Positions 1-64,000 of a stretch of DNA of 64,000 nt are shown piece by piece (position 1 is the first letter of the stretch; every line of letters begins with the position of its first letter). The stretch spans positions 1 through 64,000 of the forward strand of contig DASUCV010000017.1 in assembly GCA_036275915.1 (NCBI GenBank). The letters run 5' to 3'. Both the position numbers and the translations under genes were made by a program. The notes beneath the pieces are model-generated. The model was not told the origin of the DNA and made no database searches. It was given only the letters and a program-made list of their open reading frames with translations. This DNA is from Candidatus Polarisedimenticolaceae bacterium (GTDB lineage Bacteria > Acidobacteriota > Polarisedimenticolia > Polarisedimenticolales > DASRJG01).

Positions 1-235
1 GCTGCACGAGGGTCGCGAGCGTCGCGGACGAGGCCGCCACCGGGTAGACGTTCTGGTCGACGGCGTACGACTCGACCGCGGTGCCGATCGAGCGCATGTC
101 GGCCATCGTCCGCTTCTGCTTGCCGCGGTCGATCGCGTTCAGGAGGTTCGGGATCGCGATCGCGGCGATGATGCCGATGATCGCGACGACGATCAGAAGC
201 TCGATCAGCGTGAAACCCTTCTGGCTCTTTCTCAT
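1..235 (-). CDS. Type IV pilin / pseudopilin, N-terminal part (cut by left edge)
   Basis: This is the first 78 codons of a class III prepilin. A 7-residue leader (MRKSQKG) ends in the Gly that prepilin peptidase cleaves after. The mature protein would begin FTLIELL, with Phe at +1 and Glu at +5, followed by a hydrophobic helix rich in Ile and Ala. The part after the helix (DRGKQKRTMADMRSIGTAVE) resembles both major PilA pilins and GspG pseudopilins, and the missing C-terminus prevents a choice. The ATG at 235 is preceded by a GGGAG ribosome site, and a near-consensus sigma-54 promoter lies about 45 bases upstream. The neighbouring pilS/pilR genes favour a true pilin. Recognition of the family is certain; the exact member is not. 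Confidence 0.9.
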   Translation of the reverse strand, partial: MRKSQKGFTLIELLIVVAIIGIIAAIAIPNLLNAIDRGKQKRTMADMRSIGTAVESYAVDQNVYPVAASSATLATLVQ

Positions 236-276
236 CACTCTTGTTCTCCCATTGTCAGGACCCCACGGCGTATTCA

Positions 277-292
277 GCAACCGCGGTGCCAG
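277..292 (-). promoter_or_regulatory. Sigma-54 (-24/-12) promoter of the pilin gene
   Basis: On the minus strand the bases read CTGGCAC-CGCGG-TTGCT. This matches the RpoN consensus TGGCAC-N5-TTGCW at every defined position, with correct GG/GC spacing. The transcript would start near 266, giving a leader of about 30 bases that contains the GGGAG ribosome site of the pilin gene. The gene transcribed toward it, pilR, encodes a sigma-54 activator. Control of pilA by PilR through sigma-54 is established in Pseudomonas and Myxococcus; here it is inferred. Confidence 0.88.
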
Positions 293-409
293 CGGCTTCT
301 CGCTCTCCCGAACGGCACCTCGAACCTGAACAATCCTGAAACGAAGGCACAATTGTGACGGAGGTTCTTACGGCTCGCCAGCATGTCGGGGTCGCGAGGT
401 GACATCGGC

Positions 410-1900
410 TTACACCGCGCGGGGCCGGATGTGACGTTCATCGGCACTCTCGCCGGATTCCTCCTGGGTCGCGAGATCCTCGGCGGCGGCTTCGATCGTT
501 CCGGGCTCGGCCCGCGTCAGCCCGTATTTCTTCGCAAAATAGCGGAACGAGCGGAACGTCATGCCCAGGAGCTCCGCCGCCCGGGTCTGCACTTGATGGG
601 CACGCTCCATCGCTTCGGCCATGTACCGGCGGCGCAGATCTTCGAGGTGGGCCTCGAGATCGATCCCGGACTCGGGCAGGACGACGTCGATCTCACCGCG
701 ACCCGAGCCGCCGCGCATCTCGCGGGGGAGGCTGTCGGTATGGATGAGGTCGGTCGGCTCGAGCGCGACCGCCCGCTCGATGACGTTTTCGAGCTCGCGG
801 ACGTTTCCCGGCCACCGGTAGGCCTCGAGGCAATCCATCGCTTCCTCGGAGATGCCCGCCGCCCCCTTGCCGATGGCGGCGCGGCATTTGGCGAGGAAAT
901 GCTCGGCGAGCGCGGGGATGTCCTCGGGCTTCTCGCGAAGCGCCGGCATCCGGATGGGGATCACGTTGATCCGGTAGAACAGGTCCTCGCGGAACGACTT
1001 CTCGCGGACCATCTTCTCCAGGTCCTGGTTCGTCGCCGTGATGACGCGCACGTCGACCGGGATCTCCTCCGTTCCGCCGACGCGGCGGATCGTGCGTTCC
1101 TGCAGCACGCGGAGCAGCTTGATCTGCATCGCGGGGGTCGTCTCGCCGATTTCGTCGAGGAAAATCGTGCCGCCGCTCGCGACCTCGAAGAGTCCCTTCT
1201 TCGTCGCGACCGCGCCGGTGAACGAGCCCTTCATATGGCCGAACAGCTCGCTCTCGAGCAGCTCGTCGGGAAGGGCGCCGCAGTTGATCGCCATGAACGG
1301 GCGGTCGCCGTGGCCGCTGTTGTAGTGGACCGCGCGCGCGATGAGCTCCTTGCCGGTGCCGGACTCGCCGGAGATCATGACCGTGCTGCCGGTGCCGGCG
1401 ACCCGCTCGATGAGCTGGAAGATCGCCTGCATCTTGCCGCTGCGGCCGATGAGGCCCTCGAAACGGTAGCGTCCCGCGAGCTCGGCCTTGAGGCCTTGGT
1501 TCTCCGACTTCAGGTCGGCGTTCTCGCTCGCGATCCGCTTCTGGTCGATCGTCTTCCGGACGACGACCTTCATCTCGTCGAGATCGAAAGGCTTCTCGAC
1601 GTAGTAGGCCGCCCCCTCGTTGAGCGCCTCGATCGCCGTCTCCTTGGAGCCGTACGCCGTCATGAGGATGACGGAGGAGTCGGGCACCGTCCGCCGCGCG
1701 TGCCTCAAGAGCTCGAGACCGGTCATGCCCGGCATCGACACGTCGGTGACGATGAGATCGTAGGCGGGATCCTTCGCCAGCCGGGAGACCGCCTGCGTCC
1801 CGCTGTCGGCCGTCTCCACGGAGTAACCTTCCTTGCGGAGCATGAGCGAGAGGAGATCGCGCATGCTCTTCTCGTCTTCGACCACGAGCACCCTGTTCAC
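410..1900 (-). CDS. pilR: PilR, sigma-54-dependent response regulator
   Basis: This NtrC-family activator has 496 residues. The receiver domain (1-115) has its phospho-acceptor at Asp53 and the conserved Lys at 103. The AAA+ domain follows, with Walker A GESGTGKE at 178-185, the sigma-54 contact loop GSFTGA at 225-230 (Ser replaces the usual Ala) and a Walker [12 protein letters not shown]. The C-terminus carries a Fis-type helix-turn-helix ([20 protein letters not shown]). The GTG start overlaps the pilS stop as GTGA, so the two are translationally coupled. The likely target is the pilin gene just downstream. Confidence 0.93.
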
Positions 1901-3588
1901 GCCTCGATCCCTCCCGCCGCCGTGAGCGGCGCCTCGACCTCGTCCACGGCGCTGCCGCGCCGCTTCGGGACGGTGACGCTCACCGTCGTGCCCCGCCCCG
2001 GCGTGGACTCGACGGCGATCCGGCCGCCGTGCTCTTCGACGAGACGATAGACAATCGCGGCACCGAGGCCGGTGCCCTCGTCGAAGGCGCTGCGGAACGG
2101 CTGGAAGTATCCCTCGCGGGTCCTCTCGTCCATGCCCACCCCTTCGTCGGCGAACGCCACCGTGATCTCGTTCCGGGCGTCGTCCTCGGCGACCGTGATG
2201 GTGAGGGCGCCCCCCTGCGGCATCGCCTTGAGCGCGTTCGTCGAGAGGTTCCAGAACACCTGTTTCATCCGGTTCGGGTCGACATCGCAGCGGAGCGACG
2301 CACTCGCGTACCGCGTCTCGAGCCGGTGCGCGCCCGTGAACTCCCGGCTCTTGCGCAGGAGCTTCAGATGATCCTCGAGGAGGCGGACGACGTCGGCCCG
2401 CTGCGGCGCGAACCGTCCGGGCCGCGCGAACGTCAGGAAGTCGCGGATCGCCTGATCGAGCCGCTGGGATTCCCGGAGAATGATGTCCATCAGCTCGAGC
2501 GTTTCACCCGAGGGACGGAGATCGCCTTTCAGGTACTGGACCGACCCGCTGATCGCGGCCAGGGGGTTCCTGAGCTCGTGCGCCATCCCAGCCGCCATCT
2601 GCCCGAGCGCCGCCATGCGCTCCTTGAGACGCATCTGCTGCTCCGCGGCATAGAGCTCGGTCAGATCCTGGAACGTGAAGATGTAGCCGAGCGGAAGGCC
2701 GTCGCGATCTTTCAGGTTCGAGACCGCGATCCCGAGGAAGATGCGGGAGCCTTCCGGTCCCCCGGTGTAGCGCTCGAACCGATGGCGGCGCGAGGCGCCG
2801 AGTGCCTCGTCGGCGGCCTTGCGCCACGCCGGATCGAGCCCGAGGAGCGAGGCGATCGGCGCCCCGAGGACGTTGCCCTGGGAGCGGCCGATGATCTCGG
2901 CGCCTCCGCGGTTCATGAAATTGACGATGCCCTCGAGATCGGTCGTGATGAGACCGCTGTGGATCGACTCGATGATGTTCTCGTTCAGGGCCGTCAGGCG
3001 TGCGACCGACGCGTCCCGCGCGTCGAGCTCGGTCGACTGGCGCTGGACGCGCTCCGCGAGATACGAGGACAGGAGCGCGACCGCGACGAACGAGAAGGCG
3101 TGGACGATGAGGAAGTACGAGGTTCGCCACGGCTCGGCCGGCTCGATCGGGCCCAGGAAGCGTCCGACCCCGAGGAGGCCTCCGTCGTGGAGCACGAGCG
3201 CCGCATAGAAGGCGAAGCAGACGCCGGCGATCGTGAGACCGCCGCGCCGGAGGAGGAGCATCGACGCGACCGCGATCGGCAGGAGGTAGAGGAACGACAT
3301 CGGGCTGTCGATCCCCCCGGTGATCCGGACGAAGGCCGTCACGACGAGCGCGTCGCCCACGATCTGGAGATAGATGAACGGAAGCGTCCCCTTCATCCAG
3401 CGATCGAGGACCGCGTAGGCGAGGACCATCCCGTAGGCCCCCGCACTGAGCACGAACAGGGGACGGACGGTCTGGCCGGGTTTGAGCGCGAGCTCGATGG
3501 CGAACGCCGCGATGAGGAGGGTGGTCACCGTGACCACCCGGAGGATCATGAGGCGCCGCAGCTGCCGTTCGAGCTCGATAGGGTTCAT
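1897..3588 (-). CDS. pilS: PilS, membrane sensor histidine kinase
   Basis: The 563-residue protein begins with about six hydrophobic segments (roughly residues 15-195), followed by a PAS-type sensor region (about 205-310). The kinase core has the H-box MAHELRNPLAAI near 340, an N-box (WNLSTNALKAMP) and the G-boxes DEGVGMDERT and GTGLGAAIVYRLVEEHGG. This is the PilS architecture: a polytopic sensor that phosphorylates PilR, in other bacteria in response to the membrane pilin pool. It ends in a 4-base overlap with pilR. A strong GC hairpin sits directly upstream of its ATG. Confidence 0.92.
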   Translation of the reverse strand: MNPIELERQLRRLMILRVVTVTTLLIAAFAIELALKPGQTVRPLFVLSAGAYGMVLAYAVLDRWMKGTLPFIYLQIVGDALVVTAFVRITGGIDSPMSFLYLLPIAVASMLLLRRGGLTIAGVCFAFYAALVLHDGGLLGVGRFLGPIEPAEPWRTSYFLIVHAFSFVAVALLSSYLAERVQRQSTELDARDASVARLTALNENIIESIHSGLITTDLEGIVNFMNRGGAEIIGRSQGNVLGAPIASLLGLDPAWRKAADEALGASRRHRFERYTGGPEGSRIFLGIAVSNLKDRDGLPLGYIFTFQDLTELYAAEQQMRLKERMAALGQMAAGMAHELRNPLAAISGSVQYLKGDLRPSGETLELMDIILRESQRLDQAIRDFLTFARPGRFAPQRADVVRLLEDHLKLLRKSREFTGAHRLETRYASASLRCDVDPNRMKQVFWNLSTNALKAMPQGGALTITVAEDDARNEITVAFADEGVGMDERTREGYFQPFRSAFDEGTGLGAAIVYRLVEEHGGRIAVESTPGRGTTVSVTVPKRRGSAVDEVEAPLTAAGGIEA

Positions 3589-3596
3589 GATGGGGC

Positions 3597-3622
3597 GGGC
3601 GGGGGCGTCGCCGCCCCCGCCC
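3597..3622 (-). other. 11-bp all-GC hairpin between pilC and pilS
   Basis: Eleven G-C pairs enclose a 4-base loop (3608-3611). The hairpin begins 15 bases after the pilC stop and ends 8 bases before the pilS ATG. No T-run follows in the direction of transcription, so it is not a classical terminator. It could attenuate transcription or block ribosomes at pilS, lowering regulator levels relative to the pilus genes. Confidence 0.55.
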
Positions 3623-3636
3623 TCTCCGGCGGACGA

Positions 3637-4839
3637 TCAGTTGATCTTGTTGATGAGGTCGAACATCGGCATGTACATCGAGATCACGATACCGCCGATG
3701 ACGACGCCGAGGAAGCAGATCATGATCGGCTCGAGGAGCGCGAGCAGATTGGCCGTCGCCTCGTCGACCTCGTCCTCGTAGAAATCCGCGATCTTGTTGA
3801 GCATCGTCTCGAGCGCGCCGGTCTGCTCGCCGACGGCGACCATCTGGACGACCATCGGGGGGAACACGTCGTGGCCGCGGAGCGGCTCGGCGATCGTCTT
3901 GCCCTCCTCGATGCTCTTGCGCGTCGCCATGATGGCATCCTCGACGATGGCGTTCCCGGCGGTGCGCGCCGTGATCTCGAGGCCGTCCAGGATCGGAACG
4001 CCGGACGACACGAGCGTTCCGAGCGTGCGGCAGAAGCGCGCGACCGCGATCTTCTTCAAGACCTGGCCGAGGACTGGGAGCTTGAGGAGGATCTTGTCGA
4101 GGACGCGCTTGCCCTGATAGGTCTTGTGATAGCGGAAGATGGCGTAGCACCCGAGGCCGATCATGAGGAACACGAGCCACCACCACGCCCCGATGAACTT
4201 GGAGAGCGCGATCGTGATGCGGGTCGGGAGCGGGAGCTGGGCGCCGAGTCCTGCGAACAGGGTCGCGAACGTCGGAATGACCTTCCAGAGGATGATCCAG
4301 ACGACCGCGATGGCGATCGTGATGACCGCGACCGGGTAGACCATCGCGGAGCGCACGGCCGACCGGAGCTTGACGATCTTCTCGATGTACTGCGACAGGC
4401 GCTGCAGGATCGTGTCGAGAATACCGCCGGCCTCGCCGGCGGCGACCATGTTGCAGTAGAGGTCGTCGAACGCCTTCGGGTGCTTGCGGAGCGCGTCGGC
4501 GAGTGTCGCGCCGGACTCGACGTCCTGGCGCACCTCGAACAGGATCTTCTGGAAGACGCGATTCTCCTGCTGGCTCCCCAGGATCTCGAGGCACTGGACG
4601 AGCGGCAGGCCCGCGTCGATCATGACCGAGAACTGCCGGGTGAAGATCGCGATCTCTTTCCGCGAGATGCTCCCGCCCATCTTGGGCAGGGCGAACTCCT
4701 TCCCCTTCTCGGTCACCCCGGTCACCATGATCTGCTGCTTGCGCAGCACGGCGATCACGGCGTCCTTGTTGTCCGCGACGAGGACCCCTTCCTGCATCTT
4801 CCCGGCGCGCGTGCGGCCTTTCCACGCGAAATTCGGCAT
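3637..4839 (-). CDS. pilC: PilC, type IV pilus inner-membrane platform protein
   Basis: The 400 residues form the standard PilC/GspF fold. It has two homologous T2SSF domains (about 70-195 and 270-395) separated by membrane helices, with the typical QFSVMIDAGLPLVQCLEIL and FCRTLGTLVSSGVPILDGLE segments. A last transmembrane helix (ICFLGVVIGGIVISMYMPMF) is followed by DLINKIN. PilC anchors the PilB and PilT motors in the inner membrane. It lies 27 bases after pilT in the same transcription direction, and its ATG is preceded by GGAGGAGG. Confidence 0.95.
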   Translation of the reverse strand: MPNFAWKGRTRAGKMQEGVLVADNKDAVIAVLRKQQIMVTGVTEKGKEFALPKMGGSISRKEIAIFTRQFSVMIDAGLPLVQCLEILGSQQENRVFQKILFEVRQDVESGATLADALRKHPKAFDDLYCNMVAAGEAGGILDTILQRLSQYIEKIVKLRSAVRSAMVYPVAVITIAIAVVWIILWKVIPTFATLFAGLGAQLPLPTRITIALSKFIGAWWWLVFLMIGLGCYAIFRYHKTYQGKRVLDKILLKLPVLGQVLKKIAVARFCRTLGTLVSSGVPILDGLEITARTAGNAIVEDAIMATRKSIEEGKTIAEPLRGHDVFPPMVVQMVAVGEQTGALETMLNKIADFYEDEVDEATANLLALLEPIMICFLGVVIGGIVISMYMPMFDLINKIN

Positions 4840-4866
4840 CGGTCGTCCTCCTCCCTGTCCTATCGC

Positions 4867-6000
4867 TTACCGGCGCTCGGGCGGCCGGCGGCCGCCGGCG
4901 GCGCCTGCTGCGGCCGGCTGGTTGATGAGGCCCGCGCCCCGGTTGATCATGTCCTGCAGCTCATCGGGGTGCGACGACATCGAGACGGCCAGCTGGAGCG
5001 TGATCTGCTTCTTGAAGTAGAGCGTCGCGAGCGACTGGTTGAACGTTTGCATCCCGTACTGCGCCTGGCCGGTCTGCATCGCCGAGTAGATCTGGTGGAC
5101 CTTGTCCTCGCGGATGAGGTTCCGGATCGCGGAGTTCGGCACGAGGATCTCGAGCGCCAGCGCGCGGCCGTGGCCCGTCGCGCGCGGGAGCAGCGACTGG
5201 CAGAGGATGCCTTCGAGCACGAACGAGAGCTGCGCGCGGATCTGCGACTGCTGGTGAGCCGGAAAGACGTCGATGATGCGGTTGATCGTCTGGGCCGCGG
5301 AGTTCGTGTGCAGCGTCGCGAACGTGAGGTGGCCCGTCTCGGCGATGCGGAGCGCCGACTCGATCGTCTCGAGGTCGCGCATTTCGCCGATGAGCACGAC
5401 GTCGGGGTCCTGGCGGAGGACCGACCGGAGCGCGTTCGCGAACGAGTGGGTGTCGGCGTGCAGCTCACGCTGGTTGACGAGGCACTTCTGGTGTGCGTGA
5501 AGATACTCGATCGGGTCCTCGATCGTGACGATGTGCTCGTGGCGCTCCTTGTTGACCTTGTCGAGCATCGCCGCGAGCGTCGTCGTCTTCCCGGAGCCCG
5601 TCGGCCCCGTGACGAGGATCAGGCCGCGGGGGCGCTCGCAGAGGTTGGCGACGACGTCGGGAAGGCCCAGGTCCTTGAAATTCCGCATCTCCCACGGGAT
5701 GGTGCGGAACGCGCCGGCGACGGCGCCCCTCTGGAAGAACACGTTGGCGCGAAACCGCGCGAGCCCCTTGACGCCGAACGAGAAGTCGACCTCGAGCGTC
5801 TCCTCGAGGCGGTGCTTCTGGTTGTCCGTGAGCACGCTGTAGACGACCTGCTTCGTTTCCGCGGCGGTCATCGGCGGGAGCTGGAGGGGGACCATCTTGC
5901 CGTCGATCCGGATCTGCGGCGGCGAGTTCGTGGTGATGTGGAGGTCGGTCCCGCTCTGGTCCACGAGCGTCTTCAAGAGCTGGTGCATCGTCACGGACAT
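4867..6000 (-). CDS. pilT: PilT, pilus retraction ATPase
   Basis: This 377-residue GspE/PilT-family ATPase has Walker A GPTGSGKTTT near residue 130, the Asp-box/Walker B region with IGEMRDLETIESALRIAETG, and the His-box TGHLTFATLHTNSA. The C-terminal AIRNLIREDK motif is diagnostic of PilT and needed for retraction in characterised homologues. The length is usual. A Pro/Arg/Gly-rich tail after about residue 355 is non-conserved. pilB precedes it by 14 bases. Confidence 0.95.
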   Translation of the reverse strand: MSVTMHQLLKTLVDQSGTDLHITTNSPPQIRIDGKMVPLQLPPMTAAETKQVVYSVLTDNQKHRLEETLEVDFSFGVKGLARFRANVFFQRGAVAGAFRTIPWEMRNFKDLGLPDVVANLCERPRGLILVTGPTGSGKTTTLAAMLDKVNKERHEHIVTIEDPIEYLHAHQKCLVNQRELHADTHSFANALRSVLRQDPDVVLIGEMRDLETIESALRIAETGHLTFATLHTNSAAQTINRIIDVFPAHQQSQIRAQLSFVLEGILCQSLLPRATGHGRALALEILVPNSAIRNLIREDKVHQIYSAMQTGQAQYGMQTFNQSLATLYFKKQITLQLAVSMSSHPDELQDMINRGAGLINQPAAAGAAGGRRPPERR

Positions 6001-6014
6001 CGCTGTCTCCTTGT

Positions 6015-7730
6015 CTAGAGCACGGTCTCGCGGACGACTTCCTCGACGCTCGTCTGGCCGTCCTTGAGCTTTTGGAGGCCCGACATGCGGAGCGTGATCA
6101 TTCCCTCTTCCATCGCCTTCCTCCGGAGCTCCATCGCGGAAGCGCCCGAGAGGATCAGCTCGCGCAGCTCGTCACTGATCTCCATGACCTCGAAGAGCCC
6201 GACGCGGCCGCGGTAGCCGGTGTTGTTGCAGTTCGGGCAACCGCGCCCCTTGAGGAGCCGCACCTTGCTCGCCTCGTCGACGGAGAATCCGATGTCGACG
6301 AGCGCCTGCGCCGGGACCTGGATCTCTTCCTTGCAGTCCTTGCAGATCCGGCGCACGAGACGCTGGGCGCAGATCAGGTTGACCGAGGTCGCGACGAGGA
6401 ACGGCTCGATGCCCATGTTCATGAGCCGGTTGATCGTCGAGGGCGCATCGTTCGTGTGAAGCGTCGAGAGGACGAGGTGGCCCGTGAGCGCGGCCTTGAC
6501 CGCGATCTCGGCGGTTTCGAAGTCGCGGATCTCGCCGACGAGGATGATGTTCGGGTCCTGGCGCAGGAAGGCGCGCAAGGACGCGGCGAAGTTGAGGCCG
6601 ATCTGCTCCTTCATCTGCACCTGGTTGATGCCGTGCAGGTTGAATTCGACCGGGTCCTCGGCGGTCATGATGTTCGTCTCCGGCGTGTTGACGCGCGCGA
6701 TCGACGAGTAGAGCGTGTTCGTCTTGCCGGACCCCGTCGGTCCCGTCACGAGCACCATGCCGTAGGGCTTCAAGATCTGACGCTCGAACTTCCCGAGCGA
6801 CTCGACCTCGAAGCCGAGACGCGTCATGTCGAGCACCAGGTTGTCCTTGTCGAGGAGACGCATGACGATCTTCTCGCCGAAGAGCGTCGGGAGGACGGAG
6901 ACGCGGTAATCCATCTCCTTCATCTTCCCCTGGAGCTTCATCTTGATCTTGATGCGGCCGTCCTGAGGAAGGCGCTTCTCGGAGATGTCGAGCTTCGCCA
7001 TGATCTTGAGGCGGCTCGTGATCGCGTCCTTCAGCTTCATCGGCGGGTGCATGATCTCGTACAGCACGCCGTCGACACGGAAGCGGACGCGGAAGTCCTT
7101 CTCGTACGGCTCGATGTGAATGTCGGAGGCGCCCTTCTTGATCGAGTCGGTGAGGATGATGTTCACCAGGCGGACGACCGGCGCTTCTTCGGAGACCTGC
7201 TCGAGCTTGTGGACATCGATCTCCTCGTCCTCTTCCATGAGCTCGAGGGCTTCGGTGTCTTGCTCGGCCATCTCGTCCATGACCTTCTTGAGCTCGAGGG
7301 CATGGGACGAGCCGTAGTACTTCTCGATCGCCTCGCGGATCGCGATCTCGCTCGCGACGACCGGCTCGACGTTGTAGCCGGTCATGAACTTGATGTCGTC
7401 CATCGCGAAGACGTTCGTCGGATCGGCCATCGAGATGGTGAGCGTCGCCCCGGTGCGGTTCACCGGGAGGACGAGGTACTTCTGCGCGACCTCGGACGGG
7501 ATCAGGTTGATGACCGACTCGTCGATCTCGAAGTGGCGGAGGTTGATCGATGGAACGCCGTACTGATCGGAGAGGAGCTGCGTGATGTCGTCTTCCTTGA
7601 CGAACCCGAGCTTGACGAGGTTGAACCCGAGCTTCCCCCCGCCTTTCTTCTGCGCTTCGAGTGCTTCTTGGAGCTGTGGCTGGGTGATCATCCCCGCCTT
7701 GAGGAGCATCTCTCCGAGCTTGACCGCCAT
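6015..7730 (-). CDS. pilB: PilB, pilus extension ATPase
   Basis: The 571 residues begin with a GSPII_E N-terminal domain (about 1-160). The motor domain has Walker A GPTGSGKTNTLYSS, an Asp-box EDPVEFNLHG, GEIRDFETAEIAVKAALTGH and TLHTNDAPSTINRL. A tetracysteine zinc site (CKDC and CPNC, about 70 residues before the end) is typical of extension ATPases and absent from PilT. This gene heads a pilB-pilT-pilC-pilS-pilR run and has its own sigma-70-like promoter. GGAGG lies about 12 bases before the ATG. Confidence 0.95.
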   Translation of the reverse strand: MAVKLGEMLLKAGMITQPQLQEALEAQKKGGGKLGFNLVKLGFVKEDDITQLLSDQYGVPSINLRHFEIDESVINLIPSEVAQKYLVLPVNRTGATLTISMADPTNVFAMDDIKFMTGYNVEPVVASEIAIREAIEKYYGSSHALELKKVMDEMAEQDTEALELMEEDEEIDVHKLEQVSEEAPVVRLVNIILTDSIKKGASDIHIEPYEKDFRVRFRVDGVLYEIMHPPMKLKDAITSRLKIMAKLDISEKRLPQDGRIKIKMKLQGKMKEMDYRVSVLPTLFGEKIVMRLLDKDNLVLDMTRLGFEVESLGKFERQILKPYGMVLVTGPTGSGKTNTLYSSIARVNTPETNIMTAEDPVEFNLHGINQVQMKEQIGLNFAASLRAFLRQDPNIILVGEIRDFETAEIAVKAALTGHLVLSTLHTNDAPSTINRLMNMGIEPFLVATSVNLICAQRLVRRICKDCKEEIQVPAQALVDIGFSVDEASKVRLLKGRGCPNCNNTGYRGRVGLFEVMEISDELRELILSGASAMELRRKAMEEGMITLRMSGLQKLKDGQTSVEEVVRETVL

Positions 7731-7814
7731 GGTTGCCCCGGCCCTCCAGCTATTGAACTAACCCCAGTGTGCCTATACAAATATGTCGGCGCACATAGAA
7801 CTTTGGCCGGCGCG

Positions 7815-7843
7815 AATCTAGGTTCCGTGAAAATTATTGTCAA
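7815..7843 (-). promoter_or_regulatory. Sigma-70-like promoter for pilB operon
   Basis: The minus strand has TTGACA (7843-7838), a 17-base spacer and TAGATT (7820-7815). The -35 is perfect and the -10 matches 4 of 6 bases. It lies 85 bases before the pilB ATG in the only sizeable gap between accC and pilB. No sigma-54 motif was seen in this gap. Confidence 0.65.
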
Positions 7844-7900
7844 GGACGCGCCCCAATTGTCAGTTCGGGGCAGCCGAGAACGCTTTTCGGGCTTGCCGGC

Positions 7901-9262
7901 CTAGTCGGCTTCGGCGCGCTTCGGGGCGGCGACGAAGCGCTCCATGAACCGCGTCGAGAGCCGGCCCCGGACGAAGTCTTCGTCGGTGAGGATGCGCTGC
8001 TGGAGCTTCACGTTGGTCTGGATCCCCTCGACGACGAAGGATTCGAGCGCCCGGCGCATCCGGAGGATCGCCTCGCCGCGGGTGTTCCCGTGGGCGATGA
8101 CCTTCGCGATCATCGAGTCGTAGTACGGCGGGACGTATGCCTCGGCGTAGCAAGCGGTGTCGACGCGGATACCGGGCCCGCCCGGAACGTGAAAGGTGCG
8201 GATCTTTCCGGGGCTCGGCGCGAACGTGTCGGGATCTTCCGCGTTGATCCGGCACTCGACCGCGTGACCCTGGAGCTTGAGATCGTCCTGACCGAAGGAG
8301 ATCGGCTCGCCGGCCGCGACGCGGAGCTGCTCCTTGATCAGGTCGATGCCGGTCACCATCTCGGTGACCGGGTGTTCGACCTGAATCCGTGTGTTCATCT
8401 CGATGAAGTAGAAGTCGCCGGTGACGTCGAGCAGGAACTCGATCGTGCCCGCGTTGACGTAGTTGACGGCGCTCGCCGCACGGAGCGCGGCCTCGGTCAT
8501 CCGTGCGCGCAGGGCCTCGTCGAGCGCGGTCGACGGCGATTCCTCGAGGAGCTTCTGGTGCCGCCTCTGGATCGAGCACTCGCGCTCGAAGAGGTGGAGG
8601 AGGTTCCCGTGTGTGTCGCCGAAGACCTGCACCTCGATGTGCCGCGGCTGGACCAGGTACTTCTCCATGTACACGTCGGGGACGCCGAACGAGGCGAACG
8701 CCTCCGTGCGCGCCGCCTCGAGGAGGCGCGGCAGCTCGTCGGGCTCGGGGACGACCCGCATGCCGCGGCCGCCTCCGCCGGCCGAGGCCTTGACGAGCAC
8801 CGGGTAGCCGATCCGCTCGGCGACCTCGCGCGCCTGCTCCTCCGTCTCGAGCACGCCGCCGCTGCCCGGGATCGTCGGGACGCCCACGGCGCGGACCGTG
8901 CGGATCGCCTCGGCTTTGTCCCCCATGCGCCGGATCACGTCGGGCGGAGGCCCGATGAACGTGAGGCCGACCTCGCGGCAGACCTCGGCGAAGTGCGCGT
9001 TCTCGGAGAGGAAGCCGTAGCCGGGATGAACCGCCTCGGCGCCGGTGATCTCCGCCGCCGAGAGCACCGCGGAGATGTTGAGGTAGCTCTCGCGCGACTG
9101 CGGAGGGCCGATGCAGACGTCCTCGTCGGCGAACTTGACGTGGAGCGCGTCGGCGTCGGCGGTCGAGTGCACGGCGACCGTCTTGATCCCCAGCTCTTTG
9201 CAGGCGAGGATGACCCGGAGCGCGATCTCGCCGCGGTTGGCGATGAGGATCTTCCGGAACAA
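7901..9262 (-). CDS. accC: Acetyl-CoA carboxylase biotin carboxylase subunit
   Basis: The 453-residue ATP-grasp enzyme carboxylates the biotin on AccB using ATP and bicarbonate, the first step of fatty acid synthesis. It opens with the family signature [17 protein letters not shown]. It contains the Gly-rich ATP lid [14 protein letters not shown], the FLEEAPS-type loop (here LLEESPS) and the catalytic [14 protein letters not shown]. Length is normal. The start is TTG, with AGAGGG overlapping the accB stop. It is co-transcribed with accB; accA and accD are not in the window. Confidence 0.95.
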
Positions 9263-9276
9263 GGCGTCTTCGCCCT

Positions 9277-9774
9277 CTAGGACGCCATCGGCCGGAGCCG
9301 GAAGAGGACCTCGCCGAACTCGACCGGCTGCCCGTTCGCGACGGGAATCTCGACGACCTCGGCGTCCATCTCGGCTTCGATCTCGTTCATGAGCTTCATC
9401 GCCTCGATGATGCAGAGGACCTGGCCCTTCTTCACGCGGCTCCCCGGCTCGACGAAAGGCGAGGCGGTCGGGCTGGGCTGCCGGAAGAACGTCCCGACGA
9501 TCGGCGACTTGACGTCGACGAGGCCGGAAGCCACCGCCGGCGCGGCCGGGGACGGCGGCAACGGCGGTTGCGCCACCGCCTGGGGGGCCACCCCCATGGG
9601 CGCGGGCATCGGCAGGCTGGGAGCGTTGGCGGGCGCCGCGACGACGATCGCCGGCGGTGGAACACCGCCGCTCTTCTCCAGCTTCAGCTTGAACCCTTCC
9701 CGCTCGAGCTCGAACGTCACGAAGTTCGACTTCGAGATGAGCTCGATCAGCTCGCGCAGCTCTTTCGCGTCCAA
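9277..9774 (-). CDS. accB: Biotin carboxyl carrier protein (BCCP)
   Basis: The 165-residue protein has an N-terminal helix ([15 protein letters not shown]), a Pro/Ala-rich linker (about 35-85) and a C-terminal biotinyl domain. The biotin acceptor lies in EAMKLMNE, with Lys at about 127. The thumb-bearing BCCP architecture and the accB-accC order are those of the bacterial acetyl-CoA carboxylase. The start is a TTG preceded by GGGGGAA. An inverted repeat lies just upstream. Confidence 0.93.
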
Positions 9775-9792
9775 GGTTCCCCCGGCGAATCG

Positions 9793-9813
9793 GCGCAGGC
9801 TATCACCCTGCGC
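9793..9813 (-). other. Inverted repeat upstream of accB
   Basis: GCGCAGG and CCTGCGC form a perfect 7-bp stem around a 7-base loop. It starts 18 bases before the accB TTG and lies in the 67-base gap after the roadblock gene. No U-run follows. It could be a leader stem-loop or a protein site; accBC is autoregulated in E. coli, but nothing here proves that. Confidence 0.35.
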
Positions 9814-9841
9814 GGGCGAGGCACAAGCGAGGGGGCGAGGC

Positions 9842-10198
9842 TCAGGAGAGTTCCGCGACCAGATCCGCGGCGGCGCGGCGCAGCTCCCACCGGGCGCGTC
9901 CGAGGCTGCCGCCGGCGGCGAGTGCGATCGCGAGGAGGTAATCCGGCGTCACGGCTCGCATCATGACGTGACCGTCGACGCCCCCGACGGCGACCTCCGC
10001 CGCTGCGCCCAGACCTTCCCGGTCGAACGTGGACCCGACCTTCTCGAAGAGGTCGGCCATCGACGCGGCGATGAGCTCCGGCGAGGGGGCTCCGTTCCTC
10101 GCCCGCGCCGCCACCACGACCCCGTCGCGCGCCGCCAGGACGATGCACCGGGCCCCGTCGACGCCGGTCATGACCCGGCCCAGCACCTCATCGAGCAC
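9842..10198 (-). CDS. Roadblock/LC7-domain protein (MglB-like)
   Basis: The 118 residues form a single roadblock/longin-like domain. An N-terminal helix is followed by strands around GARCIVLAARDGVVVAARA, a helix (PELIAASMADLFEKV), and a strand pair with HVMMRAVTPDYLLAIALAAG. Proteins of this fold include MglB, the activator of the polarity GTPase MglA, which controls pilus-driven motility in Myxococcus. No MglA is present here, so the partner is unknown. The GTG start overlaps the upstream gene by 11 bases. The location between acc genes and pilM-Q suggests, but does not show, a motility role. Confidence 0.7.
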   Translation of the reverse strand: MLDEVLGRVMTGVDGARCIVLAARDGVVVAARARNGAPSPELIAASMADLFEKVGSTFDREGLGAAAEVAVGGVDGHVMMRAVTPDYLLAIALAAGGSLGRARWELRRAAADLVAELS

Positions 10199-10529
10199 GC
10201 CGTTCGCCCCTGCCCTTTCGGATTCTCTCGACCCACGCCTCGAGGCGCGCGGCGGCCTGCCCCTCGTCGAGGGCCCGGCGGAACGCCGGAGCCAGCGCCG
10301 CCGCCTCCGCAGGCGCGGCCGCCCGGGGCTCCGGCTCGCGCCGCTCGCGATACGTCACCGCGACGCGCCCCTCGAGCGAGGCGAGGAACGCACGCGCCTC
10401 CTCGTGGCCGGGCTGCGCGCGCAGGATCACGCGGACGATCCGTGCCGCGCCCGCCACGTCCCCCTGCGACGCGCGGAGCCTCGCGTGCGTGAGGGTCGCG
10501 AACTCTCCGTCCGGTCCCAAGGTTCCCAT
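10188..10529 (-). CDS. Small TPR-like helical protein
   Basis: This 113-residue protein has an N-terminal helical hairpin (ATLTHARLRASQGDVAGAARIVRVILRAQPGHEEARAFLASLE) that looks like one tetratricopeptide unit. A basic, Ala-rich helical tail follows. The chosen ATG at 10529 has CGGAG six bases before it; a GTG one codon earlier is possible. It overlaps the roadblock gene by 11 bases, so the two products probably act together. No specific function can be assigned. Confidence 0.6.
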   Translation of the reverse strand: MGTLGPDGEFATLTHARLRASQGDVAGAARIVRVILRAQPGHEEARAFLASLEGRVAVTYRERREPEPRAAAPAEAAALAPAFRRALDEGQAAARLEAWVERIRKGRGERRAR

Positions 10530-10539
10530 CACGGCTCCG

Positions 10540-10574
10540 AAAACAAAACGGCCCCCCCGCGGTGCGGGAGGGCC
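10540..10574 (-). terminator. Intrinsic terminator after the Cys-rich lipoprotein
   Basis: On the minus strand an 11-bp GC-rich stem (arms 10574-10564 and 10560-10550, one G-T pair) with a 3-base loop is followed by GTTTTGTTTT. This is a textbook Rho-independent terminator, about 25 bases after the stop codon at 10600. It likely ends the pilM-pilQ-lipoprotein transcript and separates it from the roadblock and acc genes. Confidence 0.88.
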
Positions 10575-10599
10575 GAGGATACTCGAAACACGGAATCGG

Positions 10600-11244
10600 T
10601 CAGTTACAGGGCGTCGTGAGGCAGGACGTGTTGTCGCCCTGATACGTGCCGGCGTTCGCGACGCACGTGGCCTGGCTCGAGACGTTGCACGCGCCCGAGA
10701 TCAAGCAGCACGCGCCGACGGGAACCGTCGCGCAGCTATTGACCAGGAGCGAGCCGCCGGTCGTCGTCGTCACGTTGTCGCCGGAGACCGTCGTGCCGCG
10801 GAATTTGAGGCTGAGCGCCGCCGAGTGCCCCGCGCGATTCCCCGCCACGAGGTCGGCCAGCCCCACCGGGGCGAACTGCGCGGTCGAGGAGCCGTTCGCC
10901 GCCACCGAGCCGCCGAGCCCCGCGCTGTAGGCCGCGACGCCGTTCCCGTCGTCCCACGTGTAGTTGATGTCGACACCCTGCATCAGGATGTCGTTGAACG
11001 GCGACTTGTCCGCCCCCGAGTTCTTCGGCTTGTTCTTGAGGGTCACGGTCGCGTTCGTGACCGTGTAGGTGCATCCCCCGCTGTTTTGATCGGCGGCGGC
11101 TGTGATCGGCGGGATCGTCAGGTTCTCGGTCTCGAGGACGACCGCCGGACCGTTACCGCTGTCGATCGCGCTGTTGCATCCCGCGATCCAGGCGCCTGCC
11201 GCGGCGAGGAGACAGCCGGCCAGGATCTTCGTCGTGTTACGCAT
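10600..11244 (-). CDS. Cys-rich secreted lipoprotein downstream of pilQ
   Basis: The product has 214 residues. The ATG at 11244 gives a lipoprotein signal peptide (KILAGCLLAAAGAWIAGC, lipobox ending at about Cys22); an upstream in-frame extension lies inside pilQ and is rejected. The middle is a beta-rich domain of unknown type. The C-terminal 40 residues carry six cysteines in GACC...C...C...C...C spacing, ending GDNTSC and PC, like short disulfide repeats on secreted proteins of high-GC environmental bacteria. It starts 12 bases after the pilQ stop and precedes a strong terminator, so it is probably the last gene of the pilM-Q operon. A pilus-secretin accessory role is inference. Confidence 0.72.
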   Translation of the reverse strand: MRNTTKILAGCLLAAAGAWIAGCNSAIDSGNGPAVVLETENLTIPPITAAADQNSGGCTYTVTNATVTLKNKPKNSGADKSPFNDILMQGVDINYTWDDGNGVAAYSAGLGGSVAANGSSTAQFAPVGLADLVAGNRAGHSAALSLKFRGTTVSGDNVTTTTGGSLLVNSCATVPVGACCLISGACNVSSQATCVANAGTYQGDNTSCLTTPCN

Positions 11245-11255
11245 GCGAGCCTCCG

Positions 11256-13190
11256 CTACCCGACCTTGACGATCTTGGGGGTGATGAAGATGAGCAACTC
11301 CCGGTTCTCGTTCGTGATGTTGCGGGTCTTGAACAGCCAGCCGAGGCCGGGGATCTTGCGGAACCACGGAACGCCCACCTCGCTCTTGCCTTCGTTGACG
11401 GTGAAGATGCCGCCGATGACCGCCGTGCCGCCGTCCGCGACGAGCACCTTCGTCTGCGCGCGCTGCGTGTTGATCGGCGGGACGTCACCGACGCGGTTGA
11501 CGAAGTCCGGCGTGTTGTTCTCGACGATGACGTCCATCGCGACCGTCCCGTCGGCGGTGATCTGCGGCGTGACCGCGAGGCGGAGCGACGCCGAGACGAA
11601 CTCGACGTTGATCTCGGTCGCGGTGGTGCTGACGACCGGGATGCGGACGCCCTGCTCGATCTCCGCGCGCTCGTTGTTCTGCGTCGCGATCTTCGGCGAC
11701 GACAGGACGCGCGCCTGCCCTTCCGTTTCGAGGTCGGAGAGCGCGATGTCGAGCGTGAACGAGTCCAGGATGTTCCCGAACGAGAACGCCAGCGTCGACG
11801 CGGTGCCGGCGCCCGGGAGGTTCAAGCCGTACTTCGCCGACGCGTTCGCGGGGAACTGAAGGCCGGTGCCCGTCCCCTTCGACGAGTCGGCGATCGCGTT
11901 GAAGCCCCACTTGATGCCGAGGTCCTGCGAGAACGACTTCGACGTCTCGACGATGCGGGCCTCGATCATGACCTGAGGCGTCTCGGCGTCCAGGGTCGAG
12001 ATGAGCTGATCGAGCGGCTGCACCTTCTTCGGGATGTCGCTGATGATGAGTGCGTTCGTGCGCTTGTCGACGATGACCTTGCCGCGGGTGGAGAGCACGC
12101 CGCCGTCGCGGATGACCTTCTCGACCTCGTCGGCCTTCGCGTAGGAGAGGGTGCGCGTCACCGTGATCGGCTCGACCTCGAGGTCCTTCGCCTCCTTGAG
12201 CTGCTTGCGGGCGGCCGCCTCCGACGCGAGCTTCGCGGTCGGCGCGATGCGGACCACGTTGTTCTCGAACTGCTTGTCGAGCCCGTTGTTCTTGAGAATG
12301 ATGTCCATCGCCTGGTCCCACGGCACGTTGTCGAGGACGATCGTCACCTTGCCGTCCACCGACGGGTCGAGGACGAAGTTCAGGCCCGAGATCTCGTGGA
12401 ACAGACGGAAGATCTGCTTGATGTCCGTGTCGACGAGGTTGAGCGAGATCCGCTTGCCGGAGTAGTTCGCCTTGTCGCCGATGATCGTCTTCGTCTCGAA
12501 ATTCCCCGACGTCGTCGGAGCCGGCGAGAGACCGGCCGGCGGCTCGTCGGCGCGGAGCGCGGGCTTCGCCAGGAGCTTCTCGATGGCGTCCTGCGAGACG
12601 GCGCGGCTTCCGCTCGTCGCGGCGGGAGCAGCGGAAGCCGTCGGGACCGCTTCCGTCTCCTTCGTCTCGACCGGGGCGACTTCGGCCTTCGCAGCCGTGG
12701 GCGTCGCCTTCGCGACCGCTTCGCCGCCGTCGGCGGCGCCGAACGCGATCTTCAGGTCGTTGCCGGCTTGCTCGATGTGGTACGGCACGGGACGGTCGAG
12801 ATCGACGACGACGCGCGAGACGGGCTCCGGCGACCGGCGGAACTGTCCGGCGCGCACGCGCAGGACCCCGCCGTCGTCGATCGGCACCTGGCTCTTGTCG
12901 ACGTGGCTGACCGTGCCCTTAAGATCGACGACGAGCCGCTGCGGGTTCGTCAGCTCGAGCGTCTCGTAGGCCATCGGCCCGGAGCCGCTGAGCGTGACCA
13001 CCGGACGGCCCGACGCGTCGTGCTCGACGCTGACGGTCCGGAGCTCCGCCGCCGCGGCCGGAGTCGCCGGGGGGGTGAGCGCCGGGGATTCGGATCCCGC
13101 CGTCGGCTCGGCCGTTCTCGCCTGGAAGGCGCTGCCAGCCAAGAGGAGCGCCGTCAGCGCCACCAGGGACAACTTGCCGTACTTGCTCAT
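11256..13190 (-). CDS. pilQ: PilQ, outer-membrane secretin of the type IV pilus
   Basis: The 644-residue preprotein has a signal peptide (LSLVALTALLLAGSAFQARTA). An AMIN peptidoglycan-binding domain follows (about 55-160, RLVVDLKGTVSHV to IAFGA), then a Pro/Ala linker. Next comes a secretin/STN domain (about 255-320, ISLNLVDTDIKQIFRLFHEI), a NolW-type domain (YAKADEVEKVIRDGGVLS) and the C-terminal secretin beta-barrel (VMIEARIVETSKSF through ELLIFITPKIV). PilQ is the ring through which the pilus exits. Its ATG overlaps pilP by 4 bases, and an upstream in-frame extension is spurious. Confidence 0.94.
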   Translation of the reverse strand: MSKYGKLSLVALTALLLAGSAFQARTAEPTAGSESPALTPPATPAAAAELRTVSVEHDASGRPVVTLSGSGPMAYETLELTNPQRLVVDLKGTVSHVDKSQVPIDDGGVLRVRAGQFRRSPEPVSRVVVDLDRPVPYHIEQAGNDLKIAFGAADGGEAVAKATPTAAKAEVAPVETKETEAVPTASAAPAATSGSRAVSQDAIEKLLAKPALRADEPPAGLSPAPTTSGNFETKTIIGDKANYSGKRISLNLVDTDIKQIFRLFHEISGLNFVLDPSVDGKVTIVLDNVPWDQAMDIILKNNGLDKQFENNVVRIAPTAKLASEAAARKQLKEAKDLEVEPITVTRTLSYAKADEVEKVIRDGGVLSTRGKVIVDKRTNALIISDIPKKVQPLDQLISTLDAETPQVMIEARIVETSKSFSQDLGIKWGFNAIADSSKGTGTGLQFPANASAKYGLNLPGAGTASTLAFSFGNILDSFTLDIALSDLETEGQARVLSSPKIATQNNERAEIEQGVRIPVVSTTATEINVEFVSASLRLAVTPQITADGTVAMDVIVENNTPDFVNRVGDVPPINTQRAQTKVLVADGGTAVIGGIFTVNEGKSEVGVPWFRKIPGLGWLFKTRNITNENRELLIFITPKIVKVG

Positions 13191-13753
13191 TGGCTCTTCT
13201 CCTCCCCTTGCGGGACCAGCCTCTTCACCACGTCCCGATAGGGTTTGATGAGTCTCGGATCGTCGACCTGCTGCCGGAACGTCACGGTGCCCGCGGCGGG
13301 ATCGACCGTGATCACGCTGCCGTCGTACACCTCGTCGCCGACGTGAAGGAAGTAACCTTTGCTGTCCGTGCCCGTGACGACGGCGATGTTGCCGCCCGAC
13401 GAGTCGCGCACGATGCCGGTGAGGGCCAGCTCGGCCACCATCATCCCGGCGACGCCGCGGGGACGCGGGCCGTGGGCCTTGAGCGCCGCTTCCTCGATGA
13501 GCGATCGGAACGGATCGCGCCGGCCGCCCGGATCGTAGGAGAACGTTCGCCCCGCGAGGAGATCCTCCTGCTGCCTGAGGATCGTCTCGACCGTTTGCTG
13601 GCCTTCCTTCTGCTGCGCATCCGCCTGGGCCTTCGCGTCCGGCGACGGAGCCGGGGCCTGAGCGGGCTTGTCGGCGGCCCGGGCGGGAGCGGCCCAGGCG
13701 GCGAGGGCGATGAGCGCCCCGACGGCGATCCACCAACCGAGTTGCCGCTTCAC
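13187..13753 (-). CDS. pilP: PilP, pilus alignment protein
   Basis: The 188 residues begin with a signal peptide or anchor (WWIAVGALIALAAWAAPARA). There is no lipobox Cys, unlike Pseudomonas PilP. A disordered Gln/Ala stretch leads to the compact C-terminal PilP beta domain (about 85-180) with YDPGGRRDPFRSLI, LALTGIVRD and YFLHVGDEVYDGSVITVDPAAGTVTFRQ. PilP connects the PilNO inner-membrane ring to PilQ. The GTG start overlaps the pilO stop. Confidence 0.87.
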   Translation of the reverse strand: MKRQLGWWIAVGALIALAAWAAPARAADKPAQAPAPSPDAKAQADAQQKEGQQTVETILRQQEDLLAGRTFSYDPGGRRDPFRSLIEEAALKAHGPRPRGVAGMMVAELALTGIVRDSSGGNIAVVTGTDSKGYFLHVGDEVYDGSVITVDPAAGTVTFRQQVDDPRLIKPYRDVVKRLVPQGEEKSQ

Positions 13754-14328
13754 TGCTTGGCCTCCCCGGAAGCGGCCTTGTCGTCGTAGACGAACGTGGT
13801 CGCTGTGAAGGTCGCGCGGATCGTCTTGTCGCCTCCGTTGGGGAGTGCACTCATGCGGAGGTTGTCGACGTTGATGATGCGCGAGTACTTGGCGACGCGA
13901 TCGAGGAAGATGCCGAGGTCGTGATAGCGGCCCACGACGTCCATCTCGATCGGGAACTCTTTGTAGAAGTCGACCGGCTTGAGGTTGCCCGGCGCGAACG
14001 TCTTGAGGCCGAGGTTCGACTGGTCGCTCATGTTCTTGATCCAGCGGAGCAGGTCGCCGGTCTCGGTGTCCGTCGGCAGGATCTGCTGGATGTCGCCGAG
14101 CTTCCTCTGGAGGCTCGCGACCTCCTGCTCGAACTCCGGCAGCTTCTGCTCGATCGCATGACCTTCGTTGATCTTGGCGTGCATGTCGTCGAGCTCGGCG
14201 CGGATCGTCTGGATCTCCTCGCCCTTCTGCTTGAGGTTGGGATAGGCGTAGTAGGCGAGGCCGACGAGCCCTGCGGCGAGCAGCAGCATCGTCAGGACCT
14301 GGCCCCAGAACGGCAGTCTTTCGAGCAT
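13750..14328 (-). CDS. pilO: PilO, pilus alignment inner-membrane protein
   Basis: The 192-residue protein has one N-terminal transmembrane helix (about 10-30) and a coiled coil (about 35-80, QTIRAELDDMHAKI to VASLQRKLGDIQQI). The periplasmic ferredoxin-like domain follows, containing FPIEMDVVGRYHDLGIFLDRVAKYSRIINV, a typical PilO segment. It pairs with PilN. Its position between pilN and pilP is the conserved order. Confidence 0.93.
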   Translation of the reverse strand: MLERLPFWGQVLTMLLLAAGLVGLAYYAYPNLKQKGEEIQTIRAELDDMHAKINEGHAIEQKLPEFEQEVASLQRKLGDIQQILPTDTETGDLLRWIKNMSDQSNLGLKTFAPGNLKPVDFYKEFPIEMDVVGRYHDLGIFLDRVAKYSRIINVDNLRMSALPNGGDKTIRATFTATTFVYDDKAASGEAKQ

Positions 14329-14340
14329 CGCTTTACGCTC

Positions 14341-14967
14341 CTAGCTCTGGGGCGGGCGCGCCGGCGCCGCCGTGTCCGCGTCGGCCTGCGCAACGGCGTT
14401 CGCCCCGGGCGGCGCGTAGCGGCAGGTCAAGCTGAACGAGACCCCCTCGGTGATCTCGGTGGTCTTGCCGAGGACGACGTCCGTGAACTGACCGGACGCC
14501 CGGAGGTTGTCGTAGAGGTTCGAGACCGAGTTGTACGTCGTGGCCTTGCCCGAGATGACGATGGCGTTCGAGGCGGCCGTCATCGAGTCGAGCCACATGA
14601 AGTCCGGGAGGTTGCGCGACACCTGGTCGAGGATGTGGACCGGCACCGCCTGCTTCTTCTTGAGGTCGGTGATGAGCGTGATCTTCCGCTCGAGGAGCTC
14701 CTTCTGCTTCTTGAACGCCTCGGCCTTCTTCCGCACGTCCTCGAGCCGCTTCAGCTCGGCCTGGGCCTGGACCTTCTCGTTCTGGACCTTGCTGAGCTCC
14801 GCCATGCGGGCCCACGACCAGCCGAGGGCGACCAGGAAGCCGATGAGGATGATCCCGGCGAGCAGGAGGTTCTGGCTGCCGCCCATGTCGAGCTTCATCG
14901 GCGACGCGGACGGCGCCGCCTTGGCCTTCTGGGCCTTGCGCTCGGCGAGGAGGTTGATCTTGATCAT
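14341..14967 (-). CDS. pilN: PilN, pilus alignment inner-membrane protein
   Basis: The 208 residues start with the PilN signature MIKINLLAERKAQ, which binds PilM in the cytoplasm. A transmembrane helix (about 32-52), a Lys/Glu-rich coiled coil (about 55-110) and a ferredoxin-like periplasmic domain follow. The start lies 3 bases after the pilM stop. Confidence 0.93.
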   Translation of the reverse strand: MIKINLLAERKAQKAKAAPSASPMKLDMGGSQNLLLAGIILIGFLVALGWSWARMAELSKVQNEKVQAQAELKRLEDVRKKAEAFKKQKELLERKITLITDLKKKQAVPVHILDQVSRNLPDFMWLDSMTAASNAIVISGKATTYNSVSNLYDNLRASGQFTDVVLGKTTEITEGVSFSLTCRYAPPGANAVAQADADTAAPARPPQS

Positions 14968-14970
14968 CGC

Positions 14971-16038
14971 TTAGTCCCCCTGCTTCCGGAGGGCGAGTCC
15001 GACCGCGACCGACGCCGTCGGCGTCATCTCGTTCAGGACGTCCTGCCCTACCTCGCGCGTCGCGGGCTGGATGCGGCGGAACGGATTGAGCATCTCCACC
15101 TGCGTGTGGAGCCGTTCGCCCAAGGCCTCCTTGAGGTGGACGACCTGAGCCGACCCACCGGTGATGTAGAGCCGGTCGAGCGACTCGTCGGTCGCGGAGA
15201 TCTGCTTGAAGAAGTCGAGCGTCTTCTGGATCTCGGTGCCCACGTCTTCGTTCACCGCGGCCAGGATCGGCAGCACGCGCTCGTACGGGATCCCGTCGAT
15301 CTCCTCACCGCGCTTCAGGCGCTCGGCCTGCTCGGCGGAGAGGTTGAGGTCTTTCTGGATCGCGTCGGTGTACTGATTCCCGCCGACGTTGATGTCGCGC
15401 CAGTAGACCGACGTGCCGCCGTGCAGCACCGTGATCGAGCTGACCGCGGCGCCGATGTCGACGAGCGCGATGATCTGGTGCGGCTCGAACTCGTAGTTCG
15501 CCTCGAAGGCGTTCTGCATGGCGAAGGCCGCGATGTCCACCGCGATCGGCTGGAGGCCGGCCTGCGTGATGGCGCTCGTGTAGTCGCTGATCTTGTCCTT
15601 CTTCGCCGCTGCGAGGAGGACGTCCATGTTGCCTTCGCCCGAGAGCGAGGACCCGTCGAGGATCTGGTAGTCGAGGTTGACGTCGTCGATGTCGAAGGGG
15701 ATGTACTGCTCGGCCTCCCAGTGGATCGACTCGGCGAGCTCCGCGGCGGTCATGACCGGCAAGCTGATCCGCTTGACGATGACCGAGTGGCCCGAGAGCG
15801 CGGTCGCCACCTGGGTGTTCTTGATCTTCAGCCTCTGGAAGAGGCGCTTGATGGTCTCGATGACCATCTGGGAGTCCATGATCGCGCCGTCGACGATTGC
15901 TTCTGCCGACAGCGACTCGGATCCCATCTTGGCGAGCTGGAAACCCCGGCCTTTCCCAAGATCCTTAAGCTCGACGACCTTGATCGAGCTGTCCCCGATG
16001 TCCAATCCGACGAGAGTCCGGCTGCGTCCGAAGAGCAT
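14971..16038 (-). CDS. pilM: PilM, actin-like cytoplasmic pilus protein
   Basis: This 355-residue FtsA/actin-like ATPase has phosphate motif 1 at its start (LVGLDIGDSSIKVVEL), a second nucleotide loop (ALVDIGAAVSSITVLHGG) and the adenosine motif (LYITGGSAQVVHLKEAL). It binds the PilN N-terminus and forms the cytoplasmic ring. It is the first gene of pilM-N-O-P-Q and has a promoter about 70 bases upstream. Confidence 0.95.
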   Translation of the reverse strand: MLFGRSRTLVGLDIGDSSIKVVELKDLGKGRGFQLAKMGSESLSAEAIVDGAIMDSQMVIETIKRLFQRLKIKNTQVATALSGHSVIVKRISLPVMTAAELAESIHWEAEQYIPFDIDDVNLDYQILDGSSLSGEGNMDVLLAAAKKDKISDYTSAITQAGLQPIAVDIAAFAMQNAFEANYEFEPHQIIALVDIGAAVSSITVLHGGTSVYWRDINVGGNQYTDAIQKDLNLSAEQAERLKRGEEIDGIPYERVLPILAAVNEDVGTEIQKTLDFFKQISATDESLDRLYITGGSAQVVHLKEALGERLHTQVEMLNPFRRIQPATREVGQDVLNEMTPTASVAVGLALRKQGD

Positions 16039-16104
16039 ATTTTCCTCGCGGCTTGCTTCCTCCCAGGGATCGGTCCCTAATCCCCCCTCCCCAGGTGGAG
16101 CTTT

Positions 16105-16134
16105 AACCTAAGTCACTGATTCCCGGCGAGTCAA
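16105..16134 (-). promoter_or_regulatory. Promoter for pilMNOPQ
   Basis: The minus strand shows TTGACT (16134-16129), 18 bases, then TAGGTT (16110-16105). The -35 has 5 of 6 consensus bases; the -10 is weaker. It is the best sigma-70-like site between rpmB and pilM. The rest of the 369-base divergent gap (16039-16407) shows only the rpmB promoter and no other gene or clear structure. Confidence 0.5.
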
Positions 16135-16346
16135 GGAAATGCGGAAACACCCACGGGCGCTGGAGAGCGCTTTCGGACGCTTCCGAACAAGAATTTCGAT
16201 CTTCATTGCCCCGCCCTCGACCTCCGTCGAACGCCGTCGTCACCGGTGACCCCCACCGGCATCGTCGGGTTTGTCCGGACCTTCCGGTTCCGGCCAAGGG
16301 GCAATATAGGAAGCGCAAACTCGAAAGCAACCCGCCGGACGCAGCC

Positions 16347-16375
16347 TTGACAGAAGACGGCCGCTCTTCTAGGAT
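16347..16375 (+). promoter_or_regulatory. Promoter for rpmB
   Basis: TTGACA (16347-16352), a 17-base spacer and TAGGAT (16370-16375) are followed 32 bases later by the rpmB ATG. A GAGGA ribosome site lies at 16399-16403. Confidence 0.75.
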
Positions 16376-16407
16376 TTCGCGGCCTTTCTCTTCAATTCGA
16401 GGACGTC

Positions 16408-16605
16408 ATGGCGCGCGTTTGTGATGTGTGTGGGAAGAAGACGATTTTCGGGAAGAACGTGTCCCACGCCCACAACGTGAGCTCGAGGACGTTCATGCCG
16501 AACCTTCAGCGCGTCCGCGTCCGGATCCCGGGCGGCAACGCGCGGCGCGCCCGCCTCTGCACGCGCTGCATCCGCTCGGGCTCCGTCATGAAGGCGTCGC
16601 GCTGA
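16408..16605 (+). CDS. rpmB: 50S ribosomal protein L28
   Basis: The 65-residue protein is typical L28: [10 protein letters not shown] at the start, then NNVSHA-like NVSHAHN, and a basic core. It keeps both cysteine pairs (CDVC and CTRC), so it is the zinc-binding C+ form rather than the C- paralogue made under zinc limitation in some bacteria. It is a single-gene unit on the plus strand, convergent with ridA only 4 bases away. Confidence 0.95.
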
Positions 16606-16609
16606 CCCG

Positions 16610-16996
16610 CTAGCGCCCGACGATCCCGATCGCGTCGATCTCAACTTTCCCGTTCTTGGGAAGCCGCGAAACCTCGACCGTGACGCGTGCCGGGCGTGAG
16701 TCTCCGAAAAACGACGCGTAGACGCGGTTCATCGTCTCGAACTCACCGAGATCGGTGAGATAGACCGTCGCCTTCACGACCCGGTCGAGGGAGCTTCCCC
16801 CCGCCTCGAGGATCGCGCGCACGTTCTTGAGGACCCGTTCGGTCTGCTCGGCGACGCCCCCTTCCACGAGGATGCCGGTTTTCGGGTCGAGGGCGACCTG
16901 TCCCGACACGAACAGGAAATCCCCCGCCCTGACCCCTTGCACGTACGGGCCCACGGCCCCCGGCGCGTCCTCCGTGCTCACCGTCGTCTTGGTCAT
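16610..16996 (-). CDS. ridA: RidA family enamine/imine deaminase
   Basis: The 128 residues show the YjgF/RidA fold: AVGPYVQGVRAGDFLFVSGQ, a central helix (ERVLKNVRAILEAGG), VVKATVYLTDL and the active-site RPARVTVEVSRLPKNGKVEIDAIG with its conserved Arg. RidA hydrolyses reactive 2-aminoacrylate from PLP enzymes. It follows rel by 9 bases, so the two are probably one transcript. Confidence 0.93.
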   Translation of the reverse strand: MTKTTVSTEDAPGAVGPYVQGVRAGDFLFVSGQVALDPKTGILVEGGVAEQTERVLKNVRAILEAGGSSLDRVVKATVYLTDLGEFETMNRVYASFFGDSRPARVTVEVSRLPKNGKVEIDAIGIVGR

Positions 16997-17005
16997 GCTC
17001 TCCCC

Positions 17006-19162
17006 TCAGCGCAGCATGCGCTCGACGTCCCTGACTCCCGCGATCTTCCTCACCTTCGCGATGACCTTCTCCATCTGCTGACGGTCGGAGACCGCCATGA
17101 CGATCGTCACACGCGCGTCGGACCCCTCGAAGGTCTTGGCGTCGACGTTCCGGATGTTCGCCTGCTCGTCGGCGACCGCCGAGACGATCTTCGCGAGCAG
17201 TCCTTGCCGGTCCTGAACGTCGAGCGCGAGCTTGACGTCGAAGAGGGTCCCGGACGCACCCGACGCGTCCCACTCGACGTCGATCCGCCGCTCCGGGTCG
17301 AACATGAGGCTCCGCACGTTCGGGCACTGGACCGAATGGACCGAGACCCCTTTCCCTCGCGTGATGTAGCCGACGATCTCCTCGCCCCGCACCGGATTGC
17401 AGCAGCGCGCGAGCATGATCATCATGTCGTTCATCCCCTTGACCTTGACGCGCCGCTCGCCGAGGCCGAACGCCTTCTTGACCACGCGCGCCACGACGCC
17501 GTCGGTCCTCGGCTTCAGCTCGTCCTCGGGAACGATCGCCGCGACGAGACTGTGCGGCACGACCTTCCCGTAGCCGACCGCCGCGAGGAAATCCTCGATC
17601 GCCGCGAAGCCGAGCTTCTTGAGCGCCTCGCCGGCCTTGCCGTTCTCCAGAAACTCACGGGGCGAGAGACGGTATTTCCGCAGCTCCTTCTCGACGAGCT
17701 CGCGCCCGAGCGCCATCGATTTCTCGCGCTCGTTCGCGTTCAGCCACGACCGGATCTTCCCGCGTGCGCGCGACGTCTTCGCGAGCGCGAGCCAGTCGCG
17801 GCTCGGATGGGCATGCGGCTGCGTCAGGATCTCGACGATGTCCCCGTTGCCGAGCGGGGTCCGGAGCGGAACGAGCCGGCCGTTGATCTTGGCCCCGGAG
17901 AGACGGTGGCCCACGTCGGTGTGAATGCCGTAGGCGAAGTCGATCGGCGTCGAACCGCGCGGAAACGAGAGGACCTTCCCTTTGGGGGTGAAAGCGTAGA
18001 CCTCCTCGGGGTAGAGGTCGACCTTGACCATCTCCAGGAACTCGCGCGGGTCCTTCGTCTCCTGCTGCCACTCGAGGATGTGGCGGAGCCAGGCCACGCG
18101 CTCGGCCTCGCCGCCGCGCGCCTTGCCGCCTTCCTTGTACTGCCAGTGCGCGGCCACGCCTTCTTCGGCGATCCGGTGCATCTCGCGCGTGCGGATCTGG
18201 ACCTCGAACGGCTGGCCGACCTCGGTCATGACCGAGGTGTGGAGCGACTGGTACATGTTCGGCTTGGGGATCGCGATGAAGTCCTTGATGCGCCCCGGGA
18301 CCGGCCGCCAGATCGAGTGGACGATCCCCAGGGCGCCGTAGCAGTCCTTGATCGACTCGGTGAGGATGCGGAAGGCGACGTAGTCGTACACCTCCTCGAC
18401 CTCGATCTTCTGCCGCCGGATCTTGCGGTAGATCGACGAGACGCTCTTGATCCGCCCCGAGATCTGCGCCGCGATTCCCGCATCCTCGAGGGCGGTCACG
18501 AGCTTCCGGCGGATCTCCTCGATGAACGCTTCGCTGATCTTGCGCTTGGCCTCGAGGGCGGAGACGAGGGCCACGTTCGCCTGGGGCTCCAGATACTTGA
18601 GCGTCAGGTCCTCGAGCTCGGACTTGATGCGGCCCATGCCGAGACGGTTCGCCAGCGGGGCGTAGATCTCCGCCGTCTCGCGGGCGATGCGCTCCTGCTT
18701 GTCGGGAGCGAGGTGCTCGAGCGTACGCATGTTGTGGAGGCGGTCGGCGAGCTTGACGAGGATCACGCGGATGTCGTCGACCATCGCCAGGATCATCTTG
18801 CGCAAGTTCTCCGCCTCGGCCTGCTCCTTCGAGGCGAACTGCAGCTTCGAGATCTTGGTGACGCCGGCGACGATGTGCGCGACGTCCTCGCCAAAGTAGT
18901 CGCGGACGGTCTCGATCGTCGTGAGCGTGTCCTCGACGACGTCGTGGAGGAGGCCGGCGACGACGCTCGCGGTGTCGAGCTCGAGGTCGGCCAGGACATA
19001 GGCGACCTCGATCGGATGGATCAGGTAGGGCTCGCCGGAGCGGCGGACCTGGTTCCGGTGCTCGCGGGCAGAGAAGATGTAGGCGCGGCGGAGGAGGTCG
19101 AAATCGGCGGACGGGTTGAACGACTCGACCCGCTCCAGGACGTCCTCGAACCTCCGGACCAC
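17006..19162 (-). CDS. rel: Bifunctional (p)ppGpp synthetase/hydrolase, Rel/SpoT type
   Basis: The 718-residue enzyme has the hydrolase HD domain (about 20-200) with HDVVEDT intact, so hydrolysis is likely. The synthetase domain (about 240-360) contains GRIKSVSSIYRKI, YDYVAFRIL and GRIKDFIAIPKPNMYQSLHT; the basic RIKD is that of bifunctional enzymes, not of synthetase-only RelA. A TGS domain (about 400-460) and a C-terminal ACT domain (last 75 residues) complete the long form. The start is GTG with AGGAGGGG 9 bases upstream, and this ribosome site can fold into a hairpin. Confidence 0.95.
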   Translation of the reverse strand: MVRRFEDVLERVESFNPSADFDLLRRAYIFSAREHRNQVRRSGEPYLIHPIEVAYVLADLELDTASVVAGLLHDVVEDTLTTIETVRDYFGEDVAHIVAGVTKISKLQFASKEQAEAENLRKMILAMVDDIRVILVKLADRLHNMRTLEHLAPDKQERIARETAEIYAPLANRLGMGRIKSELEDLTLKYLEPQANVALVSALEAKRKISEAFIEEIRRKLVTALEDAGIAAQISGRIKSVSSIYRKIRRQKIEVEEVYDYVAFRILTESIKDCYGALGIVHSIWRPVPGRIKDFIAIPKPNMYQSLHTSVMTEVGQPFEVQIRTREMHRIAEEGVAAHWQYKEGGKARGGEAERVAWLRHILEWQQETKDPREFLEMVKVDLYPEEVYAFTPKGKVLSFPRGSTPIDFAYGIHTDVGHRLSGAKINGRLVPLRTPLGNGDIVEILTQPHAHPSRDWLALAKTSRARGKIRSWLNANEREKSMALGRELVEKELRKYRLSPREFLENGKAGEALKKLGFAAIEDFLAAVGYGKVVPHSLVAAIVPEDELKPRTDGVVARVVKKAFGLGERRVKVKGMNDMMIMLARCCNPVRGEEIVGYITRGKGVSVHSVQCPNVRSLMFDPERRIDVEWDASGASGTLFDVKLALDVQDRQGLLAKIVSAVADEQANIRNVDAKTFEGSDARVTIVMAVSDRQQMEKVIAKVRKIAGVRDVERMLR

Positions 19163-19171
19163 GACTTACGT

Positions 19172-19195
19172 CCCCTCCTGAAAGAGGGGATTATA
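19172..19195 (-). promoter_or_regulatory. TATAAT box and SD-masking hairpin upstream of rel
   Basis: The minus strand carries a perfect TATAAT (19195-19190) with no clear -35. Right after it, CCCCTC and GAGGGG form a 6-bp stem around a 6-base loop. The 3' arm is the rel ribosome site. If transcripts start farther upstream, as in read-through from secF/secD control regions, the stem would hide the ribosome site; a start at this TATAAT would remove the 5' arm. Confidence 0.4.
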
Positions 19196-19220
19196 GGCTC
19201 CGGGTAGAAGCGGCTTTCCC

Positions 19221-20210
19221 TTACGCCTTGCCGGCGCGGACCTTCTTGGCCGTCGCCTTGGGCGACGTCGCCAGGCCCGACTCGACGACCTTGGCCTTAG
19301 CCCGTGCGCCGAGCCACTCCTGCCACACGACGAGGATCGGCGAGGCGATGTAGATCGACGAGTAGGTGCCGACGATGATCCCGACGACCATGACGAACGA
19401 GAAGTCGCGGAGCGCCGGACCGCCGAGGATGAAGAGGAACACGCAGACGATCCAGGTGAGGAGCGAGGTCAGCATCGTCCGCGAGAGCGTCTGGTTCATC
19501 GAGACGTTGATCAAGTCGGGCAGATTGCCGGCGGTCCCGCCCTTGCTTCTCAGGTTCTCCCGGATCCGGTCGAAGATGACGACCGTGTCGTTGACGGAGT
19601 AGCCGACGAGCGTGAGGAAGGCGGCGACGACCGGGAGGCTCATCTCGAAGCCGAACGCCGAGAAGAGCCCGAGCGTGATGATCGTGTCGTGGACGAGGGC
19701 GACCACGGCGGCGAGCCCCCACTGGAACTCGAACCGGATCCAGATGTACACGAGCATGCCGCCCATCGAACCGAGCACCGCCGCGAGCGCCTTCTTGATC
19801 AGCTCGCGCCCGACCGTCGGGCCGATGTAGGCCTGCGAGCGCACCGTGAAGGCGCTCTCGCCTTCGGCGGCCTTGAGCGTGCGGATCACCGACGGCGCCA
19901 TGTCCTCGTCCTTCGCACCTGCGACGAGCGGGACGCGGACGTAGATCTCGTGGTCCTCCGCCTTGCCGATCGTCGTGACCACGGCCCCGGCGTAGCCGGC
20001 CTTCTCGAGCTGGGTGCGGACGACCGGGACGTCGGGCGCCTGCGCGTACTGGAGCTGGACCTCAGCGCCGCCTTCGAACTCGATTCCCATCCTGATGCCG
20101 CGCGAGAAGACGACGGCGAGGGAGATCACGATGAGCGACAAGGACACGGCCACCCACATCCGGCGCTTGCCCATGAAATCGATCTTGGGATCGTGGAACA
20201 GCTGCAGCAC
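19221..20210 (-). CDS. secF: Protein translocase subunit SecF
   Basis: The 329-residue membrane protein has a first helix (MWVAVSLSLIVISLAVVFS), the SecF periplasmic signature GIRMGIEFEGGAEVQLQY, and a five-helix C-terminal block with FSAFGFEMSLPVVAAFLTLVGYSVNDTVVIFDRIRENL. A basic tail of about 30 residues follows. SecDF uses the proton gradient to pull exported proteins. The start is GTG. It lies 11 bases after secD. Confidence 0.95.
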   Translation of the reverse strand: MLQLFHDPKIDFMGKRRMWVAVSLSLIVISLAVVFSRGIRMGIEFEGGAEVQLQYAQAPDVPVVRTQLEKAGYAGAVVTTIGKAEDHEIYVRVPLVAGAKDEDMAPSVIRTLKAAEGESAFTVRSQAYIGPTVGRELIKKALAAVLGSMGGMLVYIWIRFEFQWGLAAVVALVHDTIITLGLFSAFGFEMSLPVVAAFLTLVGYSVNDTVVIFDRIRENLRSKGGTAGNLPDLINVSMNQTLSRTMLTSLLTWIVCVFLFILGGPALRDFSFVMVVGIIVGTYSSIYIASPILVVWQEWLGARAKAKVVESGLATSPKATAKKVRAGKA

Positions 20211-20221
20211 GTTCGCCTCCC

Positions 20222-21817
<1,596 letters not shown>

Positions 21818-21839
21818 CGGGACCCTCCGCGCCTCCGGC

Positions 21840-22166
21840 TCACTCGGCGCGCTTGACCGTGGTGACGGACGACTTCTCCACGTCGACGCGGATCTGATCG
21901 GCGATCTTCACCTGGACCGTGGCGTCGGTGACGCCCACGACCGTCGCATGAAGGCCTCCCGCGCAGACGACGCGATCGCCCGGCTTCAAGGTCTCGAGCA
22001 TGCGCGCGTGGTCCTTCTGCCTCTTCTGCATCGGCCGCAGGAGGAGGAAATAGAACACCACCCCCATGAGCACGATCGGGGCGAATTGCATCCAGGCGGG
22101 GGGTTGGGCGGCGCCGGGCTGGGTAGGCGTGGCGAAAGCAACGATTCCCGCGGCCAGGATCGACAT
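21840..22166 (-). CDS. yajC: Preprotein translocase subunit YajC
   Basis: The 108-residue protein has one membrane helix (QFAPIVLMGVVFYFLLLRP), then the family motif QKRQKDHARMLETLKPGDRVVCAGGLHATV. The ATG at 22166 was chosen because the helix lies at the usual 30-residue position; the longer frame reaching to 22442 overlaps pgeF. It leads yajC-secD-secF, as in many bacteria. Confidence 0.94.
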   Translation of the reverse strand: MSILAAGIVAFATPTQPGAAQPPAWMQFAPIVLMGVVFYFLLLRPMQKRQKDHARMLETLKPGDRVVCAGGLHATVVGVTDATVQVKIADQIRVDVEKSSVTTVKRAE

Positions 22167-22210
22167 CGAACCCCCAGTCCCTACGTCATTTCGCTCGGGA
22201 CGAAAGGGGG

Positions 22211-22240
22211 ATTGTGACGCAGCGCCCCGGGGGGCGTCAA
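22211..22240 (-). promoter_or_regulatory. Possible promoter for yajC-secD-secF
   Basis: TTGACG (22240-22235) overlaps the pgeF stop codon and is followed after 18 bases by CACAAT (22216-22211). The yajC ATG is 45 bases downstream. Both boxes are imperfect. Confidence 0.35.
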
Positions 22241-22938
22241 GGCGCCCCGGCCGGGCCGACGACGGAGAGCATGCGACCGGTTCCCGTCCCCTCCCCCCTC
22301 GCCGAGTAGAAGAGATCGGAACGGCAACGCGTGCACCACGGGGCGATCGCGACCTGCGCCGCAGGCACCCCCCGCGCCGTGAAGCGCTCGGCCACGATCG
22401 CGGGGAGATCGACCGTCCGCGACGATGGGAGACCGAGAGCATCGAGGACCTCGGGGCCGACCTCGTAACAGCAAGCGCGGATCGCGGGGCCGATCGCGGC
22501 GACCAGGTGCTCCGGGGGAATCCCCTCGCCCTCGAAGCGGTCGACCGCGGCGTTCACGATCCCTGCCGCGATGCCTCTCCAGCCGGCGTGGACCGCCGCG
22601 AAGGCGTGCCCGTCACGACTGGCGACGAGAATCGGGACGCAATCGGCCGAGCGCACGGCGGCGCCACGGTCCCCGAGGGTCACGAGCACGCCGTCGGCTT
22701 CACCCGGACGCGCGTCGGCCGTGGCGATGAAGGTCCCGTGCACCTGCCGGAGCGGCTGCACGATCGGCCGCCCGACCCCTGCCGCCTCCGCGAGGGCAGT
22801 CGCGTGCGACGCCGCATCGAACGGCACGCCGCCCGGTCCGGTCCTCGTGCCGAAGGCGTGGGCGATCCCCGGGACCGAGTCGAGCGCGGCGCAGCGGACG
22901 AGCGTGAGGCCGCCGGCGACGCCGATCGTCCAGGTCAC
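22237..22938 (-). CDS. pgeF: PgeF/YfiH-family multicopper-like purine/peptidoglycan editing enzyme
   Basis: The 233-residue DUF152 protein shows the family motifs: LRQVHG (metal His), SADCVPILV (Cys), AVHAGWRG (His), IGPAIRACCYEVG and a final LFYSARGEG. Homologues were named polyphenol oxidase, then shown to act as purine nucleoside phosphorylase/adenosine deaminase (LACC1) or to remove mis-incorporated L-Ser from muropeptides (PgeF in E. coli). Which activity applies here is not known. The GTG start overlaps the upstream TPR gene. Confidence 0.9.
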   Translation of the reverse strand: MTWTIGVAGGLTLVRCAALDSVPGIAHAFGTRTGPGGVPFDAASHATALAEAAGVGRPIVQPLRQVHGTFIATADARPGEADGVLVTLGDRGAAVRSADCVPILVASRDGHAFAAVHAGWRGIAAGIVNAAVDRFEGEGIPPEHLVAAIGPAIRACCYEVGPEVLDALGLPSSRTVDLPAIVAERFTARGVPAAQVAIAPWCTRCRSDLFYSARGEGTGTGRMLSVVGPAGAP

Positions 22939-24233
22939 TTCGCCGAAGCGAGGCTCTTGACGGTGGCCTTGATGTCCGCGGCGTCGCGCGCTTGCGGATC
23001 GAGGTCGACGTACGCCTGGAGCTCCTTCCGCGCGTTCGCCATGTCGCCCGTCCGGAGGAGCGCGAAGCCGAGATCGCGGTGGGCCAGCGCGTATTTCGGG
23101 TTCGCCTTGATCGCCTCGCGGAACGCCTCGATCGCCTTCCGGTGATCGGCTTCCGTCGCGTCGTCGCGATTCTCGATGACGACGCCGAGATTGTAGAAGG
23201 TCCGATACGCATGCTCGGGGTCGGCGGCGCGCACGCGGGCGAGCATCTCCTCGGCCTTCTTGGGGTCCTTCTTGCGGTTATAGAGCTCGGCGAGCGCCAC
23301 CATGACCTCGGTGTCGTTCGGGTGCGTCGCGAGCACCTTCTCGTAGGTCGCGATCGCGTCGTCGACCTTGCCGGTGTTCGCCGAGACCGCGGCCGCGCGC
23401 TCGAGCACCTTGACATTGTCCGGCTCGAGCTGCTGGGCCTTGGAGACGGCCTCGGAGGCTTTGTCGGGGAGGCCGCGGGAGAGATAGATGTCGCTGAGCG
23501 TCAGATAGGGCGCCGCCTTGTCCGGGGCGAGCTGAGCGGCCTTGTTCGCCTGGATCGTCGCCTCGCCTTGCCGGTCGAGGCGCAGGAGAACCCCGGCGAA
23601 GACGTTCCGCCGCTCCCAATCGTCGGGCTTCTCGTCGATCGCCTTCTTGAACAGGTCGACCGAACCCTCCGCGTCGCCGGCGCGGACCTTTCCCACGGCA
23701 TCGCCGTACGTGTCGCCCGCGGCGGCCGCCGCAGCGGCGGCCGCCGCGCTCGGCACGTCGCCCGGCGCGGCCGCGGCCGCCGCCGGCGTCGGCGCGGCTT
23801 CGGCCTCCGCATCACCCGCACGCATCTTCACCTCCATGCGGACCGAGGCGAAAGCCTTGACTGGAATGTCGAACGAGGGGTTCTTCGCGCTCAGCTTCGG
23901 GGACTCCTCGAAGTACAGCGTGCCTTCGCTCAATCGGCCGACGACGTGCGCCGACACCGGGACGAACCCCGGCCCCTTGATCGTCACCGTCCAATCGAAC
24001 GCGTTCGCCGTGTAGAGGAGCCCGCTCACCGTGAAGTTGCCGCGCTTGTCGCTCGTCCCCTTCTGCACGCGATCCGGGAAGGCCTTGTTCGCGGCTCGGA
24101 TCTCGATGTCGGGGACCGGCTTCCCGTCCTGGTCCACGATCTTACCGAGGATCTCGGAGACCGACGACTGGGCGTGGGCGCGGGTCGCCAGGGTGAGGAG
24201 CACGAGGGCGAACGCGAATCCGAAACGTCTCAT
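22935..24233 (-). CDS. Secreted TPR protein with N-terminal carboxypeptidase-regulatory-like domain
   Basis: This 432-residue exported protein has a signal peptide (FAFALVLLTLATRAHA) and a CarboxypepD_reg-like beta domain (about 25-135, ILGKIVDQDGKPVPDIEI and DKRGNFTVSGLL). An Ala-rich linker with two Ala tracts (about 147-172) precedes at least six tetratricopeptide repeats (about 175-420). It is probably a periplasmic scaffold. It overlaps pgeF by 4 bases, and no function follows from that neighbour. Confidence 0.8.
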   Translation of the reverse strand: MRRFGFAFALVLLTLATRAHAQSSVSEILGKIVDQDGKPVPDIEIRAANKAFPDRVQKGTSDKRGNFTVSGLLYTANAFDWTVTIKGPGFVPVSAHVVGRLSEGTLYFEESPKLSAKNPSFDIPVKAFASVRMEVKMRAGDAEAEAAPTPAAAAAAPGDVPSAAAAAAAAAAGDTYGDAVGKVRAGDAEGSVDLFKKAIDEKPDDWERRNVFAGVLLRLDRQGEATIQANKAAQLAPDKAAPYLTLSDIYLSRGLPDKASEAVSKAQQLEPDNVKVLERAAAVSANTGKVDDAIATYEKVLATHPNDTEVMVALAELYNRKKDPKKAEEMLARVRAADPEHAYRTFYNLGVVIENRDDATEADHRKAIEAFREAIKANPKYALAHRDLGFALLRTGDMANARKELQAYVDLDPQARDAADIKATVKSLASAK

Positions 24234-24261
24234 CGGAACCTCGTTGTCGGGTGTGGGGCGG

Positions 24262-24267
24262 ATTATA
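24262..24267 (-). promoter_or_regulatory. TATAAT box embedded in the feoA stop codon
   Basis: The minus strand reads GTATAATCC, where the feoA TAA stop lies inside a perfect TATAAT. It is 29 bases before the TPR gene ATG. No good -35 is present at 16-18 bases. Confidence 0.3.
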
Positions 24268-24484
24268 CCGGCTCCACGAAGATCTCATCCGCGACCTCCG
24301 CGTCGACCGCGATCGAGGTCTCGCCGACGCGGATCACGACGGCGGGCCGACGCTGGACCAGGAGAATCGTCGCCCCGGCCACGAGGCCCAACGCGGACAG
24401 CCGGACGGCCCGCGCCGCCTCCGTGCTCCCGATTTTCACGACCGTTGCCGTGGTTCCGGGCTTCAGACGCGTGACGGGCGTCAC
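24263..24484 (-). CDS. feoA: FeoA-like SH3 protein
   Basis: The 73-residue protein matches FeoA: VTRLKPGTTATVVKI, then a helix with RLSALGLVAGATILLVQRR and a closing strand VVIRVGETSIAVDAEVADEIFV. FeoA binds the cytosolic part of the iron channel FeoB. The GTG start overlaps the stop of the zinc-ribbon gene (GTGA), which supports it over the longer open frame. It lies last in feoB-zinc ribbon-feoA, whereas feoA usually comes first. Confidence 0.85.
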   Translation of the reverse strand: MTPVTRLKPGTTATVVKIGSTEAARAVRLSALGLVAGATILLVQRRPAVVIRVGETSIAVDAEVADEIFVEPV

Positions 24485-24717
24485 GCGCCCGAGCGTCCGC
24501 CGAAGAGGCGCTTCGCGAAGTCGAGGACAAGCGAGCGCCGGGGGAATTGATACCCGCAGGACGGACACTTCACGATCTCGCATCCCGCGTTCATGGGACA
24601 GGAGCCGCAGACGAGGGTCCCATGACTGAAGCGCGCGCCGCACAGAGGACAGTCGAACGGCGTGGCGTCCGCCGTCGACGCCGCGATCGGAATGAAGGGG
24701 GTCGACTCGGGCGGCAT
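24481..24717 (-). CDS. Cys-rich zinc-ribbon protein between feoB and feoA
   Basis: This 78-residue protein has seven cysteines: CPLC (23, 26), CGSC (37, 40), Cys46 and CPSC (51, 54). The pattern suggests a double zinc ribbon or an Fe-S/iron-binding module. The C-terminal part is basic. Its ATG overlaps the feoB stop by one base (TGATG) and its stop overlaps the feoA start, so all three are tightly coupled. It is not like FeoC, which is a winged helix. A role in FeoB function or iron sensing is inferred from position only. Confidence 0.75.
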   Translation of the reverse strand: MPPESTPFIPIAASTADATPFDCPLCGARFSHGTLVCGSCPMNAGCEIVKCPSCGYQFPRRSLVLDFAKRLFGGRSGA

Positions 24718-26708
24718 CACCGGAGCGAGATGTGGAAGGCGCGGAGCGTCCAGTTGAGCGCGGCTCCCACGGCGATGGCGAACGGGAAGATGAAGGCCGC
24801 GATCGCGGCGCCGGTCTTGAGCCCACGCTCGCGCACCATCATGAAGAAGTTCGCGATGCACGGGATGAAGAGTGTGATGACGACGACCGCTACCACGACC
24901 TGGACCGGATCGAGTCGTCCCGCCTCGGCCATGTGGTAGAGGCCGGCCGCGCCGAAGTCGCGCCGCAGGAAGCCGACGATGAACGCTTCGGAGCACTCTT
25001 GCGGCAGCCCGAGGACCTTGCCGAGGAACGGGCCGCACGCCCGCTCGAGCCCGCGGAGCAGGTCGAGACGGTCGGCGACGAAGAGGATGAGGGTGCCGAG
25101 AACGAAGAGCGGGACCGCCTCCTTCAGATACCACTCGATCCGCGCGACGGTCTTGACGAGGATGTTGCGGGTCCGCGGGATCCGGAGCGGAGGAAGCTCG
25201 AGCACGAAGTCGCTCCCCTTCCCGGGGATGACGCGTGCCGCGAGCGCGCCGACGCCGACGATCGTCCCGATGACGATGCCGAGCCAGATGAGCATCGCGA
25301 CCGGTGAGAGCGCGCCGAGCATCGAGAGGACGACGGTGAGCTGCGCCGAGCACGGCACGCCCAGCGCGAGCAGGAGGATGACGATGAGGCGCTCCTTGCG
25401 CGTCTCCAGGATTCGCGTCGTGAGGGTCGCCATCGTGTCGCAACCGAGACCGAGAACCATCGGGAGGACGGCCTTGCCGTTCAGCCCCATCTTCTTGAAG
25501 ACACGGTTGACCATGACGGCGAGGCGCGGCAGGTAGCCGGAATCCTCGAGAACGCCGAACGCGATGAAGAACGTCCCGACGATCGGGAAGACGAGCGCGA
25601 GCGAGTACGTGAGCGCCATCGTCAAGACGCCGTAGGGGCCGACGAAGAGATCGCGCACGAGCGTCCACGGGACGTAGGCGTCGAAGAATCGGGTCGCCGC
25701 GGGATTGATCCACCCGTTGAAGAGGCCGTTCTCGAGGAGATCGACGAGAGTCTTCGCCCCCAAGACACCGACGAATTCGTACGCCAGAAAGAGCACGCCG
25801 GCGAGCACGGGAAGGCCCCAGACGGAGTGCGTCGCAGCGCGCTCCAGGATCTCCTTCACGCCGTGCCGTGCCGTGGCCGCCGCGGCGGCCCGCGTGCGGA
25901 CGCGAGCGGCGATCTCCCACGCCGCCTTCAGGCGCGTCTGATTGATGACCGCCGCCAGCGGCTCCTGCGAGCACTGCTGGGCCTCGGCCTTGATGGTCCG
26001 CACCGCGGTGACGCCGCCGTTCAGGTGAGGCGCGAGCGATTCGAGGAACGCGTCCCCTCCTCCCAGGATCATGAGGGCGAGGGCGCGCGGCGCGATCGAC
26101 GCCTCCGACAGGCGCGGCGCGATCGCAGCCACCGCCGTCTCGATCGGCGCGGGATAGTCGATGTGGACCCGCCCGCAGCGAGGGGCCGCGAGCGCCCGCC
26201 GGACGTCGTCGAGACCCGCGCCCGTGATCGCCACCGTCGGAATCGCCTCGACGCCGAGGGCGTCGGCAACCGCGGCGGGATCGATCGCCCACCCCGATGC
26301 AGTCACCTCGTCCCACATGTTGAGCGCCAGGACGAGGGGTCGCTCCATCTCGCCGAGCTGGAGCGCGAGGAGGAGCGTTCGCTCCAGGTTCTTCGCATCG
26401 CCGACCGCGAGCACCGCCTTGGCGTCCGCGCTCAGGACGACGTCGCGGGTGACGCGCTCGTCGTCGGACGAGGGCGCGAACGAGTTCGTGCCCGGCGTGT
26501 CGATCAGCGGGATCCGCGCCCCGCCGAGATCGGCGTGACCGCGTGTGATCTCCACCGTGGTGCCGGGATAGTTCGAGACCGTGACGTAGCGCCCGGTCAG
26601 GGCCCCGAACATGGCGCTCTTGCCGACGTTCGGGTTGCCGACGAGGATGACGCCGTCTCGTGAGGGCGCCGGGGCCGATGTGTCGTCGCTGAGAAGCGCT
26701 TCGCTCAA
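24717..26708 (-). CDS. feoB: Ferrous iron transporter FeoB
   Basis: The 663-residue protein starts with a G domain: G1 GNPNVGKSA (about 24), G3 DTPGTNSF and G4 ALNMWDE. A regulatory helical region follows, then about eight membrane helices with the paired Gate-like motifs (GLGCDTMATLTTR, VPCSAQLTV and FIPCIANFFMM). It imports Fe(II). The start is a TTG with GAGG nearby; no ATG or GTG fits before the G domain. It heads a feo operon behind a palindromic operator. Confidence 0.95.
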   Translation of the reverse strand: MSEALLSDDTSAPAPSRDGVILVGNPNVGKSAMFGALTGRYVTVSNYPGTTVEITRGHADLGGARIPLIDTPGTNSFAPSSDDERVTRDVVLSADAKAVLAVGDAKNLERTLLLALQLGEMERPLVLALNMWDEVTASGWAIDPAAVADALGVEAIPTVAITGAGLDDVRRALAAPRCGRVHIDYPAPIETAVAAIAPRLSEASIAPRALALMILGGGDAFLESLAPHLNGGVTAVRTIKAEAQQCSQEPLAAVINQTRLKAAWEIAARVRTRAAAAATARHGVKEILERAATHSVWGLPVLAGVLFLAYEFVGVLGAKTLVDLLENGLFNGWINPAATRFFDAYVPWTLVRDLFVGPYGVLTMALTYSLALVFPIVGTFFIAFGVLEDSGYLPRLAVMVNRVFKKMGLNGKAVLPMVLGLGCDTMATLTTRILETRKERLIVILLLALGVPCSAQLTVVLSMLGALSPVAMLIWLGIVIGTIVGVGALAARVIPGKGSDFVLELPPLRIPRTRNILVKTVARIEWYLKEAVPLFVLGTLILFVADRLDLLRGLERACGPFLGKVLGLPQECSEAFIVGFLRRDFGAAGLYHMAEAGRLDPVQVVVAVVVITLFIPCIANFFMMVRERGLKTGAAIAAFIFPFAIAVGAALNWTLRAFHISLR

Positions 26709-26747
26709 GGAGACCGGCCTCGAACGCGCCGCTCCCCGGCGCGATTT

Positions 26748-26774
26748 TCTAGTTGCGAACGGTTCTCAACTAGA
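26748..26774. promoter_or_regulatory. Palindromic Fur-like operator at feoB
   Basis: A 27-base near-perfect palindrome (12 of 13 pairs, central base 26761) has the core TTGCGAACGGTTCTCAA, close to Fur-type sites of the GAGAAT-ATTCTC class. A further GAGAAC half lies at 26776-26781, forming GTTCTC-N8-GAGAAC with the first site. The block covers the predicted feoB transcription start. Fur is the known repressor of feo genes; the site could also suit another iron or manganese regulator. Confidence 0.7.
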
Positions 26775-26781
26775 CGAGAAC

Positions 26782-26810
26782 AGTGTAGAGAGCGGGCCGA
26801 ATGCTGTCAA
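26782..26810 (-). promoter_or_regulatory. feoB promoter
   Basis: TTGACA (26810-26805), 17 bases and TACACT (26787-26782). The transcript would start near 26775, inside the operator block, so an iron-bound repressor would block it. The -35 overlaps that of the divergent gene. Confidence 0.7.
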
Positions 26811-26832
26811 ACCGCGGCGGTGCCCGTATACT
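26804..26832 (+). promoter_or_regulatory. Promoter of the divergent small secreted protein
   Basis: CTGTCA (26804-26809), 17 bases and TATACT (26827-26832) precede the ATG at 26857, with GGAGGG at 26843-26848. Five of the six -35 bases are shared, in opposite orientation, with the feoB promoter. Confidence 0.6.
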
Positions 26833-26856
26833 TGGGAATCTCCGGAGGGATCGACG

Positions 26857-27189
26857 ATGACCGCACGAAAGAAAGCCCTGGCGACGATCGCCGCCGCCAC
26901 GATCATGTTCGCCCTGGCCGCGCGTACGGCGAGCGCCTGTGACGAGCATGCGAAGGCCGACGACAAGGACGCCAAGGATGCGAAGGCGGCCGTCGCGGCC
27001 GACACCAAGGACACCACGGGCGGCTGCACGATGCCCTGCTGCGCCAAGAAGAAGACCGCCGCCGAGGCGAAGGTCGTCGCTCCCGCCGCCGACGCGAAGG
27101 CCAAGAAGACGGCCGCGGTCGCGAAGGCTCCCGAGGTCCCCGAGGCCGCGAAGGCCGAGGCCCCCGCGGGCGCCGGGTCGAATCGCTGA
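26857..27189 (+). CDS. Small secreted Cys-motif, Lys/Ala-rich protein
   Basis: The product has 110 residues. A signal peptide (ALATIAAATIMFALAARTASA) precedes a segment with CDEH, an Asp/Lys-rich stretch and GGCTMPCCAKKK. The tail is Ala/Lys/Pro-rich and resembles disordered histone-H1-like tails. The ribosome site and promoter support expression. The Cys cluster and charged stretch could bind metal, which would fit the divergent feoB operon and shared control region. No known family is recognised. Confidence 0.62.
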   Translation: MTARKKALATIAAATIMFALAARTASACDEHAKADDKDAKDAKAAVAADTKDTTGGCTMPCCAKKKTAAEAKVVAPAADAKAKKTAAVAKAPEVPEAAKAEAPAGAGSNR

Positions 27190-27224
27190 CCCCGTCGCGT
27201 CGCGCGTCCGAGTCCGCCGTCGAG

Positions 27225-27653
27225 ATGACCGAAATCGTCCTCCCCGAGGACACGAACTCGCGCGGGTACGTTTTCGGCGGACGCGTCCTGAGCCTCATCG
27301 ACAAATGCGCGGCGATCGTCGCGATGCGGCACGCCCGCTCCGACGTCACGACCGCGTCGATGGACAGCGTCGATTTCTCGAACGTGGTTCGCATGGGCGA
27401 GATCATCGTGCTGAACGGGCGTATCAATTCCGCCTTCACCACCTCGATGGAGATCGAGGTCGAGGTCCACGCGGAGGACCGCCTGACCGGCAAGCGGACG
27501 CCGACGACGCGTGCGCTCGTCACGATGGTCGCCCTCGACGGCGACGCGAAGCCTCACCGCGTGCCGGCCCTCGAGTCCGTGACGGACGGCGAGCGTCGGC
27601 GGGCGGCCGAAGCGCAGGAGCGGCGGCGGACGCGGCTGTCGCGCCGGGGCTAG
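27225..27653 (+). CDS. Acyl-CoA thioesterase, hotdog fold
   Basis: The 142 residues match single-hotdog acyl-CoA thioesterases: EIVLPEDTNSRGYVFGGRVLSLIDKCAAIVAMRHA (catalytic Asn/Asp region) and DSVDFSNVVRMGEIIVLNGRINSAFTTSMEIEVEV. They hydrolyse acyl-CoA to free acid and CoA. The C-terminal 35 residues are a basic tail. The ATG at 27225 is the only start; the family motif continues a few codons upstream (SESAVE), but no start codon is there. It is convergent with rng, with a 4-base overlap. Confidence 0.88.
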   Translation: MTEIVLPEDTNSRGYVFGGRVLSLIDKCAAIVAMRHARSDVTTASMDSVDFSNVVRMGEIIVLNGRINSAFTTSMEIEVEVHAEDRLTGKRTPTTRALVTMVALDGDAKPHRVPALESVTDGERRRAAEAQERRRTRLSRRG

Positions 27654-29167
27654 AGGGCGCTCACGTCGAAGCGGTCCGACGGGGCCGCCGGGTCCTCGCG
27701 AACGACGAGGCGCTCCGCGATCGATCGGTCGAGTACGGGCCCCGCGACCTGAATCGCGAGGCGGAGCGCCCGCGCGACGTCCGGGTGCGACGTCACGGTC
27801 AGCGGGCCCGAAGAGAACGCCCCCGCGATGCGACGGACCTCGACGAGCGCCTCGAGCGCGAGCGTCTCCGCCGTCTTGACGCGACCAGACCCCGAGCATG
27901 ACGGACACGGCCGCGTCAGCGTCGCTTCGAGTCCCGCTCGTGTGCGCTTGCGCGTGAGCTGGAGCAGGCCGAGGTCCGAGAGCCCCACGATCTTCGTCCG
28001 CGCGCGGTCCCGCCGGAGCGCGCCCTCGAGCGCCTCGAGGACGGACGCGCGATGCTCGGGGCGGTCCATGTCGATGAAATCGACGACGATGATGCCGGCG
28101 AGATCGCGGAGGCGGAGCTGCCGCGCGATCTCCGCGGCCGCTTCGAGGTTCGTCTTCAGGACCGTCTCCTCCGGGTGGCGCGCGCCCAGGTACTTTCCGG
28201 TGTTGACGTCGATGCTGACGAGCGCCTCGGTCTGCTGGATGACGAGCGTCCCGCCGGACTTGAGCCATACGCGCGGGCGCAACGCGCGCTCGACCTCGTC
28301 GGTGACGCCGGTCTCGTCGAACAGGCTCTCCCGACCGGTGTGCCGGCTCAGGCGTGCGAGGAGCTCGGGGTCGAGCTCGCGGAGGAACTCGGTTCCCGCG
28401 GCGAGCATCGCGTCGTCGTCCACGACGATGCGGTCGAGGGTCGCGGCGGACGCGTCGCGCAGGGTCCGGAGGAAGAGATCGAGATCGCTGTGGACGACGG
28501 CAGGAGCGACCGCCGCCGCCGCGCGATGCGTGAGACCGCGCCACGCGACGGCCAGTTTCTCCGCATCGGCGGCGAACGCTCGCGGCGAGGCTCCGGCTCC
28601 GGCCGTACGCACGATGAATCCGCCCTCGCCCGGGAGCGACGACACGATCGCGCGCAGGCGCTCGCGCTCGGCCGGATCGGCGATGCGGCGCGAGACCGCG
28701 CGGAACGGCGCGAGAGGCGCGTAGACGAGGTACCGGCCCGGCAGCGTGATGAAGCAGGTCACGCGAGGGCCCTTGCCGCTGAACCCTTCGCGCACGATCT
28801 GGACGAGCACCTCGCGTCCGACCTTGAGGCGGCTCTCGATCGGCCGTCCCGGCGGAGCGCTGCGCCGCGCGCGGCGGAAACTCCCCCCTTGCCCCTCGAG
28901 CTCGTCGTCGTCCGACTCGAACTCCTCGGCGCTCTCCCCCGGCAGCAGCAGGTCGGCGACGTGGAGGAACGCATCGCGATCCTGACCCACGTCGAGAAAC
29001 GCCGACTGGATGCCCGGCAGGACCTTCGAGACCCGACCCTTGATGACCCGTCCGGCGGCGAGGGCGGTCGCGTCGTCCTCGATCCGGAGCTCCGCGGTCA
29101 CGCCACCCTCGCGGAGCGCCGCGGCCGTCCGCCCGCCGAGACGGCTAAACAGCAGCTCGTTCGCCAA
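27650..29167 (-). CDS. rng: Ribonuclease G/E family endoribonuclease
   Basis: The 505-residue protein has an S1-like RNA-binding domain (about 40-130, GRVIKGRVSKVLPGIQSAFLDVGQDRDAFLHVADL), the catalytic DNase I-like domain with IIVVDFIDMD, and the zinc-link cysteines in CPSCSGSG. The short length without a scaffold tail fits RNase G, which trims the 16S rRNA 5' end. The TTG start lies inside the end of the TIGR03960 radical SAM gene (23-base overlap), a pairing seen in other genomes. Confidence 0.92.
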   Translation of the reverse strand: MANELLFSRLGGRTAAALREGGVTAELRIEDDATALAAGRVIKGRVSKVLPGIQSAFLDVGQDRDAFLHVADLLLPGESAEEFESDDDELEGQGGSFRRARRSAPPGRPIESRLKVGREVLVQIVREGFSGKGPRVTCFITLPGRYLVYAPLAPFRAVSRRIADPAERERLRAIVSSLPGEGGFIVRTAGAGASPRAFAADAEKLAVAWRGLTHRAAAAVAPAVVHSDLDLFLRTLRDASAATLDRIVVDDDAMLAAGTEFLRELDPELLARLSRHTGRESLFDETGVTDEVERALRPRVWLKSGGTLVIQQTEALVSIDVNTGKYLGARHPEETVLKTNLEAAAEIARQLRLRDLAGIIVVDFIDMDRPEHRASVLEALEGALRRDRARTKIVGLSDLGLLQLTRKRTRAGLEATLTRPCPSCSGSGRVKTAETLALEALVEVRRIAGAFSSGPLTVTSHPDVARALRLAIQVAGPVLDRSIAERLVVREDPAAPSDRFDVSAL

Positions 29168-31823
29168 CCGTCACCGTGACGCTGCCCTGCGACGGATCGA
29201 CGAGACGCTCGCCGTCGCGCAGGTAGACCTCTTCGCGAACGAGGCGGAGCGCCGACGCGTCGCCGTACATGAGCTCGAGGATCTCGTCGGCGCGCACGGA
29301 CGCGCCGTCGCCGCCGAGGCCGAGCGTCATGCGGAAACCACCTGGCCCCGTCTCGCTCACGTCGAGAAGCCACGCCGAGAGCGGGAACGCGACGACCTTC
29401 CCCTTCTTCTCGCGCGACACGGACAGGCCGGCGCGCCCGGCGAACACCTCCGCGGCTCGCGACGGCGTAAGACCCGAAGGGAGCGTGACGGCGTAACGGG
29501 CGGCCCGGACGGCCTCTCCGAGCGCCGGCGCATCCCGGCGCACCTCGACGAGCGCGAGCGCCGTGAAGCCGCGCGGGAGGGTCCGGCCGATCGCCGCGGC
29601 CGTCTCGGCCGGATCGAGCGGAGACGAGGTCTCGAAGTCGACGTACTCGGCGAGCGACTCGATCCCGACGGACAGCGCCGGTCCGAACTGGACACGGGGC
29701 TTCGGGTTGAACCCCTGCGAGTAGACGAGCGCGATCCGCGCGCGCCTCAGGGCGCGCATCAGGGTACGGGTGACATCGAGGTGCCCCAGGAACTGGGCCC
29801 GTCCGGTCTTCGTGAACCGCAGGCGATAGCGCCAGCGGGGAGCGCCCTCCGGCGGTCTCGGGTCGCGCTCGGTCTCGGGGCGGAGCGGCGGGGCCTCGCC
29901 GGCGGAGGCGGGAACCCCCGGTCCCGGCGCCGCGGGTGTCGAGAGGATCGGCAGGCCGAGATCGAGCGGCCGGCCCGTCGTCTCCTTGACGACCCCCTTG
30001 ACGCATTCCTTGGCGAAGGACGCGCAGCCGTGACAGTCGGTCGGGCCGCAGATCGAGAGCGTCCCTTCAGTGAGCGCACGCTTGAGCTCGAGCGCGAGCC
30101 ACTTCTTGTTGACGAGCGAATCGACGACGTCCCACGGGAGCCGCCTCTCGGTCGTCCAGTCGCCGTACGCGTAACGCTCGGGATCGATCCCCTCGTCGGC
30201 GAAGGCGCGGCGCCAGGTGTCGAGCTGGAAGTGCTCGGCCCATCCGTCGAACCGCGCCCCGCCGCGGAACGCCCGCTCGAGAACGCCGCCGAGACGGCGA
30301 TCGCCGCGCGAGAACGCGCCTTCGAGAAAGGTGGTCTCGCATTCATGATGCTTGAAGCGAACCCCGCGGCGGACACGCGAGGCGATGCGGTCCTGCTTCC
30401 GGTAGAGGCTCTCCATCCGATCCTGGCCGACCCACTGGAAGGGCGTCACCGGCTTGGGCACGAACGACGACGCCGACAGGGTGATCTCCGGCCGCCGTCC
30501 CTTCGCGGTCCGCCTCCCGACGGCGAGGATCTCGTGGGCGAGATCGACGAGCCCGTCGACGTCGGCGTCGGTCTCCGTCGGGAGGCCGATCATGAAGTAG
30601 AGCTTGATGAGGTCCCAGCCGGCCTCGAAGGCGAGCCGGCAAGCGTTCAGGATCTGTGCCTCGTCCAGGTTCTTGTTGATCACGTTGCGGAGGCGCTGCG
30701 TGCCGGCCTCGGGCGCGATCGTGAACCCGGACTTGCGCACGCGGCGAACCTGCTGCGCCAGCTCCTCGGTCATCGTCGATGCGTGCATCGAGGAGAGCGA
30801 TACCGACACGGACTCGGGCTCGAACCGGTCCATGAGGTCGAAGATGAGCGGCTGAACGGCCCCGTACTCGCCGGTGTTGAGCGACGCGAGCGAGAACCCG
30901 TCGTAGCCGGTCGCGCGAATCGACCGGATCACGGTGTCACGTACCTGGTTCGGATCGCGCTCGCGCGTCGGGCGGTAAATGTACCCGGCCTGGCAGAAGC
31001 GGCAGCCGACCGGGCAGCCGCGCATGAGCTCGATCGAGACGCGGTCGTGCACGATCTCGCCGTGCGGGACGAGGATCCGGTCGGGGAACGGGAACTTGTC
31101 GATGTCGTAGATGATCCGCCGCTTCACCGGATACGGCGCGCCCTCGAGCGGCACGGGGATGGCGAGGCCGCCGTCGTCCTCGAGCGCGTAAAGCGACGGC
31201 ACGTAGACCCCGGGAATCCTGGCCAGCGCCCGGAGCCGCTCGCCGCGCGACGCCCGCGCGCGCTTGGCGGCGATGAGCGCTTCCAGGCACTCGGGGAGCA
31301 TCTCCTCCGCGTCGCCGATCAGGACGGCGTCGAGGAAATCCGCGATCGGCTCGCTGTTGAAGACGACGGGGCCGCCGGCGACCACGATCGGATCCCCTTC
31401 GCCGCGGTCCTTCGCGCGGAGCGGAATCCCCGCGAGGTCGAGCATCTCGAGGACGTTCGTGAACGTCATCTCATACTGGAGCGAGAAGCCGACGACGTCC
31501 ATCGTGCGAAGCGGCGTCGCCGTCTCGAGGGTTGCGAGAGGACGTCCCGTCCGGCGCAAACCGTCGGCCATGTCCGGCCACGGGCAGAACACGCGCTCGG
31601 CCGCGACATCCTCCCGCGCGTTCAAGAGCGGGTACAGGATGCGGAAACCGAGGTGGGACATCCCGATCTCGTAGACGTCCGGGAACGCCAGCGCGAACGT
31701 CAGCGCCACCTCGCGGTGGTCCTTGACGATCTCGTTCCATTCACCGCCGATGTAACGGGTGGGCCGCTGGACGCCGAGCAGGAGCTGCCGGAACGCCGCT
31801 TCGTCGTCGGAAAGAACGCCCAT
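29145..31823 (-). CDS. TIGR03960-type radical SAM protein fused to DUF2344 domain
   Basis: The 892-residue protein begins with a B12-binding-like domain (about 20-170). The radical SAM core carries CPVGCRFC near residue 280, the CxxxCxxC iron-sulfur ligand set. A cysteine motif DCHGCASFAKEC lies near 600. The last 230 residues form the DUF2344 domain (YRLRFTKTGRAQFLGHLDVTRTLMRALRR). Gene fusion of TIGR03960 and TIGR03936 is known in several phyla. The substrate is unknown. Overlap with RNase G suggests an RNA or ribosome-related target. Confidence 0.88.
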   Translation of the reverse strand: MGVLSDDEAAFRQLLLGVQRPTRYIGGEWNEIVKDHREVALTFALAFPDVYEIGMSHLGFRILYPLLNAREDVAAERVFCPWPDMADGLRRTGRPLATLETATPLRTMDVVGFSLQYEMTFTNVLEMLDLAGIPLRAKDRGEGDPIVVAGGPVVFNSEPIADFLDAVLIGDAEEMLPECLEALIAAKRARASRGERLRALARIPGVYVPSLYALEDDGGLAIPVPLEGAPYPVKRRIIYDIDKFPFPDRILVPHGEIVHDRVSIELMRGCPVGCRFCQAGYIYRPTRERDPNQVRDTVIRSIRATGYDGFSLASLNTGEYGAVQPLIFDLMDRFEPESVSVSLSSMHASTMTEELAQQVRRVRKSGFTIAPEAGTQRLRNVINKNLDEAQILNACRLAFEAGWDLIKLYFMIGLPTETDADVDGLVDLAHEILAVGRRTAKGRRPEITLSASSFVPKPVTPFQWVGQDRMESLYRKQDRIASRVRRGVRFKHHECETTFLEGAFSRGDRRLGGVLERAFRGGARFDGWAEHFQLDTWRRAFADEGIDPERYAYGDWTTERRLPWDVVDSLVNKKWLALELKRALTEGTLSICGPTDCHGCASFAKECVKGVVKETTGRPLDLGLPILSTPAAPGPGVPASAGEAPPLRPETERDPRPPEGAPRWRYRLRFTKTGRAQFLGHLDVTRTLMRALRRARIALVYSQGFNPKPRVQFGPALSVGIESLAEYVDFETSSPLDPAETAAAIGRTLPRGFTALALVEVRRDAPALGEAVRAARYAVTLPSGLTPSRAAEVFAGRAGLSVSREKKGKVVAFPLSAWLLDVSETGPGGFRMTLGLGGDGASVRADEILELMYGDASALRLVREEVYLRDGERLVDPSQGSVTVTVGERAAV

Positions 31824-31848
31824 TGGGATCCTCGGAAACGTCAGGAGT

Positions 31849-31872
31849 TGGTAGCCAGTAGTTACTCTACCA
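31849..31872. other. Small inverted repeat between rodA and the radical SAM gene
   Basis: TGGTAG and CTACCA flank 12 bases in the 54-base AT-richer gap. There is no U-run on either side. It may be a weak attenuator or a regulator site for the radical SAM gene. Confidence 0.25.
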
Positions 31873-31877
31873 GGCGA

Positions 31878-32969
31878 TCAGTTCACGAAGCGGTGCCCGC
31901 GGACGTTCGCGACCAGGGCGATCCCGCACATGACCGCGATCAGGGCGGTCCCACCGTAGCTCACGAACGGCAACGGCACGCCGATCGTCGGCATCATGCC
32001 GACGACCATCCCGATGTTGATCGCGGATTGACCGAGGAACCAGCAGACGACGAGGAGACTGAGGTAGGTGCCGAGCCGGTCCTGGGACGAGCGCGCCGCG
32101 ACCAGGCCGCGGTAGAGGAGGTAGTAGAGCAAGGCCAGGACGCCGGCGGCCCCGATGAACCCCAGCTCCTCCGCGATGACCGCCAGGACGAAGTCCGTGT
32201 GCTGCGCGGGCAGGAAATTGAGGCGGTTCTGCGTGCCCTTGAAGAGCCCCTTCCCCGTGACGCGACCGGATCCGACGGCGATCTTCGATTGCCGCACCTG
32301 GTAGCCGACCCCCGAGGGATCGAGATCCGGGTTGACCACGAGGAGGATGCGCTCCCTCTGGTAGGGCTTGAGGTGCGACCAGCCGACGGGCGCGAACAGG
32401 CCGACGACGACAGCGGCGCCGAGGACCCAGCGCCACTGCAGGCCGCCCATGAGCAAGGCTCCGACGAAGATCGGGACGAACGTGAGCGCCGTCCCCATGT
32501 CGGGCTGCTTTGCGATGAGCATCATCGGAAGGCCGACGATCCCCACGAGCTGGACCGCCTGGACGAAGCGCACGCGCGTCGTCACCCGCTTCGCCAGGAA
32601 CGCCGCGGTGGCGAGGCAGGTCGTCCACTTCACGAACTCCGAGGGCTGGAAGGCGATGTGCCCGATGTCGAGCCACGACTTGTTGCCGCCGACCGTCTTG
32701 CCGAACGCCAGGACGGCGACGAGGAGGGCGATCCCCACGCCGTGGAGCGCGAACGCGAACTCCGCCCAGATGTGGTAGTCGATCGCCATCACGACGAGCG
32801 CGGAGACCGACGCGATCGCGAGCCACACGAGCTGCGTCTTCCACAGCCCGGAACGGCCGGGCTGCTCGGCCGTCGCCGACGCGATCGCCATCAAGCCCAC
32901 CGACGCGAGCGCGAGCGCCGCGAAGAGGGTCGGAAGGTCGAGCCTATCGAGCAGTCGCCGGCGGAGCAC
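31878..32969 (-). CDS. rodA: RodA, SEDS peptidoglycan polymerase
   Basis: The 363-residue protein has about ten membrane helices and the SEDS motifs FLPAQHTDFVLAVIAEELGFIGA and GMMPTIGVPLPFVSYGGTALI. RodA polymerises glycan strands in the elongasome with PBP2. Its GTG start lies 26 bases inside the PBP2 gene. Confidence 0.95.
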   Translation of the reverse strand: MLRRRLLDRLDLPTLFAALALASVGLMAIASATAEQPGRSGLWKTQLVWLAIASVSALVVMAIDYHIWAEFAFALHGVGIALLVAVLAFGKTVGGNKSWLDIGHIAFQPSEFVKWTTCLATAAFLAKRVTTRVRFVQAVQLVGIVGLPMMLIAKQPDMGTALTFVPIFVGALLMGGLQWRWVLGAAVVVGLFAPVGWSHLKPYQRERILLVVNPDLDPSGVGYQVRQSKIAVGSGRVTGKGLFKGTQNRLNFLPAQHTDFVLAVIAEELGFIGAAGVLALLYYLLYRGLVAARSSQDRLGTYLSLLVVCWFLGQSAINIGMVVGMMPTIGVPLPFVSYGGTALIAVMCGIALVANVRGHRFVN

Positions 32970-34842
32970 CGCTGCCCTCCGGGTGCGCGGCGAGATGCGC
33001 TTGGAGCTGGGAGCTGGGCTTCTCCTCGGGCGACGGCTTTTGCGGCAACCGGTCGGCGAAGAAGGTCTCGAGCACCTTCTTCGCGACGGGCGCCGCGGTG
33101 GTGCCGCCGTGGCCGCCGTGCTCGATGACGATCGCGAAGGCGATCTCGGGCTTCTCGGCCGGCGCGTAGCCGACGAACCAGGCGTGGTCCTTCTCGTCCT
33201 TGGGAAGCTTGTCGGCGTCGATCCCCGCGGACTTCTTGAAGACCTGCGCGGTGCCGGTCTTTCCGGCCACGTGGATCGGCCCGAGCTGCGCCTTCGTTGC
33301 CGTCCCCTCCTCGACGACGTCCATCAACGCGTCGTGGATGATGGCGAGGGTCTCGGCGGAGACCGGCAGCCTGACCGGGTCGACGGCGGCGTCGCGCGCG
33401 AGATGCGGCTTGACGAGGCTCCCGCCGTTGGCGACGGCGGAGATCATCGTCGCCATCTGGATCGGCGTCACCGCGAGGAGGCCCTGTCCGATCGAGACGG
33501 AGATCGTGTCGCCGGGGTACCACGGCTCCTTGCGCGTCTTCTGCTTCCACTCGACCGACGGCGGGTTCCCGCGCGTCTCGCCGGGAATGTCGATTCCGGT
33601 GATCTCGCCGATGTTGAACATCTTCGCGTACTTCGTGATCGTGTCGATCCCCATCTTCTTGCCGAGGAGGTAGTAGAAGACGTTGCACGACTGCACGAGC
33701 GCCCGGTGGACGTCGACGACGCCGTGGCCGCCCTTCTTCCAGCAGAGAAACGGCCGCCCGTAGATGACGACCGATCCGCCGCAGTCCACCGTGGTCGACG
33801 GGGTGATCGCGCCCGACTCGAGACCCGCGACCGTCATGAGCACCTTGAACGTCGAGCCCGGGGCATAGAACGACGAGATCGCCCGGTCGTTCAAAGGTCG
33901 GCGCGGGTCGTTGATGAGCGACATCCACGTCGTGCGCGACACGGGCGCCGTGAAGACGTTCGGGTCGTACCCGGGGGTCGAGGCGAGCGCGAGCACGGCG
34001 CCGGTGTTCGGATCCATGAAGATCCCCGAGCCGACCTCGTCCGCGAGCGCCTCGACGAGGGTGCGCTGGAGCGCCTTGTCGATCGTGAGCTTGAGCGGCG
34101 CCCCGTCCTCGGGGATCCGCCCGGGCTGCGACGGTCCGAAGGGGCGCCCGAGACTGTTGACGGTCACGAGCTTCCAGCCGCGGCGGCCCCGGAGGACGTC
34201 GTCGTACTGGCGCTCGATCCCCGATTTCCCGACGATGTCCCCCTGCTGGATCGAGCCGTCGGTGACCCTCGCGAGCTGGGACTCGTTGACCTCGCCGACG
34301 TAGCCGACGGCGTGCGCGATCGCGGTGCCGTCCGGGTAGTCGCGCAGCGCCGTCTCCTCGACCTCGACCGACGGGAACCACTCGCGCCGCGCCTCGACCT
34401 TCGCGATCTCGGCGAGCTGCACGTCTTCCTTGATGACGAGCGGCTCGAACGTCGGACGCCGGTGCATCGCGGTGAGCCGCTCCTTCAGCCCCTCGTACGG
34501 GATCCCGAGCACCGACTCGAGACGCCGGAGCTGACCGTCGGCGTCTTGCAGGCCTTCACGGACGAGGACCAGGTTGAGCGCGGGCCGCGTCGAGGCGAGG
34601 ACCTCGTCGTGCCGGTCGAAGACCACGCCGCGCGTCGGAGGCATCGCGATGCGGCGGAGGCGATTGTTCTCGGCGAGGAGCTCGTAATCGGCTCCTCTCA
34701 CGATCTGCAGGTACCAGAACATGCCGAGAAAACCCGCGAGGACGACGATGATGGCGGCGTGGAGCAGATGCGCGCGGCGGCCGAGCCGCTGCTCGCTCTG
34801 GTACTCCTTCAGCTCCCAGCGCTCCCTGTAATCCACGCTCAT
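32944..34842 (-). CDS. mrdA: Penicillin-binding protein 2 (class B transpeptidase)
   Basis: The 632 residues have one N-terminal anchor (about 25-45), a PBP dimerisation domain (about 65-240) and a transpeptidase domain. The catalytic SxxK is in APGSTFKVLM, SxN in QSCNVFYY and KTG in VAGKTGTAQVF. A Pro/Ser-rich tail follows. It cross-links new peptidoglycan with RodA. The ATG overlaps the mreD stop. Confidence 0.95.
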   Translation of the reverse strand: MSVDYRERWELKEYQSEQRLGRRAHLLHAAIIVVLAGFLGMFWYLQIVRGADYELLAENNRLRRIAMPPTRGVVFDRHDEVLASTRPALNLVLVREGLQDADGQLRRLESVLGIPYEGLKERLTAMHRRPTFEPLVIKEDVQLAEIAKVEARREWFPSVEVEETALRDYPDGTAIAHAVGYVGEVNESQLARVTDGSIQQGDIVGKSGIERQYDDVLRGRRGWKLVTVNSLGRPFGPSQPGRIPEDGAPLKLTIDKALQRTLVEALADEVGSGIFMDPNTGAVLALASTPGYDPNVFTAPVSRTTWMSLINDPRRPLNDRAISSFYAPGSTFKVLMTVAGLESGAITPSTTVDCGGSVVIYGRPFLCWKKGGHGVVDVHRALVQSCNVFYYLLGKKMGIDTITKYAKMFNIGEITGIDIPGETRGNPPSVEWKQKTRKEPWYPGDTISVSIGQGLLAVTPIQMATMISAVANGGSLVKPHLARDAAVDPVRLPVSAETLAIIHDALMDVVEEGTATKAQLGPIHVAGKTGTAQVFKKSAGIDADKLPKDEKDHAWFVGYAPAEKPEIAFAIVIEHGGHGGTTAAPVAKKVLETFFADRLPQKPSPEEKPSSQLQAHLAAHPEGSGAPPATAR

Positions 34843-35345
34843 GCCTTCCGGCGCGCCGGGCGCGCCGCGCTGCGTGCCCGTCCCATCTTCCCTACGATCG
34901 CCAGAACGAAGGCAGTCAGCAAGCCCCCTGCCAACGCGCGAACCGCCAGGGTGACCGGGTGAACCGGCGCCAGCGACTCGCCGAAAAGGCGGCGGATTCC
35001 GGCTTGAAGTCCTTCGTCGAGGAGGTTGATCGAAGCCCCGGCGGCCAGGCGGCCGGCGAAATTATTCAGATCAAAACGTGCACCCAGCCCACCGAGCGCC
35101 CATCCGAGGATCGTCTTGATGAGCCCGTTGATCCCGAGGAGGCGCGGCTCCGTCCAGTAATCCTGGAGGAGGCCGGACACGCACCCGACCGTCATCGACG
35201 ATCGCTGGGAGGTCCTGAGCGCATACGCCGCGAGCGGCAGCATCATGAGATCGACGTAACGGGTCGCGGCCGGAGCGATGCTCCCGAGCGCCAGCTGGGC
35301 GCCGAGCGAGAGGCCAATGCCGAGGAGAGCCCAGAGGACGATCAT
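34839..35345 (-). CDS. mreD: MreD, rod-shape membrane protein
   Basis: The 168-residue protein consists of about five membrane helices with typical MreD segments (YVDLMMLPLAAYALR, CVSGLLQDYWTEPRLLGINGLIKTILGW). The ATG at 35345 overlaps the mreC stop (ATGA); the longer open frame upstream is only a shadow of mreC. Confidence 0.88.
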   Translation of the reverse strand: MIVLWALLGIGLSLGAQLALGSIAPAATRYVDLMMLPLAAYALRTSQRSSMTVGCVSGLLQDYWTEPRLLGINGLIKTILGWALGGLGARFDLNNFAGRLAAGASINLLDEGLQAGIRRLFGESLAPVHPVTLAVRALAGGLLTAFVLAIVGKMGRARSAARPARRKA

Positions 35346-36199
35346 GGCTTGGCTTCGGTCCCGTCCGCGGTGAGCAGGCGCGTGCCCGTCGGCTCCGTGA
35401 GGACGAGCACTTCCTCGACGGCCCGGTCGGCGACCTCGGGCTCCAGCCGGATCGACTTGCTCGCGCCGATCGGATCGCCGACGACCGTGATGCGGCCGAT
35501 CCCGAGGCCGCGCGGGAAGACTCCGTCGAGCCCCGACGTCACGACGCGATCCCCGACGAGGACGTCGGCGTACTTCGGGACGTAGAGCATCTCGAGCGCA
35601 TCGCCTCCGCGTCCCGCCACGATGCCTTCCGCGCGGCTTCGCGCGACGATTCCCGAGACACCGCTGCTGGGATCGGACAGCAGGCGTACGCGTGCGTACT
35701 CGCGATCGACGCTGACGACGCGGCCGACCGCCCCGCCCCACGCGACGACCGCCATGTCGGGACGCACGCCGGCCGTGCTTCCGCGGTCGATGACGATCAC
35801 CCGCGACTGACCGCCGATCTGAGCGGTGACGACCGAGGCGCCGATCGACTTCGGCACGAGGTCGTCTTTCATGCCGAGCAGGCGCCTCAAGCGCTCGTTC
35901 TCCTCCGCCTGGGCGCGCCCGTGGGTCAGCTCGCCCGAGAGGCGCGTGACCTCGCGCTTGAGCGCGGCGTTCGCGATCTCCTCGGAGTTGAGGTCCCCGA
36001 AGAAATGCACGACGGCGACGAGCGTGCCCGAGAGGGAGCGCTCGGCGGCGACGGCCGGGCGGCCGGCGCTCCCGGTGGCGCCGGAGACGGCGCCGGCGAC
36101 GACGCTTTGACGGACGCTCGCCGCCATGAGGAGGAGCTGTGCAAACCCCATGACGCCCAGGAGCAACGCGTTGGCGCGGACGGGAGAAACGGCGGCCAT
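35342..36199 (-). CDS. mreC: MreC, rod-shape periplasmic protein
   Basis: The 285 residues comprise a single membrane helix (about 8-30), a coiled coil (about 75-105, LTHGRAQAEENERLRRLLGM) and the double beta-barrel MreC domain with RVIVIDRGSTAGVRPDMAVV and GDRVVTSGLDGVFPRGLGIGRI. It organises PBP2/RodA. It lies 13 bases after mreB. Confidence 0.93.
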   Translation of the reverse strand: MAAVSPVRANALLLGVMGFAQLLLMAASVRQSVVAGAVSGATGSAGRPAVAAERSLSGTLVAVVHFFGDLNSEEIANAALKREVTRLSGELTHGRAQAEENERLRRLLGMKDDLVPKSIGASVVTAQIGGQSRVIVIDRGSTAGVRPDMAVVAWGGAVGRVVSVDREYARVRLLSDPSSGVSGIVARSRAEGIVAGRGGDALEMLYVPKYADVLVGDRVVTSGLDGVFPRGLGIGRITVVGDPIGASKSIRLEPEVADRAVEEVLVLTEPTGTRLLTADGTEAKP

Positions 36200-36212
36200 C
36201 GAGATTGGAATC

Positions 36213-37292
<1,080 letters not shown>

Positions 37293-37294
37293 CT

Positions 37295-37324
37295 AATCTA
37301 GATGCCGGAAAGCCCGAAAAGCAA
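37295..37324 (-). promoter_or_regulatory. mreB promoter
   Basis: TTGCTT (37324-37319), 18 bases and TAGATT (37300-37295), 51 bases before the mreB ATG. The -10 is identical to that of the pilB promoter. Confidence 0.45.
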
Positions 37325-37331
37325 GAAAGCC

Positions 37332-38786
37332 TCAATAGGGATCGACGTAGGCCTTATGCGTGATCTTCCTGACGTTTCCGGCGGCGTCCTGGGCCATGAG
37401 CACCACCTCGTTGACCCCTTCCTTCCGGAGGCGGATGACGGCGTAGAACGTGCCGTCGTCGGTGACCTCGACCTTCTCGTTGTCGACCCAGAGGAGCGCC
37501 CCGGGCTCCGTCCGCCCGTTCAGGATCAGCATCGGGCCCGTCTGGACGTTCTCCGTGATCTCGAGGTCGGGCGGCGTCGTGTCGTTCTTGTCGGTGATCT
37601 TCTGCGACGTGACACGGAACCGCCGCACCTCGCTGAAGGGTCCACGGATCGACGAGGGCGAGATCGCGGCGACCTTCCAGTAGTACTCCCCCGCAGGGAC
37701 TCCCTGCAGCACGACGTTGGTGTCCTCGCGATCGGCCTCGTAGCGGACGTCGGCGAAGAGCATCCGGTCGGCGATCATCAGGTGGTACGCCTTGGCTCCA
37801 GGAACGCGCTCCCACGACATCGACGTCGAGGCCTTGGCCGGATCTTCTTCGACGAACACCTTCTGGTCCGACGGCGACAGCAGGCGCGGCGCTCCCGGCA
37901 GGACTTCCTTCGCCTGGAGCTGGCCCGACGGATCGGCGCGCAGGCGCTCGCCGCCCTCGACGTTCTCCTTCCGGCCACCCGCGGCGACCTGGACGCGCCC
38001 CTCGAACACGTCGATCGCAGCCGCCTTCGTCTCCTTGTCGGAGGCCAAGCGGAACTCCACCGCGTCCTCCGCGCGCGCGGAGACCTTGTCGGTCGCGACC
38101 TCGTGGAACGAGCCGTCGACGTTGCGCTTCTGGGTCGTCGACTGGATCTCGCCCCAGTTCAGCTTCTCGCTCACGCGCCGGACCTTGGTCGCGGGGTCTT
38201 CGTGGATCTCGCGGATCTCGAGGAGCGAGCCCGGGTCGATCTGCGTCTGGGCGCCGTCGAAGTAGATGAGCTGGACCGAGCCGTTCGACGAGGTCTTCAC
38301 CTGGTCGCCGACGCGGAGGAGCGACTTGCGATCGAGCGGCTGCCAATCGAACTCTCCCGCGCGCTTGACCCGGACGTCGCCCTCCTCGCGGAGGATGCGG
38401 ACCTCCCGGGCCGTCGTCCCCTCGCCTCGGGCCATGTCGATCGCTTTCTGCGAGAAATTCTCCGATCGGATCGCCGCGACCTGGGCGTCCGTGTACTGGT
38501 GGCGCCCGAAGGCGTCCCGCCCCTCACCAAGCGCCGAGCGCGCGCTCGCCACCGCCTCGTCGACCCGTTCGTTCGACGTGTACCTCGAGGCCTCGGCGAG
38601 CCGTTCCACGGCGCGGGAGATCGCGTCCTGGGCCTCCTGGCGCGGTTTTCCGGGGGCGTAGAAGAACAGGTACCAGACCCCGAGCCCGAGCAGTCCGACG
38701 GCGAGGAGCACGAAGACCACGACCGTGCGGTAGCTCACCGTGAACCAGTCGAGGAGCACGTTGGTCTTCGGCGCGCGCGGCGGCAT
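37332..38786 (-). CDS. Membrane-anchored FecR-domain protein
   Basis: The 484-residue protein has a cytoplasmic start, one membrane helix (VVVFVLLAVGLLGLGVWYLFF) and a helical region (about 50-110). A FecR domain follows (about 130-250, GDVRVKRAGEFDWQPLDRKSLLRVGDQVKTSSNGSV). Fn3-like (about 290-395) and Ig-like (about 405-480) domains end it. FecR domains act as anti-sigma sensors beside FecI sigma factors, or as stand-alone envelope proteins. No sigma factor gene is adjacent, so the latter is more likely. The ATG at 38786 was chosen; the longer open frame overlaps the divergent gene. A TAGATT box lies at 38843-38848. Confidence 0.82.
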   Translation of the reverse strand: MPPRAPKTNVLLDWFTVSYRTVVVFVLLAVGLLGLGVWYLFFYAPGKPRQEAQDAISRAVERLAEASRYTSNERVDEAVASARSALGEGRDAFGRHQYTDAQVAAIRSENFSQKAIDMARGEGTTAREVRILREEGDVRVKRAGEFDWQPLDRKSLLRVGDQVKTSSNGSVQLIYFDGAQTQIDPGSLLEIREIHEDPATKVRRVSEKLNWGEIQSTTQKRNVDGSFHEVATDKVSARAEDAVEFRLASDKETKAAAIDVFEGRVQVAAGGRKENVEGGERLRADPSGQLQAKEVLPGAPRLLSPSDQKVFVEEDPAKASTSMSWERVPGAKAYHLMIADRMLFADVRYEADREDTNVVLQGVPAGEYYWKVAAISPSSIRGPFSEVRRFRVTSQKITDKNDTTPPDLEITENVQTGPMLILNGRTEPGALLWVDNEKVEVTDDGTFYAVIRLRKEGVNEVVLMAQDAAGNVRKITHKAYVDPY

Positions 38787-38890
38787 GGCCGGGGGGCATC
38801 CTCCGCCGGGTTCGGCCGAACGCCGGCCCGGATCGCGGGCAGAATCTAACACGCGACCCGGGGCGAGACCACCGCGCCGAAATCGCCCTA

Positions 38891-38920
38891 TTGATCGGCC
38901 GGGGGCGGCTCCGCTACACT
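38891..38920 (+). promoter_or_regulatory. Promoter of the PpiD-like gene
   Basis: TTGATC (38891-38896), 18 bases and TACACT (38915-38920), 38 bases before the ATG at 38958. Confidence 0.5.
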
Positions 38921-38957
38921 GCCCGCTTTGCCCGCGAACGACCCGGAGAACCCTCCC

Positions 38958-40868
38958 ATGCTCAACGTGATGCGCGACAACCTCAGGCACCTGAAATGGG
39001 TGCTCGGCGCGGTCGCCCTGTCGATGCTCTTCTACCTCGGCGCCTACTTCGACCCGCGTTCCTACAACAAGGGAGCGGCCGGCGACTGGGCCGCGAAGGT
39101 GGACGGCAAGGAGATCACGCGTGACGAGTTCCTCGTCGTGGCGCGGCGCCAGGACGAGAACTACCGCCGGATGGCCGGGGCGCAATACGAGCAGATCAAG
39201 AAGAGCCTTCAGATCGGCAGCCAGGCGATCCAGGGGCTCATCGACAAGCGCATCGTGATCGCCGACGCGGACAAGCTCGGACTGCGCGCCACGCGCGAGG
39301 AGATCTCGCGCGCGATCCTCGAGGATCCGAGCTTCAAGGATCCTCAGGGGAACTTCATCGGGAAGGACCGATACACCGACATCGTCGGCGCTAACTTCGA
39401 GGGCGGCGTCGAGGCGTTCGAGCGCAGCATCGGCGAGACCCTCCTCGTGCGCAAATGGGCCGACGTCATGGCGTCGGGCGCCCAGGTGTCCGACGAGGAG
39501 CTGAAGCGCGCGTGGACCTCGCGTAACGTCCGCGCCGGCGCGGATTACGTCTACGTGCCGGCGTCGGCCGTGACGTTCGAGACCAAGGTGACGCCCGCCG
39601 AGACGACGGCCTGGTACGAGGCGCACCGCGACGACTACAAGCGGCCCGAGGGGCGGAAGCTGCGCCTCCTCGTCATCGACCGGCAGACGCTCGTCGCGAA
39701 GACGAACGTGAAGGACGCCGACGTCAAGGCGGACTACGATCAGCACGCCGCCGACTACACCCGCCCGGAGCAGCGGCACGCGCGCCACATCCTGCTGAAG
39801 GTGCCGCCCGGCGCGGCCCCCGCCGACAAGGAGTCGATCCGCACGCTCGCGGGCTCGATCCTGACGCGCGTCAAGAACGGCGAGGACTTCGCCGCGCTCG
39901 CCAAGTCGATGTCCCAGGACCCGGTCTCGGGCCAGAACGGCGGCGATCTCGGCTGGTTCGGCCACGGGGCGATGGTCAAGGCGTTCGACGACGCGGTGTT
40001 CGCGACGAGCCCGGGCCAGTTCGCTCCGGTCGTCGAGACCGAGTTCGGCTTCCACGTGATCCAGGTGCTCGAGGAGCGGCCGGCGGGGACGACACCCTTC
40101 GACGAGGTCAAGGACTCGATCCGCAAGCGTCTCGAGCTGCAGAAGGCGCAAGACCTCGCCGTCGCCGAGGCCGACAAGCTGCGCTCCGAGCTCAAGTCCC
40201 CCGCCGATTTCGACGCGGTGGCCGCGAAAGCGGACCTGAAGGTCGAGGGACGGACCCTCTCCGCCGACGACCACCCCGCCGATCTCGGGCCGACGCCGGA
40301 GTTTTCGAGCGGGATCGCCGCGCTCCAGCCGAATCAGGTCTCGAACCCGCTCCCGATCGCGCGCGGGTTCGCGATCGCCGGGTGCACCGAGATCGTGCCT
40401 CCCTCGGTCCGCTCGCAGTCCGAGGTCCTGGACCGCATCGCGAATGACATCCTCAACGACCGGGGGAAGACCGCCGCGCTCGCCGCCGCCCGGAAGATCC
40501 TCGCCGCCTCCTCGCTCGATGCCGGCGCCAAGGCGCAGAAGCTCGAGATGAAGAAGTCCGGCGACCTGACGAGCGGCGCGCTGCTGCCGTCGGTCGGCCG
40601 GTCGGCGGAGCTCGATGCGGCGCTCTTCGGTCCGGCCTCGCACGTCGGAAGCCGCGGCGTCGCCGCGACGCCCGGCGGGGCCGTGGTCTACGAGATCACG
40701 AGGCACGACGTCTTCGACCCGGCGAAGTTCGAGTCGGAGAAGCCGACGCTCCGGGACGAGCTGCTGCAGCAGCAGCGGAACCAGATGACCCAGGGCTTCA
40801 TCGAGATGCTCCGGCAGGAGCACGTCATTGAAATCAATCAGCCGCTCGTCGATTCGGTGAACGGCTGA
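38958..40868 (+). CDS. PpiD/SurA-like membrane-anchored peptidyl-prolyl isomerase
   Basis: The 636 residues include one N-terminal membrane helix (LKWVLGAVALSMLFYLGAYF), a SurA_N-like chaperone region (about 45-200) and a parvulin domain (about 270-375, ARHILLKVPPGAAPADKES through GGDLGWFGHGAMVKAFDDAVF and EFGFHVIQVLE). A helical C-terminal part follows. It folds proteins emerging from the Sec channel. The ATG has GGAGAA 7 bases upstream; a TTG 30 bases earlier is less likely. Confidence 0.88.
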   Translation: MLNVMRDNLRHLKWVLGAVALSMLFYLGAYFDPRSYNKGAAGDWAAKVDGKEITRDEFLVVARRQDENYRRMAGAQYEQIKKSLQIGSQAIQGLIDKRIVIADADKLGLRATREEISRAILEDPSFKDPQGNFIGKDRYTDIVGANFEGGVEAFERSIGETLLVRKWADVMASGAQVSDEELKRAWTSRNVRAGADYVYVPASAVTFETKVTPAETTAWYEAHRDDYKRPEGRKLRLLVIDRQTLVAKTNVKDADVKADYDQHAADYTRPEQRHARHILLKVPPGAAPADKESIRTLAGSILTRVKNGEDFAALAKSMSQDPVSGQNGGDLGWFGHGAMVKAFDDAVFATSPGQFAPVVETEFGFHVIQVLEERPAGTTPFDEVKDSIRKRLELQKAQDLAVAEADKLRSELKSPADFDAVAAKADLKVEGRTLSADDHPADLGPTPEFSSGIAALQPNQVSNPLPIARGFAIAGCTEIVPPSVRSQSEVLDRIANDILNDRGKTAALAAARKILAASSLDAGAKAQKLEMKKSGDLTSGALLPSVGRSAELDAALFGPASHVGSRGVAATPGGAVVYEITRHDVFDPAKFESEKPTLRDELLQQQRNQMTQGFIEMLRQEHVIEINQPLVDSVNG

Positions 40869-40873
40869 TCGCG

Positions 40874-40897
40874 GGCGATGACGTTCCCGTCATCGCC
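40874..40897 (+). terminator. Hairpin after the PpiD-like gene
   Basis: GGCGATGACG and CGTCATCGCC form a perfect 10-bp stem with loop TTCC, beginning 5 bases after the stop codon. Only TT follows, so termination would be weak or Rho-assisted. Confidence 0.45.
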
Positions 40898-40968
40898 TTG
40901 ACCAAACGAGGTCTGGAAGGTCGCGCCTCCGCGCATCGATATTCTCCCGGGACCGGGAGGGTCCGTCG

Positions 40969-41466
40969 ATGCTCGTTCAAGCGGCCGAGACTCGGTTCCA
41001 GAAGGGGCTCGTCGCGCTCGATGGCGGCCGCGGGCTCGAAGCTCTCGCGCTGTTCGAGGCGGCCATCGAGCTCGAGCGGCGGCTCGGCGCTCGCACGCCT
41101 CAGGCGCGGTATCTCTCCTACTACGGACTGAGCCTCGCGGTCGAGGCGGGGCGCGCGCGCGAAGGGGCCGAGCTCTGCCGTCAGGCGATCGCGCTCGAGT
41201 TCTACAACGCCGACCTGTGCCTCAACTACGGCCGCGTCCTCCTCGGCTGCGACCGTCGCAAGGAGGCGTACTCTGCGTTTCTCAAGGGCCTGTCCGTGCA
41301 GAAGAACCACCAGGGCATCCTGAGGGAGCTGTCGCGGATGGGCTGGCGGCGGCGCCCCGTCCTCCCCTTCCTCGCGAGGGGCAACCCGGTGAACATCGTG
41401 CTCGGCAGGATGCTCCGCCGGGACGGCGTTACCGAACGTCACCCAGCGACGCCCGGACCTGCGTGA
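40969..41466 (+). CDS. Helical repeat (TPR-like) protein
   Basis: The 165-residue protein has three helix pairs resembling tetratricopeptide repeats (RFQKGLVALDGGRGLEALALFEAAIEL, RAREGAELCRQAIALEFYNADLCLNYGRVLL, RKEAYSAFLKGLSVQ). It ends in a basic segment (RMGWRRRPVLPFLARGNPVN), which suggests a soluble binding module with a membrane- or RNA-contacting tail. GGGAGGG precedes the ATG. The 3' end overlaps the convergent response regulator by 38 bases. Confidence 0.78.
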   Translation: MLVQAAETRFQKGLVALDGGRGLEALALFEAAIELERRLGARTPQARYLSYYGLSLAVEAGRAREGAELCRQAIALEFYNADLCLNYGRVLLGCDRRKEAYSAFLKGLSVQKNHQGILRELSRMGWRRRPVLPFLARGNPVNIVLGRMLRRDGVTERHPATPGPA

Positions 41467-41806
41467 GCACGTCGCGGATGTCGAACGGCTTCGCGAGGAA
41501 GCCGCCGCTCTGCGACATGTAGTATCCGAGGTTCGCGTCTGATTGCAGGAACCCCGACATGAAGATCGCGCGCCCCGCGAGCTCGGCGTCCATCTGGCGG
41601 ATCTCGCGGTGGAGCATCACGCCGTCCATGTCGGGCAGATTGAAGTCGAGAAGGGCGAGGTCGTAGATGTTCTCGCGGATGAGCTTGAGGGCGGCCTCCG
41701 CCGTCGGCGCAGAGTCGACCGTGTAGCCCTCGGCCGTCAACACGTCCCGCAGCAGCTCGACGATCTCGGCCTCGTCGTCGACGATGAGAATTCTCTCGCC
41801 TGCCAT
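41429..41806 (-). CDS. Single-domain response regulator (CheY-like)
   Basis: The 125-residue receiver domain has the acidic pair in ILIVDDEAEI, the phospho-acceptor Asp in LALLDFNLPDMDG (about 55), a Ser in AIFMSGF and the Lys in FLAKPFD. There is no output domain. No kinase gene is nearby, so its partner is unknown. The ATG begins MAGERILIVDD; a longer frame runs into the next gene. Confidence 0.9.
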   Translation of the reverse strand: MAGERILIVDDEAEIVELLRDVLTAEGYTVDSAPTAEAALKLIRENIYDLALLDFNLPDMDGVMLHREIRQMDAELAGRAIFMSGFLQSDANLGYYMSQSGGFLAKPFDIRDVLTQVRASLGDVR

Positions 41807-41838
41807 CGGCAGCGGCCTCCAGGGAACGGCGAAGCTTA

Positions 41839-42879
41839 TTACACCGGATCGCCGACGACGAGCACGATCTTCCCGAACACCTCGCGCGACTCGAGGCGCC
41901 GATGCGCCTCGGCGACCTGCTCCCAGGGAAGCACCGTATCGACGACGGCGTGCAAGCGGCCCGCGCCGAGGTGATCGAGCACGCGCATCAGCTCGTGGGT
42001 CGAGCCCATCGTCGAGCCGAGGATGGAGAGGCTCTTGAAATAGATGAATCTGAAATCGGTCTTCATCTCGTAGCCGGAGGTCGCGCCGCAGGTGACGTAG
42101 CGCCCGCCCTTCGTCAGGCATCGCACCGAGCGGTCGAACGTCTCGGCCCCCACGTGATCGACGATGACGTCGACGCCGCGCTTGCCGGTCCAGCGGCGGA
42201 CCGCGTCGACGAACGCCGCGCCGTGATAGTCGACCGCCTCTTCCGCACCCAGCTCCATCGCGCGCGCCCTCTTGGCCTCGCTCCCCGCCGTCGCGAGCAC
42301 GCGCGCGCCGAGGAACCGCGCGATCTGGATCGCCGCCGCGGAGACGCCCGACCCGGCCGCGTGGACGAGGACCTGCTCCCCCGGCCTCACGGCGGCGCGG
42401 GCGACGAGCATGTGCCACGCGGTGAGGAAGGTGAGCGGGACCGCCGCGGACTGCACGAGATCGAGGCCGGCGGGCCGGCGGAGGACACCTCGGTCACCGA
42501 CGACGATGAGCTCTTGAAGGCCCCCGTCGCGGGTCTCGCCGAGGATGCCGTAGGAGCGGCAGAGAGGCTCCGTCCCCTCGCGGCACGCAAGACAGACCCC
42601 GCATGAGACACCGGGCGCGAGCACCACCTCGTCGCCGACGGAGCATCCTGCAGCACCGGGGCCGAGCGCATCGACGACGCCCGCGACGTCGCACCCGGGG
42701 ACGATCGGCAGCGGGAAGACGTGCCCGGGCACTCCTTTTCGCACCCAGACGTCGAGATGATTGAGCCCGACCGCGCGGACGCGGACGCGAACCTCGCCGG
42801 GTCCCGGCTCGGGGACCGGGCGCTCTTCGAAGCGGAGCGCCTCGGGCCCTCCGTGCTCGCGGATCACGACCGCGCGCAT
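41839..42879 (-). CDS. Zinc-type alcohol dehydrogenase-like oxidoreductase (MDR family)
   Basis: The 346-residue MDR protein has a GroES-like domain and a Rossmann domain (VLVHAAGSGVSAAAIQIARFLGARVLATA). The structural zinc site is present (four Cys in CGVCLACREGTEPLC). The usual catalytic-zinc Cys is replaced by Asn in GLNHLDVWV, and GHE is GCDVAG, so it is probably a zinc-independent quinone or enoyl reductase. The start lies 3 bases after the aldehyde dehydrogenase stop, so the two probably work in one pathway. Confidence 0.85.
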   Translation of the reverse strand: MRAVVIREHGGPEALRFEERPVPEPGPGEVRVRVRAVGLNHLDVWVRKGVPGHVFPLPIVPGCDVAGVVDALGPGAAGCSVGDEVVLAPGVSCGVCLACREGTEPLCRSYGILGETRDGGLQELIVVGDRGVLRRPAGLDLVQSAAVPLTFLTAWHMLVARAAVRPGEQVLVHAAGSGVSAAAIQIARFLGARVLATAGSEAKRARAMELGAEEAVDYHGAAFVDAVRRWTGKRGVDVIVDHVGAETFDRSVRCLTKGGRYVTCGATSGYEMKTDFRFIYFKSLSILGSTMGSTHELMRVLDHLGAGRLHAVVDTVLPWEQVAEAHRRLESREVFGKIVLVVGDPV

Positions 42880-42881
42880 CG

Positions 42882-44348
42882 TCAGCGGCCGATGTCGATC
42901 CAGACGCTCTTCGTCTCGAGGTAGCCGTCGAGCGCCTCGATGCCGAGCTCGCGCCCGAAGCCGCTCTGCTTGAAGCCGCCGAACGGCAGCGCGGGGTCGT
43001 AGAGGTTGTAGGCGTTCACCCAGACCGTTCCCGCCTGGATGGCGCGCGCCACACGGTGCGCCTTCGCCAGATCGCGCGTCCAGACGCCGGCCGCGAGGCC
43101 GTAGGTCGTCGCGTTCGCCTGGCGGACCGCATCGGCGGCGTCGTCGAACGGAAGCACGGCGAGCACGGGGCCGAAGATCTCCTCGCGCGCGATCGTCATC
43201 TCGGACGTCACGGCGTCGAAGACGGTCGGACGGACGAAATACCCCTTGCCGTTGTTGATCTCGGAGGCGCGGCGGCCGCCGGCCGCGACGTGCGCGCCTT
43301 CGGCGGTGCCGGATTCCACGTACCCGAGCACGGTGTCCATCTGCGCCTTCGAGACGACGGGCCCCATGCGCGTCGCCTTGTCCCGCGGATCGCCGAGCAC
43401 CACCGCGTCGGCGCGCGCGGCGAGGTCGGCCACGAACTTCTCGTGAATGCCGCGCTCGACGAAGAGGCGCGAGCCGGCGGCGCACACCTCGCCCTTGTTG
43501 TAGAAGATGCCGGTGAACGCGCCCCGGAGCGCCGCCTCGATGTCGGCGTCGGCGAACACGATGTTGGGCGACTTCCCGCCCAGCTCGACCGACACGCGCT
43601 TCAACGTTCCCGCCGCATCCCGCAGCACGCTCTTTCCGACCTCCGTGCTGCCGGTGAACGCGACCTTGTCGACGCCCGCATGCTTGACGAGCGCCGTGCC
43701 GCACCCGCGTCCGGAACCGGGGAGCACCTGGAAGACGCCCGGCGGCAGTCCCGCGTCGAGTCCGATCCGTCCCATCTCGAGCGCGGAGAGCGGCGTCTGG
43801 CTCGCCGGCTTGAGGATGACGGTGCACCCCGCGGCGAGCGCCGGCGCGACCTTCCATGACGCGAGGAGGAACGGGAAGTTCCAGGGGACGATCGCCGCGA
43901 CGACCCCGACCGGCTCCTTCAAGGTGAACGCGAAGGTGTCGGAGCGGCTCGCGAGGGTGCGTCCTCCGAGCTTCGTGGCCGCTCCCGCGTAGAACTGGAA
44001 GATCTGCGCCGCCATCGGCAGCTCGATCTTCGCGGAGTCGAAGAGTGTCTTGCCGGTATCGAGCGTCTCGAGGAGACCGAGGGACGACAGGCGTTCCTGG
44101 ATGAGGTCCCCCATCCGCCAGAGGATCTTGCCCCGGTCGGCCGCGGTCATCTTCGCCCACGGTCCGGCAAGCGCCTTCCGCGCCGCGGCGACCGCAACGT
44201 CGACGTCCTCGGGCCCGGCCTCGGCGACCGTCGCGATCACCGACTCGTCCGCCGGGTTCACGGTCGTGAACGTCGCCCCGCTCTTCGCATCGGCCCACGC
44301 CCCGTCGATCAGGAGGCGGCCGGGGGCGATCTCGGTCGTGGTATCCAT
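42882..44348 (-). CDS. NAD(P)-dependent aldehyde dehydrogenase
   Basis: The 488 residues are a complete class 1/2-type ALDH: PWNFPFLLASWKVAPALAAG, VAFTGSTEVGK, the catalytic Glu in VELGGKSPN, the nucleophile Cys in KGEVCAAGSR and the late PFGGFKQSGFGRELG. It oxidises aldehydes to acids; the substrate cannot be read from sequence. It is co-directional with the MDR oxidoreductase. Confidence 0.95.
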   Translation of the reverse strand: MDTTTEIAPGRLLIDGAWADAKSGATFTTVNPADESVIATVAEAGPEDVDVAVAAARKALAGPWAKMTAADRGKILWRMGDLIQERLSSLGLLETLDTGKTLFDSAKIELPMAAQIFQFYAGAATKLGGRTLASRSDTFAFTLKEPVGVVAAIVPWNFPFLLASWKVAPALAAGCTVILKPASQTPLSALEMGRIGLDAGLPPGVFQVLPGSGRGCGTALVKHAGVDKVAFTGSTEVGKSVLRDAAGTLKRVSVELGGKSPNIVFADADIEAALRGAFTGIFYNKGEVCAAGSRLFVERGIHEKFVADLAARADAVVLGDPRDKATRMGPVVSKAQMDTVLGYVESGTAEGAHVAAGGRRASEINNGKGYFVRPTVFDAVTSEMTIAREEIFGPVLAVLPFDDAADAVRQANATTYGLAAGVWTRDLAKAHRVARAIQAGTVWVNAYNLYDPALPFGGFKQSGFGRELGIEALDGYLETKSVWIDIGR

Positions 44349-44365
44349 CGATCTTCTCCTGGGCT

Positions 44366-45526
44366 CTAGACCCGAACCGCCGGGTCGAACAGGCGCCGGT
44401 ACTCCTCGCTCGCGTAACGGTCGGTCATGCCGGCGATGTAATCGGCGATCGCACGGTGGAGGCCGAACCGCTCCACGCGCCGCCGCGTGTCATCGGGAAG
44501 GAGCTTCGGATTCTCGAGGTAGCGCGAGAACAGCGACCTCAGGACCCGGGCCGCCTTGTCCTTCATCCGCTCGATGCGATGGTGCTGGTAGAGGTGGTCT
44601 CTGAGGAAATTCTTGAGCGCGCGATTCGCGGCGGCGACGTCCGGAGACAACCCCGCGAGCGGGCGTCCCACGCGCCGGACCTCGTCCACCGACCGCACGC
44701 CGGACGCACGGATCGAACGGCTCGTCGCATCGATCAGGTCGGTGACGAGCACGTCGATCACGCCGCGCAGCGCGACCGTGCGCACGCGCCGGGGATCGGC
44801 GTCGGGCCATTGGTTCCGCGCGCGCCGTAACGGATCGCCGTAGAGTGGGATCGCCTCCGCCAGAATCTCCTCGTCGAGGATCCCCGAGGAGAGGCCGTCG
44901 TCGATGTCGTGGTGGTTGTACGCGATCTCGTCGACCGCATCGATGATCTGGCCTTCGATCGGCGGTTCGAGATCGGGCTCGTATTCCGCGAACTCGGGTG
45001 CGCGCGCGACGTCGATCGGCCCCGAGTGCTTGGCGATCCCCTCGCGGACCTCGAACGTCAGATTGAGCCCGGGGAAGTCGGGGTAACGCTCCTCGAGGTA
45101 CTCGACGATCCGGAGCGTCTGCCGGTTGTGATCGAACCCGCCGTGCCCGGTCATGAACTCGTCCAGGACCGCCTCGCCGAGATGGCCGAACGGCGTGTGC
45201 CCCAGGTCATGCGACAAGGCGAGCGACTCGACCAGGTCTTCGTTGAGGCCGAGCGCGCGGGCGACGGTGCGCCCGATCTGCGACACCTCGATCGAGTGCG
45301 TCAGACGGGTGCGGAAGTGGTCGCCCTCGTGATTCACGAAGACCTGCGTCTTGTACTCGAGACGGCGGAAGGCACGCGAGTGGATGATGCGGTCGCGGTC
45401 GCGCTGGTACTCGCTGCGGTAGCCGTGGTGCCGCTCGGGAAAGCGCCGGCCGCGCGTCGCCGCGCTGGTCTGCGCGTAAGGGGCGGAAGCGCCTTCGAGC
45501 GGGAGTTGAGTCGCGGGGTCGATCAC
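44366..45526 (-). CDS. dgt: dGTP triphosphohydrolase-like HD protein
   Basis: The 386-residue protein has the dGTPase order of HD motifs: FRTRLTHSIEVSQIGRTVA, HDLGHTPFGHLGE, HNRQTLRIVEYLEERY, ITKHSG-like IAKHSG and DAVDEIAYNHHDIDDG. It releases triphosphate from dNTPs. The start is a GTG 17 codons before the conserved RGRRFPE; no ribosome site is obvious. Confidence 0.92.
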   Translation of the reverse strand: MIDPATQLPLEGASAPYAQTSAATRGRRFPERHHGYRSEYQRDRDRIIHSRAFRRLEYKTQVFVNHEGDHFRTRLTHSIEVSQIGRTVARALGLNEDLVESLALSHDLGHTPFGHLGEAVLDEFMTGHGGFDHNRQTLRIVEYLEERYPDFPGLNLTFEVREGIAKHSGPIDVARAPEFAEYEPDLEPPIEGQIIDAVDEIAYNHHDIDDGLSSGILDEEILAEAIPLYGDPLRRARNQWPDADPRRVRTVALRGVIDVLVTDLIDATSRSIRASGVRSVDEVRRVGRPLAGLSPDVAAANRALKNFLRDHLYQHHRIERMKDKAARVLRSLFSRYLENPKLLPDDTRRRVERFGLHRAIADYIAGMTDRYASEEYRRLFDPAVRV

Positions 45527-45549
45527 TCGCCGAGAGTACCACCGGAGAC

Positions 45550-45577
45550 GAAAAAGGCGCGGCCGGACGCCGCGCCT
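45550..45577 (-). terminator. Intrinsic terminator after the A-type Fe-S carrier
   Basis: On the minus strand a 9-bp stem (AGGCGCGGC/GCCGCGCCT) with loop GTCCG is followed by a T-run. It lies 22 bases after the carrier gene's stop and isolates it from dgt. Confidence 0.85.
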
Positions 45578-45599
45578 CGGTCGTCGCTCGCGAACGCGA

Positions 45600-45923
45600 T
45601 CAGGCCTGGAAGCTGTGCCCGCAACCGCAGGTGCCGCTCGCGTTCGGATTCTCGATCTTGAAGCCGGATCCCTCGAGGCTCTCGACGTAGTCGATCTTGA
45701 CCCCTTCGAGGTACATCCCCGACATCGCGTCCACGTAGACCTTGAGGCCGTCGAAGTCGATCACGTTATCGTTGGGCCGCTCCTGGTTCTCGAAGGTGAG
45801 CCCGTACTGGAACCCCGAGCACCCGCCGCCGTGGATCGCGACGCGCAGGCCGAAGCCGGTCTTGTTGTCGGAAGTCAGAAGCTCCTTGACCTTGCCGACG
45901 GCCCGTTCGCTCAGCTGAATCAT
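45600..45923 (-). CDS. erpA: A-type iron-sulfur cluster carrier (IscA/ErpA family)
   Basis: The 107 residues carry the three cluster ligands Cys35 (GGGCSGFQYGL), Cys99 and Cys101 (CGCGHSF). This is the A-type carrier pattern that transfers Fe-S clusters to apoproteins. The ATG at 45923 was chosen over an upstream frame lacking homology. It is monocistronic, with its own promoter and terminator. ErpA versus IscA versus SufA cannot be settled here. Confidence 0.92.
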   Translation of the reverse strand: MIQLSERAVGKVKELLTSDNKTGFGLRVAIHGGGCSGFQYGLTFENQERPNDNVIDFDGLKVYVDAMSGMYLEGVKIDYVESLEGSGFKIENPNASGTCGCGHSFQA

Positions 45924-45966
45924 CGTCGTCCCTCCGGGGGCGTCCGCTCCAGGGCGTCCCGACTTC

Positions 45967-45995
45967 AAGGTACGACAGCCCCCTCGAATCGTCAA
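45967..45995 (-). promoter_or_regulatory. Promoter for the A-type carrier gene
   Basis: TTGACG (45995-45990), 17 bases and TACCTT (45972-45967), 44 bases before the ATG. Confidence 0.55.
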
Positions 45996-46024
45996 TTCAG
46001 ACCGTAAAGAGTCCTCTTTCGGCC

Positions 46025-46033
46025 TGCTATGCT
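46025..46033 (+). promoter_or_regulatory. Extended -10 promoter for the 59-residue protein
   Basis: TGCTATGCT is an extended -10 (TGn-TATGCT). The start would be near 46040, just before AAGGAGGG at 46047-46054 and the GTG at 46058. Confidence 0.45.
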
Positions 46034-46057
46034 CGGAGGAGGCGGAAGGAGGGCGGC

Positions 46058-46237
46058 GTGCCGGCGCTTCAACGTATCCAGGTGCAGTTCCAGATTCCCT
46101 ATAGCCGGCAGGCCCAGGACGACGAGCGCGTCCGGTCGTACCTGGCGAGGGGCTGGCGGATCGCCCAGCTCCAGCGTCTCTCCGATCACGAGGCCCTGAT
46201 CACCTTCGAGTCGGACGGTCAGATCAGCCCGAGCTGA
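46058..46237 (+). CDS. Short hypothetical protein (59 residues)
   Basis: A GTG start with AAGGAGGG at good spacing opens a 59-residue frame: a first strand (RIQVQFQIPYS), an amphipathic helix (AQDDERVRSYLARGWRIAQL) and a final strand (HEALITFES). The strand-helix-GW-strand layout resembles DUF4177-like small proteins, but the family is not certain. It ends inside the convergent KBL gene (19-base overlap). Confidence 0.6.
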   Translation: MPALQRIQVQFQIPYSRQAQDDERVRSYLARGWRIAQLQRLSDHEALITFESDGQISPS

Positions 46238-47403
46238 CCGCCGACCTTCTTGAACGCGGCGAGCGCGAAGTCGAGATCGTCCTTCGTGTGGGCCGCCGAG
46301 ATCTGGCACCGCACGCGCGCCTCGCCCTGCGGCACGACCGGATAGCCGAAGCCGGTCACGAAGACGCCCGCCTCGAGGAGCAGCTCGCTCGCGCGGATCG
46401 CCTTCGCCGTCTCGCCGAGGATGATCGGGACGATCGGCGTCTCGCCCGGCAGTGGCTTCAGACCCAACGCTTCGACCCCGGAGCGGAAGTAGCGCGCGTT
46501 CTCGTGGAGGCGCGTGATGCGCTCGGGCTGCGACTCGAGCGTGCGGACCGCGGCGAGCGCGCTCGCCGCGACGGTCGGTGGCAGCGCGTTCGAGAAGAGC
46601 TGGGGCCGGGAGCGCTGCACGAGGTAGTCGACGAGCGCTGCCGACCCGGCGGTGAACCCGCCGGCAGCACCCCCGAGCGCCTTCCCGAGCGTCGAAGTGA
46701 CGACGCCGATCTCGCCCAAGAGACCGAAGTGCTCCGCCGTGCCCCGGCCGGTGCGGCCGAGCACCCCGGTGGCGTGGGAATCGTCGACCGCGACGACCGC
46801 GTCGTGGCGCCGCGCCAGCTCGACGATCTCGGGCAGTTTCGCGATGTCGCCCTCCATGCTGAAGACGCCGTCGGTGACGATGAAGCGGGTCCGCGCGGAC
46901 GCCGACGCCTCGAGGAGCGATCTCAGCTCCCCCATGTCCGAGTGCTTGTAGACGCGACGCGCCGCCTTGCACTGCCGGACGCTGTCGATGATGCTCGCGT
47001 GGTTCAGGGCGTCCGAGATGACGACGTCCTGCTCGTCGAGGATCGCCGGCATCAGCCCTTCGTTCGCCGTCCAGCAGGAGACGTACGTGAGCGCGGCCTC
47101 GGTCCCGACGAAGCGGGCGAGCGCCTGCTCCAGCTCGCGATGGATCGTGAACGTGCCGCAGATGAACCGGACCGAGCCGGTGCCCGCCCCGTACCTGGCG
47201 AGCGCCTCCTGCCCCGCCTTCACGACCTCGGGCGCGTCGCAGAGGCCTGCGTAGTTGTTCGACGACAGGATGAGGACGCGGCCGCGCCCCTCCATCGTCG
47301 TCCATGCCGACTGCGGGCTGTCCAGGTAGTTGAGTCGCTTGTAGACCCCGGCCTTGCGGAACCCGTCGAGCTCGCCGGCGAGACGGGTGTCGAGGCCGCT
47401 CAC
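46219..47403 (-). CDS. kbl: Glycine C-acetyltransferase (KBL-type alpha-oxoamine synthase)
   Basis: The 394-residue PLP enzyme begins AGELDGFRKAGVYKRLNYLDSPQ. It has SSNNYAGLCDAPEVVKAG, DDSHATGVLGRTGRG and the PLP lysine in TSTLGKALGGAAGG (about 240). Length and the YAGL motif favour KBL (2-amino-3-ketobutyrate CoA ligase) over BioF. Threonine dehydrogenase, the usual partner, is not adjacent. The GTG start overlaps the YggX-like gene; the longer frame is rejected. Confidence 0.88.
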   Translation of the reverse strand: MSGLDTRLAGELDGFRKAGVYKRLNYLDSPQSAWTTMEGRGRVLILSSNNYAGLCDAPEVVKAGQEALARYGAGTGSVRFICGTFTIHRELEQALARFVGTEAALTYVSCWTANEGLMPAILDEQDVVISDALNHASIIDSVRQCKAARRVYKHSDMGELRSLLEASASARTRFIVTDGVFSMEGDIAKLPEIVELARRHDAVVAVDDSHATGVLGRTGRGTAEHFGLLGEIGVVTSTLGKALGGAAGGFTAGSAALVDYLVQRSRPQLFSNALPPTVAASALAAVRTLESQPERITRLHENARYFRSGVEALGLKPLPGETPIVPIILGETAKAIRASELLLEAGVFVTGFGYPVVPQGEARVRCQISAAHTKDDLDFALAAFKKVGGQLGLI

Positions 47404-47669
47404 GATTGGGTCCCGGGATCCGGCGCGGCAGGCCCGGCGCCGGGAAGGCCGAGGAACGCCGCTGCCTGCTGGAGCAGGAACTCGAAGTGACGCGGATCCA
47501 TCGGATTCAAGCGGTACTCGTTGATGTACTTGACCTGCATCCCGAGCCATTCCTTCCAGCAGGCGGCGCAGACGTTCGCCAGGATCGTCTGCCCCATGGG
47601 ACCGGGAAGGGGCGCCCTCGGAAGACCGGGTGCGTGGTTCTTGCAACGCGAGCACGTGACATCGGCCAT
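47400..47669 (-). CDS. YggX-like Fe(II)-trafficking protein with extra Cys pairs
   Basis: The 89 residues align by eye with YggX: a central ACWKEWLGMQVKYINEYRLNPMDPRHFEFLLQQ equals the WxxW...INE..LN region. Unlike enteric YggX, it has CSRC near the N-terminus and CAAC in the middle, which could form a four-Cys zinc or iron site. YggX protects Fe-S proteins from oxidation; here it is coupled to kbl by a 4-base overlap. Confidence 0.78.
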   Translation of the reverse strand: MADVTCSRCKNHAPGLPRAPLPGPMGQTILANVCAACWKEWLGMQVKYINEYRLNPMDPRHFEFLLQQAAAFLGLPGAGPAAPDPGTQS

Positions 47670-47733
47670 GAGCGCTCTCCGGTGGCGAACTACGTTAGCA
47701 GGCCACGCTAGGATAGCGGCGGGAGAACCGATC

Positions 47734-48012
47734 ATGGCGAACGAGAGCGAGATTCACATCAAGATCCCCGAGGACGTGCTGCGCGGCGTCTACGCGAACC
47801 AGATGGTCGTGCGTCACAGCCGCGAGGAGTTCGTGATCGACTTCGTCAACGTGTGCCCGCCCGAAGGGGTCGTGAACGCGCGCGTGATCGTGAGCCCCAG
47901 TCATCTCAAGAGGATGATCGCCGCCCTCGCCGAGAACCTCGGCCGCTACGAGGCGCGCTTCGGGACCTTGACGACGTCCGACGAGCCGCCGAGCCCCAAG
48001 TTCCAGAACTGA
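47734..48012 (+). CDS. DUF3467 family protein
   Basis: The 92-residue protein shows the DUF3467 pattern: EIHIKIPEDVLRGVYANQMVVRHSREEFVIDFVNVCPPEGVVNARVIVSPSHLKRMIAALAENLGRYE. Function is unknown; the domain occurs in bacteria and archaea as a small stand-alone protein. GGGAGAA precedes the ATG. It is divergent from the YggX-like gene. Confidence 0.88.
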   Translation: MANESEIHIKIPEDVLRGVYANQMVVRHSREEFVIDFVNVCPPEGVVNARVIVSPSHLKRMIAALAENLGRYEARFGTLTTSDEPPSPKFQN

Positions 48013-48013
48013 G

Positions 48014-48517
48014 CTAGGTCGTCCGCCGGAGCTCGCGGACGACGTGCCCGATCTCCGGGAGCACGAGACGGCTCAGGCCCAGAGCGACCGCGCGCGGCGA
48101 GCCCGGGAGCACGAAGACCGGCGTGCCGTTCACGATCCCCGCGCACGCGCGGCTCATCATCGCGGCGCTCCCGACTTCGTGGAACGAGAGCATGCGGAAC
48201 AGCTCGCCGAACCCGTCGATCGTCCTCTCGAAGAGTCCTGCGACCGCCTCGACCGTCCTGTCGCGTCCGGAGAACCCGGTGCCCCCGCTCGACACCACCG
48301 CATCGCAGCCCGGATCGGACGACCACGAGGCGATCGTCCGCCGGACGTCGTCCGGTTCGTCGCGGACGATCGCCGTGGCGTAGACCCGATGCCCGGCTCC
48401 CGCGACGAGGTCACGCATCGCCGCTCCGGACACGTCGTCCGCCGCGGTGCGCGTATCGCTGACGGTGAGGAGGCCGAACGCGAGCGAGCCCTCGGCCCGA
48501 TGCACGTGGTGGGTCAT
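48014..48517 (-). CDS. moaB: MoaB/MogA-type molybdopterin biosynthesis protein
   Basis: The 167 residues form the MogA/MoaB fold: FGLLTVSDTRTAADDVSG, VVSSGGTGFSGRDRTVEAV and FVLPGSPRAVALGL. These adenylate molybdopterin before metal insertion. No other molybdenum genes are in the window. The ATG overlaps the dxs stop. Confidence 0.9.
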   Translation of the reverse strand: MTHHVHRAEGSLAFGLLTVSDTRTAADDVSGAAMRDLVAGAGHRVYATAIVRDEPDDVRRTIASWSSDPGCDAVVSSGGTGFSGRDRTVEAVAGLFERTIDGFGELFRMLSFHEVGSAAMMSRACAGIVNGTPVFVLPGSPRAVALGLSRLVLPEIGHVVRELRRTT

Positions 48518-50463
48518 CGCGCGAGCGCGGCCCTCACGCGGCTCGCGATTCCCTCCGCGTCGAGACCGACCTCGGCGAGCAGTTCGCCGCGCGATCCGTG
48601 CGTCACGAAAGCGTCCGGCAGGCCGAGCGCGAGGATCGGCCCGAGCGCGCCTCCGTCCTCGAGAAGGGCCTCGGTGACGGCGTCGGCGAACCCGCCGCGG
48701 ACGCTGTTCTCTTCGATCGTGACGAGGAGCGGCGACGACGCGCGGAAGCTGCGGAGGAGCGCACGGTCGACCGGCTTCACGAAGCGGCAGTTGACGAGGC
48801 CGGCGTCGATGCCGGCGACGGCGAGCGCCTCCCGGGCCGCCTTCGCGGTCTCGACCATGGCGCCGACGGCGAGGAGGCTGAGGTCGCGCCCTTCGGCGAG
48901 GACCTCCCACGAGCCGACCGTCAGAACGCGGGGGGCGCGGTCCGGCTCGAAGCCGGCCGGCACCGTGTCCCGCGGATAGCGGATCGCGAACGGTCCGGCC
49001 TCTTGGGACAGGCCCGTCCACAGCAGATCGCGCAGCTCGTTCCCGTCGCGCGGTGCGGCGACGACGAGCCCGGGGACGCAACGGAGGTAGCTCAGATCGA
49101 GGACGCCGTGATGCGTCGGGCCATCCGCGCCGACGAGGCCGGCGCGGTCGATCGCGAAGACGACCGGCACGTGCTGGAGCGCGACGTCGTGGACGATCTG
49201 ATCGAACGCGCGCTGGAGGAACGTCGAGTAGATCGTGACGACCGGCCGGGCGCCCTCGCAGCCGAGACCGGCCGCGAAGCACACGCCGTGCGCCTCGGCG
49301 ATGCCGACGTCGTAGAAGCGGTCGGGGAACCGCTCTTGGAACGCGCTCAAGCCGGTCCCGGTCGGCATCGCCGCGGTGATCGCGACCATGCGCGGAAAGG
49401 CGGCGGCGGCTTCGAGCATCGCCTTGCCGAAGACCGCGGTGTAGCCGGGCGAGGAACCTGCCCCGGCGGCGATCGCCTTACCGGTGACCTTGTCGAACGG
49501 TGAGACGCCGTGAAACCCCTCGTGGTCCGCTTCGGCGACCGGGAGTCCCTTCCCCTTCCGCGTCATGACGTGGAGCAGGACCGGGCCGCGCCGGTCGAGC
49601 ACCTTCGGCAAGAGGTCGAGGAGCGCCGGGAGATCGTGACCGTCCACCGGCCCGATGTAGTTGAAGCCGAGCGCTTCGAACAGCCCGCCGGGCACGATCG
49701 CGGTCTTGATCGCCGATTCGAGGCGGGTGGCGAGATCCTTCGCACGCCCTCCGACGCGTGGGAGCTTCGAGACGGCGGCGAGACCGTCGTGGCGCCACTT
49801 CCGGAGGCGGGGATTCATCTGGATGCCGGTCAGATAGTGCGCCAGCGCGCCGACGTTCGGCGAGATCGACATCCCGTTGTCGTTCAAGACCACGAGGAGG
49901 TCGCGCCCCGAATGGCCGGCATTGTTGAGCGCCTCGTAGGCGAGGCCGCCGGTCATGGCGCCGTCGCCCATGACCGCGACGACCTTCCGCGTCTCCTTCG
50001 CGAGGTCGCGCGCGGCGGCGACGCCGAGCGCGGCGGAGATCGCCGTCGACGCGTGTCCCGCGCCGAAGGTGTCGAACGGGCTCTCCTCACGCTTGAGGAA
50101 CCCCGAGATTCCGCCGTACTGCCGGATGCTCCAGAGCGCGTCCTTGCGCCCCGTCAACACCTTGTAGACGTAGGCCTGATGACCCGTATCCCAGACGATC
50201 CGGTCCCGTGGAAGATCGAGGACGCGCGCGAGCGCGACGGTCAGCTCGACAACGCCGAGGCTCGCGCCGAGATGCCCGCCCTTCTGCGAGACGACGTCGA
50301 TGATGTAGTCGCGGATCTCACCGCAGAGCCGCTCGAGATCGGAGGGGGAGAGCGTGCGGAGATCGGCCGGGGCGCGAACGCGATCGAGCACGGACCCGCG
50401 AGACTCGGCCCGGGATTCCCTCCCGGCGAGATCGTCGAACCCGTCGCGAATCACATCGTCCAT
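48514..50463 (-). CDS. dxs: 1-deoxy-D-xylulose-5-phosphate synthase
   Basis: The 649-residue TPP enzyme commits pyruvate and glyceraldehyde-3-phosphate to the MEP isoprenoid pathway. It has VWDTGHQAYVYKVLTGR, the TPP motif GDGAMTGGLAYEALNNAGH, GLPVAEADHEGFHGV and the transketolase-like centre DRAGLVGADGPTHHGVLDLSYLR. Length is slightly above usual because of about 25 extra N-terminal residues. Confidence 0.96.
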   Translation of the reverse strand: MDDVIRDGFDDLAGRESRAESRGSVLDRVRAPADLRTLSPSDLERLCGEIRDYIIDVVSQKGGHLGASLGVVELTVALARVLDLPRDRIVWDTGHQAYVYKVLTGRKDALWSIRQYGGISGFLKREESPFDTFGAGHASTAISAALGVAAARDLAKETRKVVAVMGDGAMTGGLAYEALNNAGHSGRDLLVVLNDNGMSISPNVGALAHYLTGIQMNPRLRKWRHDGLAAVSKLPRVGGRAKDLATRLESAIKTAIVPGGLFEALGFNYIGPVDGHDLPALLDLLPKVLDRRGPVLLHVMTRKGKGLPVAEADHEGFHGVSPFDKVTGKAIAAGAGSSPGYTAVFGKAMLEAAAAFPRMVAITAAMPTGTGLSAFQERFPDRFYDVGIAEAHGVCFAAGLGCEGARPVVTIYSTFLQRAFDQIVHDVALQHVPVVFAIDRAGLVGADGPTHHGVLDLSYLRCVPGLVVAAPRDGNELRDLLWTGLSQEAGPFAIRYPRDTVPAGFEPDRAPRVLTVGSWEVLAEGRDLSLLAVGAMVETAKAAREALAVAGIDAGLVNCRFVKPVDRALLRSFRASSPLLVTIEENSVRGGFADAVTEALLEDGGALGPILALGLPDAFVTHGSRGELLAEVGLDAEGIASRVRAALAR

Positions 50464-50469
50464 GCCGGG

Positions 50470-51030
50470 CTACTTTACAGCGCTTCCCGTCACGAGACTC
50501 CGGAGCACGGCGTCCACGCGCGCGTGGAGCGTGGCGAGGTCGTCGTCGTTGACGACGACGTGGTCCGCGAGGGCGAACGTCGCCCGGAGCTGCTGGCCCG
50601 CGGGGTTCGCGCTGTTCTCCTGCTGCTCACGGAGAACGAACTCGTCGAAGGTCGCGGGATCGCCGGGACGGGCGCGCCGCCGTGAGCGCTCGAATCGAAC
50701 ACGATCGGGTGCCGTGACGCCGAGGAGCGTGAAGCCGGGAACGCGGCGGAGCGCTTCGACCTCCCCCGGGTTCCGGATCGAGTCGACCACGTCCTTGCCG
50801 GCGAGCCGCGGGACGAGCCGCTCCGCGAGAACGGCCGCGCCGCCCTGCTCGCGAAGCATCGTGCCGATCCGGATCAGATGCTCGCGCTCCGGCGGGAGGC
50901 CTCGCGCCGCGGCTTCCTCACGCACGATGTCCGAGAGGGAGTGGGCGGCGAAGCCCAGCGACTCGAGGTAGGCGGACACCTCGCCTTTGCCCGCCGCGTT
51001 GGGGCCTGTGATCCCGAGAACGGAGATCAT
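50470..51030 (-). CDS. P-loop nucleoside/dephospho-CoA kinase-like protein
   Basis: The 186-residue protein has a Walker A GITGPNAAGKGE at residue 7, an SLSDIVREEA segment and a DSIRNPGEVEAL motif. The fold is that of small-molecule kinases (adenylate or dephospho-CoA kinase relatives). The P-loop carries Asn-Ala-Ala instead of the usual SGKS residues, so it belongs to a distinct subgroup. True CoaE motifs are not obvious. It lies 6 bases upstream of dxs. Confidence 0.7.
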   Translation of the reverse strand: MISVLGITGPNAAGKGEVSAYLESLGFAAHSLSDIVREEAAARGLPPEREHLIRIGTMLREQGGAAVLAERLVPRLAGKDVVDSIRNPGEVEALRRVPGFTLLGVTAPDRVRFERSRRRARPGDPATFDEFVLREQQENSANPAGQQLRATFALADHVVVNDDDLATLHARVDAVLRSLVTGSAVK

Positions 51031-51033
51031 CGA

Positions 51034-51759
51034 TCAGCGATTCGGAGGATCCTGCGAGGGCGGAGGCTCGTTGCCGCCGTCGTCGTTCGCGGGCGGCTCC
51101 GGCGGCGCACCGGCTTCTCCGGCGTTCGGAGGCGTCGGCGGGGGCGGGGCGTTCTGCTGTGCCGGCGGCGGCGTCGTGCGCGGCGACATCTGCGGGGCGT
51201 TCTTCCCGACGGGCCCGTGACCGCTCGGCGGATCGATCGTCGCGACGCCGCCCGGAGGGAGCGGGCGCATCGGATCGAGGTGCGGCCGCGCGACGATCGA
51301 CATGTCGTCGTGCGGATTGCTTCGCACCGAGCTGATGCCCGTGCCGTAATTGTCGTTGGTCGGATAGCCGTCGGCCGCCTCGCCGAGCCTCATCCCCGCC
51401 TGGCCAGGCGCCAGCTGCTTCTGGACGCGGCCGGACGCGAACGGGCTCTGGGTCGCCGAGCTCGAGGGAGCACCCGAGCCGCCGCCCGCGATCGCTTGAT
51501 TCGCGGGATAGTAGGTCGGGTTCCTGAAGACGTCCTGACCGGCGCTGACGATCTTGTTGACCATCGACAGCGGGAACGAGATCGTGTTGTTGTTGCCGAG
51601 ATCCAGCTTCACCATGTCCTTCGTGACGACGTGGGATTGGACCGGCATCTCGGCGCCGTTGGTGAACTGAACGATCTCGTCGGCGCGGATCGTCGTGACT
51701 CCGATCAGGCCGAGGCCGAGGGCGAAGACGGACAAGCCAGCGATCTTCGTGTTACGCAC
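51034..51759 (-). CDS. Secreted Pro-rich hypothetical protein
   Basis: The 241-residue exported protein starts at a GTG with GGGAGGA 4 bases upstream. It has a signal peptide (IAGLSVFALGLGLIGVTTIRA) and a short beta segment (IVQFTNGAEMPVQSHVVTKDMVKLDLGNNNTISFPLSMVNKI). A Gly/Ser/Pro-rich disordered region with PPPPTPP makes up the rest. No family is recognised. It may be a cell-surface or periplasmic spacer. The gene has a promoter with an overlapping palindrome. Confidence 0.7.
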   Translation of the reverse strand: MRNTKIAGLSVFALGLGLIGVTTIRADEIVQFTNGAEMPVQSHVVTKDMVKLDLGNNNTISFPLSMVNKIVSAGQDVFRNPTYYPANQAIAGGGSGAPSSSATQSPFASGRVQKQLAPGQAGMRLGEAADGYPTNDNYGTGISSVRSNPHDDMSIVARPHLDPMRPLPPGGVATIDPPSGHGPVGKNAPQMSPRTTPPPAQQNAPPPPTPPNAGEAGAPPEPPANDDGGNEPPPSQDPPNR

Positions 51760-51786
51760 CCGATCCTCCCGCCGCGACAGCATGCG

Positions 51787-51801
51787 ACTGAGGTCCTCAG
51801 T
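51787..51801. promoter_or_regulatory. 15-bp palindrome at the -10 of the Pro-rich gene
   Basis: ACTGAGG-T-CCTCAGT is a perfect 7-1-7 palindrome that overlaps the -10 box. The position suits a repressor. Confidence 0.5.
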
Positions 51802-51827
51802 TTACCGTGAGGGAGGGGGGCGGACAA
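51799..51827 (-). promoter_or_regulatory. Promoter of the Pro-rich protein gene
   Basis: TTGTCC (51827-51822), 17 bases and TAAACT (51804-51799), 40 bases upstream of the GTG. Confidence 0.5.
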
Positions 51828-51876
51828 CCACTGCGCCGGCCGCGGTGCGGATCGGGAAGCCGCGCCCGAAGGGGGT

Positions 51877-51905
51877 TTGCGCGCCGTTCCGCGCCGCCCT
51901 ATCAT
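51877..51905 (+). promoter_or_regulatory. Promoter very close to the DsbD-N-like gene start
   Basis: TTGCGC (51877-51882), 17 bases and TATCAT (51900-51905). The ATG at 51914 is only 8 bases after the -10, so the mRNA would be leaderless or nearly so. Confidence 0.45.
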
Positions 51906-51913
51906 GCCGGGCC

Positions 51914-52399
51914 ATGCTGAAGCACCCCACCGTTCCCGTCTTTTTTCTCGGACTCGCTCTGGCGCTCGCCCCAGGCTCCCCCGCCCCCCGTGCCGCCGAA
52001 GAGGCGGACGGGCCGCCCGTCAAGATCGCGGTCAGCGTCAGCCCCACCGCCGTCACCGCGGGCGGTGACGCGAAGGCGACTTTCCAGCTCACCCCGAACC
52101 CGGGGATCAAGCTCAACAAGTACCCGAAGATCAAGATCCGGATCCCGGAGTCGGCGGGCCTCGTCTCCGCGGCGGAAGCCTCCATCGGGAACCCGGCACC
52201 ACCTGCGGCCGACAACCTCGACGCGAACTACTACCACGGCGCCGTCGATCCTCTCGCCGTCACGGTGCACCTCGATGCGGCCGCAGCGAAGGGAAAGCAC
52301 GACCTGCAGGGAGAGCTGCGCTACTTCTACTGCGTCGCCGCGTCGGGCTACTGCGCGCCGGCGAAGGTCGCGGTGACGATCCCGGTCACGGTCCGCTGA
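51914..52399 (+). CDS. Secreted DsbD N-terminal-like (disulfide corrector) domain
   Basis: The 161 residues are a signal peptide (VPFFLGLALALAPGSPAPRA) and one immunoglobulin-like domain. Its end, LRYFYCVAASGYCAPAKVAVTIPV, matches the Cys-bearing strand pair of the DsbD periplasmic domain (CxxxxxxC). It has no transmembrane or thioredoxin part, so it is a stand-alone redox-partner module. It is convergent with the GHMP kinase gene (14-base overlap). Confidence 0.72.
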   Translation: MLKHPTVPVFFLGLALALAPGSPAPRAAEEADGPPVKIAVSVSPTAVTAGGDAKATFQLTPNPGIKLNKYPKIKIRIPESAGLVSAAEASIGNPAPPAADNLDANYYHGAVDPLAVTVHLDAAAAKGKHDLQGELRYFYCVAASGYCAPAKVAVTIPVTVR

Positions 52400-53393
52400 C
52401 GGTCAGCCCCCGGGCCGACGCCCTCACGCTCAGGATCGTCGCACCGGTCGCGGCGATGGCGCGGGCGACCTTCGCCTCGGTCCCCTCGGCCGCGACGGCC
52501 ACCATGCATCCGCCGCCTCCGGCGCCGCACACCTTCGCACCGATCGCGCCCGCCCGCCGCGCCGCGCGGTCGGCCGCGCGGAGGAGGGGGGTCGCCACCG
52601 AGGGCGCCAGGCTGTAACGGAGGCGCCCTTCCTCCCCGAGCCGACGTCCGGCCGCGTCGACGTCCCCGGCGCGGAGCGCCTCGGCCATCGAGCGCGCGAT
52701 CGTCGCGATCGCCTCCATCCGCCGCACCGTCGCGGCCTCGCGCTCGACGTAGCGCCGGAACATGTCCCAGTTGCTCACCCCGGAGCCGCGGGGCTGTCCG
52801 GTGTACGCGAGCACCAGACGCGACTCGAGCGCGCGCACGCCGGGGAGCGCCTCGCGCGAGACGCCGTCCGCCCGGTGGTGGTAGGCGGCCAGCCCGCCCC
52901 AGATCGCGGCGAGATAGTCCTGGCGTCCGGTCGGGACGCGGATCTCGCGCGTCTCGAGGTTCATGACACGCTCGAGGAGCGCCGCGCGGCCGAGCCTTTC
53001 ACCCGTCGCCGCCGCGAGCGCCGCCCCCACCGCGATGCCCAGCGTCGACGAGCCGCCGAGACCGGCTCCGGCGGGAGCCTCCGCCCGGCAGGTCAACGTG
53101 AGCGCGGTCTCAGGCGCGAACGCGTCGACGAGACGGAAGAGCCACGAGAGCGGGCCGCGGAACGCGGCCGGGCCGAGCGGGAGCGACCGCACCTCGCGGC
53201 GCTTCCTGTCGGCGCTCACGATCTCGACAGACCGGTCGCGGCGTGGAGCGACGGCGGCATGCGCGCGCAGGGCGATCGCGACGTTGACCGTGACGGCGTC
53301 CTCGACCATCTGGGAGATCGGCCAGATGTCGAGCGTTCCACCGGCGAGATCGATGCGCGTCGGCGCGGACGCGGTGCTGGCCCGGAGCTTCAT
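52386..53393 (-). CDS. GHMP-superfamily sugar/heptose kinase
   Basis: The 335-residue protein has the three GHMP motifs: ARIDLAGG-like PTRIDLAGGTLDIWPI at the N-terminus, the ATP loop PAGAGLGGSSTLGIA and KVCGAGGGGCMVAVA near the end. The start with TLDIWP suggests a sugar-1- or sugar-7-phosphate substrate, as in HddA/FGGY-linked relatives, but the substrate is not determined. A second ATG at 53408 is possible. Confidence 0.83.
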   Translation of the reverse strand: MKLRASTASAPTRIDLAGGTLDIWPISQMVEDAVTVNVAIALRAHAAVAPRRDRSVEIVSADRKRREVRSLPLGPAAFRGPLSWLFRLVDAFAPETALTLTCRAEAPAGAGLGGSSTLGIAVGAALAAATGERLGRAALLERVMNLETREIRVPTGRQDYLAAIWGGLAAYHHRADGVSREALPGVRALESRLVLAYTGQPRGSGVSNWDMFRRYVEREAATVRRMEAIATIARSMAEALRAGDVDAAGRRLGEEGRLRYSLAPSVATPLLRAADRAARRAGAIGAKVCGAGGGGCMVAVAAEGTEAKVARAIAATGATILSVRASARGLTVSGP

Positions 53394-53428
53394 GGCGAGG
53401 CCGCGCATCCTACACCGGACCGGGCTCC

Positions 53429-53434
53429 TATAAT
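53429..53434 (+). promoter_or_regulatory. TATAAT just before the mini-cytochrome gene
   Basis: A perfect TATAAT ends 9 bases before the GTG start at 53444. No good -35 is present. It would make a leaderless transcript. Confidence 0.4.
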
Positions 53435-53443
53435 CCACGCCGC

Positions 53444-53674
53444 GTGAGACCGACCCAGAAGCTCCTGTTGGCGCTCCTCGCCGCCGCCGCTGCCGCCGTC
53501 GTCTGGCTGACGCTCCGCAGCCGCCAGCCGCCGCTCCTTCCCGCCGACGCGACCCACGCGACCTGGGAGAGCGCGGCGGCGTGCGATGCGTGCCACGGTC
53601 CGTCGGCCGCGGTGCCGCGGTCGGCAAAGCACCCCCTCGGCTTCGACTGCCTGCGCTGCCACGGATCGCGCTAG
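53444..53674 (+). CDS. Tiny membrane-anchored diheme c-type cytochrome-like protein
   Basis: The 76-residue protein has a signal anchor (LLLALLAAAAAAVVWLTL) and two heme-attachment motifs, CDACH and CLRCH, 20 residues apart. Between them lies PRSAKHPLGFD, with a His that could be a distal ligand. It resembles the first part of multiheme cytochromes or NapC/NrfH-like anchors but is complete. It overlaps the convergent NUDIX gene by 4 bases. Confidence 0.72.
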   Translation: MRPTQKLLLALLAAAAAAVVWLTLRSRQPPLLPADATHATWESAAACDACHGPSAAVPRSAKHPLGFDCLRCHGSR

Positions 53675-54315
53675 GCCCGCTCCCACGGATCGACCGGCGT
53701 TCCGAGGACGGCGAGCAGCTCGGCGACCACCATCGCGGTCGCACCCCAGAGCTTCTCGCCGTCGATCTCGAAGTACGGGATGTCGATGCGCGTGCCGTCG
53801 CGGTCGACCGTCTCATGCTTCAAGAGCGCCCCGCCGGCGAGAGCCTCCACCTCGATCTCGACGATCCGCCGCACCTCGCGCTCGCACGGGCGGACGAGAG
53901 GAGGCCGCGCGGCGGTCGCCGTGACCGGATGGAGCACGTAACCGCTGACCGGGATGTGCAGCGCGGTGAGGTGGAGCCGCGGCTCGGCGACTCCGGGCGC
54001 GAGGCCGATCTCCTCCGCCGCCTCTCGAAGCGCCGCATCCTCGACCGTCTCCTTGGGCTCGATCGCGCCACCCGGAAACGCCACCTGTCCACCGTGCCGT
54101 GCCAGATGCGTGCCGCGCACCGTGAGCAGCAGGACCGACCGCCCATCGCGCGGGTAGAGCAGCACCAGCGCCGCCGCAGGGCGCGCCGAAGAGGGAACGT
54201 GTCCGGGGATCCAGAGCCGCCGCGGGCGCGGCGCCATCGCCGCCTGAGCGTCCGAGCCGGGAAGCGGCCGGCCGCGGGCGGCGTCCAGGACCGCATCGAG
54301 CCGGTCGAAACGCAT
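53671..54315 (-). CDS. NUDIX hydrolase, CoA pyrophosphatase type
   Basis: The 214-residue protein has the complete NUDIX box (GGAIEPKETVEDAALREAAEEIGL) preceded by GGQVAFPGG, the CoA-pyrophosphatase (NudL) signature. It hydrolyses CoA or ADP-ribose-like dinucleotides. The ATG at 54315 is chosen; the frame continues upstream without homology. Confidence 0.9.
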   Translation of the reverse strand: MRFDRLDAVLDAARGRPLPGSDAQAAMAPRPRRLWIPGHVPSSARPAAALVLLYPRDGRSVLLLTVRGTHLARHGGQVAFPGGAIEPKETVEDAALREAAEEIGLAPGVAEPRLHLTALHIPVSGYVLHPVTATAARPPLVRPCEREVRRIVEIEVEALAGGALLKHETVDRDGTRIDIPYFEIDGEKLWGATAMVVAELLAVLGTPVDPWERA

Positions 54316-54361
54316 CGAAGCACGATAGCGAACCGCTGCGAGTTGCGGTAGAACCCTGGCG

Positions 54362-55078
54362 GTGCTCGCCGCCATCCTGCTCGCCGCCGCATCCCACGTC
54401 ACCGTGGCCACGAGCCGCGGCGACCAGTCGCTCGCAGTGTATGCCCCGGCGGACGGTGCGCCGAAGCGCGCCGGGCGGCTCGTCGTCGTGCTCTCCGGCG
54501 AGGGTGGCTGGCGCGCGTTCGACGTCCAGCTCGCGGAGTGGCTCGCGGCGGACGGGTACTGGGTCGGCGGCATCGATTGCCTTCACTACTTCATGTCGGC
54601 GCAAGACGACCGTGCGGTCCTCGCCAAAGACGTCGCCCGCTTCGCCGACGCGCTCGTCGCGGCCGCCGGCGCGCCGGAGAAACCGAAGATCGCGCTCGCC
54701 GGATACTCGTTCGGCGCGGACCTGGCTCCCTGGATCGCCGGTGCTCCCGGCGCCGATCCGAGAATCGGCGCGCTCGTCATGATCGGGCCCGACAAGACCG
54801 GCAGCCTGGAGTTCCGGCTCTCGGAGCTCCTCGGCCTGTCGTCGTCGAAGAACCACGTCTTCGACACGGCGGGCGCGCTCGCGGACGCATCGTCGGTTCC
54901 GGTCCTCTTCGTCCACGGCGGCTCGGACGACGAATCCGACGCACCCGAGCTCGCGGCGGGCTTCAAGGGCGTCAAGGAGCTCGTCGTCGTCCCGAAGGCC
55001 ACTCACCACTTCAGCGGACACGAGGCCGAGCTGAAGCAGGCGGTCCTCGACGGCCTGAAGCGGCTCCTGGCGCGATGA
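54362..55078 (+). CDS. VirJ-like alpha/beta hydrolase
   Basis: The 238 residues form one VirJ/AcvB-family domain: RLVVVLSGEGGWRAFD (oxyanion strand), the nucleophile in ALAGYSFGADLAPW (Gly-Tyr-Ser-Phe-Gly), and a late HHFSGHE (catalytic His). An N-terminal hydrophobic stretch suggests export. AcvB of Agrobacterium hydrolyses lysyl-phosphatidylglycerol. The GTG start has little leader. The stop overlaps mprF (ATGA). Confidence 0.83.
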   Translation: MLAAILLAAASHVTVATSRGDQSLAVYAPADGAPKRAGRLVVVLSGEGGWRAFDVQLAEWLAADGYWVGGIDCLHYFMSAQDDRAVLAKDVARFADALVAAAGAPEKPKIALAGYSFGADLAPWIAGAPGADPRIGALVMIGPDKTGSLEFRLSELLGLSSSKNHVFDTAGALADASSVPVLFVHGGSDDESDAPELAAGFKGVKELVVVPKATHHFSGHEAELKQAVLDGLKRLLAR

Positions 55079-57630
55079 CGTCGACCGTCGAGGCGGCCCC
55101 ACGGGCTCGAGGCGCCCTCGCGCGCCTGCTCCCCGCCGCGCGCGCCGCGTGGCCGTGGATCCTCCTCGCGGCGGTCGCGATCGTCGGGTGGAAGGAGCTG
55201 CGGCAGGTCGATCTCGTCCAGGTCCGTACGCTGCTCCGCGCGACCGACGCCACGCGAATCTTCGTCATCTTGCTCGCGACCGCGGCGAACTTGGCGCTCG
55301 CGGGCGCGTACGACGTGATCGCGCTCGGCCCGCCCGAGCGATCACCCGCGCTCTCGCGGCGATTCTCGGTCGGCGTCGTGGCGTTCGCGTGGAGCAACTT
55401 CCTCACGATCGGTCCCCTGGCCGGTCCGGCTCTCCGTGTCTGGCTCTATGGATCGATGGGCGTGGCCCTGGACCGGGGGAGGCGTGCGCTCGTCATCGTT
55501 TTCGCGGCGTTCACCTGCGGCCTCCTCGCCTGGTGCGCTGCGGTCGCGCTCCCGCTGCCCGGCGCGCTCGACGCCCCGGCGGTGCGGACGTTCCTCGCGG
55601 CGGGACTCTGCATCGCGCTGGCGCTCGCCGCGGCGCGGCTCCCGGCGCTCTGGCCGGGCGAGCTCCAGAGAACGCGGCGGCTGGGGGCGCTCGGTCTCGC
55701 CGCCGTCGCCTTCGCGGATTGGCTCCTCGCATGGCTCGTCTTCCACGCGGCGATCAAGACCCAGGTGCCGTCGATCGGAGCGGCCGCCTCACTCCCCACC
55801 TTCTTCTTCGGACAGCTCGTCGGTCTCGCGAGCCTCGTCCCCGGCGGGCTCGGATCTGCGGACCTGTTCTGGGGTGCGCGCCTCTCGGCGATGGCGGGGA
55901 GCCACGACCAGATCGCGGCGGCGCTCGTCCTCTACCGCTCGGTCTATTACGTCCTGCCGTTCCTCTTCGCGAGCCTCGTCCTCGCGGGGCGTCTGGTCTC
56001 GGCGGGACGGCGCACGGCGGCGATCGTGAGGACCGGCCTCGCCTCGTATGCGTTCCTCTGCGGTGCGGTGCTCCTCGCCTCGGCCGCTTCCCCGTCGCTG
56101 GCCGACCGCTCCCGGTGGCTCCAGCAGACGGTGCCGCTGATCCTGGTCGAGATCTCGCACGGCACCTCGATCGCCCTCGGATTCCTCCTCATCGTCATGA
56201 GCCGCGGCCTCGCGCGCGGGTACCGCTCGAGCCATCGCATCTCGGTGGCCCTCTTCCTCGCCGCCGCGCTCACGACGTTTCTCAAAGGGCTAGACTACGA
56301 GGAAGCGATCCTGGCGCTCGCCGCGGTCGCGCTCCTCCTCATCTTCCGCGGCGTCTTCGAGCGCCAGGGCCGCTTGCACCCATCGCTCGAGTTCGTCGCG
56401 GGGGCGGGGCTCGCCGCGGTCCTCCTCTTCGGTGCCGTGGGACTGGGCTCCTACGACGCATGGCCCGACGTCCCGAGCGCGTTCTCACGATTCGCGTTCC
56501 TCGCGCACGAGGAGCGGTTCGTCCGCGGCCTCATCGTGCTCGGGGCCGTCGCGGCGATCGTGGCCCTGCGCCTCGGACAGCGTCCCCGCTCCCCCGACGT
56601 GCTCCCGCCGCCCGCCGCGATCGACGGCGCTCTGCAGACGATCGGCGTCCTGGGGCACGGCACCCCGCCGCTCCTCGTCGCGACCGGCGACAAAGCGATC
56701 TTCCGGTCGCCGGGCGGCGGTGACGGGTTCGTCCTCTACCGGACCGCCGGCCGGTTCCTCGTCGCCTGGTCCGATCCGGTATGCGGGGCGGGGCTCGAGC
56801 GCCGGCTCCTCTCCGATTTCACCGAGCACGCGGCCGATTGGGACCGCGAGGCGATCCTCTACCAGATCTCGCCGCAGCTCCTCCCGGCGGCGCACGATCT
56901 CGGTTACGTCTTCTTCAAGCTCGGCGAGGAGGCGATGATCGACCTCCGCGCGTTCGACCTCAAGGGGAACAAGGCGAAGGCCCAGCGTCATGCGATGAAC
57001 GTCGTCGAGCGGGCGGGGGGGCGGTTCCGCGTGGTGAGCGGCGCCGAACTCCGCGACCTCCTCCCGGCGCTCCGCCGCGTGTCGGACACCTGGCTCGCGG
57101 GGAAGAAGACGACCGAGAAGGCGTTCTCGCTCGGTCGCTTCGACGAGACTTACCTGATGCGCTTTCCGTGCGCGGTCGTCGAGAGCGGCGACGGTCGCGT
57201 CGTCGCCTTCGCCAACGTGCTCGAAGGACCGATCAACGAGGAGATCTCCGTGGACATGATGCGTTACGACGGGACGGTCGACCCCGCGCTCGGCACCGGG
57301 ATGGAGTACCTGCTCCTCTCCCTCATGCGGGACGCCAAGGCGCGCGGGTTCGGCCGTTTCAATCTCGGGATGGCGCCGCTCGCGACCGTCGGCGAGGCGC
57401 GCCGCGCACGGCCGATCGAACGGCTCGCGCGCCAGTTCTTCCTGCACGGCGAGGCCTGGTACAACTATCAGGGACTGCGCCGCTTCAAGGAACGCTTCCA
57501 CCCGTCGTGGGAGCCGCGTTACATGGCGTACCGGCGCCCGTGGGATTGGCCGTTCGCCGTGGCCGCGACGACGCAGCTCATCTCGGGGCGGTGGAGCGCG
57601 TTCATCCCCGGGCGGGGGTCGCGCGGATGA
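55075..57630 (+). CDS. mprF: MprF-like phosphatidylglycerol aminoacyltransferase/flippase
   Basis: The 851-residue protein has an N-terminal polytopic part (about 12-14 helices, 20-520) with the flippase-type motif SLVPGGLGSADLFW. A cytosolic DUF2156 synthase domain (about 530-840) contains FFKLGEEAMIDLRAFDLKGNKAKAQRHAMN and NLGMAPLATVG. MprF transfers Lys or Ala from aminoacyl-tRNA to phosphatidylglycerol, lowering surface charge. It is flanked on both sides, with 4-base overlaps, by VirJ/AcvB-type hydrolases. The amino acid used is not known. Confidence 0.92.
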   Translation: MTSTVEAAPRARGALARLLPAARAAWPWILLAAVAIVGWKELRQVDLVQVRTLLRATDATRIFVILLATAANLALAGAYDVIALGPPERSPALSRRFSVGVVAFAWSNFLTIGPLAGPALRVWLYGSMGVALDRGRRALVIVFAAFTCGLLAWCAAVALPLPGALDAPAVRTFLAAGLCIALALAAARLPALWPGELQRTRRLGALGLAAVAFADWLLAWLVFHAAIKTQVPSIGAAASLPTFFFGQLVGLASLVPGGLGSADLFWGARLSAMAGSHDQIAAALVLYRSVYYVLPFLFASLVLAGRLVSAGRRTAAIVRTGLASYAFLCGAVLLASAASPSLADRSRWLQQTVPLILVEISHGTSIALGFLLIVMSRGLARGYRSSHRISVALFLAAALTTFLKGLDYEEAILALAAVALLLIFRGVFERQGRLHPSLEFVAGAGLAAVLLFGAVGLGSYDAWPDVPSAFSRFAFLAHEERFVRGLIVLGAVAAIVALRLGQRPRSPDVLPPPAAIDGALQTIGVLGHGTPPLLVATGDKAIFRSPGGGDGFVLYRTAGRFLVAWSDPVCGAGLERRLLSDFTEHAADWDREAILYQISPQLLPAAHDLGYVFFKLGEEAMIDLRAFDLKGNKAKAQRHAMNVVERAGGRFRVVSGAELRDLLPALRRVSDTWLAGKKTTEKAFSLGRFDETYLMRFPCAVVESGDGRVVAFANVLEGPINEEISVDMMRYDGTVDPALGTGMEYLLLSLMRDAKARGFGRFNLGMAPLATVGEARRARPIERLARQFFLHGEAWYNYQGLRRFKERFHPSWEPRYMAYRRPWDWPFAVAATTQLISGRWSAFIPGRGSRG

Positions 57631-59138
57631 AGGCGATCGCGCTCGGCTTGGCACTCCCGCTCCTGCTCGGCGCCGCCGCCGCCCATCCCGCGAAGCCGTC
57701 GAAGCCGCCGAAGCCGTCGCCCGCCCCGCCGGGCGTCACCGAGGAGACGCGCAAGCTCCCCGGCTTCGGTGACGTGAAGATCTACCATCCGAGCGATCTC
57801 GCGAAGGCGCGCGGGGTCGTCCTCTTCATCTCGGGTGACGGGGGCTGGAACCTCGGCGTCGTCGACATGGCGCGCCGGCTGGCCCCGCACGCGATCGTCG
57901 CGGGGCTCTCGATGCCGGCGTGGCAGAAGCGGGCGGAGCAGTCGCCCTCGTCGTGCTGGTACCCGGCGGGCGACCTCGAGGTGGCCGCCCAGGCGCTCGA
58001 GAAGTCCTACGCCCTCCCGCGCTACCTCCGGCCGATCCTCGTGGGCTACTCGTCGGGCGCGACGGTCGTCTACGGCGCGCTCGCGCAAGCGCCGCCGACG
58101 ACCTTCCGAGGCGCGGTGAGCCTCGGCTTCTGTCCCGACCTCGAGGTCCGGCGCCCGTTTTGCGGGACGAAGACGTGGAAGCCCGGTTGGGACGAGAAGA
58201 AGCATCAGAGCTGGCTCGGAGAGACCGACGCGATGCCCGCGCGCGAGGGCGGAGGGACGAAGTGGATCGCCCTCCAGGGGTTGATCGACCAGGTCTGCGC
58301 GCCCGATCAGACGGTCGCCTTCGTCCACCGTGTCCCGAACTCCGAGATCGTCTCGCTCGAGAAGGTCGGTCATGGGTTCTCCGTCCCGGCCCGATGGGGA
58401 GGCGCCTTCGACCGTGCCGTCGAGGATCTGCTCGAGCCGGGGAGCGTCCTCGACCCGCAGCCTCACCTCGTGCATCGCGACGCCGCGTACCTCTCCCCCG
58501 ACGATCTCGCGGCGAAGCTCGACACGCTCGACCTCCCGCTCGAGACGATCTGGCCCGCCTCGCCGCAGGCGGTCTTGATCTTCGTCTCGGGCGACGGAGG
58601 GTGGGCGGAGCTCGACGACACCGTGGCGCACGCGCTCGCCAGCCACGGCGTCGCCGTCATCGGATGGAACGCGCTCCGCTACTTCTGGCTCGAGAAGAAG
58701 CCCGAGACGTTCGCGGCCGCGCTCGTGAAGCTCGTCGACGCGCTTCCCGGCAACCTTCCCATCTTCGCGGGCGGCTACTCGTTCGGCGCCGAGACGGTCT
58801 CGGTCGTCCTCGCGGCGACGGAGAACACGTCGCTCGAGCGGATCACGGGCCTCGTGCTCCTGGCGCCGGGGACCTACGCCTCGTTCGAGATCAGCCCGCT
58901 CGACTGGTTCCGGAACGACGCGACGCCCACCGCGCATTCAGTCCCCAAGGCGCTCGCGGGCTCGGGCCGCCCGATCCTCTGCCTCGAGCCGAAGGGATCG
59001 AGCGACAGCGGCTGCGCGATCCCGGCGGAACCGGGGCTCGACCGCGTCGAGCTTCCCGGAGGCCACCACTTCGACCGCGACTACGAGGGCTTGGCCTCTC
59101 GCATCGCGACGTTCATCTCCGCGAACAGCCCGCGCTGA
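57627..59138 (+). CDS. AcvB-like protein with two VirJ-type hydrolase domains
   Basis: The 503 residues comprise a signal peptide, a Pro/Lys-rich linker (PSKPPKPSPAPPG) and two homologous alpha/beta hydrolase domains. Domain 1 (about 45-275) has VLFISGDGGWNLG and VGYSSGATVVYG. Domain 2 (about 310-500) has LIFVSGDGGWAELD and GGYSFGAETVS, closing with GGHHFDRDYEG (His). This is the layout of AcvB, which in Agrobacterium acts on lysyl-phosphatidylglycerol made by its LpiA (MprF) partner. Here, too, it follows mprF. The 3' end overlaps the convergent radical SAM gene. Confidence 0.87.
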   Translation: MKAIALGLALPLLLGAAAAHPAKPSKPPKPSPAPPGVTEETRKLPGFGDVKIYHPSDLAKARGVVLFISGDGGWNLGVVDMARRLAPHAIVAGLSMPAWQKRAEQSPSSCWYPAGDLEVAAQALEKSYALPRYLRPILVGYSSGATVVYGALAQAPPTTFRGAVSLGFCPDLEVRRPFCGTKTWKPGWDEKKHQSWLGETDAMPAREGGGTKWIALQGLIDQVCAPDQTVAFVHRVPNSEIVSLEKVGHGFSVPARWGGAFDRAVEDLLEPGSVLDPQPHLVHRDAAYLSPDDLAAKLDTLDLPLETIWPASPQAVLIFVSGDGGWAELDDTVAHALASHGVAVIGWNALRYFWLEKKPETFAAALVKLVDALPGNLPIFAGGYSFGAETVSVVLAATENTSLERITGLVLLAPGTYASFEISPLDWFRNDATPTAHSVPKALAGSGRPILCLEPKGSSDSGCAIPAEPGLDRVELPGGHHFDRDYEGLASRIATFISANSPR

Positions 59139-60187
59139 GCCTTTCGCGCGCCCGGCACGCGGAAGGCGCCGGTATCGAGACCTGGGCGGACACGATCGAA
59201 CCCGTGCCGCCGCGCCGCGATCTCGAACCGCCGCGCGAGAAGATCGGCGTAGGCGCCTTGGCCGCGCATGCGCGCGCCGAACTTCGGATCGTAGAGCTTG
59301 CCGCCGCGCGTCTCCCGGATCCGGTCGAGGATCTTCGCCGCGCGCGACGGCTCGTGCTCGGCGAGCCAGCTCGAGAAGACCTCCTTCACCTCGTGCGGCA
59401 GGCGCACGAGGATGTAGTTTGCGTAGGACGCGCCGGCGTCCGCCGCGGCGTCCAGAATCGCTTCGAGCTCGTGGTCGTTCAACGCGGGGATCATCGGCGA
59501 CGCCAGAACACCGGTCGGGACACCGGCCGCGGCGAGCGCCTTGACCGCTTCGAGACGCCGGTGCGGCGCCGAAGCCCGCGGCTCGAGGCGCCGCGCGAGG
59601 CCGGCGTCGAGCGTCGTGACCGAGAGGAAGACGCTCGCCCGCCGCTCGGCGGCCTCGGCGGCGATGAGGTCGAGATCGCGGAGAACGAGCGCCGACTTCG
59701 TCACGATGCTGAACGGGTTCCGGTGCGCCGCGAGGACCTCGAGGATCGCCCTCGTGATCTTCCGCTCGCGCTCGACCGGCTGGTACGGGTCGGTGTTCGT
59801 TCCGAGCGCGATCGGCGCGCAGACGTAGCCCGGCTTCGCGAGCTCGCGCGCGAGCAGGGCCGCCGCCTCGGGCTTGACGAAGATCTTCGTCTCGAAGTCG
59901 AGCCCGGGGGAGAGGTTCAAGTACGAGTGCGACGGACGCGCGAAGCAGTACGCGCACCCGTGCTCGCAGCCGCGGTACGGGTTGATCGAGACGTCGAACG
60001 GGACGTCGGGCGACTCGTTCCGCGTCAGGATGCGGCGCGCGGTATCGGTGAACGTCGTCGTCGCCGGGGACGGGGGCAGATCGGCCGGATCGAGATCGTC
60101 CCAGACCGGCTCGAGCGACCGGGGCTCGAACCGGCCGGCGGGATTCGCGACCGCGCCGCGTCCCTTCGGCGGTTCAGGCCCCGGCAC
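59081..60187 (-). CDS. SPL-like radical SAM protein (PA0069 family)
   Basis: The 368-residue protein has CEHGCAYCFARPSHSYLNLSPGLDFETKIFVK (CxxxCxxC), then GTNTDPYQPVERERKITRAILE, features of the spore-photoproduct-lyase-like family found in non-sporeformers. Its substrate is unknown. The GTG start gives PGPEPPKGRGAV; a shorter start is possible. It overlaps acvB by 58 bases at the 3' end and lies 4 bases after the DUF1579 gene. Confidence 0.87.
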   Translation of the reverse strand: MPGPEPPKGRGAVANPAGRFEPRSLEPVWDDLDPADLPPSPATTTFTDTARRILTRNESPDVPFDVSINPYRGCEHGCAYCFARPSHSYLNLSPGLDFETKIFVKPEAAALLARELAKPGYVCAPIALGTNTDPYQPVERERKITRAILEVLAAHRNPFSIVTKSALVLRDLDLIAAEAAERRASVFLSVTTLDAGLARRLEPRASAPHRRLEAVKALAAAGVPTGVLASPMIPALNDHELEAILDAAADAGASYANYILVRLPHEVKEVFSSWLAEHEPSRAAKILDRIRETRGGKLYDPKFGARMRGQGAYADLLARRFEIAARRHGFDRVRPGLDTGAFRVPGARKAQRGLFAEMNVAMREAKPS

Positions 60188-60191
60188 CGAC

Positions 60192-60851
60192 CTACCTCGA
60201 GAACGTGATCTTGAGCGTTTGCCACTCGCGCCCGCCGGTCGGCGTCGCGAATTCCTCGTAGGTCCAGTTGTTCGGATCGACGAACGCCGTCACGCTGCGG
60301 ATCTTGAGCGGCTGGCGCGTCATCGGATCGACGATGTGCGCTCCCATCATGATCCGCTTGATGCGCTTGTCGTACGAGCCGTCGTAGTGGATGAACGACG
60401 TCCCCATGTTGTCGATCCACTCCCCGACGTACTTCTTCGCCATGTTGTCGTATCCGATCAGCATCATCCCTTCGAACGGCTGCCCCATGAGCGTCGCCTT
60501 GTGGACGACCTGCACGAAGCGGCCGCCCATGAGCGGCGTGCCCTCGGAGGTACCGTCGGTCTCTTCGGACGGGCGATTGGGATCGATGCGCGAGACGATG
60601 TGCGCTTTCCAACGGCCGAGGTAGTTCTCGAGGACCTTGTGCGCCTCGCCGGGCGTCGCCGCCTCCTTCCACTTCTCGTCGGGCGTCTGCGGCGTGGCCT
60701 CGGGCGCCGCGGGCGCCGGCTTCGTCTGCTTGGGCGGCGGGACCTTCCTCGGCGGCGCCGGGGTGCCCTGCGCCATCGCGATCGCTGTGGCGCCTCCGCA
60801 CAGCAGCGCCGCTGCGAACACCCCGCCGATCGTCTTCCGCATTCCGCTCAT
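60192..60851 (-). CDS. Secreted DUF1579 protein
   Basis: The 219-residue protein has a signal peptide (IGGVFAAALLCGGATAIAMA), a Pro/Lys-rich linker (PPRKVPPPKQTKPAPAAPEA) and the DUF1579 beta-barrel domain (LENYLGRWKAHIVSRI to EWQTLKITF). The domain is common in secreted proteins of unknown function. GAGGAGGG lies at good spacing from the ATG at 60851. Confidence 0.85.
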   Translation of the reverse strand: MSGMRKTIGGVFAAALLCGGATAIAMAQGTPAPPRKVPPPKQTKPAPAAPEATPQTPDEKWKEAATPGEAHKVLENYLGRWKAHIVSRIDPNRPSEETDGTSEGTPLMGGRFVQVVHKATLMGQPFEGMMLIGYDNMAKKYVGEWIDNMGTSFIHYDGSYDKRIKRIMMGAHIVDPMTRQPLKIRSVTAFVDPNNWTYEEFATPTGGREWQTLKITFSR

Positions 60852-60876
60852 CGTCCCTCCTCGTTCACGGTCATGG

Positions 60877-60905
60877 AGTCTAAGAGATAGCCCCTCGAGA
60901 TGCAA
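60877..60905 (-). promoter_or_regulatory. Promoter of the DUF1579 gene
   Basis: TTGCAT (60905-60900), 17 bases and TAGACT (60882-60877), 26 bases before the ATG. Confidence 0.4.
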
Positions 60906-60920
60906 AAGTAAAGCGAAAAT

Positions 60921-61898
60921 CTAGTCACCGTACCAGTTCTTGTCCCACGCGTGGCCCTCGAGCTTCCGGAGGAGCTCGGCGCTGAGCACGCGGCCGTCCG
61001 AGACCGCCGCGTTCGCGCGAGCGTTGGCCGTACGGCGCATCCCCGGGATCACGGTCGACACTTCGGGGCGCGAAAGGATGAAGCGGAGCGCCAACTCGGG
61101 AAGCGAGCGCGCCTCGTCTCCCAGGAGGGGCTTCAATGCGTCCACACGATCCGCCGCCTGCCGGCGCCGGTCGTCGCGAAAGTAGCGGTGACGCCAGTCC
61201 CCTGCCGGAAAGACCGTGTCCGCGCGGATCGAGCCCGTGAGCGCGCCCTCGTCGAACGGCACGCGGACGACGATGCCGAGGTCGCGCTCGCGCGCCAAGG
61301 AGAACAGCGCTCGCTCCGGCGAACGATCGAAGATGTTGTAGATGACCTGGGCCGTCGCGAAGATCGGATCTCGAAGGGCCCGAAGCGCGGTCTCCGGGGC
61401 GTGATCGTTGATCGAGATCCCCCACTGCCGCACCTTCCCTTCACGCACCAGCTCTTCCATCGCCCGCCGCGTCTCCGGCCACGCCGGCTCTTCGAGCCAC
61501 GCGTCGTGCCACACGTGGAACTGCTGCACGTCGAGTGCCTCGCGTCCGAGGTTGCGAAGCGAGGTCTCGCAGGATCGCCGCACGTAATCCGCGGGAAAGA
61601 CATCCGCGATCTTCGACGATGCGCGCGCCGGCCACTCGCCGTTCTTCGGCGGGATCTTCGTCGCCACGGTGAGACCCGATCGCCCGGCGATCGTCCGCGC
61701 GATGAGGCGCTCGCTGTGACCGTCGCCGTAGGCCAGCGCCGTGTCGACGAAATCGACGCCGTGATCGATCGCGGCCTCGAGAGCGGCGGCGCCTTCCTCG
61801 TCGGGAACGCCTCGCCACATCGTCGCGCCGAGACCCCACGCGCCGAATCCGATCTCGGAGACCGTCAGCCCCGTCGCTCCCAGCGGGCGATGCTTCAT
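60921..61898 (-). CDS. Aldo/keto reductase
   Basis: The 325-residue TIM-barrel protein has the catalytic tetrad in place: Asp and Tyr in DTALAYGDGHSE, Lys in TVATKIPPKNG and His in QFHVWHDAW. It is NADPH-dependent; the substrate is unknown. A TAGGAT box ends 8 bases before the ATG, so the transcript may be leaderless. Confidence 0.9.
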   Translation of the reverse strand: MKHRPLGATGLTVSEIGFGAWGLGATMWRGVPDEEGAAALEAAIDHGVDFVDTALAYGDGHSERLIARTIAGRSGLTVATKIPPKNGEWPARASSKIADVFPADYVRRSCETSLRNLGREALDVQQFHVWHDAWLEEPAWPETRRAMEELVREGKVRQWGISINDHAPETALRALRDPIFATAQVIYNIFDRSPERALFSLARERDLGIVVRVPFDEGALTGSIRADTVFPAGDWRHRYFRDDRRRQAADRVDALKPLLGDEARSLPELALRFILSRPEVSTVIPGMRRTANARANAAVSDGRVLSAELLRKLEGHAWDKNWYGD

Positions 61899-61906
61899 GG
61901 CCCGCG

Positions 61907-61935
61907 ATCCTAGAGACTTTCCCGACGGTCGTCGA
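61907..61935 (-). promoter_or_regulatory. Promoter of the aldo/keto reductase gene
   Basis: TCGACG (61935-61930), 17 bases and TAGGAT (61912-61907), 8 bases from the ATG at 61898. Confidence 0.4.
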
Positions 61936-61946
61936 GCCGCGTCGCC

Positions 61947-61975
61947 TTGCCCGGCCTCGCCGATTCTGCTAGAAA
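61947..61975 (+). promoter_or_regulatory. tRNA-Thr promoter
   Basis: TTGCCC (61947-61952), 17 bases and TAGAAA (61970-61975), 22 bases before the tRNA. Confidence 0.5.
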
Positions 61976-61997
61976 TGGCCGGTCCTTTCCCGTCGAT

Positions 61998-62073
61998 GCC
62001 GGTATAGCTCAGTCGGTAGAGCGGCTGATTCGTAATCAGCAGGTCCCCAGTTCAAGTCTGGGTGCCGGCTCCA
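61998..62073 (+). tRNA. trnT: tRNA-Thr (CGU)
   Basis: The 76-nt cloverleaf has acceptor GCCGGTA/TGCCGGC, anticodon stem GCTGA/TCAGC with loop TTCGTAA (anticodon CGU, codon ACG), T-loop TTCAAGT and an encoded CCA. It marks the boundary between high-GC backbone and a lower-GC region, a common site for integrated elements. Confidence 0.96.
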
Positions 62074-62307
62074 TGAAATCAAACACTTGTGCAGTTCGTG
62101 AAATCCTGCGACTAGGGAAAGCAACCTCGCAGTAACCCTGCGTCGTCGGGTAGTGAAGCCGTGTCCTCATGACTTGCGCTCCCGTCCGCAGGAACGTTGT
62201 TAGATGACCTCTTCACTTCGGCAACGATGGAATAGGGCAGCTCGCCCCCGGAGACGGTCGGCTGCGACGTGCTGTCATGCGGCGTTGAAGACATCGATGT
62301 ATTCCGA
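62074..62307. other. Lower-GC spacer next to tRNA-Thr
   Basis: The 234 bases between the tRNA and the helicase stop contain no convincing gene. A minus-strand frame of 70 codons (62324-62112) starts at TTG and has no family resemblance. An attachment-site duplicate of the tRNA 3' end was not seen within this stretch. Confidence 0.4.
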
Positions 62308-64000
62308 TTACTGGACAAGCCCAATTACCTTTAGGTAAGGAGAGGGTCTGGTTGCACGAGCATCGCCCCAAGGCATCCTGCGTGACTTCGGATACGAGCA
62401 GTACAGAAGGCGCTTGGATCTCGTAACCCCAACAAAGGCATTGCGTCGCTCCTCATCAAGTTCCGATCCCTTCGCTCGATAGTCGGGGAAAATGCCCTCC
62501 GCCATCCCGACCAGACAAACGACTTCGAATTCCAAGCCCTTGGCGGAATGGACCGTGAGCAATGCGACTCCATCCGAGTTGCGTTGCTGAGTAGTTCCGA
62601 GGGCAAGCGCGCTAAGGAAACCGGCGACGCTAGGGTTTTGCGCAGATGCGCGAAGGTAGGTGTCCCATTCTTGTAGCAAGACCTCGGTGTCGTCGTAGAT
62701 GGCCTGGCGCTCATCGTCTCCCAGCGAATCAGCAAAGGCCCGAAGCACGCGCGTCGGCCCCTTGATGTCTAGCCGCTGGGTCGGGGACACAACCTTAGCT
62801 AATGCCTCAACGCTTACCGCCCAGTCCGACGTTTTCGCCCGGGACACGACCTGCCGTAGGTACTCAATGAGGCCGTCGTGATCAATCGGTGGCTCACTGT
62901 TTGTACTGACATCCCATTTCTTGAGCAGCGCCGCGAGGTGAAATCTATCCTTCGGATTGGCGATCAGCCGCATTCCCAGTTGGAAGCTGTCTGCAGCTTT
63001 GGATTCATTCTCGTGAATGACTGAGACCCGCTTGTAATAAGGAATACTCCCGTTCTTCAACGCCTTCTCGACGTGCAAAAGGGCGAAGCGGGTGCGAGCT
63101 AAGACCGCGCATCGGCTCCAGGAAATGGACCCCTCCACATCTCGGTGTCCATGCTTCGAAAGCTCCTTTAGTTTCGCCACAACTAGGGAGGCTTCATTCT
63201 CCTCATTTTCACCCACCAAGAGCCCCAACTCGCCGGCAATTGGCAATTGTCCACTTACCGAATAGCTCTCTTGAAGCGATGATGCCGCACGGACAATTGC
63301 TTTCGAGCTCCTGAAGTTTTCTTTCAGCTCAATCGTCGCCGCGTTGAACTCTTCCGCAAAACGATCCATAAACTTTGGACTGGCCGTATTGAACCCATAG
63401 ATCGACTGCTTCGGGTCGCCAACCATCATCACGTTCTTGAATTCATCGCCGCACATCGCCGTGAGGACTGCGTACTGTGCTTCGTTTAGATCTTGTGCCT
63501 CATCGATGCAAACATATTTGAAGAGCCGGCGATAGAAGTCGGCTACTTTCGGATACTCCGTAAGCAAACGGTAGCTAAGCAGGAGAAGGTCTTCAAAGTC
63601 ATAGGCATTGCAAGCCCTGAGGCCGGCGTTGTAAGCCTCCATGATGCGTTGATTGAGTTCCAAGTCTGCAAACGGCTGCGAGATTGGATGTGCCTTGATC
63701 AACGCGATGCCTCGCAACCACCTATCCAGAGTTTCGCTTCTCGCCTTCGCGTCCCCCGATCTCATCAATTCTTCAGTAAGCAGCGGGTCTGCCGCTACAG
63801 CCTCCATCAGGATGCCTTTGCGGTCAGCCCAGTGCTCGAACAACTGGGGAGAGCCGCTAACTCCAACGTGTTTGCCGCGCTCCGAGAGCATGGTTAGACA
63901 AAATCCATGCAGGGTCCCAATGAACACCCGATCTAGGACGGAGCCTAGGTCTTGGAGGCGCTCTCGCATCTCATTGGCGGCCTTATTCGTGAACGTAAGA
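62308..64000 (-). CDS. UvrD/Rep-like superfamily 1 helicase (N-terminus beyond right edge)
   Basis: At least 563 codons are visible, and the frame is open through the right edge: codons after 63969 read TFTNKAANEMRERL, which is SF1 motif Ia, so the Met at 63969 is not the start. Other motifs: DEAQDLNEAQ (II), VGDPKQSIYGF (III), ENFRSS (IV), LLTVHSAKGLEFEVVCLVG (V) and RRNAFVGVTRSKRLLYCSYP (VI). Walker A lies off the window. GC is about 50-53% in sampled lines, unlike the neighbours. The size and C-terminus fit the helicases of phage-defence modules such as Gabija (GajB), but also other UvrD-like proteins. Confidence 0.92.
   Translation of the reverse strand, partial: LTFTNKAANEMRERLQDLGSVLDRVFIGTLHGFCLTMLSERGKHVGVSGSPQLFEHWADRKGILMEAVAADPLLTEELMRSGDAKARSETLDRWLRGIALIKAHPISQPFADLELNQRIMEAYNAGLRACNAYDFEDLLLLSYRLLTEYPKVADFYRRLFKYVCIDEAQDLNEAQYAVLTAMCGDEFKNVMMVGDPKQSIYGFNTASPKFMDRFAEEFNAATIELKENFRSSKAIVRAASSLQESYSVSGQLPIAGELGLLVGENEENEASLVVAKLKELSKHGHRDVEGSISWSRCAVLARTRFALLHVEKALKNGSIPYYKRVSVIHENESKAADSFQLGMRLIANPKDRFHLAALLKKWDVSTNSEPPIDHDGLIEYLRQVVSRAKTSDWAVSVEALAKVVSPTQRLDIKGPTRVLRAFADSLGDDERQAIYDDTEVLLQEWDTYLRASAQNPSVAGFLSALALGTTQQRNSDGVALLTVHSAKGLEFEVVCLVGMAEGIFPDYRAKGSELDEERRNAFVGVTRSKRLLYCSYPKSRRMPWGDARATRPSPYLKVIGLVQ

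Follow-up and report, generated by a model that had tools for sequence, protein, structure and literature searches.

A 27-bp palindrome in front of the feoB operon of this bacterium is very probably a docking site for the iron sensor Fur, placed so as to switch off the ferrous-iron transporter gene feoB when iron is plentiful. We put the probability at about 0.85 that the palindrome is a Fur box which shuts the feoB operon when iron suffices, and that the -35 element which the feoB promoter shares with a divergent promoter reflects local chance or drift. Read from its sequence, the locus appears to combine an ordinary Fur-repressed feoB, in a mini-regulon made up of feoB, fur and a porin-like gene, with a local overlap of promoters. 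Bacterial iron control of this kind is ordinary, and the predicted Fur box here is G+C-adapted. The analysis supplies a usable Fur-box consensus for one G+C-rich bacterial family, TTGMGAANNNTTCKCAA, extended here by TAG/CTA on either side, and a small set of candidate targets: the feoB operon, fur and the porin-like gene.

The palindrome and the promoters at feoB

The gap of 148 bp (26709-26856) between feoB and the divergent gene holds the palindrome and two sigma-70-like promoters. The palindrome, which has no strand, occupies 26748-26774, with 13-nt arms (26748-26760 and 26762-26774) around a one-base centre and 12 of the 13 arm pairs complementary; its 17-bp core lies at 26753-26769. Fur boxes are inverted repeats, some 17-19 bp long around a single central base, that lie at the promoters of iron-uptake genes, and this 13-1-13 repeat at feoB has both features. 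Its assignment as a predicted Fur box draws on the symmetry, on the genome-wide matches to the core and on the relatives. In the window, that is, the whole stretch of 64,000 nucleotides analysed, such a palindrome is unremarkable: three of equal quality are present, with 0.33 expected on average from a first-order Markov model of the window (15 simulated windows). Its notability therefore comes from its location and not from symmetry alone. The chance that a palindrome this good would fall within the 148-bp gap is estimated at about 0.001.

The predicted feoB promoter (26782-26810, minus strand) consists of TTGACA (26810-26805), a 17-bp spacer and TACACT (26787-26782), and the predicted promoter of the divergent gene (26804-26832, plus strand) of CTGTCA (26804-26809), a 17-bp spacer and TATACT (26827-26832). 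If the starts are placed 7 bp past the -10 elements, transcription of feoB would begin at about 26775 and that of the divergent gene at about 26839, some 64 bp away. The palindrome would then cover about +2 to +28 of the feoB transcript, and about -91 to -65 relative to the divergent start. The two -35 hexamers overlap by 5 bp (26805-26809). A promoter scan of 26000-27600 found these two, compared with 0.1 expected in shuffles, and a simple weight matrix built from approximate E. coli hexamer frequencies ranked the two first and fourth among the 639,720 placements scored in the window. By the same scan, this is the only pair of such strength in the window with overlapping -35 elements. The predicted polymerase footprints (-55 to +20) also overlap (26755-26830 for feoB, 26784-26859 for the divergent promoter), and the box falls outside the second of these. 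The original prediction had described a near-perfect palindrome over the feoB start, with the feoB and divergent promoters overlapping at their -35 boxes. The palindrome and the overlap are borne out by these results; the placement needs correction, since the palindrome is not centred on the start but lies at it or just downstream.

The motif at fur and in relatives

The genome (4.53 Mb in 24 contigs) contains one FUR-family gene and one DtxR-family gene. The genome-wide search for a Fur motif that had been proposed with the original prediction gave the feoB site as the sole exact match to the strict 17-bp core, TTGMGAACNGTTCKCAA, and, at one mismatch, only C4:589456 and C4:589972, which flank the single FUR-family gene; the window's simple base composition leads one to expect 0.0007 matches with no mismatch and 0.04 with up to one. 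The site at C4:589456 precedes the start of fur by about 18 bp, so that fur itself carries the motif at its promoter, and C4:589972 lies just behind fur and before the porin-like gene. A 23-bp version of the motif, allowed up to three mismatches, had just two hits, at feoB and behind fur, and its reversed control had none. Against the relaxed core, the site behind fur has no mismatch and the fur-promoter site has one, as does a fourth site, C11:201139, whose surrounding ORFs include no recognisable iron gene. With looser matching the genome is at control level, with 9 sites versus 12 in the control for the relaxed core at two mismatches and 15 versus 16 for the strict core at three. A wider regulon is therefore not claimed: C11:201139, C1:150319 and the other sites with two to three mismatches are no more frequent than in the reversed control.

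The single FUR-family protein (PF01475, 83.5 bits) has as its best match among solved structures the Fur chain 9ire (E 2.9e-19). When the alignment is read with the two additional residues of the crystallised chain taken into account, H39, E90, H97, H99 and E110 align with H33, E81, H88, H90 and E101, the site-1 ligands described for Magnetospirillum gryphiswaldense Fur (PMC4506495), and Y62/R63 align with its DNA-reading Tyr56/Arg57. Thus the genome encodes a Fur whose activating metal ligands appear to be in place. By the same reading the site-2 ligands are mostly missing, and the protein has two CxxC pairs (C102/C105 and C142/C145). Among NCBIfam models the best is a Fur model, far below its cut-off, followed by PerR models; no Fur model reaches its cut-off. 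Fur is favoured over PerR by the glutamates at the two acidic ligand positions and by the nature of the target genes.

The sole relative in the set from the same family, a sister genus (G001), shows much the same layout. Its Fur orthologue is 71% identical, exact relaxed-core boxes flank the gene on both sides, one of them 75 bp before the FUR domain, and the box behind fur precedes a homologue of the porin-like gene (58% over 373 aa). At feoB, a box with two mismatches follows directly after TTGACT-17-TATTCT. A second FUR-type gene of G001 has no box. Within the same order, G004 has at feoB TTGACA-17-TAGATT and then a box with one mismatch; G006 and G008 have a box at a fur gene, while the fur genes read in G003, G004 (both of its copies) and G005 have none. 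A link between the two genes that does not depend on the motif comes from six relatives (G006, G008, G013, G016, G017 and G020), in which a FUR-family gene immediately precedes feoB and has the same orientation. In G006 and G008 (L010 and L011) the Fur-like box precedes the very fur gene that adjoins feoB.

More widely, the relaxed core with up to two mismatches occurs in 7 of the 28 feo upstream regions of relatives, and two control patterns in 0/28 each, a count that is partly circular in that the relaxed core was chosen after some of the feo sites had been seen; a 29th relative, L021, lacked upstream DNA and was excluded. Two further sets played no part in shaping the core. One consists of public feoB loci, the best 80 of 524, whose matches span many phyla, including Thermoanaerobaculaceae and Acidobacteria, and here 8/80 carry the box at up to two mismatches (control 0/80). 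The other consists of the relatives' fur loci, 30 of the 62 listed having been scored; the box is present in seven, in every case just upstream of fur, and the control pattern in one. Five more fur genes were read separately, and two of them (in G001 and G012) have a box. The box is missing from most of the relatives examined: from 21/28 feo upstream regions, 72/80 public feoB loci and 23/30 fur loci.

At the feoB site described here and in the seven positive relatives (G001 from the same family, G004 from the same order, G018, G021, G025 and G029 from the same class, and G054 from the same phylum), the core starts 8-13 bp past the -10 of a strong promoter (8/8). This spacing does not hold everywhere. 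The distance is 4-8 bp in six of the eight public loci and 35 and 50 bp in the other two; one of the six with short spacing has a second box 31 bp away. At fur promoters it ranges from -2 to 12 bp, and by the site behind fur no good promoter stands at the corresponding position.

A typical E. coli Fur motif has a 7-1-7 arrangement, TGANAATNATTNTCA, with a half-site close to the TGATAAT type. The feoB core differs from this at three positions, yet it contains TTCGCAA, which is present also in a footprinted Fur operator, that of feoAB1 in M. gryphiswaldense. Fur binds this operator with a 25-bp footprint that contains TTCGCAA, and the crystallised variant, in which three bases were changed for symmetry, forms an inverted repeat of 8-1-8 layout, TTGCAAAT-C-ATTTGCAA (PMC4506495). 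The 8-1-8 layout equals TTGMGAAC-N-GTTCKCAA in the present site, both sites belong to a ferrous transporter operon, and it is the right half of the palindrome that shares TTCGCAA. Unlike the M. gryphiswaldense operator, the repeat here is longer (13-1-13), more G+C rich, predicted, and abutted by a divergent promoter. The smallest predicted Fur regulons, in Geobacter and Desulfuromonas, provide a second parallel. They comprise feoAB, fur and hypothetical porins, with a 17-bp palindrome at feo and fur, and their consensus had to be found anew as the E. coli profile found nothing (PMC545781). The genes with a box here are of these same three kinds, whereas the consensus differs (WTGAAAATNATTTTCAW there, TTGMGAANNNTTCKCAA here), and the porin-like gene here has no Pfam match over the cut-off. 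Its Pfam matches are all sub-threshold, the best that is compatible with a porin being BBP2 (E 0.013), and the label 'porin-like' comes from reading the sequence and is not meant as a family assignment. Among the titles listed by a literature search, to which subscription journals were largely closed, there was none on Fur in Acidobacteria.

Regulation of feoB and the divergent gene

In the mechanism that we propose, one or more metal-loaded Fur dimers would cover the feoB transcription unit from about +2 to +28 as long as the cytosol contains enough Fe(II). There they would prevent RNA polymerase from opening the strong promoter of feoB, or from escaping it, and so keep the predicted feoB/zinc-ribbon/feoA operon off. 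When iron becomes scarce, Fur would depart and transcription of the operon would follow. This Fur probably acts as a repressor of two further genes, fur itself and the porin-like gene that follows it. The sharing of the -35 with feoB would be a product of local sequence chance or drift; the divergent promoter probably fires at a basal rate, and any influence on it of occupancy at feoB is likely to be secondary. The in silico results support the part of the original prediction in which an iron-bound repressor switches off feoB: they comprise the genome-wide search, the recurrence of the layout in the sister genus, the boxes of other relatives and the conserved ligands of Fur.

The further proposal, that the shared -35 would force competition for polymerase and that the iron-bound repressor could favour the divergent gene, fared less well. 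In such an iron-dependent divergent switch only one polymerase would fit at a time; iron-loaded Fur would block feoB and free the -35, and the secreted cysteine-containing protein would become a product of iron-replete cells. The geometry accords with this, in that the -35 hexamers and the predicted footprints overlap, both promoters score high and the box lies outside the divergent footprint. Because the footprints overlap, polymerase exclusion is plausible if both promoters are active. Competition at bidirectional promoters of E. coli has been demonstrated once one direction was made strong; in the same work, however, competition at basal activity was too slight to have an effect at any of the five promoters examined (PMC12825309). 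Four of the six positions of the second hexamer follow from the symmetry of TTGACA, which on the opposite strand, shifted by one base, invariably agrees with the -35 consensus at four or more of six positions, so that sharing requires only a well-placed -10, here TATACT. In neither the same-family nor the same-order relative with the box was the arrangement found; the best opposing promoter overlapping the feoB -35 scores 0.6 and 0.9 there, compared with 10.4 here. The divergent promoter of the sister genus (TTGGCG-17-TATACT) is a separate one with its -35 about 80 bp from that of feoB, and in G004 no divergent gene is evident, feoB and its upstream neighbour having the same orientation. Over 12 other boxed feo loci (three boxed public loci, L138, L145 and L149, were left out of this scoring) the best opposing scores range from -3.0 to 9.0, and the higher ones (6.0, 8.4 and 9.0) belong to three Nitrospirae loci that are AT-rich by eye. 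Moreover, Fur bound at +2 may either exclude polymerase or trap it, relieving or worsening the competition, and in the second case the -35 would stay occupied. Nothing tested ties the divergent gene to iron. The overlap is real on paper and looks like a local peculiarity, and a switch of this kind seems unlikely. A lineage-specific form of it is somewhat less probable again; there Fur would act as a direction selector, making expression of feoB and of a secreted, possibly metal-binding protein that contains Cys and Lys mutually exclusive, and iron-loaded Fur would turn on the second gene without touching its promoter. If the promoter overlap does matter, it would offer a simple natural case of one gene's repressor indirectly activating its neighbour.

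Overlapping divergent promoters are known elsewhere. The E. coli bidirectional promoters resemble the present pair in that a DNA segment holds polymerase in one orientation at a time, but they share their -10 and have starts mostly 10-23 bp apart, whereas in the present pair it is the -35 that is common to both, and about 64 bp separate the starts (PMC12825309). The shared symmetrical -10 that characterises that class is absent, the two -10 elements lying at 26782-26787 and 26827-26832. The Pr and Pc promoters of plasmid pLS20 likewise are opposed and physically overlap, with a regulator site nearby; they differ from the present pair in that, in the arrangement favoured by the authors, the -35 of one promoter falls on the -10 of its partner and looping of the DNA plays a part (PMC4207663). 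The shared -35 can be seen as a variant of the overlapping divergent arrangement of which pLS20 Pr/Pc is an example, and it stands outside the class with a common -10 described by Warman et al. (PMC12825309).

The palindrome could instead be the operator of the one MntR/DtxR-like regulator that the genome encodes (C17:120299). DtxR-family iron regulators can control feo genes. However, the best NCBIfam model for this protein is the manganese regulator MntR, at 182.9 bits for a cut-off of 350, the 3.2-kb locus around its gene contains no relaxed-core site even at three mismatches, and the strict-core sites flank fur instead; this regulator was rejected as a candidate, and is very unlikely to be the one that acts at feoB. 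Its gene lies close to an ORF that by eye resembles an NRAMP-type metal transporter (L002:1294-3207). Least probable of all is that the palindrome acts as a hairpin in the feoB leader RNA and not as a protein site. It would be transcribed, and it folds into an 8+3-pair stem, but the fold is only mildly better than that of shuffled sequences (z -1.67, with 13/200 shuffles as good), the stem is not formed in the sister genus even though most of the motif letters are kept, and 26600-27000 contains no Rfam match at curated thresholds; the RNA reading was rejected on these three grounds, and similar letters occur in fur promoters besides. Two other features of feoB leaders were noted. Within the leader here, a plus-strand terminator-like stem of seven G-C pairs is followed by ATTTTCT (26725-26743). 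In the sister genus, a strong RNA hairpin behind the Fur box repeats the half-site (GTCGCAACTG ... CAGTTGCGAC, L022:1409-1446), and the leader fold has a z of -2.64, with 1/200 shuffles as good.

Genes flanking the site

The predicted operon under the Fur box lies on the minus strand. feoB (24717-26708) encodes 663 aa from a TTG start at 26708, a position at which the sister genus has GTG; the protein exceeds the cut-off of TIGR00437 and contains the Pfam domains FeoB_N, Gate and FeoB_C. It is followed by a gene for a small zinc-ribbon-like protein of 78 aa (24484-24717) and by feoA (24263-24484), whose FeoA domain matches PF04023 with 55.8 bits. On the plus strand, the divergent gene (26857-27189, ATG at 26857) encodes a Lys/Ala-rich protein of 110 aa with a signal-like N-terminus and four cysteines, and behind it lies a gene for a 4HBT thioesterase (27225-27653, plus strand, PF03061).

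The divergent protein has no Pfam match at 0.001 and no NCBIfam match near a cut-off, and no homologue at E<=0.001 in the 59 relatives. Its counterpart in the sister genus gives a low-complexity match (E 7e-7 with composition correction off), so that the case for kinship of the two is mainly one of position and composition. Two genera of one family, then, encode a secreted-looking Lys/Ala-rich protein with cysteines (CAKK or CCAKK) divergently from feoB (26857-27189, plus strand, in the window; L022:804-1187, minus strand, in the sister genus). As a guess, such proteins might be periplasmic metal binders.

The 78-aa protein matches zinc ribbons weakly, and no curated model in Pfam or NCBIfam exceeds its cut-off; it is a candidate Feo accessory protein. 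The papers searched included none that combines feoB, feoA, zinc ribbon and operon. Relatives of it were found by tblastn (E<=0.001, without composition correction) in 46 of the 80 public feoB loci, themselves the best 80 of 524. In 35 of the 80 the relative lies just behind feoB within the limits set, and in the other 11 it lies at an offset of -60, marginally beyond the limit.

What the first reader, a model, noticed from the sequence alone, without database searches (positions are those of the whole stretch)
61998..64000. Likely genomic island at tRNA-Thr(CGU) carrying a UvrD-like helicase
Right after the tRNA 3' end, GC falls to 32/60 (63181-63240) and 30/60 (63241-63300), from 42/60 at 60001-60060. 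The helicase gene, without neighbours of the same composition, points away from the tRNA. Such helicases often belong to defence modules (for example Gabija, where GajB follows an OLD-family nuclease GajA). The next gene to the right is the key unknown.
Basis: partly seen in the sequence, partly recalled or inferred. Interest (0 to 1): 0.6.

Follow-up and report, generated by a model that had tools for sequence, protein, structure and literature searches.

The report
Mobile defence island beside tRNA-Thr
The helicase at the window's edge is half of a standard anti-phage system (Gabija) carried, with a second defence gene set (TerY-P type), on a 14.3-kb mobile DNA element inserted in a tRNA gene; the parts are of known kinds, but the same element chassis recurs with other cargo in a relative.

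Summary
Past the window's edge lies a complete 14.28-kb integrative element. It is bounded by an exact 45-bp repeat of the 3' part of tRNA-Thr(CGU) (62029-62073 and, on the same contig, 76312-76356), is about 59% G+C against about 69% on both sides, and has a tyrosine integrase at its far end. The helicase (62308-64158, minus strand) is GajB. GajA, an OLD-family nuclease, lies 3 bp upstream, so a complete Gabija operon is present. The element also carries a TerY/PP2C/kinase triad of the TerY-P type, an AlpA-like putative excisionase and a rolling-circle-type Rep. One detail was wrong: the helicase reads toward the tRNA. It is not the housekeeping UvrD/PcrA, which lies on another contig. A relative in another family (G019) has the same tRNA-Thr(CGU) occupied by homologues of the integrase, p242, AlpA-like protein, Rep and p151, with different cargo (another UvrD-type helicase and a His-Xaa-Ser peptide system). 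So the element appears to belong to a small family with a fixed chassis and exchangeable cargo. Gabija and TerY-P are known; defence here is inferred from homology and intact motifs. Novelty is modest.

The parts
61998..62073 (+). tRNA-Thr(CGU), the integration target; 3' part regenerated by the element
62029..62073 (+). att repeat, tRNA-side copy: 45 bp, identical to contig 76312-76356; starts in the anticodon loop and ends with the last base of the annotated tRNA
   Evidence: chance about 1e-18; same 45-bp boundaries in G019
62074..64000 (.). left end of the integrative element (element continues to contig position 76356; contig numbering continues window numbering)
62308..64000 (-). gajB, SF1A UvrD-like helicase (563 of 616 aa inside the window; full gene contig 62308-64158). 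gajA follows at contig 64162-66000
   Evidence: PADLOC PDLC00132 740 bits for the full gene, 658 bits for the window part; Walker A GPGSGKT and Walker B IDEAQD present

Best explanation
This is an integrative mobile element of about 14.28 kb. Its tyrosine integrase recombines at the 3' half of tRNA-Thr(CGU) and the element regenerates the tRNA gene, leaving a 45-bp displaced copy at the far end. Its cargo is defence: a complete two-gene Gabija operon (gajA-gajB) and a TerY/PP2C/kinase triad of the TerY-P type. By homology, GajA and GajB form a complex that acts on invading DNA: the GajA ABC-ATPase/TOPRIM nuclease cuts it and the GajB helicase assists. The TerY-P triad is expected to act as a phosphorylation switch. 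The HUH Rep probably supports rolling-circle replication after AlpA/Int-driven excision. Shown here: boundaries, gene content, motifs and a sibling element. Inferred: excision, replication, expression and defence.
For: Exact 45-bp tRNA repeat bounding the element and integrase beside the far copy. G+C 0.591 inside against 0.685 and 0.694 outside. GajB 740 bits and GajA 684 bits against specific PADLOC models; gajA-gajB adjacent in the same order in nearly all related loci examined, from many phyla. TerY, PP2C and STK models hit on consecutive genes, in the same order as triads in other genomes. The integrase, Rep, GajA and p310 are nearly absent from related genomes. A sibling element sits in the same tRNA-Thr(CGT) of G019.
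Against: No empty site was seen in a close relative: no other species of the genus was listed, and the same-family genome's contig ends 351 bp past the tRNA. No test of excision, expression or defence. An insertion-sequence remnant lies between the modules, so some decay is possible. In GajA the TOPRIM glutamate motif reads EGIVTEE, one residue longer than in relatives (EG-xTEE); its effect is unknown.
Confidence: 0.93

Rival explanations
1. The helicase is the housekeeping UvrD/PcrA and the G+C dip is ordinary local variation.
For: It matches the pcrA model at 299 bits and aligns along its length with PcrA structures.
Against: Far below the pcrA cut-off of 911 bits; another gene in the genome scores 808 bits as pcrA; GajB model 740 bits with GajA beside it; 14 kb of lower G+C bounded by an exact tRNA repeat.
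Confidence: 0.01
2. The element is a decayed prophage or a phage satellite (for example of a filamentous phage) rather than an integrative plasmid-like element; the defence genes protect the host against competing phages and the Rep is a phage replication gene.
For: The only phage relative of the Rep found is the replication protein of a 7-kb phage, XacF13 (41.8% identity over about half of the Rep); Pfam REP_ORF2-G2P is named after ORF2/G2P phage replication proteins; integrase and AlpA-like protein are phage-type families.
Against: No capsid, coat, packaging or lysis gene was recognised among the ORFs examined. RepSA of the AICE pSAM2 also matches the Rep. No related Rep in viral contigs or plasmids.
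Confidence: 0.2
3. Compatible sub-hypothesis about history: the Gabija/p310 half and the TerY-P half of the cargo arrived separately, joined by the insertion sequence whose remnant lies between them.
For: Transposase fragment at contig 67250-67537 lies between the two cargo halves; the Gabija half is lower in G+C (0.52-0.58) than the integrase half (0.59-0.64).
Against: A single pair of att repeats encloses everything; this concerns cargo history and does not contradict the main reading.
Confidence: 0.35

Closest known systems
Gabija (GajA-GajB) anti-phage system
   Same: OLD-type ATPase/TOPRIM nuclease and UvrD-type helicase as a tight operon in the usual order; motifs present; nearest relatives found are 48% (GajA) and 55% (GajB) identical, in a Phenylobacterium assembly
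   Different: GajB is 616 aa, longer than the roughly 494-aa GajB of solved structures; the GajA glutamate motif carries one extra residue; an unrelated gene (p310) lies upstream, without evidence that it is a partner
TerY-P (TerY/PP2C/kinase triad)
   Same: All three proteins match the PADLOC models, in the order TerY-PP2C-kinase with gaps of 8 and 3 bp
   Different: The kinase C-terminal half is a predicted long coiled coil plus low-confidence sequence, not matched by the STK_OB model beyond residue 276
AICEs of actinobacteria (pSAM2 type)
   Same: Tyrosine integrase at a tRNA gene, excisionase-like gene and rolling-circle Rep with RepSA similarity
   Different: No FtsK/SpoIIIE-type transfer gene was recognised; the replication protein also resembles phage ORF2/G2P types
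tRNA-gene genomic islands as catalogued in Islander (PMC4383910)
   Same: Regenerated tRNA at one end, displaced tRNA fragment at the other, tyrosine integrase inside
   Different: Nothing essential; a new example

Membership tests
Gabija | GajA: ABC-type ATPase plus TOPRIM (OLD class 2) | tested here: met
   PDLC00067 684 bits; Pfam AAA_15 and OLD-like_TOPRIM
Gabija | GajB: UvrD-type helicase adjacent to GajA | tested here: met
   PDLC00132 740 bits, 3 bp from gajA
Gabija | TOPRIM active-site residues (Glu, DxD or DxE) | tested here: met
   EGIVTEE and SDGED align with relatives, most of the nearer ones reading SDGE or SDAE; one-residue insertion noted
Gabija | Restricts phage | not testable with these tools
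   needs experiment
TerY-P triad | TerY-like vWA, PP2C phosphatase and Ser/Thr kinase encoded together | tested here: met
   PDLC02224, PDLC02222, PDLC02223 hits on three consecutive genes
TerY-P triad | Kinase fused to a C-terminal OB-fold or zinc ribbon | tested here: inconclusive
   STK_OB matches only residues 9-276; single-sequence model of the C-terminal half is coiled coil then low confidence
tRNA-gene integrative element | tRNA 3' repeat at both ends and an integrase | tested here: met
tRNA-gene integrative element | Empty site in a close relative | tested here: inconclusive
   same-family genome contig ends 351 bp after the tRNA
AICE | Int, Rep and FtsK/SpoIIIE-type Tra together (PMC3218068) | tested here: not met
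   Int and Rep present; no Tra recognised by Pfam among the element's ORFs examined
Housekeeping UvrD/PcrA | Score above the pcrA/uvrD curated cut-off | tested here: not met
   299 bits against 911

The most novel reading that the evidence does not exclude
The element belongs to an undescribed family of integrative elements of this bacterial class, defined by the chassis integrase - p242 - AlpA-like - HUH Rep (phage ORF2/G2P-like) - p151 and by tRNA-Thr(CGU) as target with a 45-bp core. It swaps whole cargo cassettes: Gabija plus TerY-P here, a UvrD-type helicase plus a His-Xaa-Ser peptide-maturation system in G019. It may travel as a phage satellite or helper-dependent plasmid, and the His-Xaa-Ser system would by position be a candidate conflict system.
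Probability: 0.35. Interest if true: 0.5.

Novelty: new member of a known kind. Interest (0 to 1): 0.33.

Why it matters
It shows a Gabija system with exact mobile-element boundaries: where it sits, with what it travels and which integrase moves it. The sibling element in another family suggests a fixed chassis with exchangeable cargo, so the cargo slot of such elements could be mined for defence genes, including the poorly understood His-Xaa-Ser system found in the same slot.

Tried and rejected
Housekeeping PcrA identity: rejected. p310 as a third Gabija component: no relative in 396 genomes of the phylum, in plasmids or viral contigs, and none beside the related gajAB loci, so it is treated as unrelated cargo; its single-sequence structure model was useless (pLDDT 34), so no fold search was made. 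AICE membership: rejected because no transfer gene was recognised. Empty-site comparison with the same-family genome: the contig ends too soon. Related Rep in viral contigs and plasmids: none. A literature search for a filamentous-phage satellite of this type returned nothing.

Full report
Observation. The tRNA-Thr(CGT) gene at 61998-62073 is confirmed and the quoted base counts are exact. The drop in G+C exceeds backbone variation: 2-kb windows left of the tRNA have mean 0.685 and minimum 0.615, against 0.547 for 62074-64000. The window ends inside the gene.

Extension. The window is bases 1-64000 of a 155-kb contig, so the region to the right was read with the same numbering. A DNA search of the genome with the window's last 2 kb returned a second place, 76303-76356, matching the 3' part of the tRNA. 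The repeat is exactly 45 bp (62029-62073 and 76312-76356) and does not extend on either side; the expected number of such repeats by chance in 20 kb is about 1e-18. Between the copies G+C is 0.591 over 14.2 kb; beyond the far copy it returns to 0.694. The start-to-start distance is 14,283 bp. This is the standard signature of a tRNA-gene island as defined for Islander (PMC4383910).

Content (contig coordinates; positions above 64000 lie outside the window and so are listed here instead of under parts). gajB 62308-64158 (-); gajA 64162-66000 (-); p310 66214-67146 (-), weak DUF4365 similarity (E 0.008, below cut-off) with a D..D...QVK pattern like PD-(D/E)xK nucleases; transposase fragment rve_3 67250-67537 (-); kinase-like gene 67702-69882 (-); PP2C-type gene 69886-70662 (-); TerY-type gene 70671-71510 (-); DUF4236 gene 71768-72091 (+); p151 72088-72543 (-); HUH Rep 72661-73452 (-); a small overlapping ORF 73555-73818 (-); AlpA-like gene 73734-73988 (-); p242 74052-74780 (-); tyrosine integrase 74792-76249 (-), whose start lies 62 bp from the far repeat. 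The Gabija pair scores 740 and 684 bits against specific models. Relatives of GajA in bacteria and archaea of many phyla almost all have a GajB relative immediately downstream. Active-site motifs are present in GajA, GajB, TerY, kinase, Rep and integrase. The housekeeping pcrA-type gene is elsewhere.

TerY-P triad. All three PADLOC models are hit on consecutive genes with gaps of 8 and 3 bp, and triads with the same gene order were seen next to kinase relatives in other genomes of the phylum. TerY-P was reported as active against T7-like phages (PMC7699616 commenting on Gao et al. 2020); forms with an OB-fold on the kinase act alone, and forms with a zinc ribbon occur in CoCoNuT systems (PMC11090510). 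Here the STK_OB model matches only the kinase domain; the C-terminal half is predicted as a long coiled coil followed by low-confidence sequence. Whether this is a variant of the triad is undecided.

Mechanism. For Gabija, published work describes a GajA-GajB complex with a GajA TOPRIM nuclease active site (PMC10781630), and a preprint proposes that Gabija acts on linear DNA devoid of RecBCD and blocks phage genome circularisation (PMC12407980). I infer the same here from homology; nothing was tested. The Rep and AlpA-like genes suggest excision and rolling-circle replication of the element; this too is inference.

Sibling element. In G019, a genome of the same class but another family, tRNA-Thr(CGT) is followed by a UvrD-type helicase reading away from the tRNA, His-Xaa-Ser system genes (HxsA-like, HxsD, HxsB, HxsC), and homologues of p151 (45%), Rep (63%) and the AlpA-like protein (65%), before the contig ends. 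Near the end of a second contig lie an identical 45-bp core, an integrase homologue (53%) and a p242 homologue (31%). The two contigs are consistent with one element broken in assembly; that join is inferred. The 45-bp core has the same boundaries in both genomes, so the integrase family and its target agree. In 396 genomes sampled across the phylum only these two carry this Rep, and only two have GajA at 1e-50 or better.

Assessment. An ordinary but cleanly resolved case: known defence systems on a tRNA-gene integrative element. What is new is the particular element, its chassis shared across families, and the swap of cargo.

Noticed in passing
contig C17 76427-79998 (L005 16427-19998), just right of the far att repeat: A peptide-maturation cluster in backbone DNA: two similar short precursor-like ORFs in tandem (sharing VLDLEVEEIERRERSGGC), then a lantibiotic-dehydratase C-terminal-type gene and a dehydratase N-terminal-type gene as separate genes.
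   Followed up: partly
L114 6360-12532 (G019:C52): A His-Xaa-Ser system (HxsA-like, HxsD, HxsB, HxsC) with a UvrD-type helicase sits in the same tRNA-Thr slot that holds Gabija in the window genome.
   Followed up: partly
contig C17 66214-67146 (L005 6214-7146): p310 has no detectable relatives in the collections searched and only a weak DUF4365 hit; possible nuclease fold by motif.
   Followed up: partly
contig C17 64162-66000 (L005 4162-6000): GajA has one extra residue inside the conserved EG-xTEE motif (EGIVTEE).
   Followed up: no
L025 (G027:C40) 7122-7331 and 10144-11400: Another genome of the class has relatives of the integrase (42%) and AlpA-like protein (53%) about 3 kb apart, possibly a further element of this kind.
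   Followed up: no
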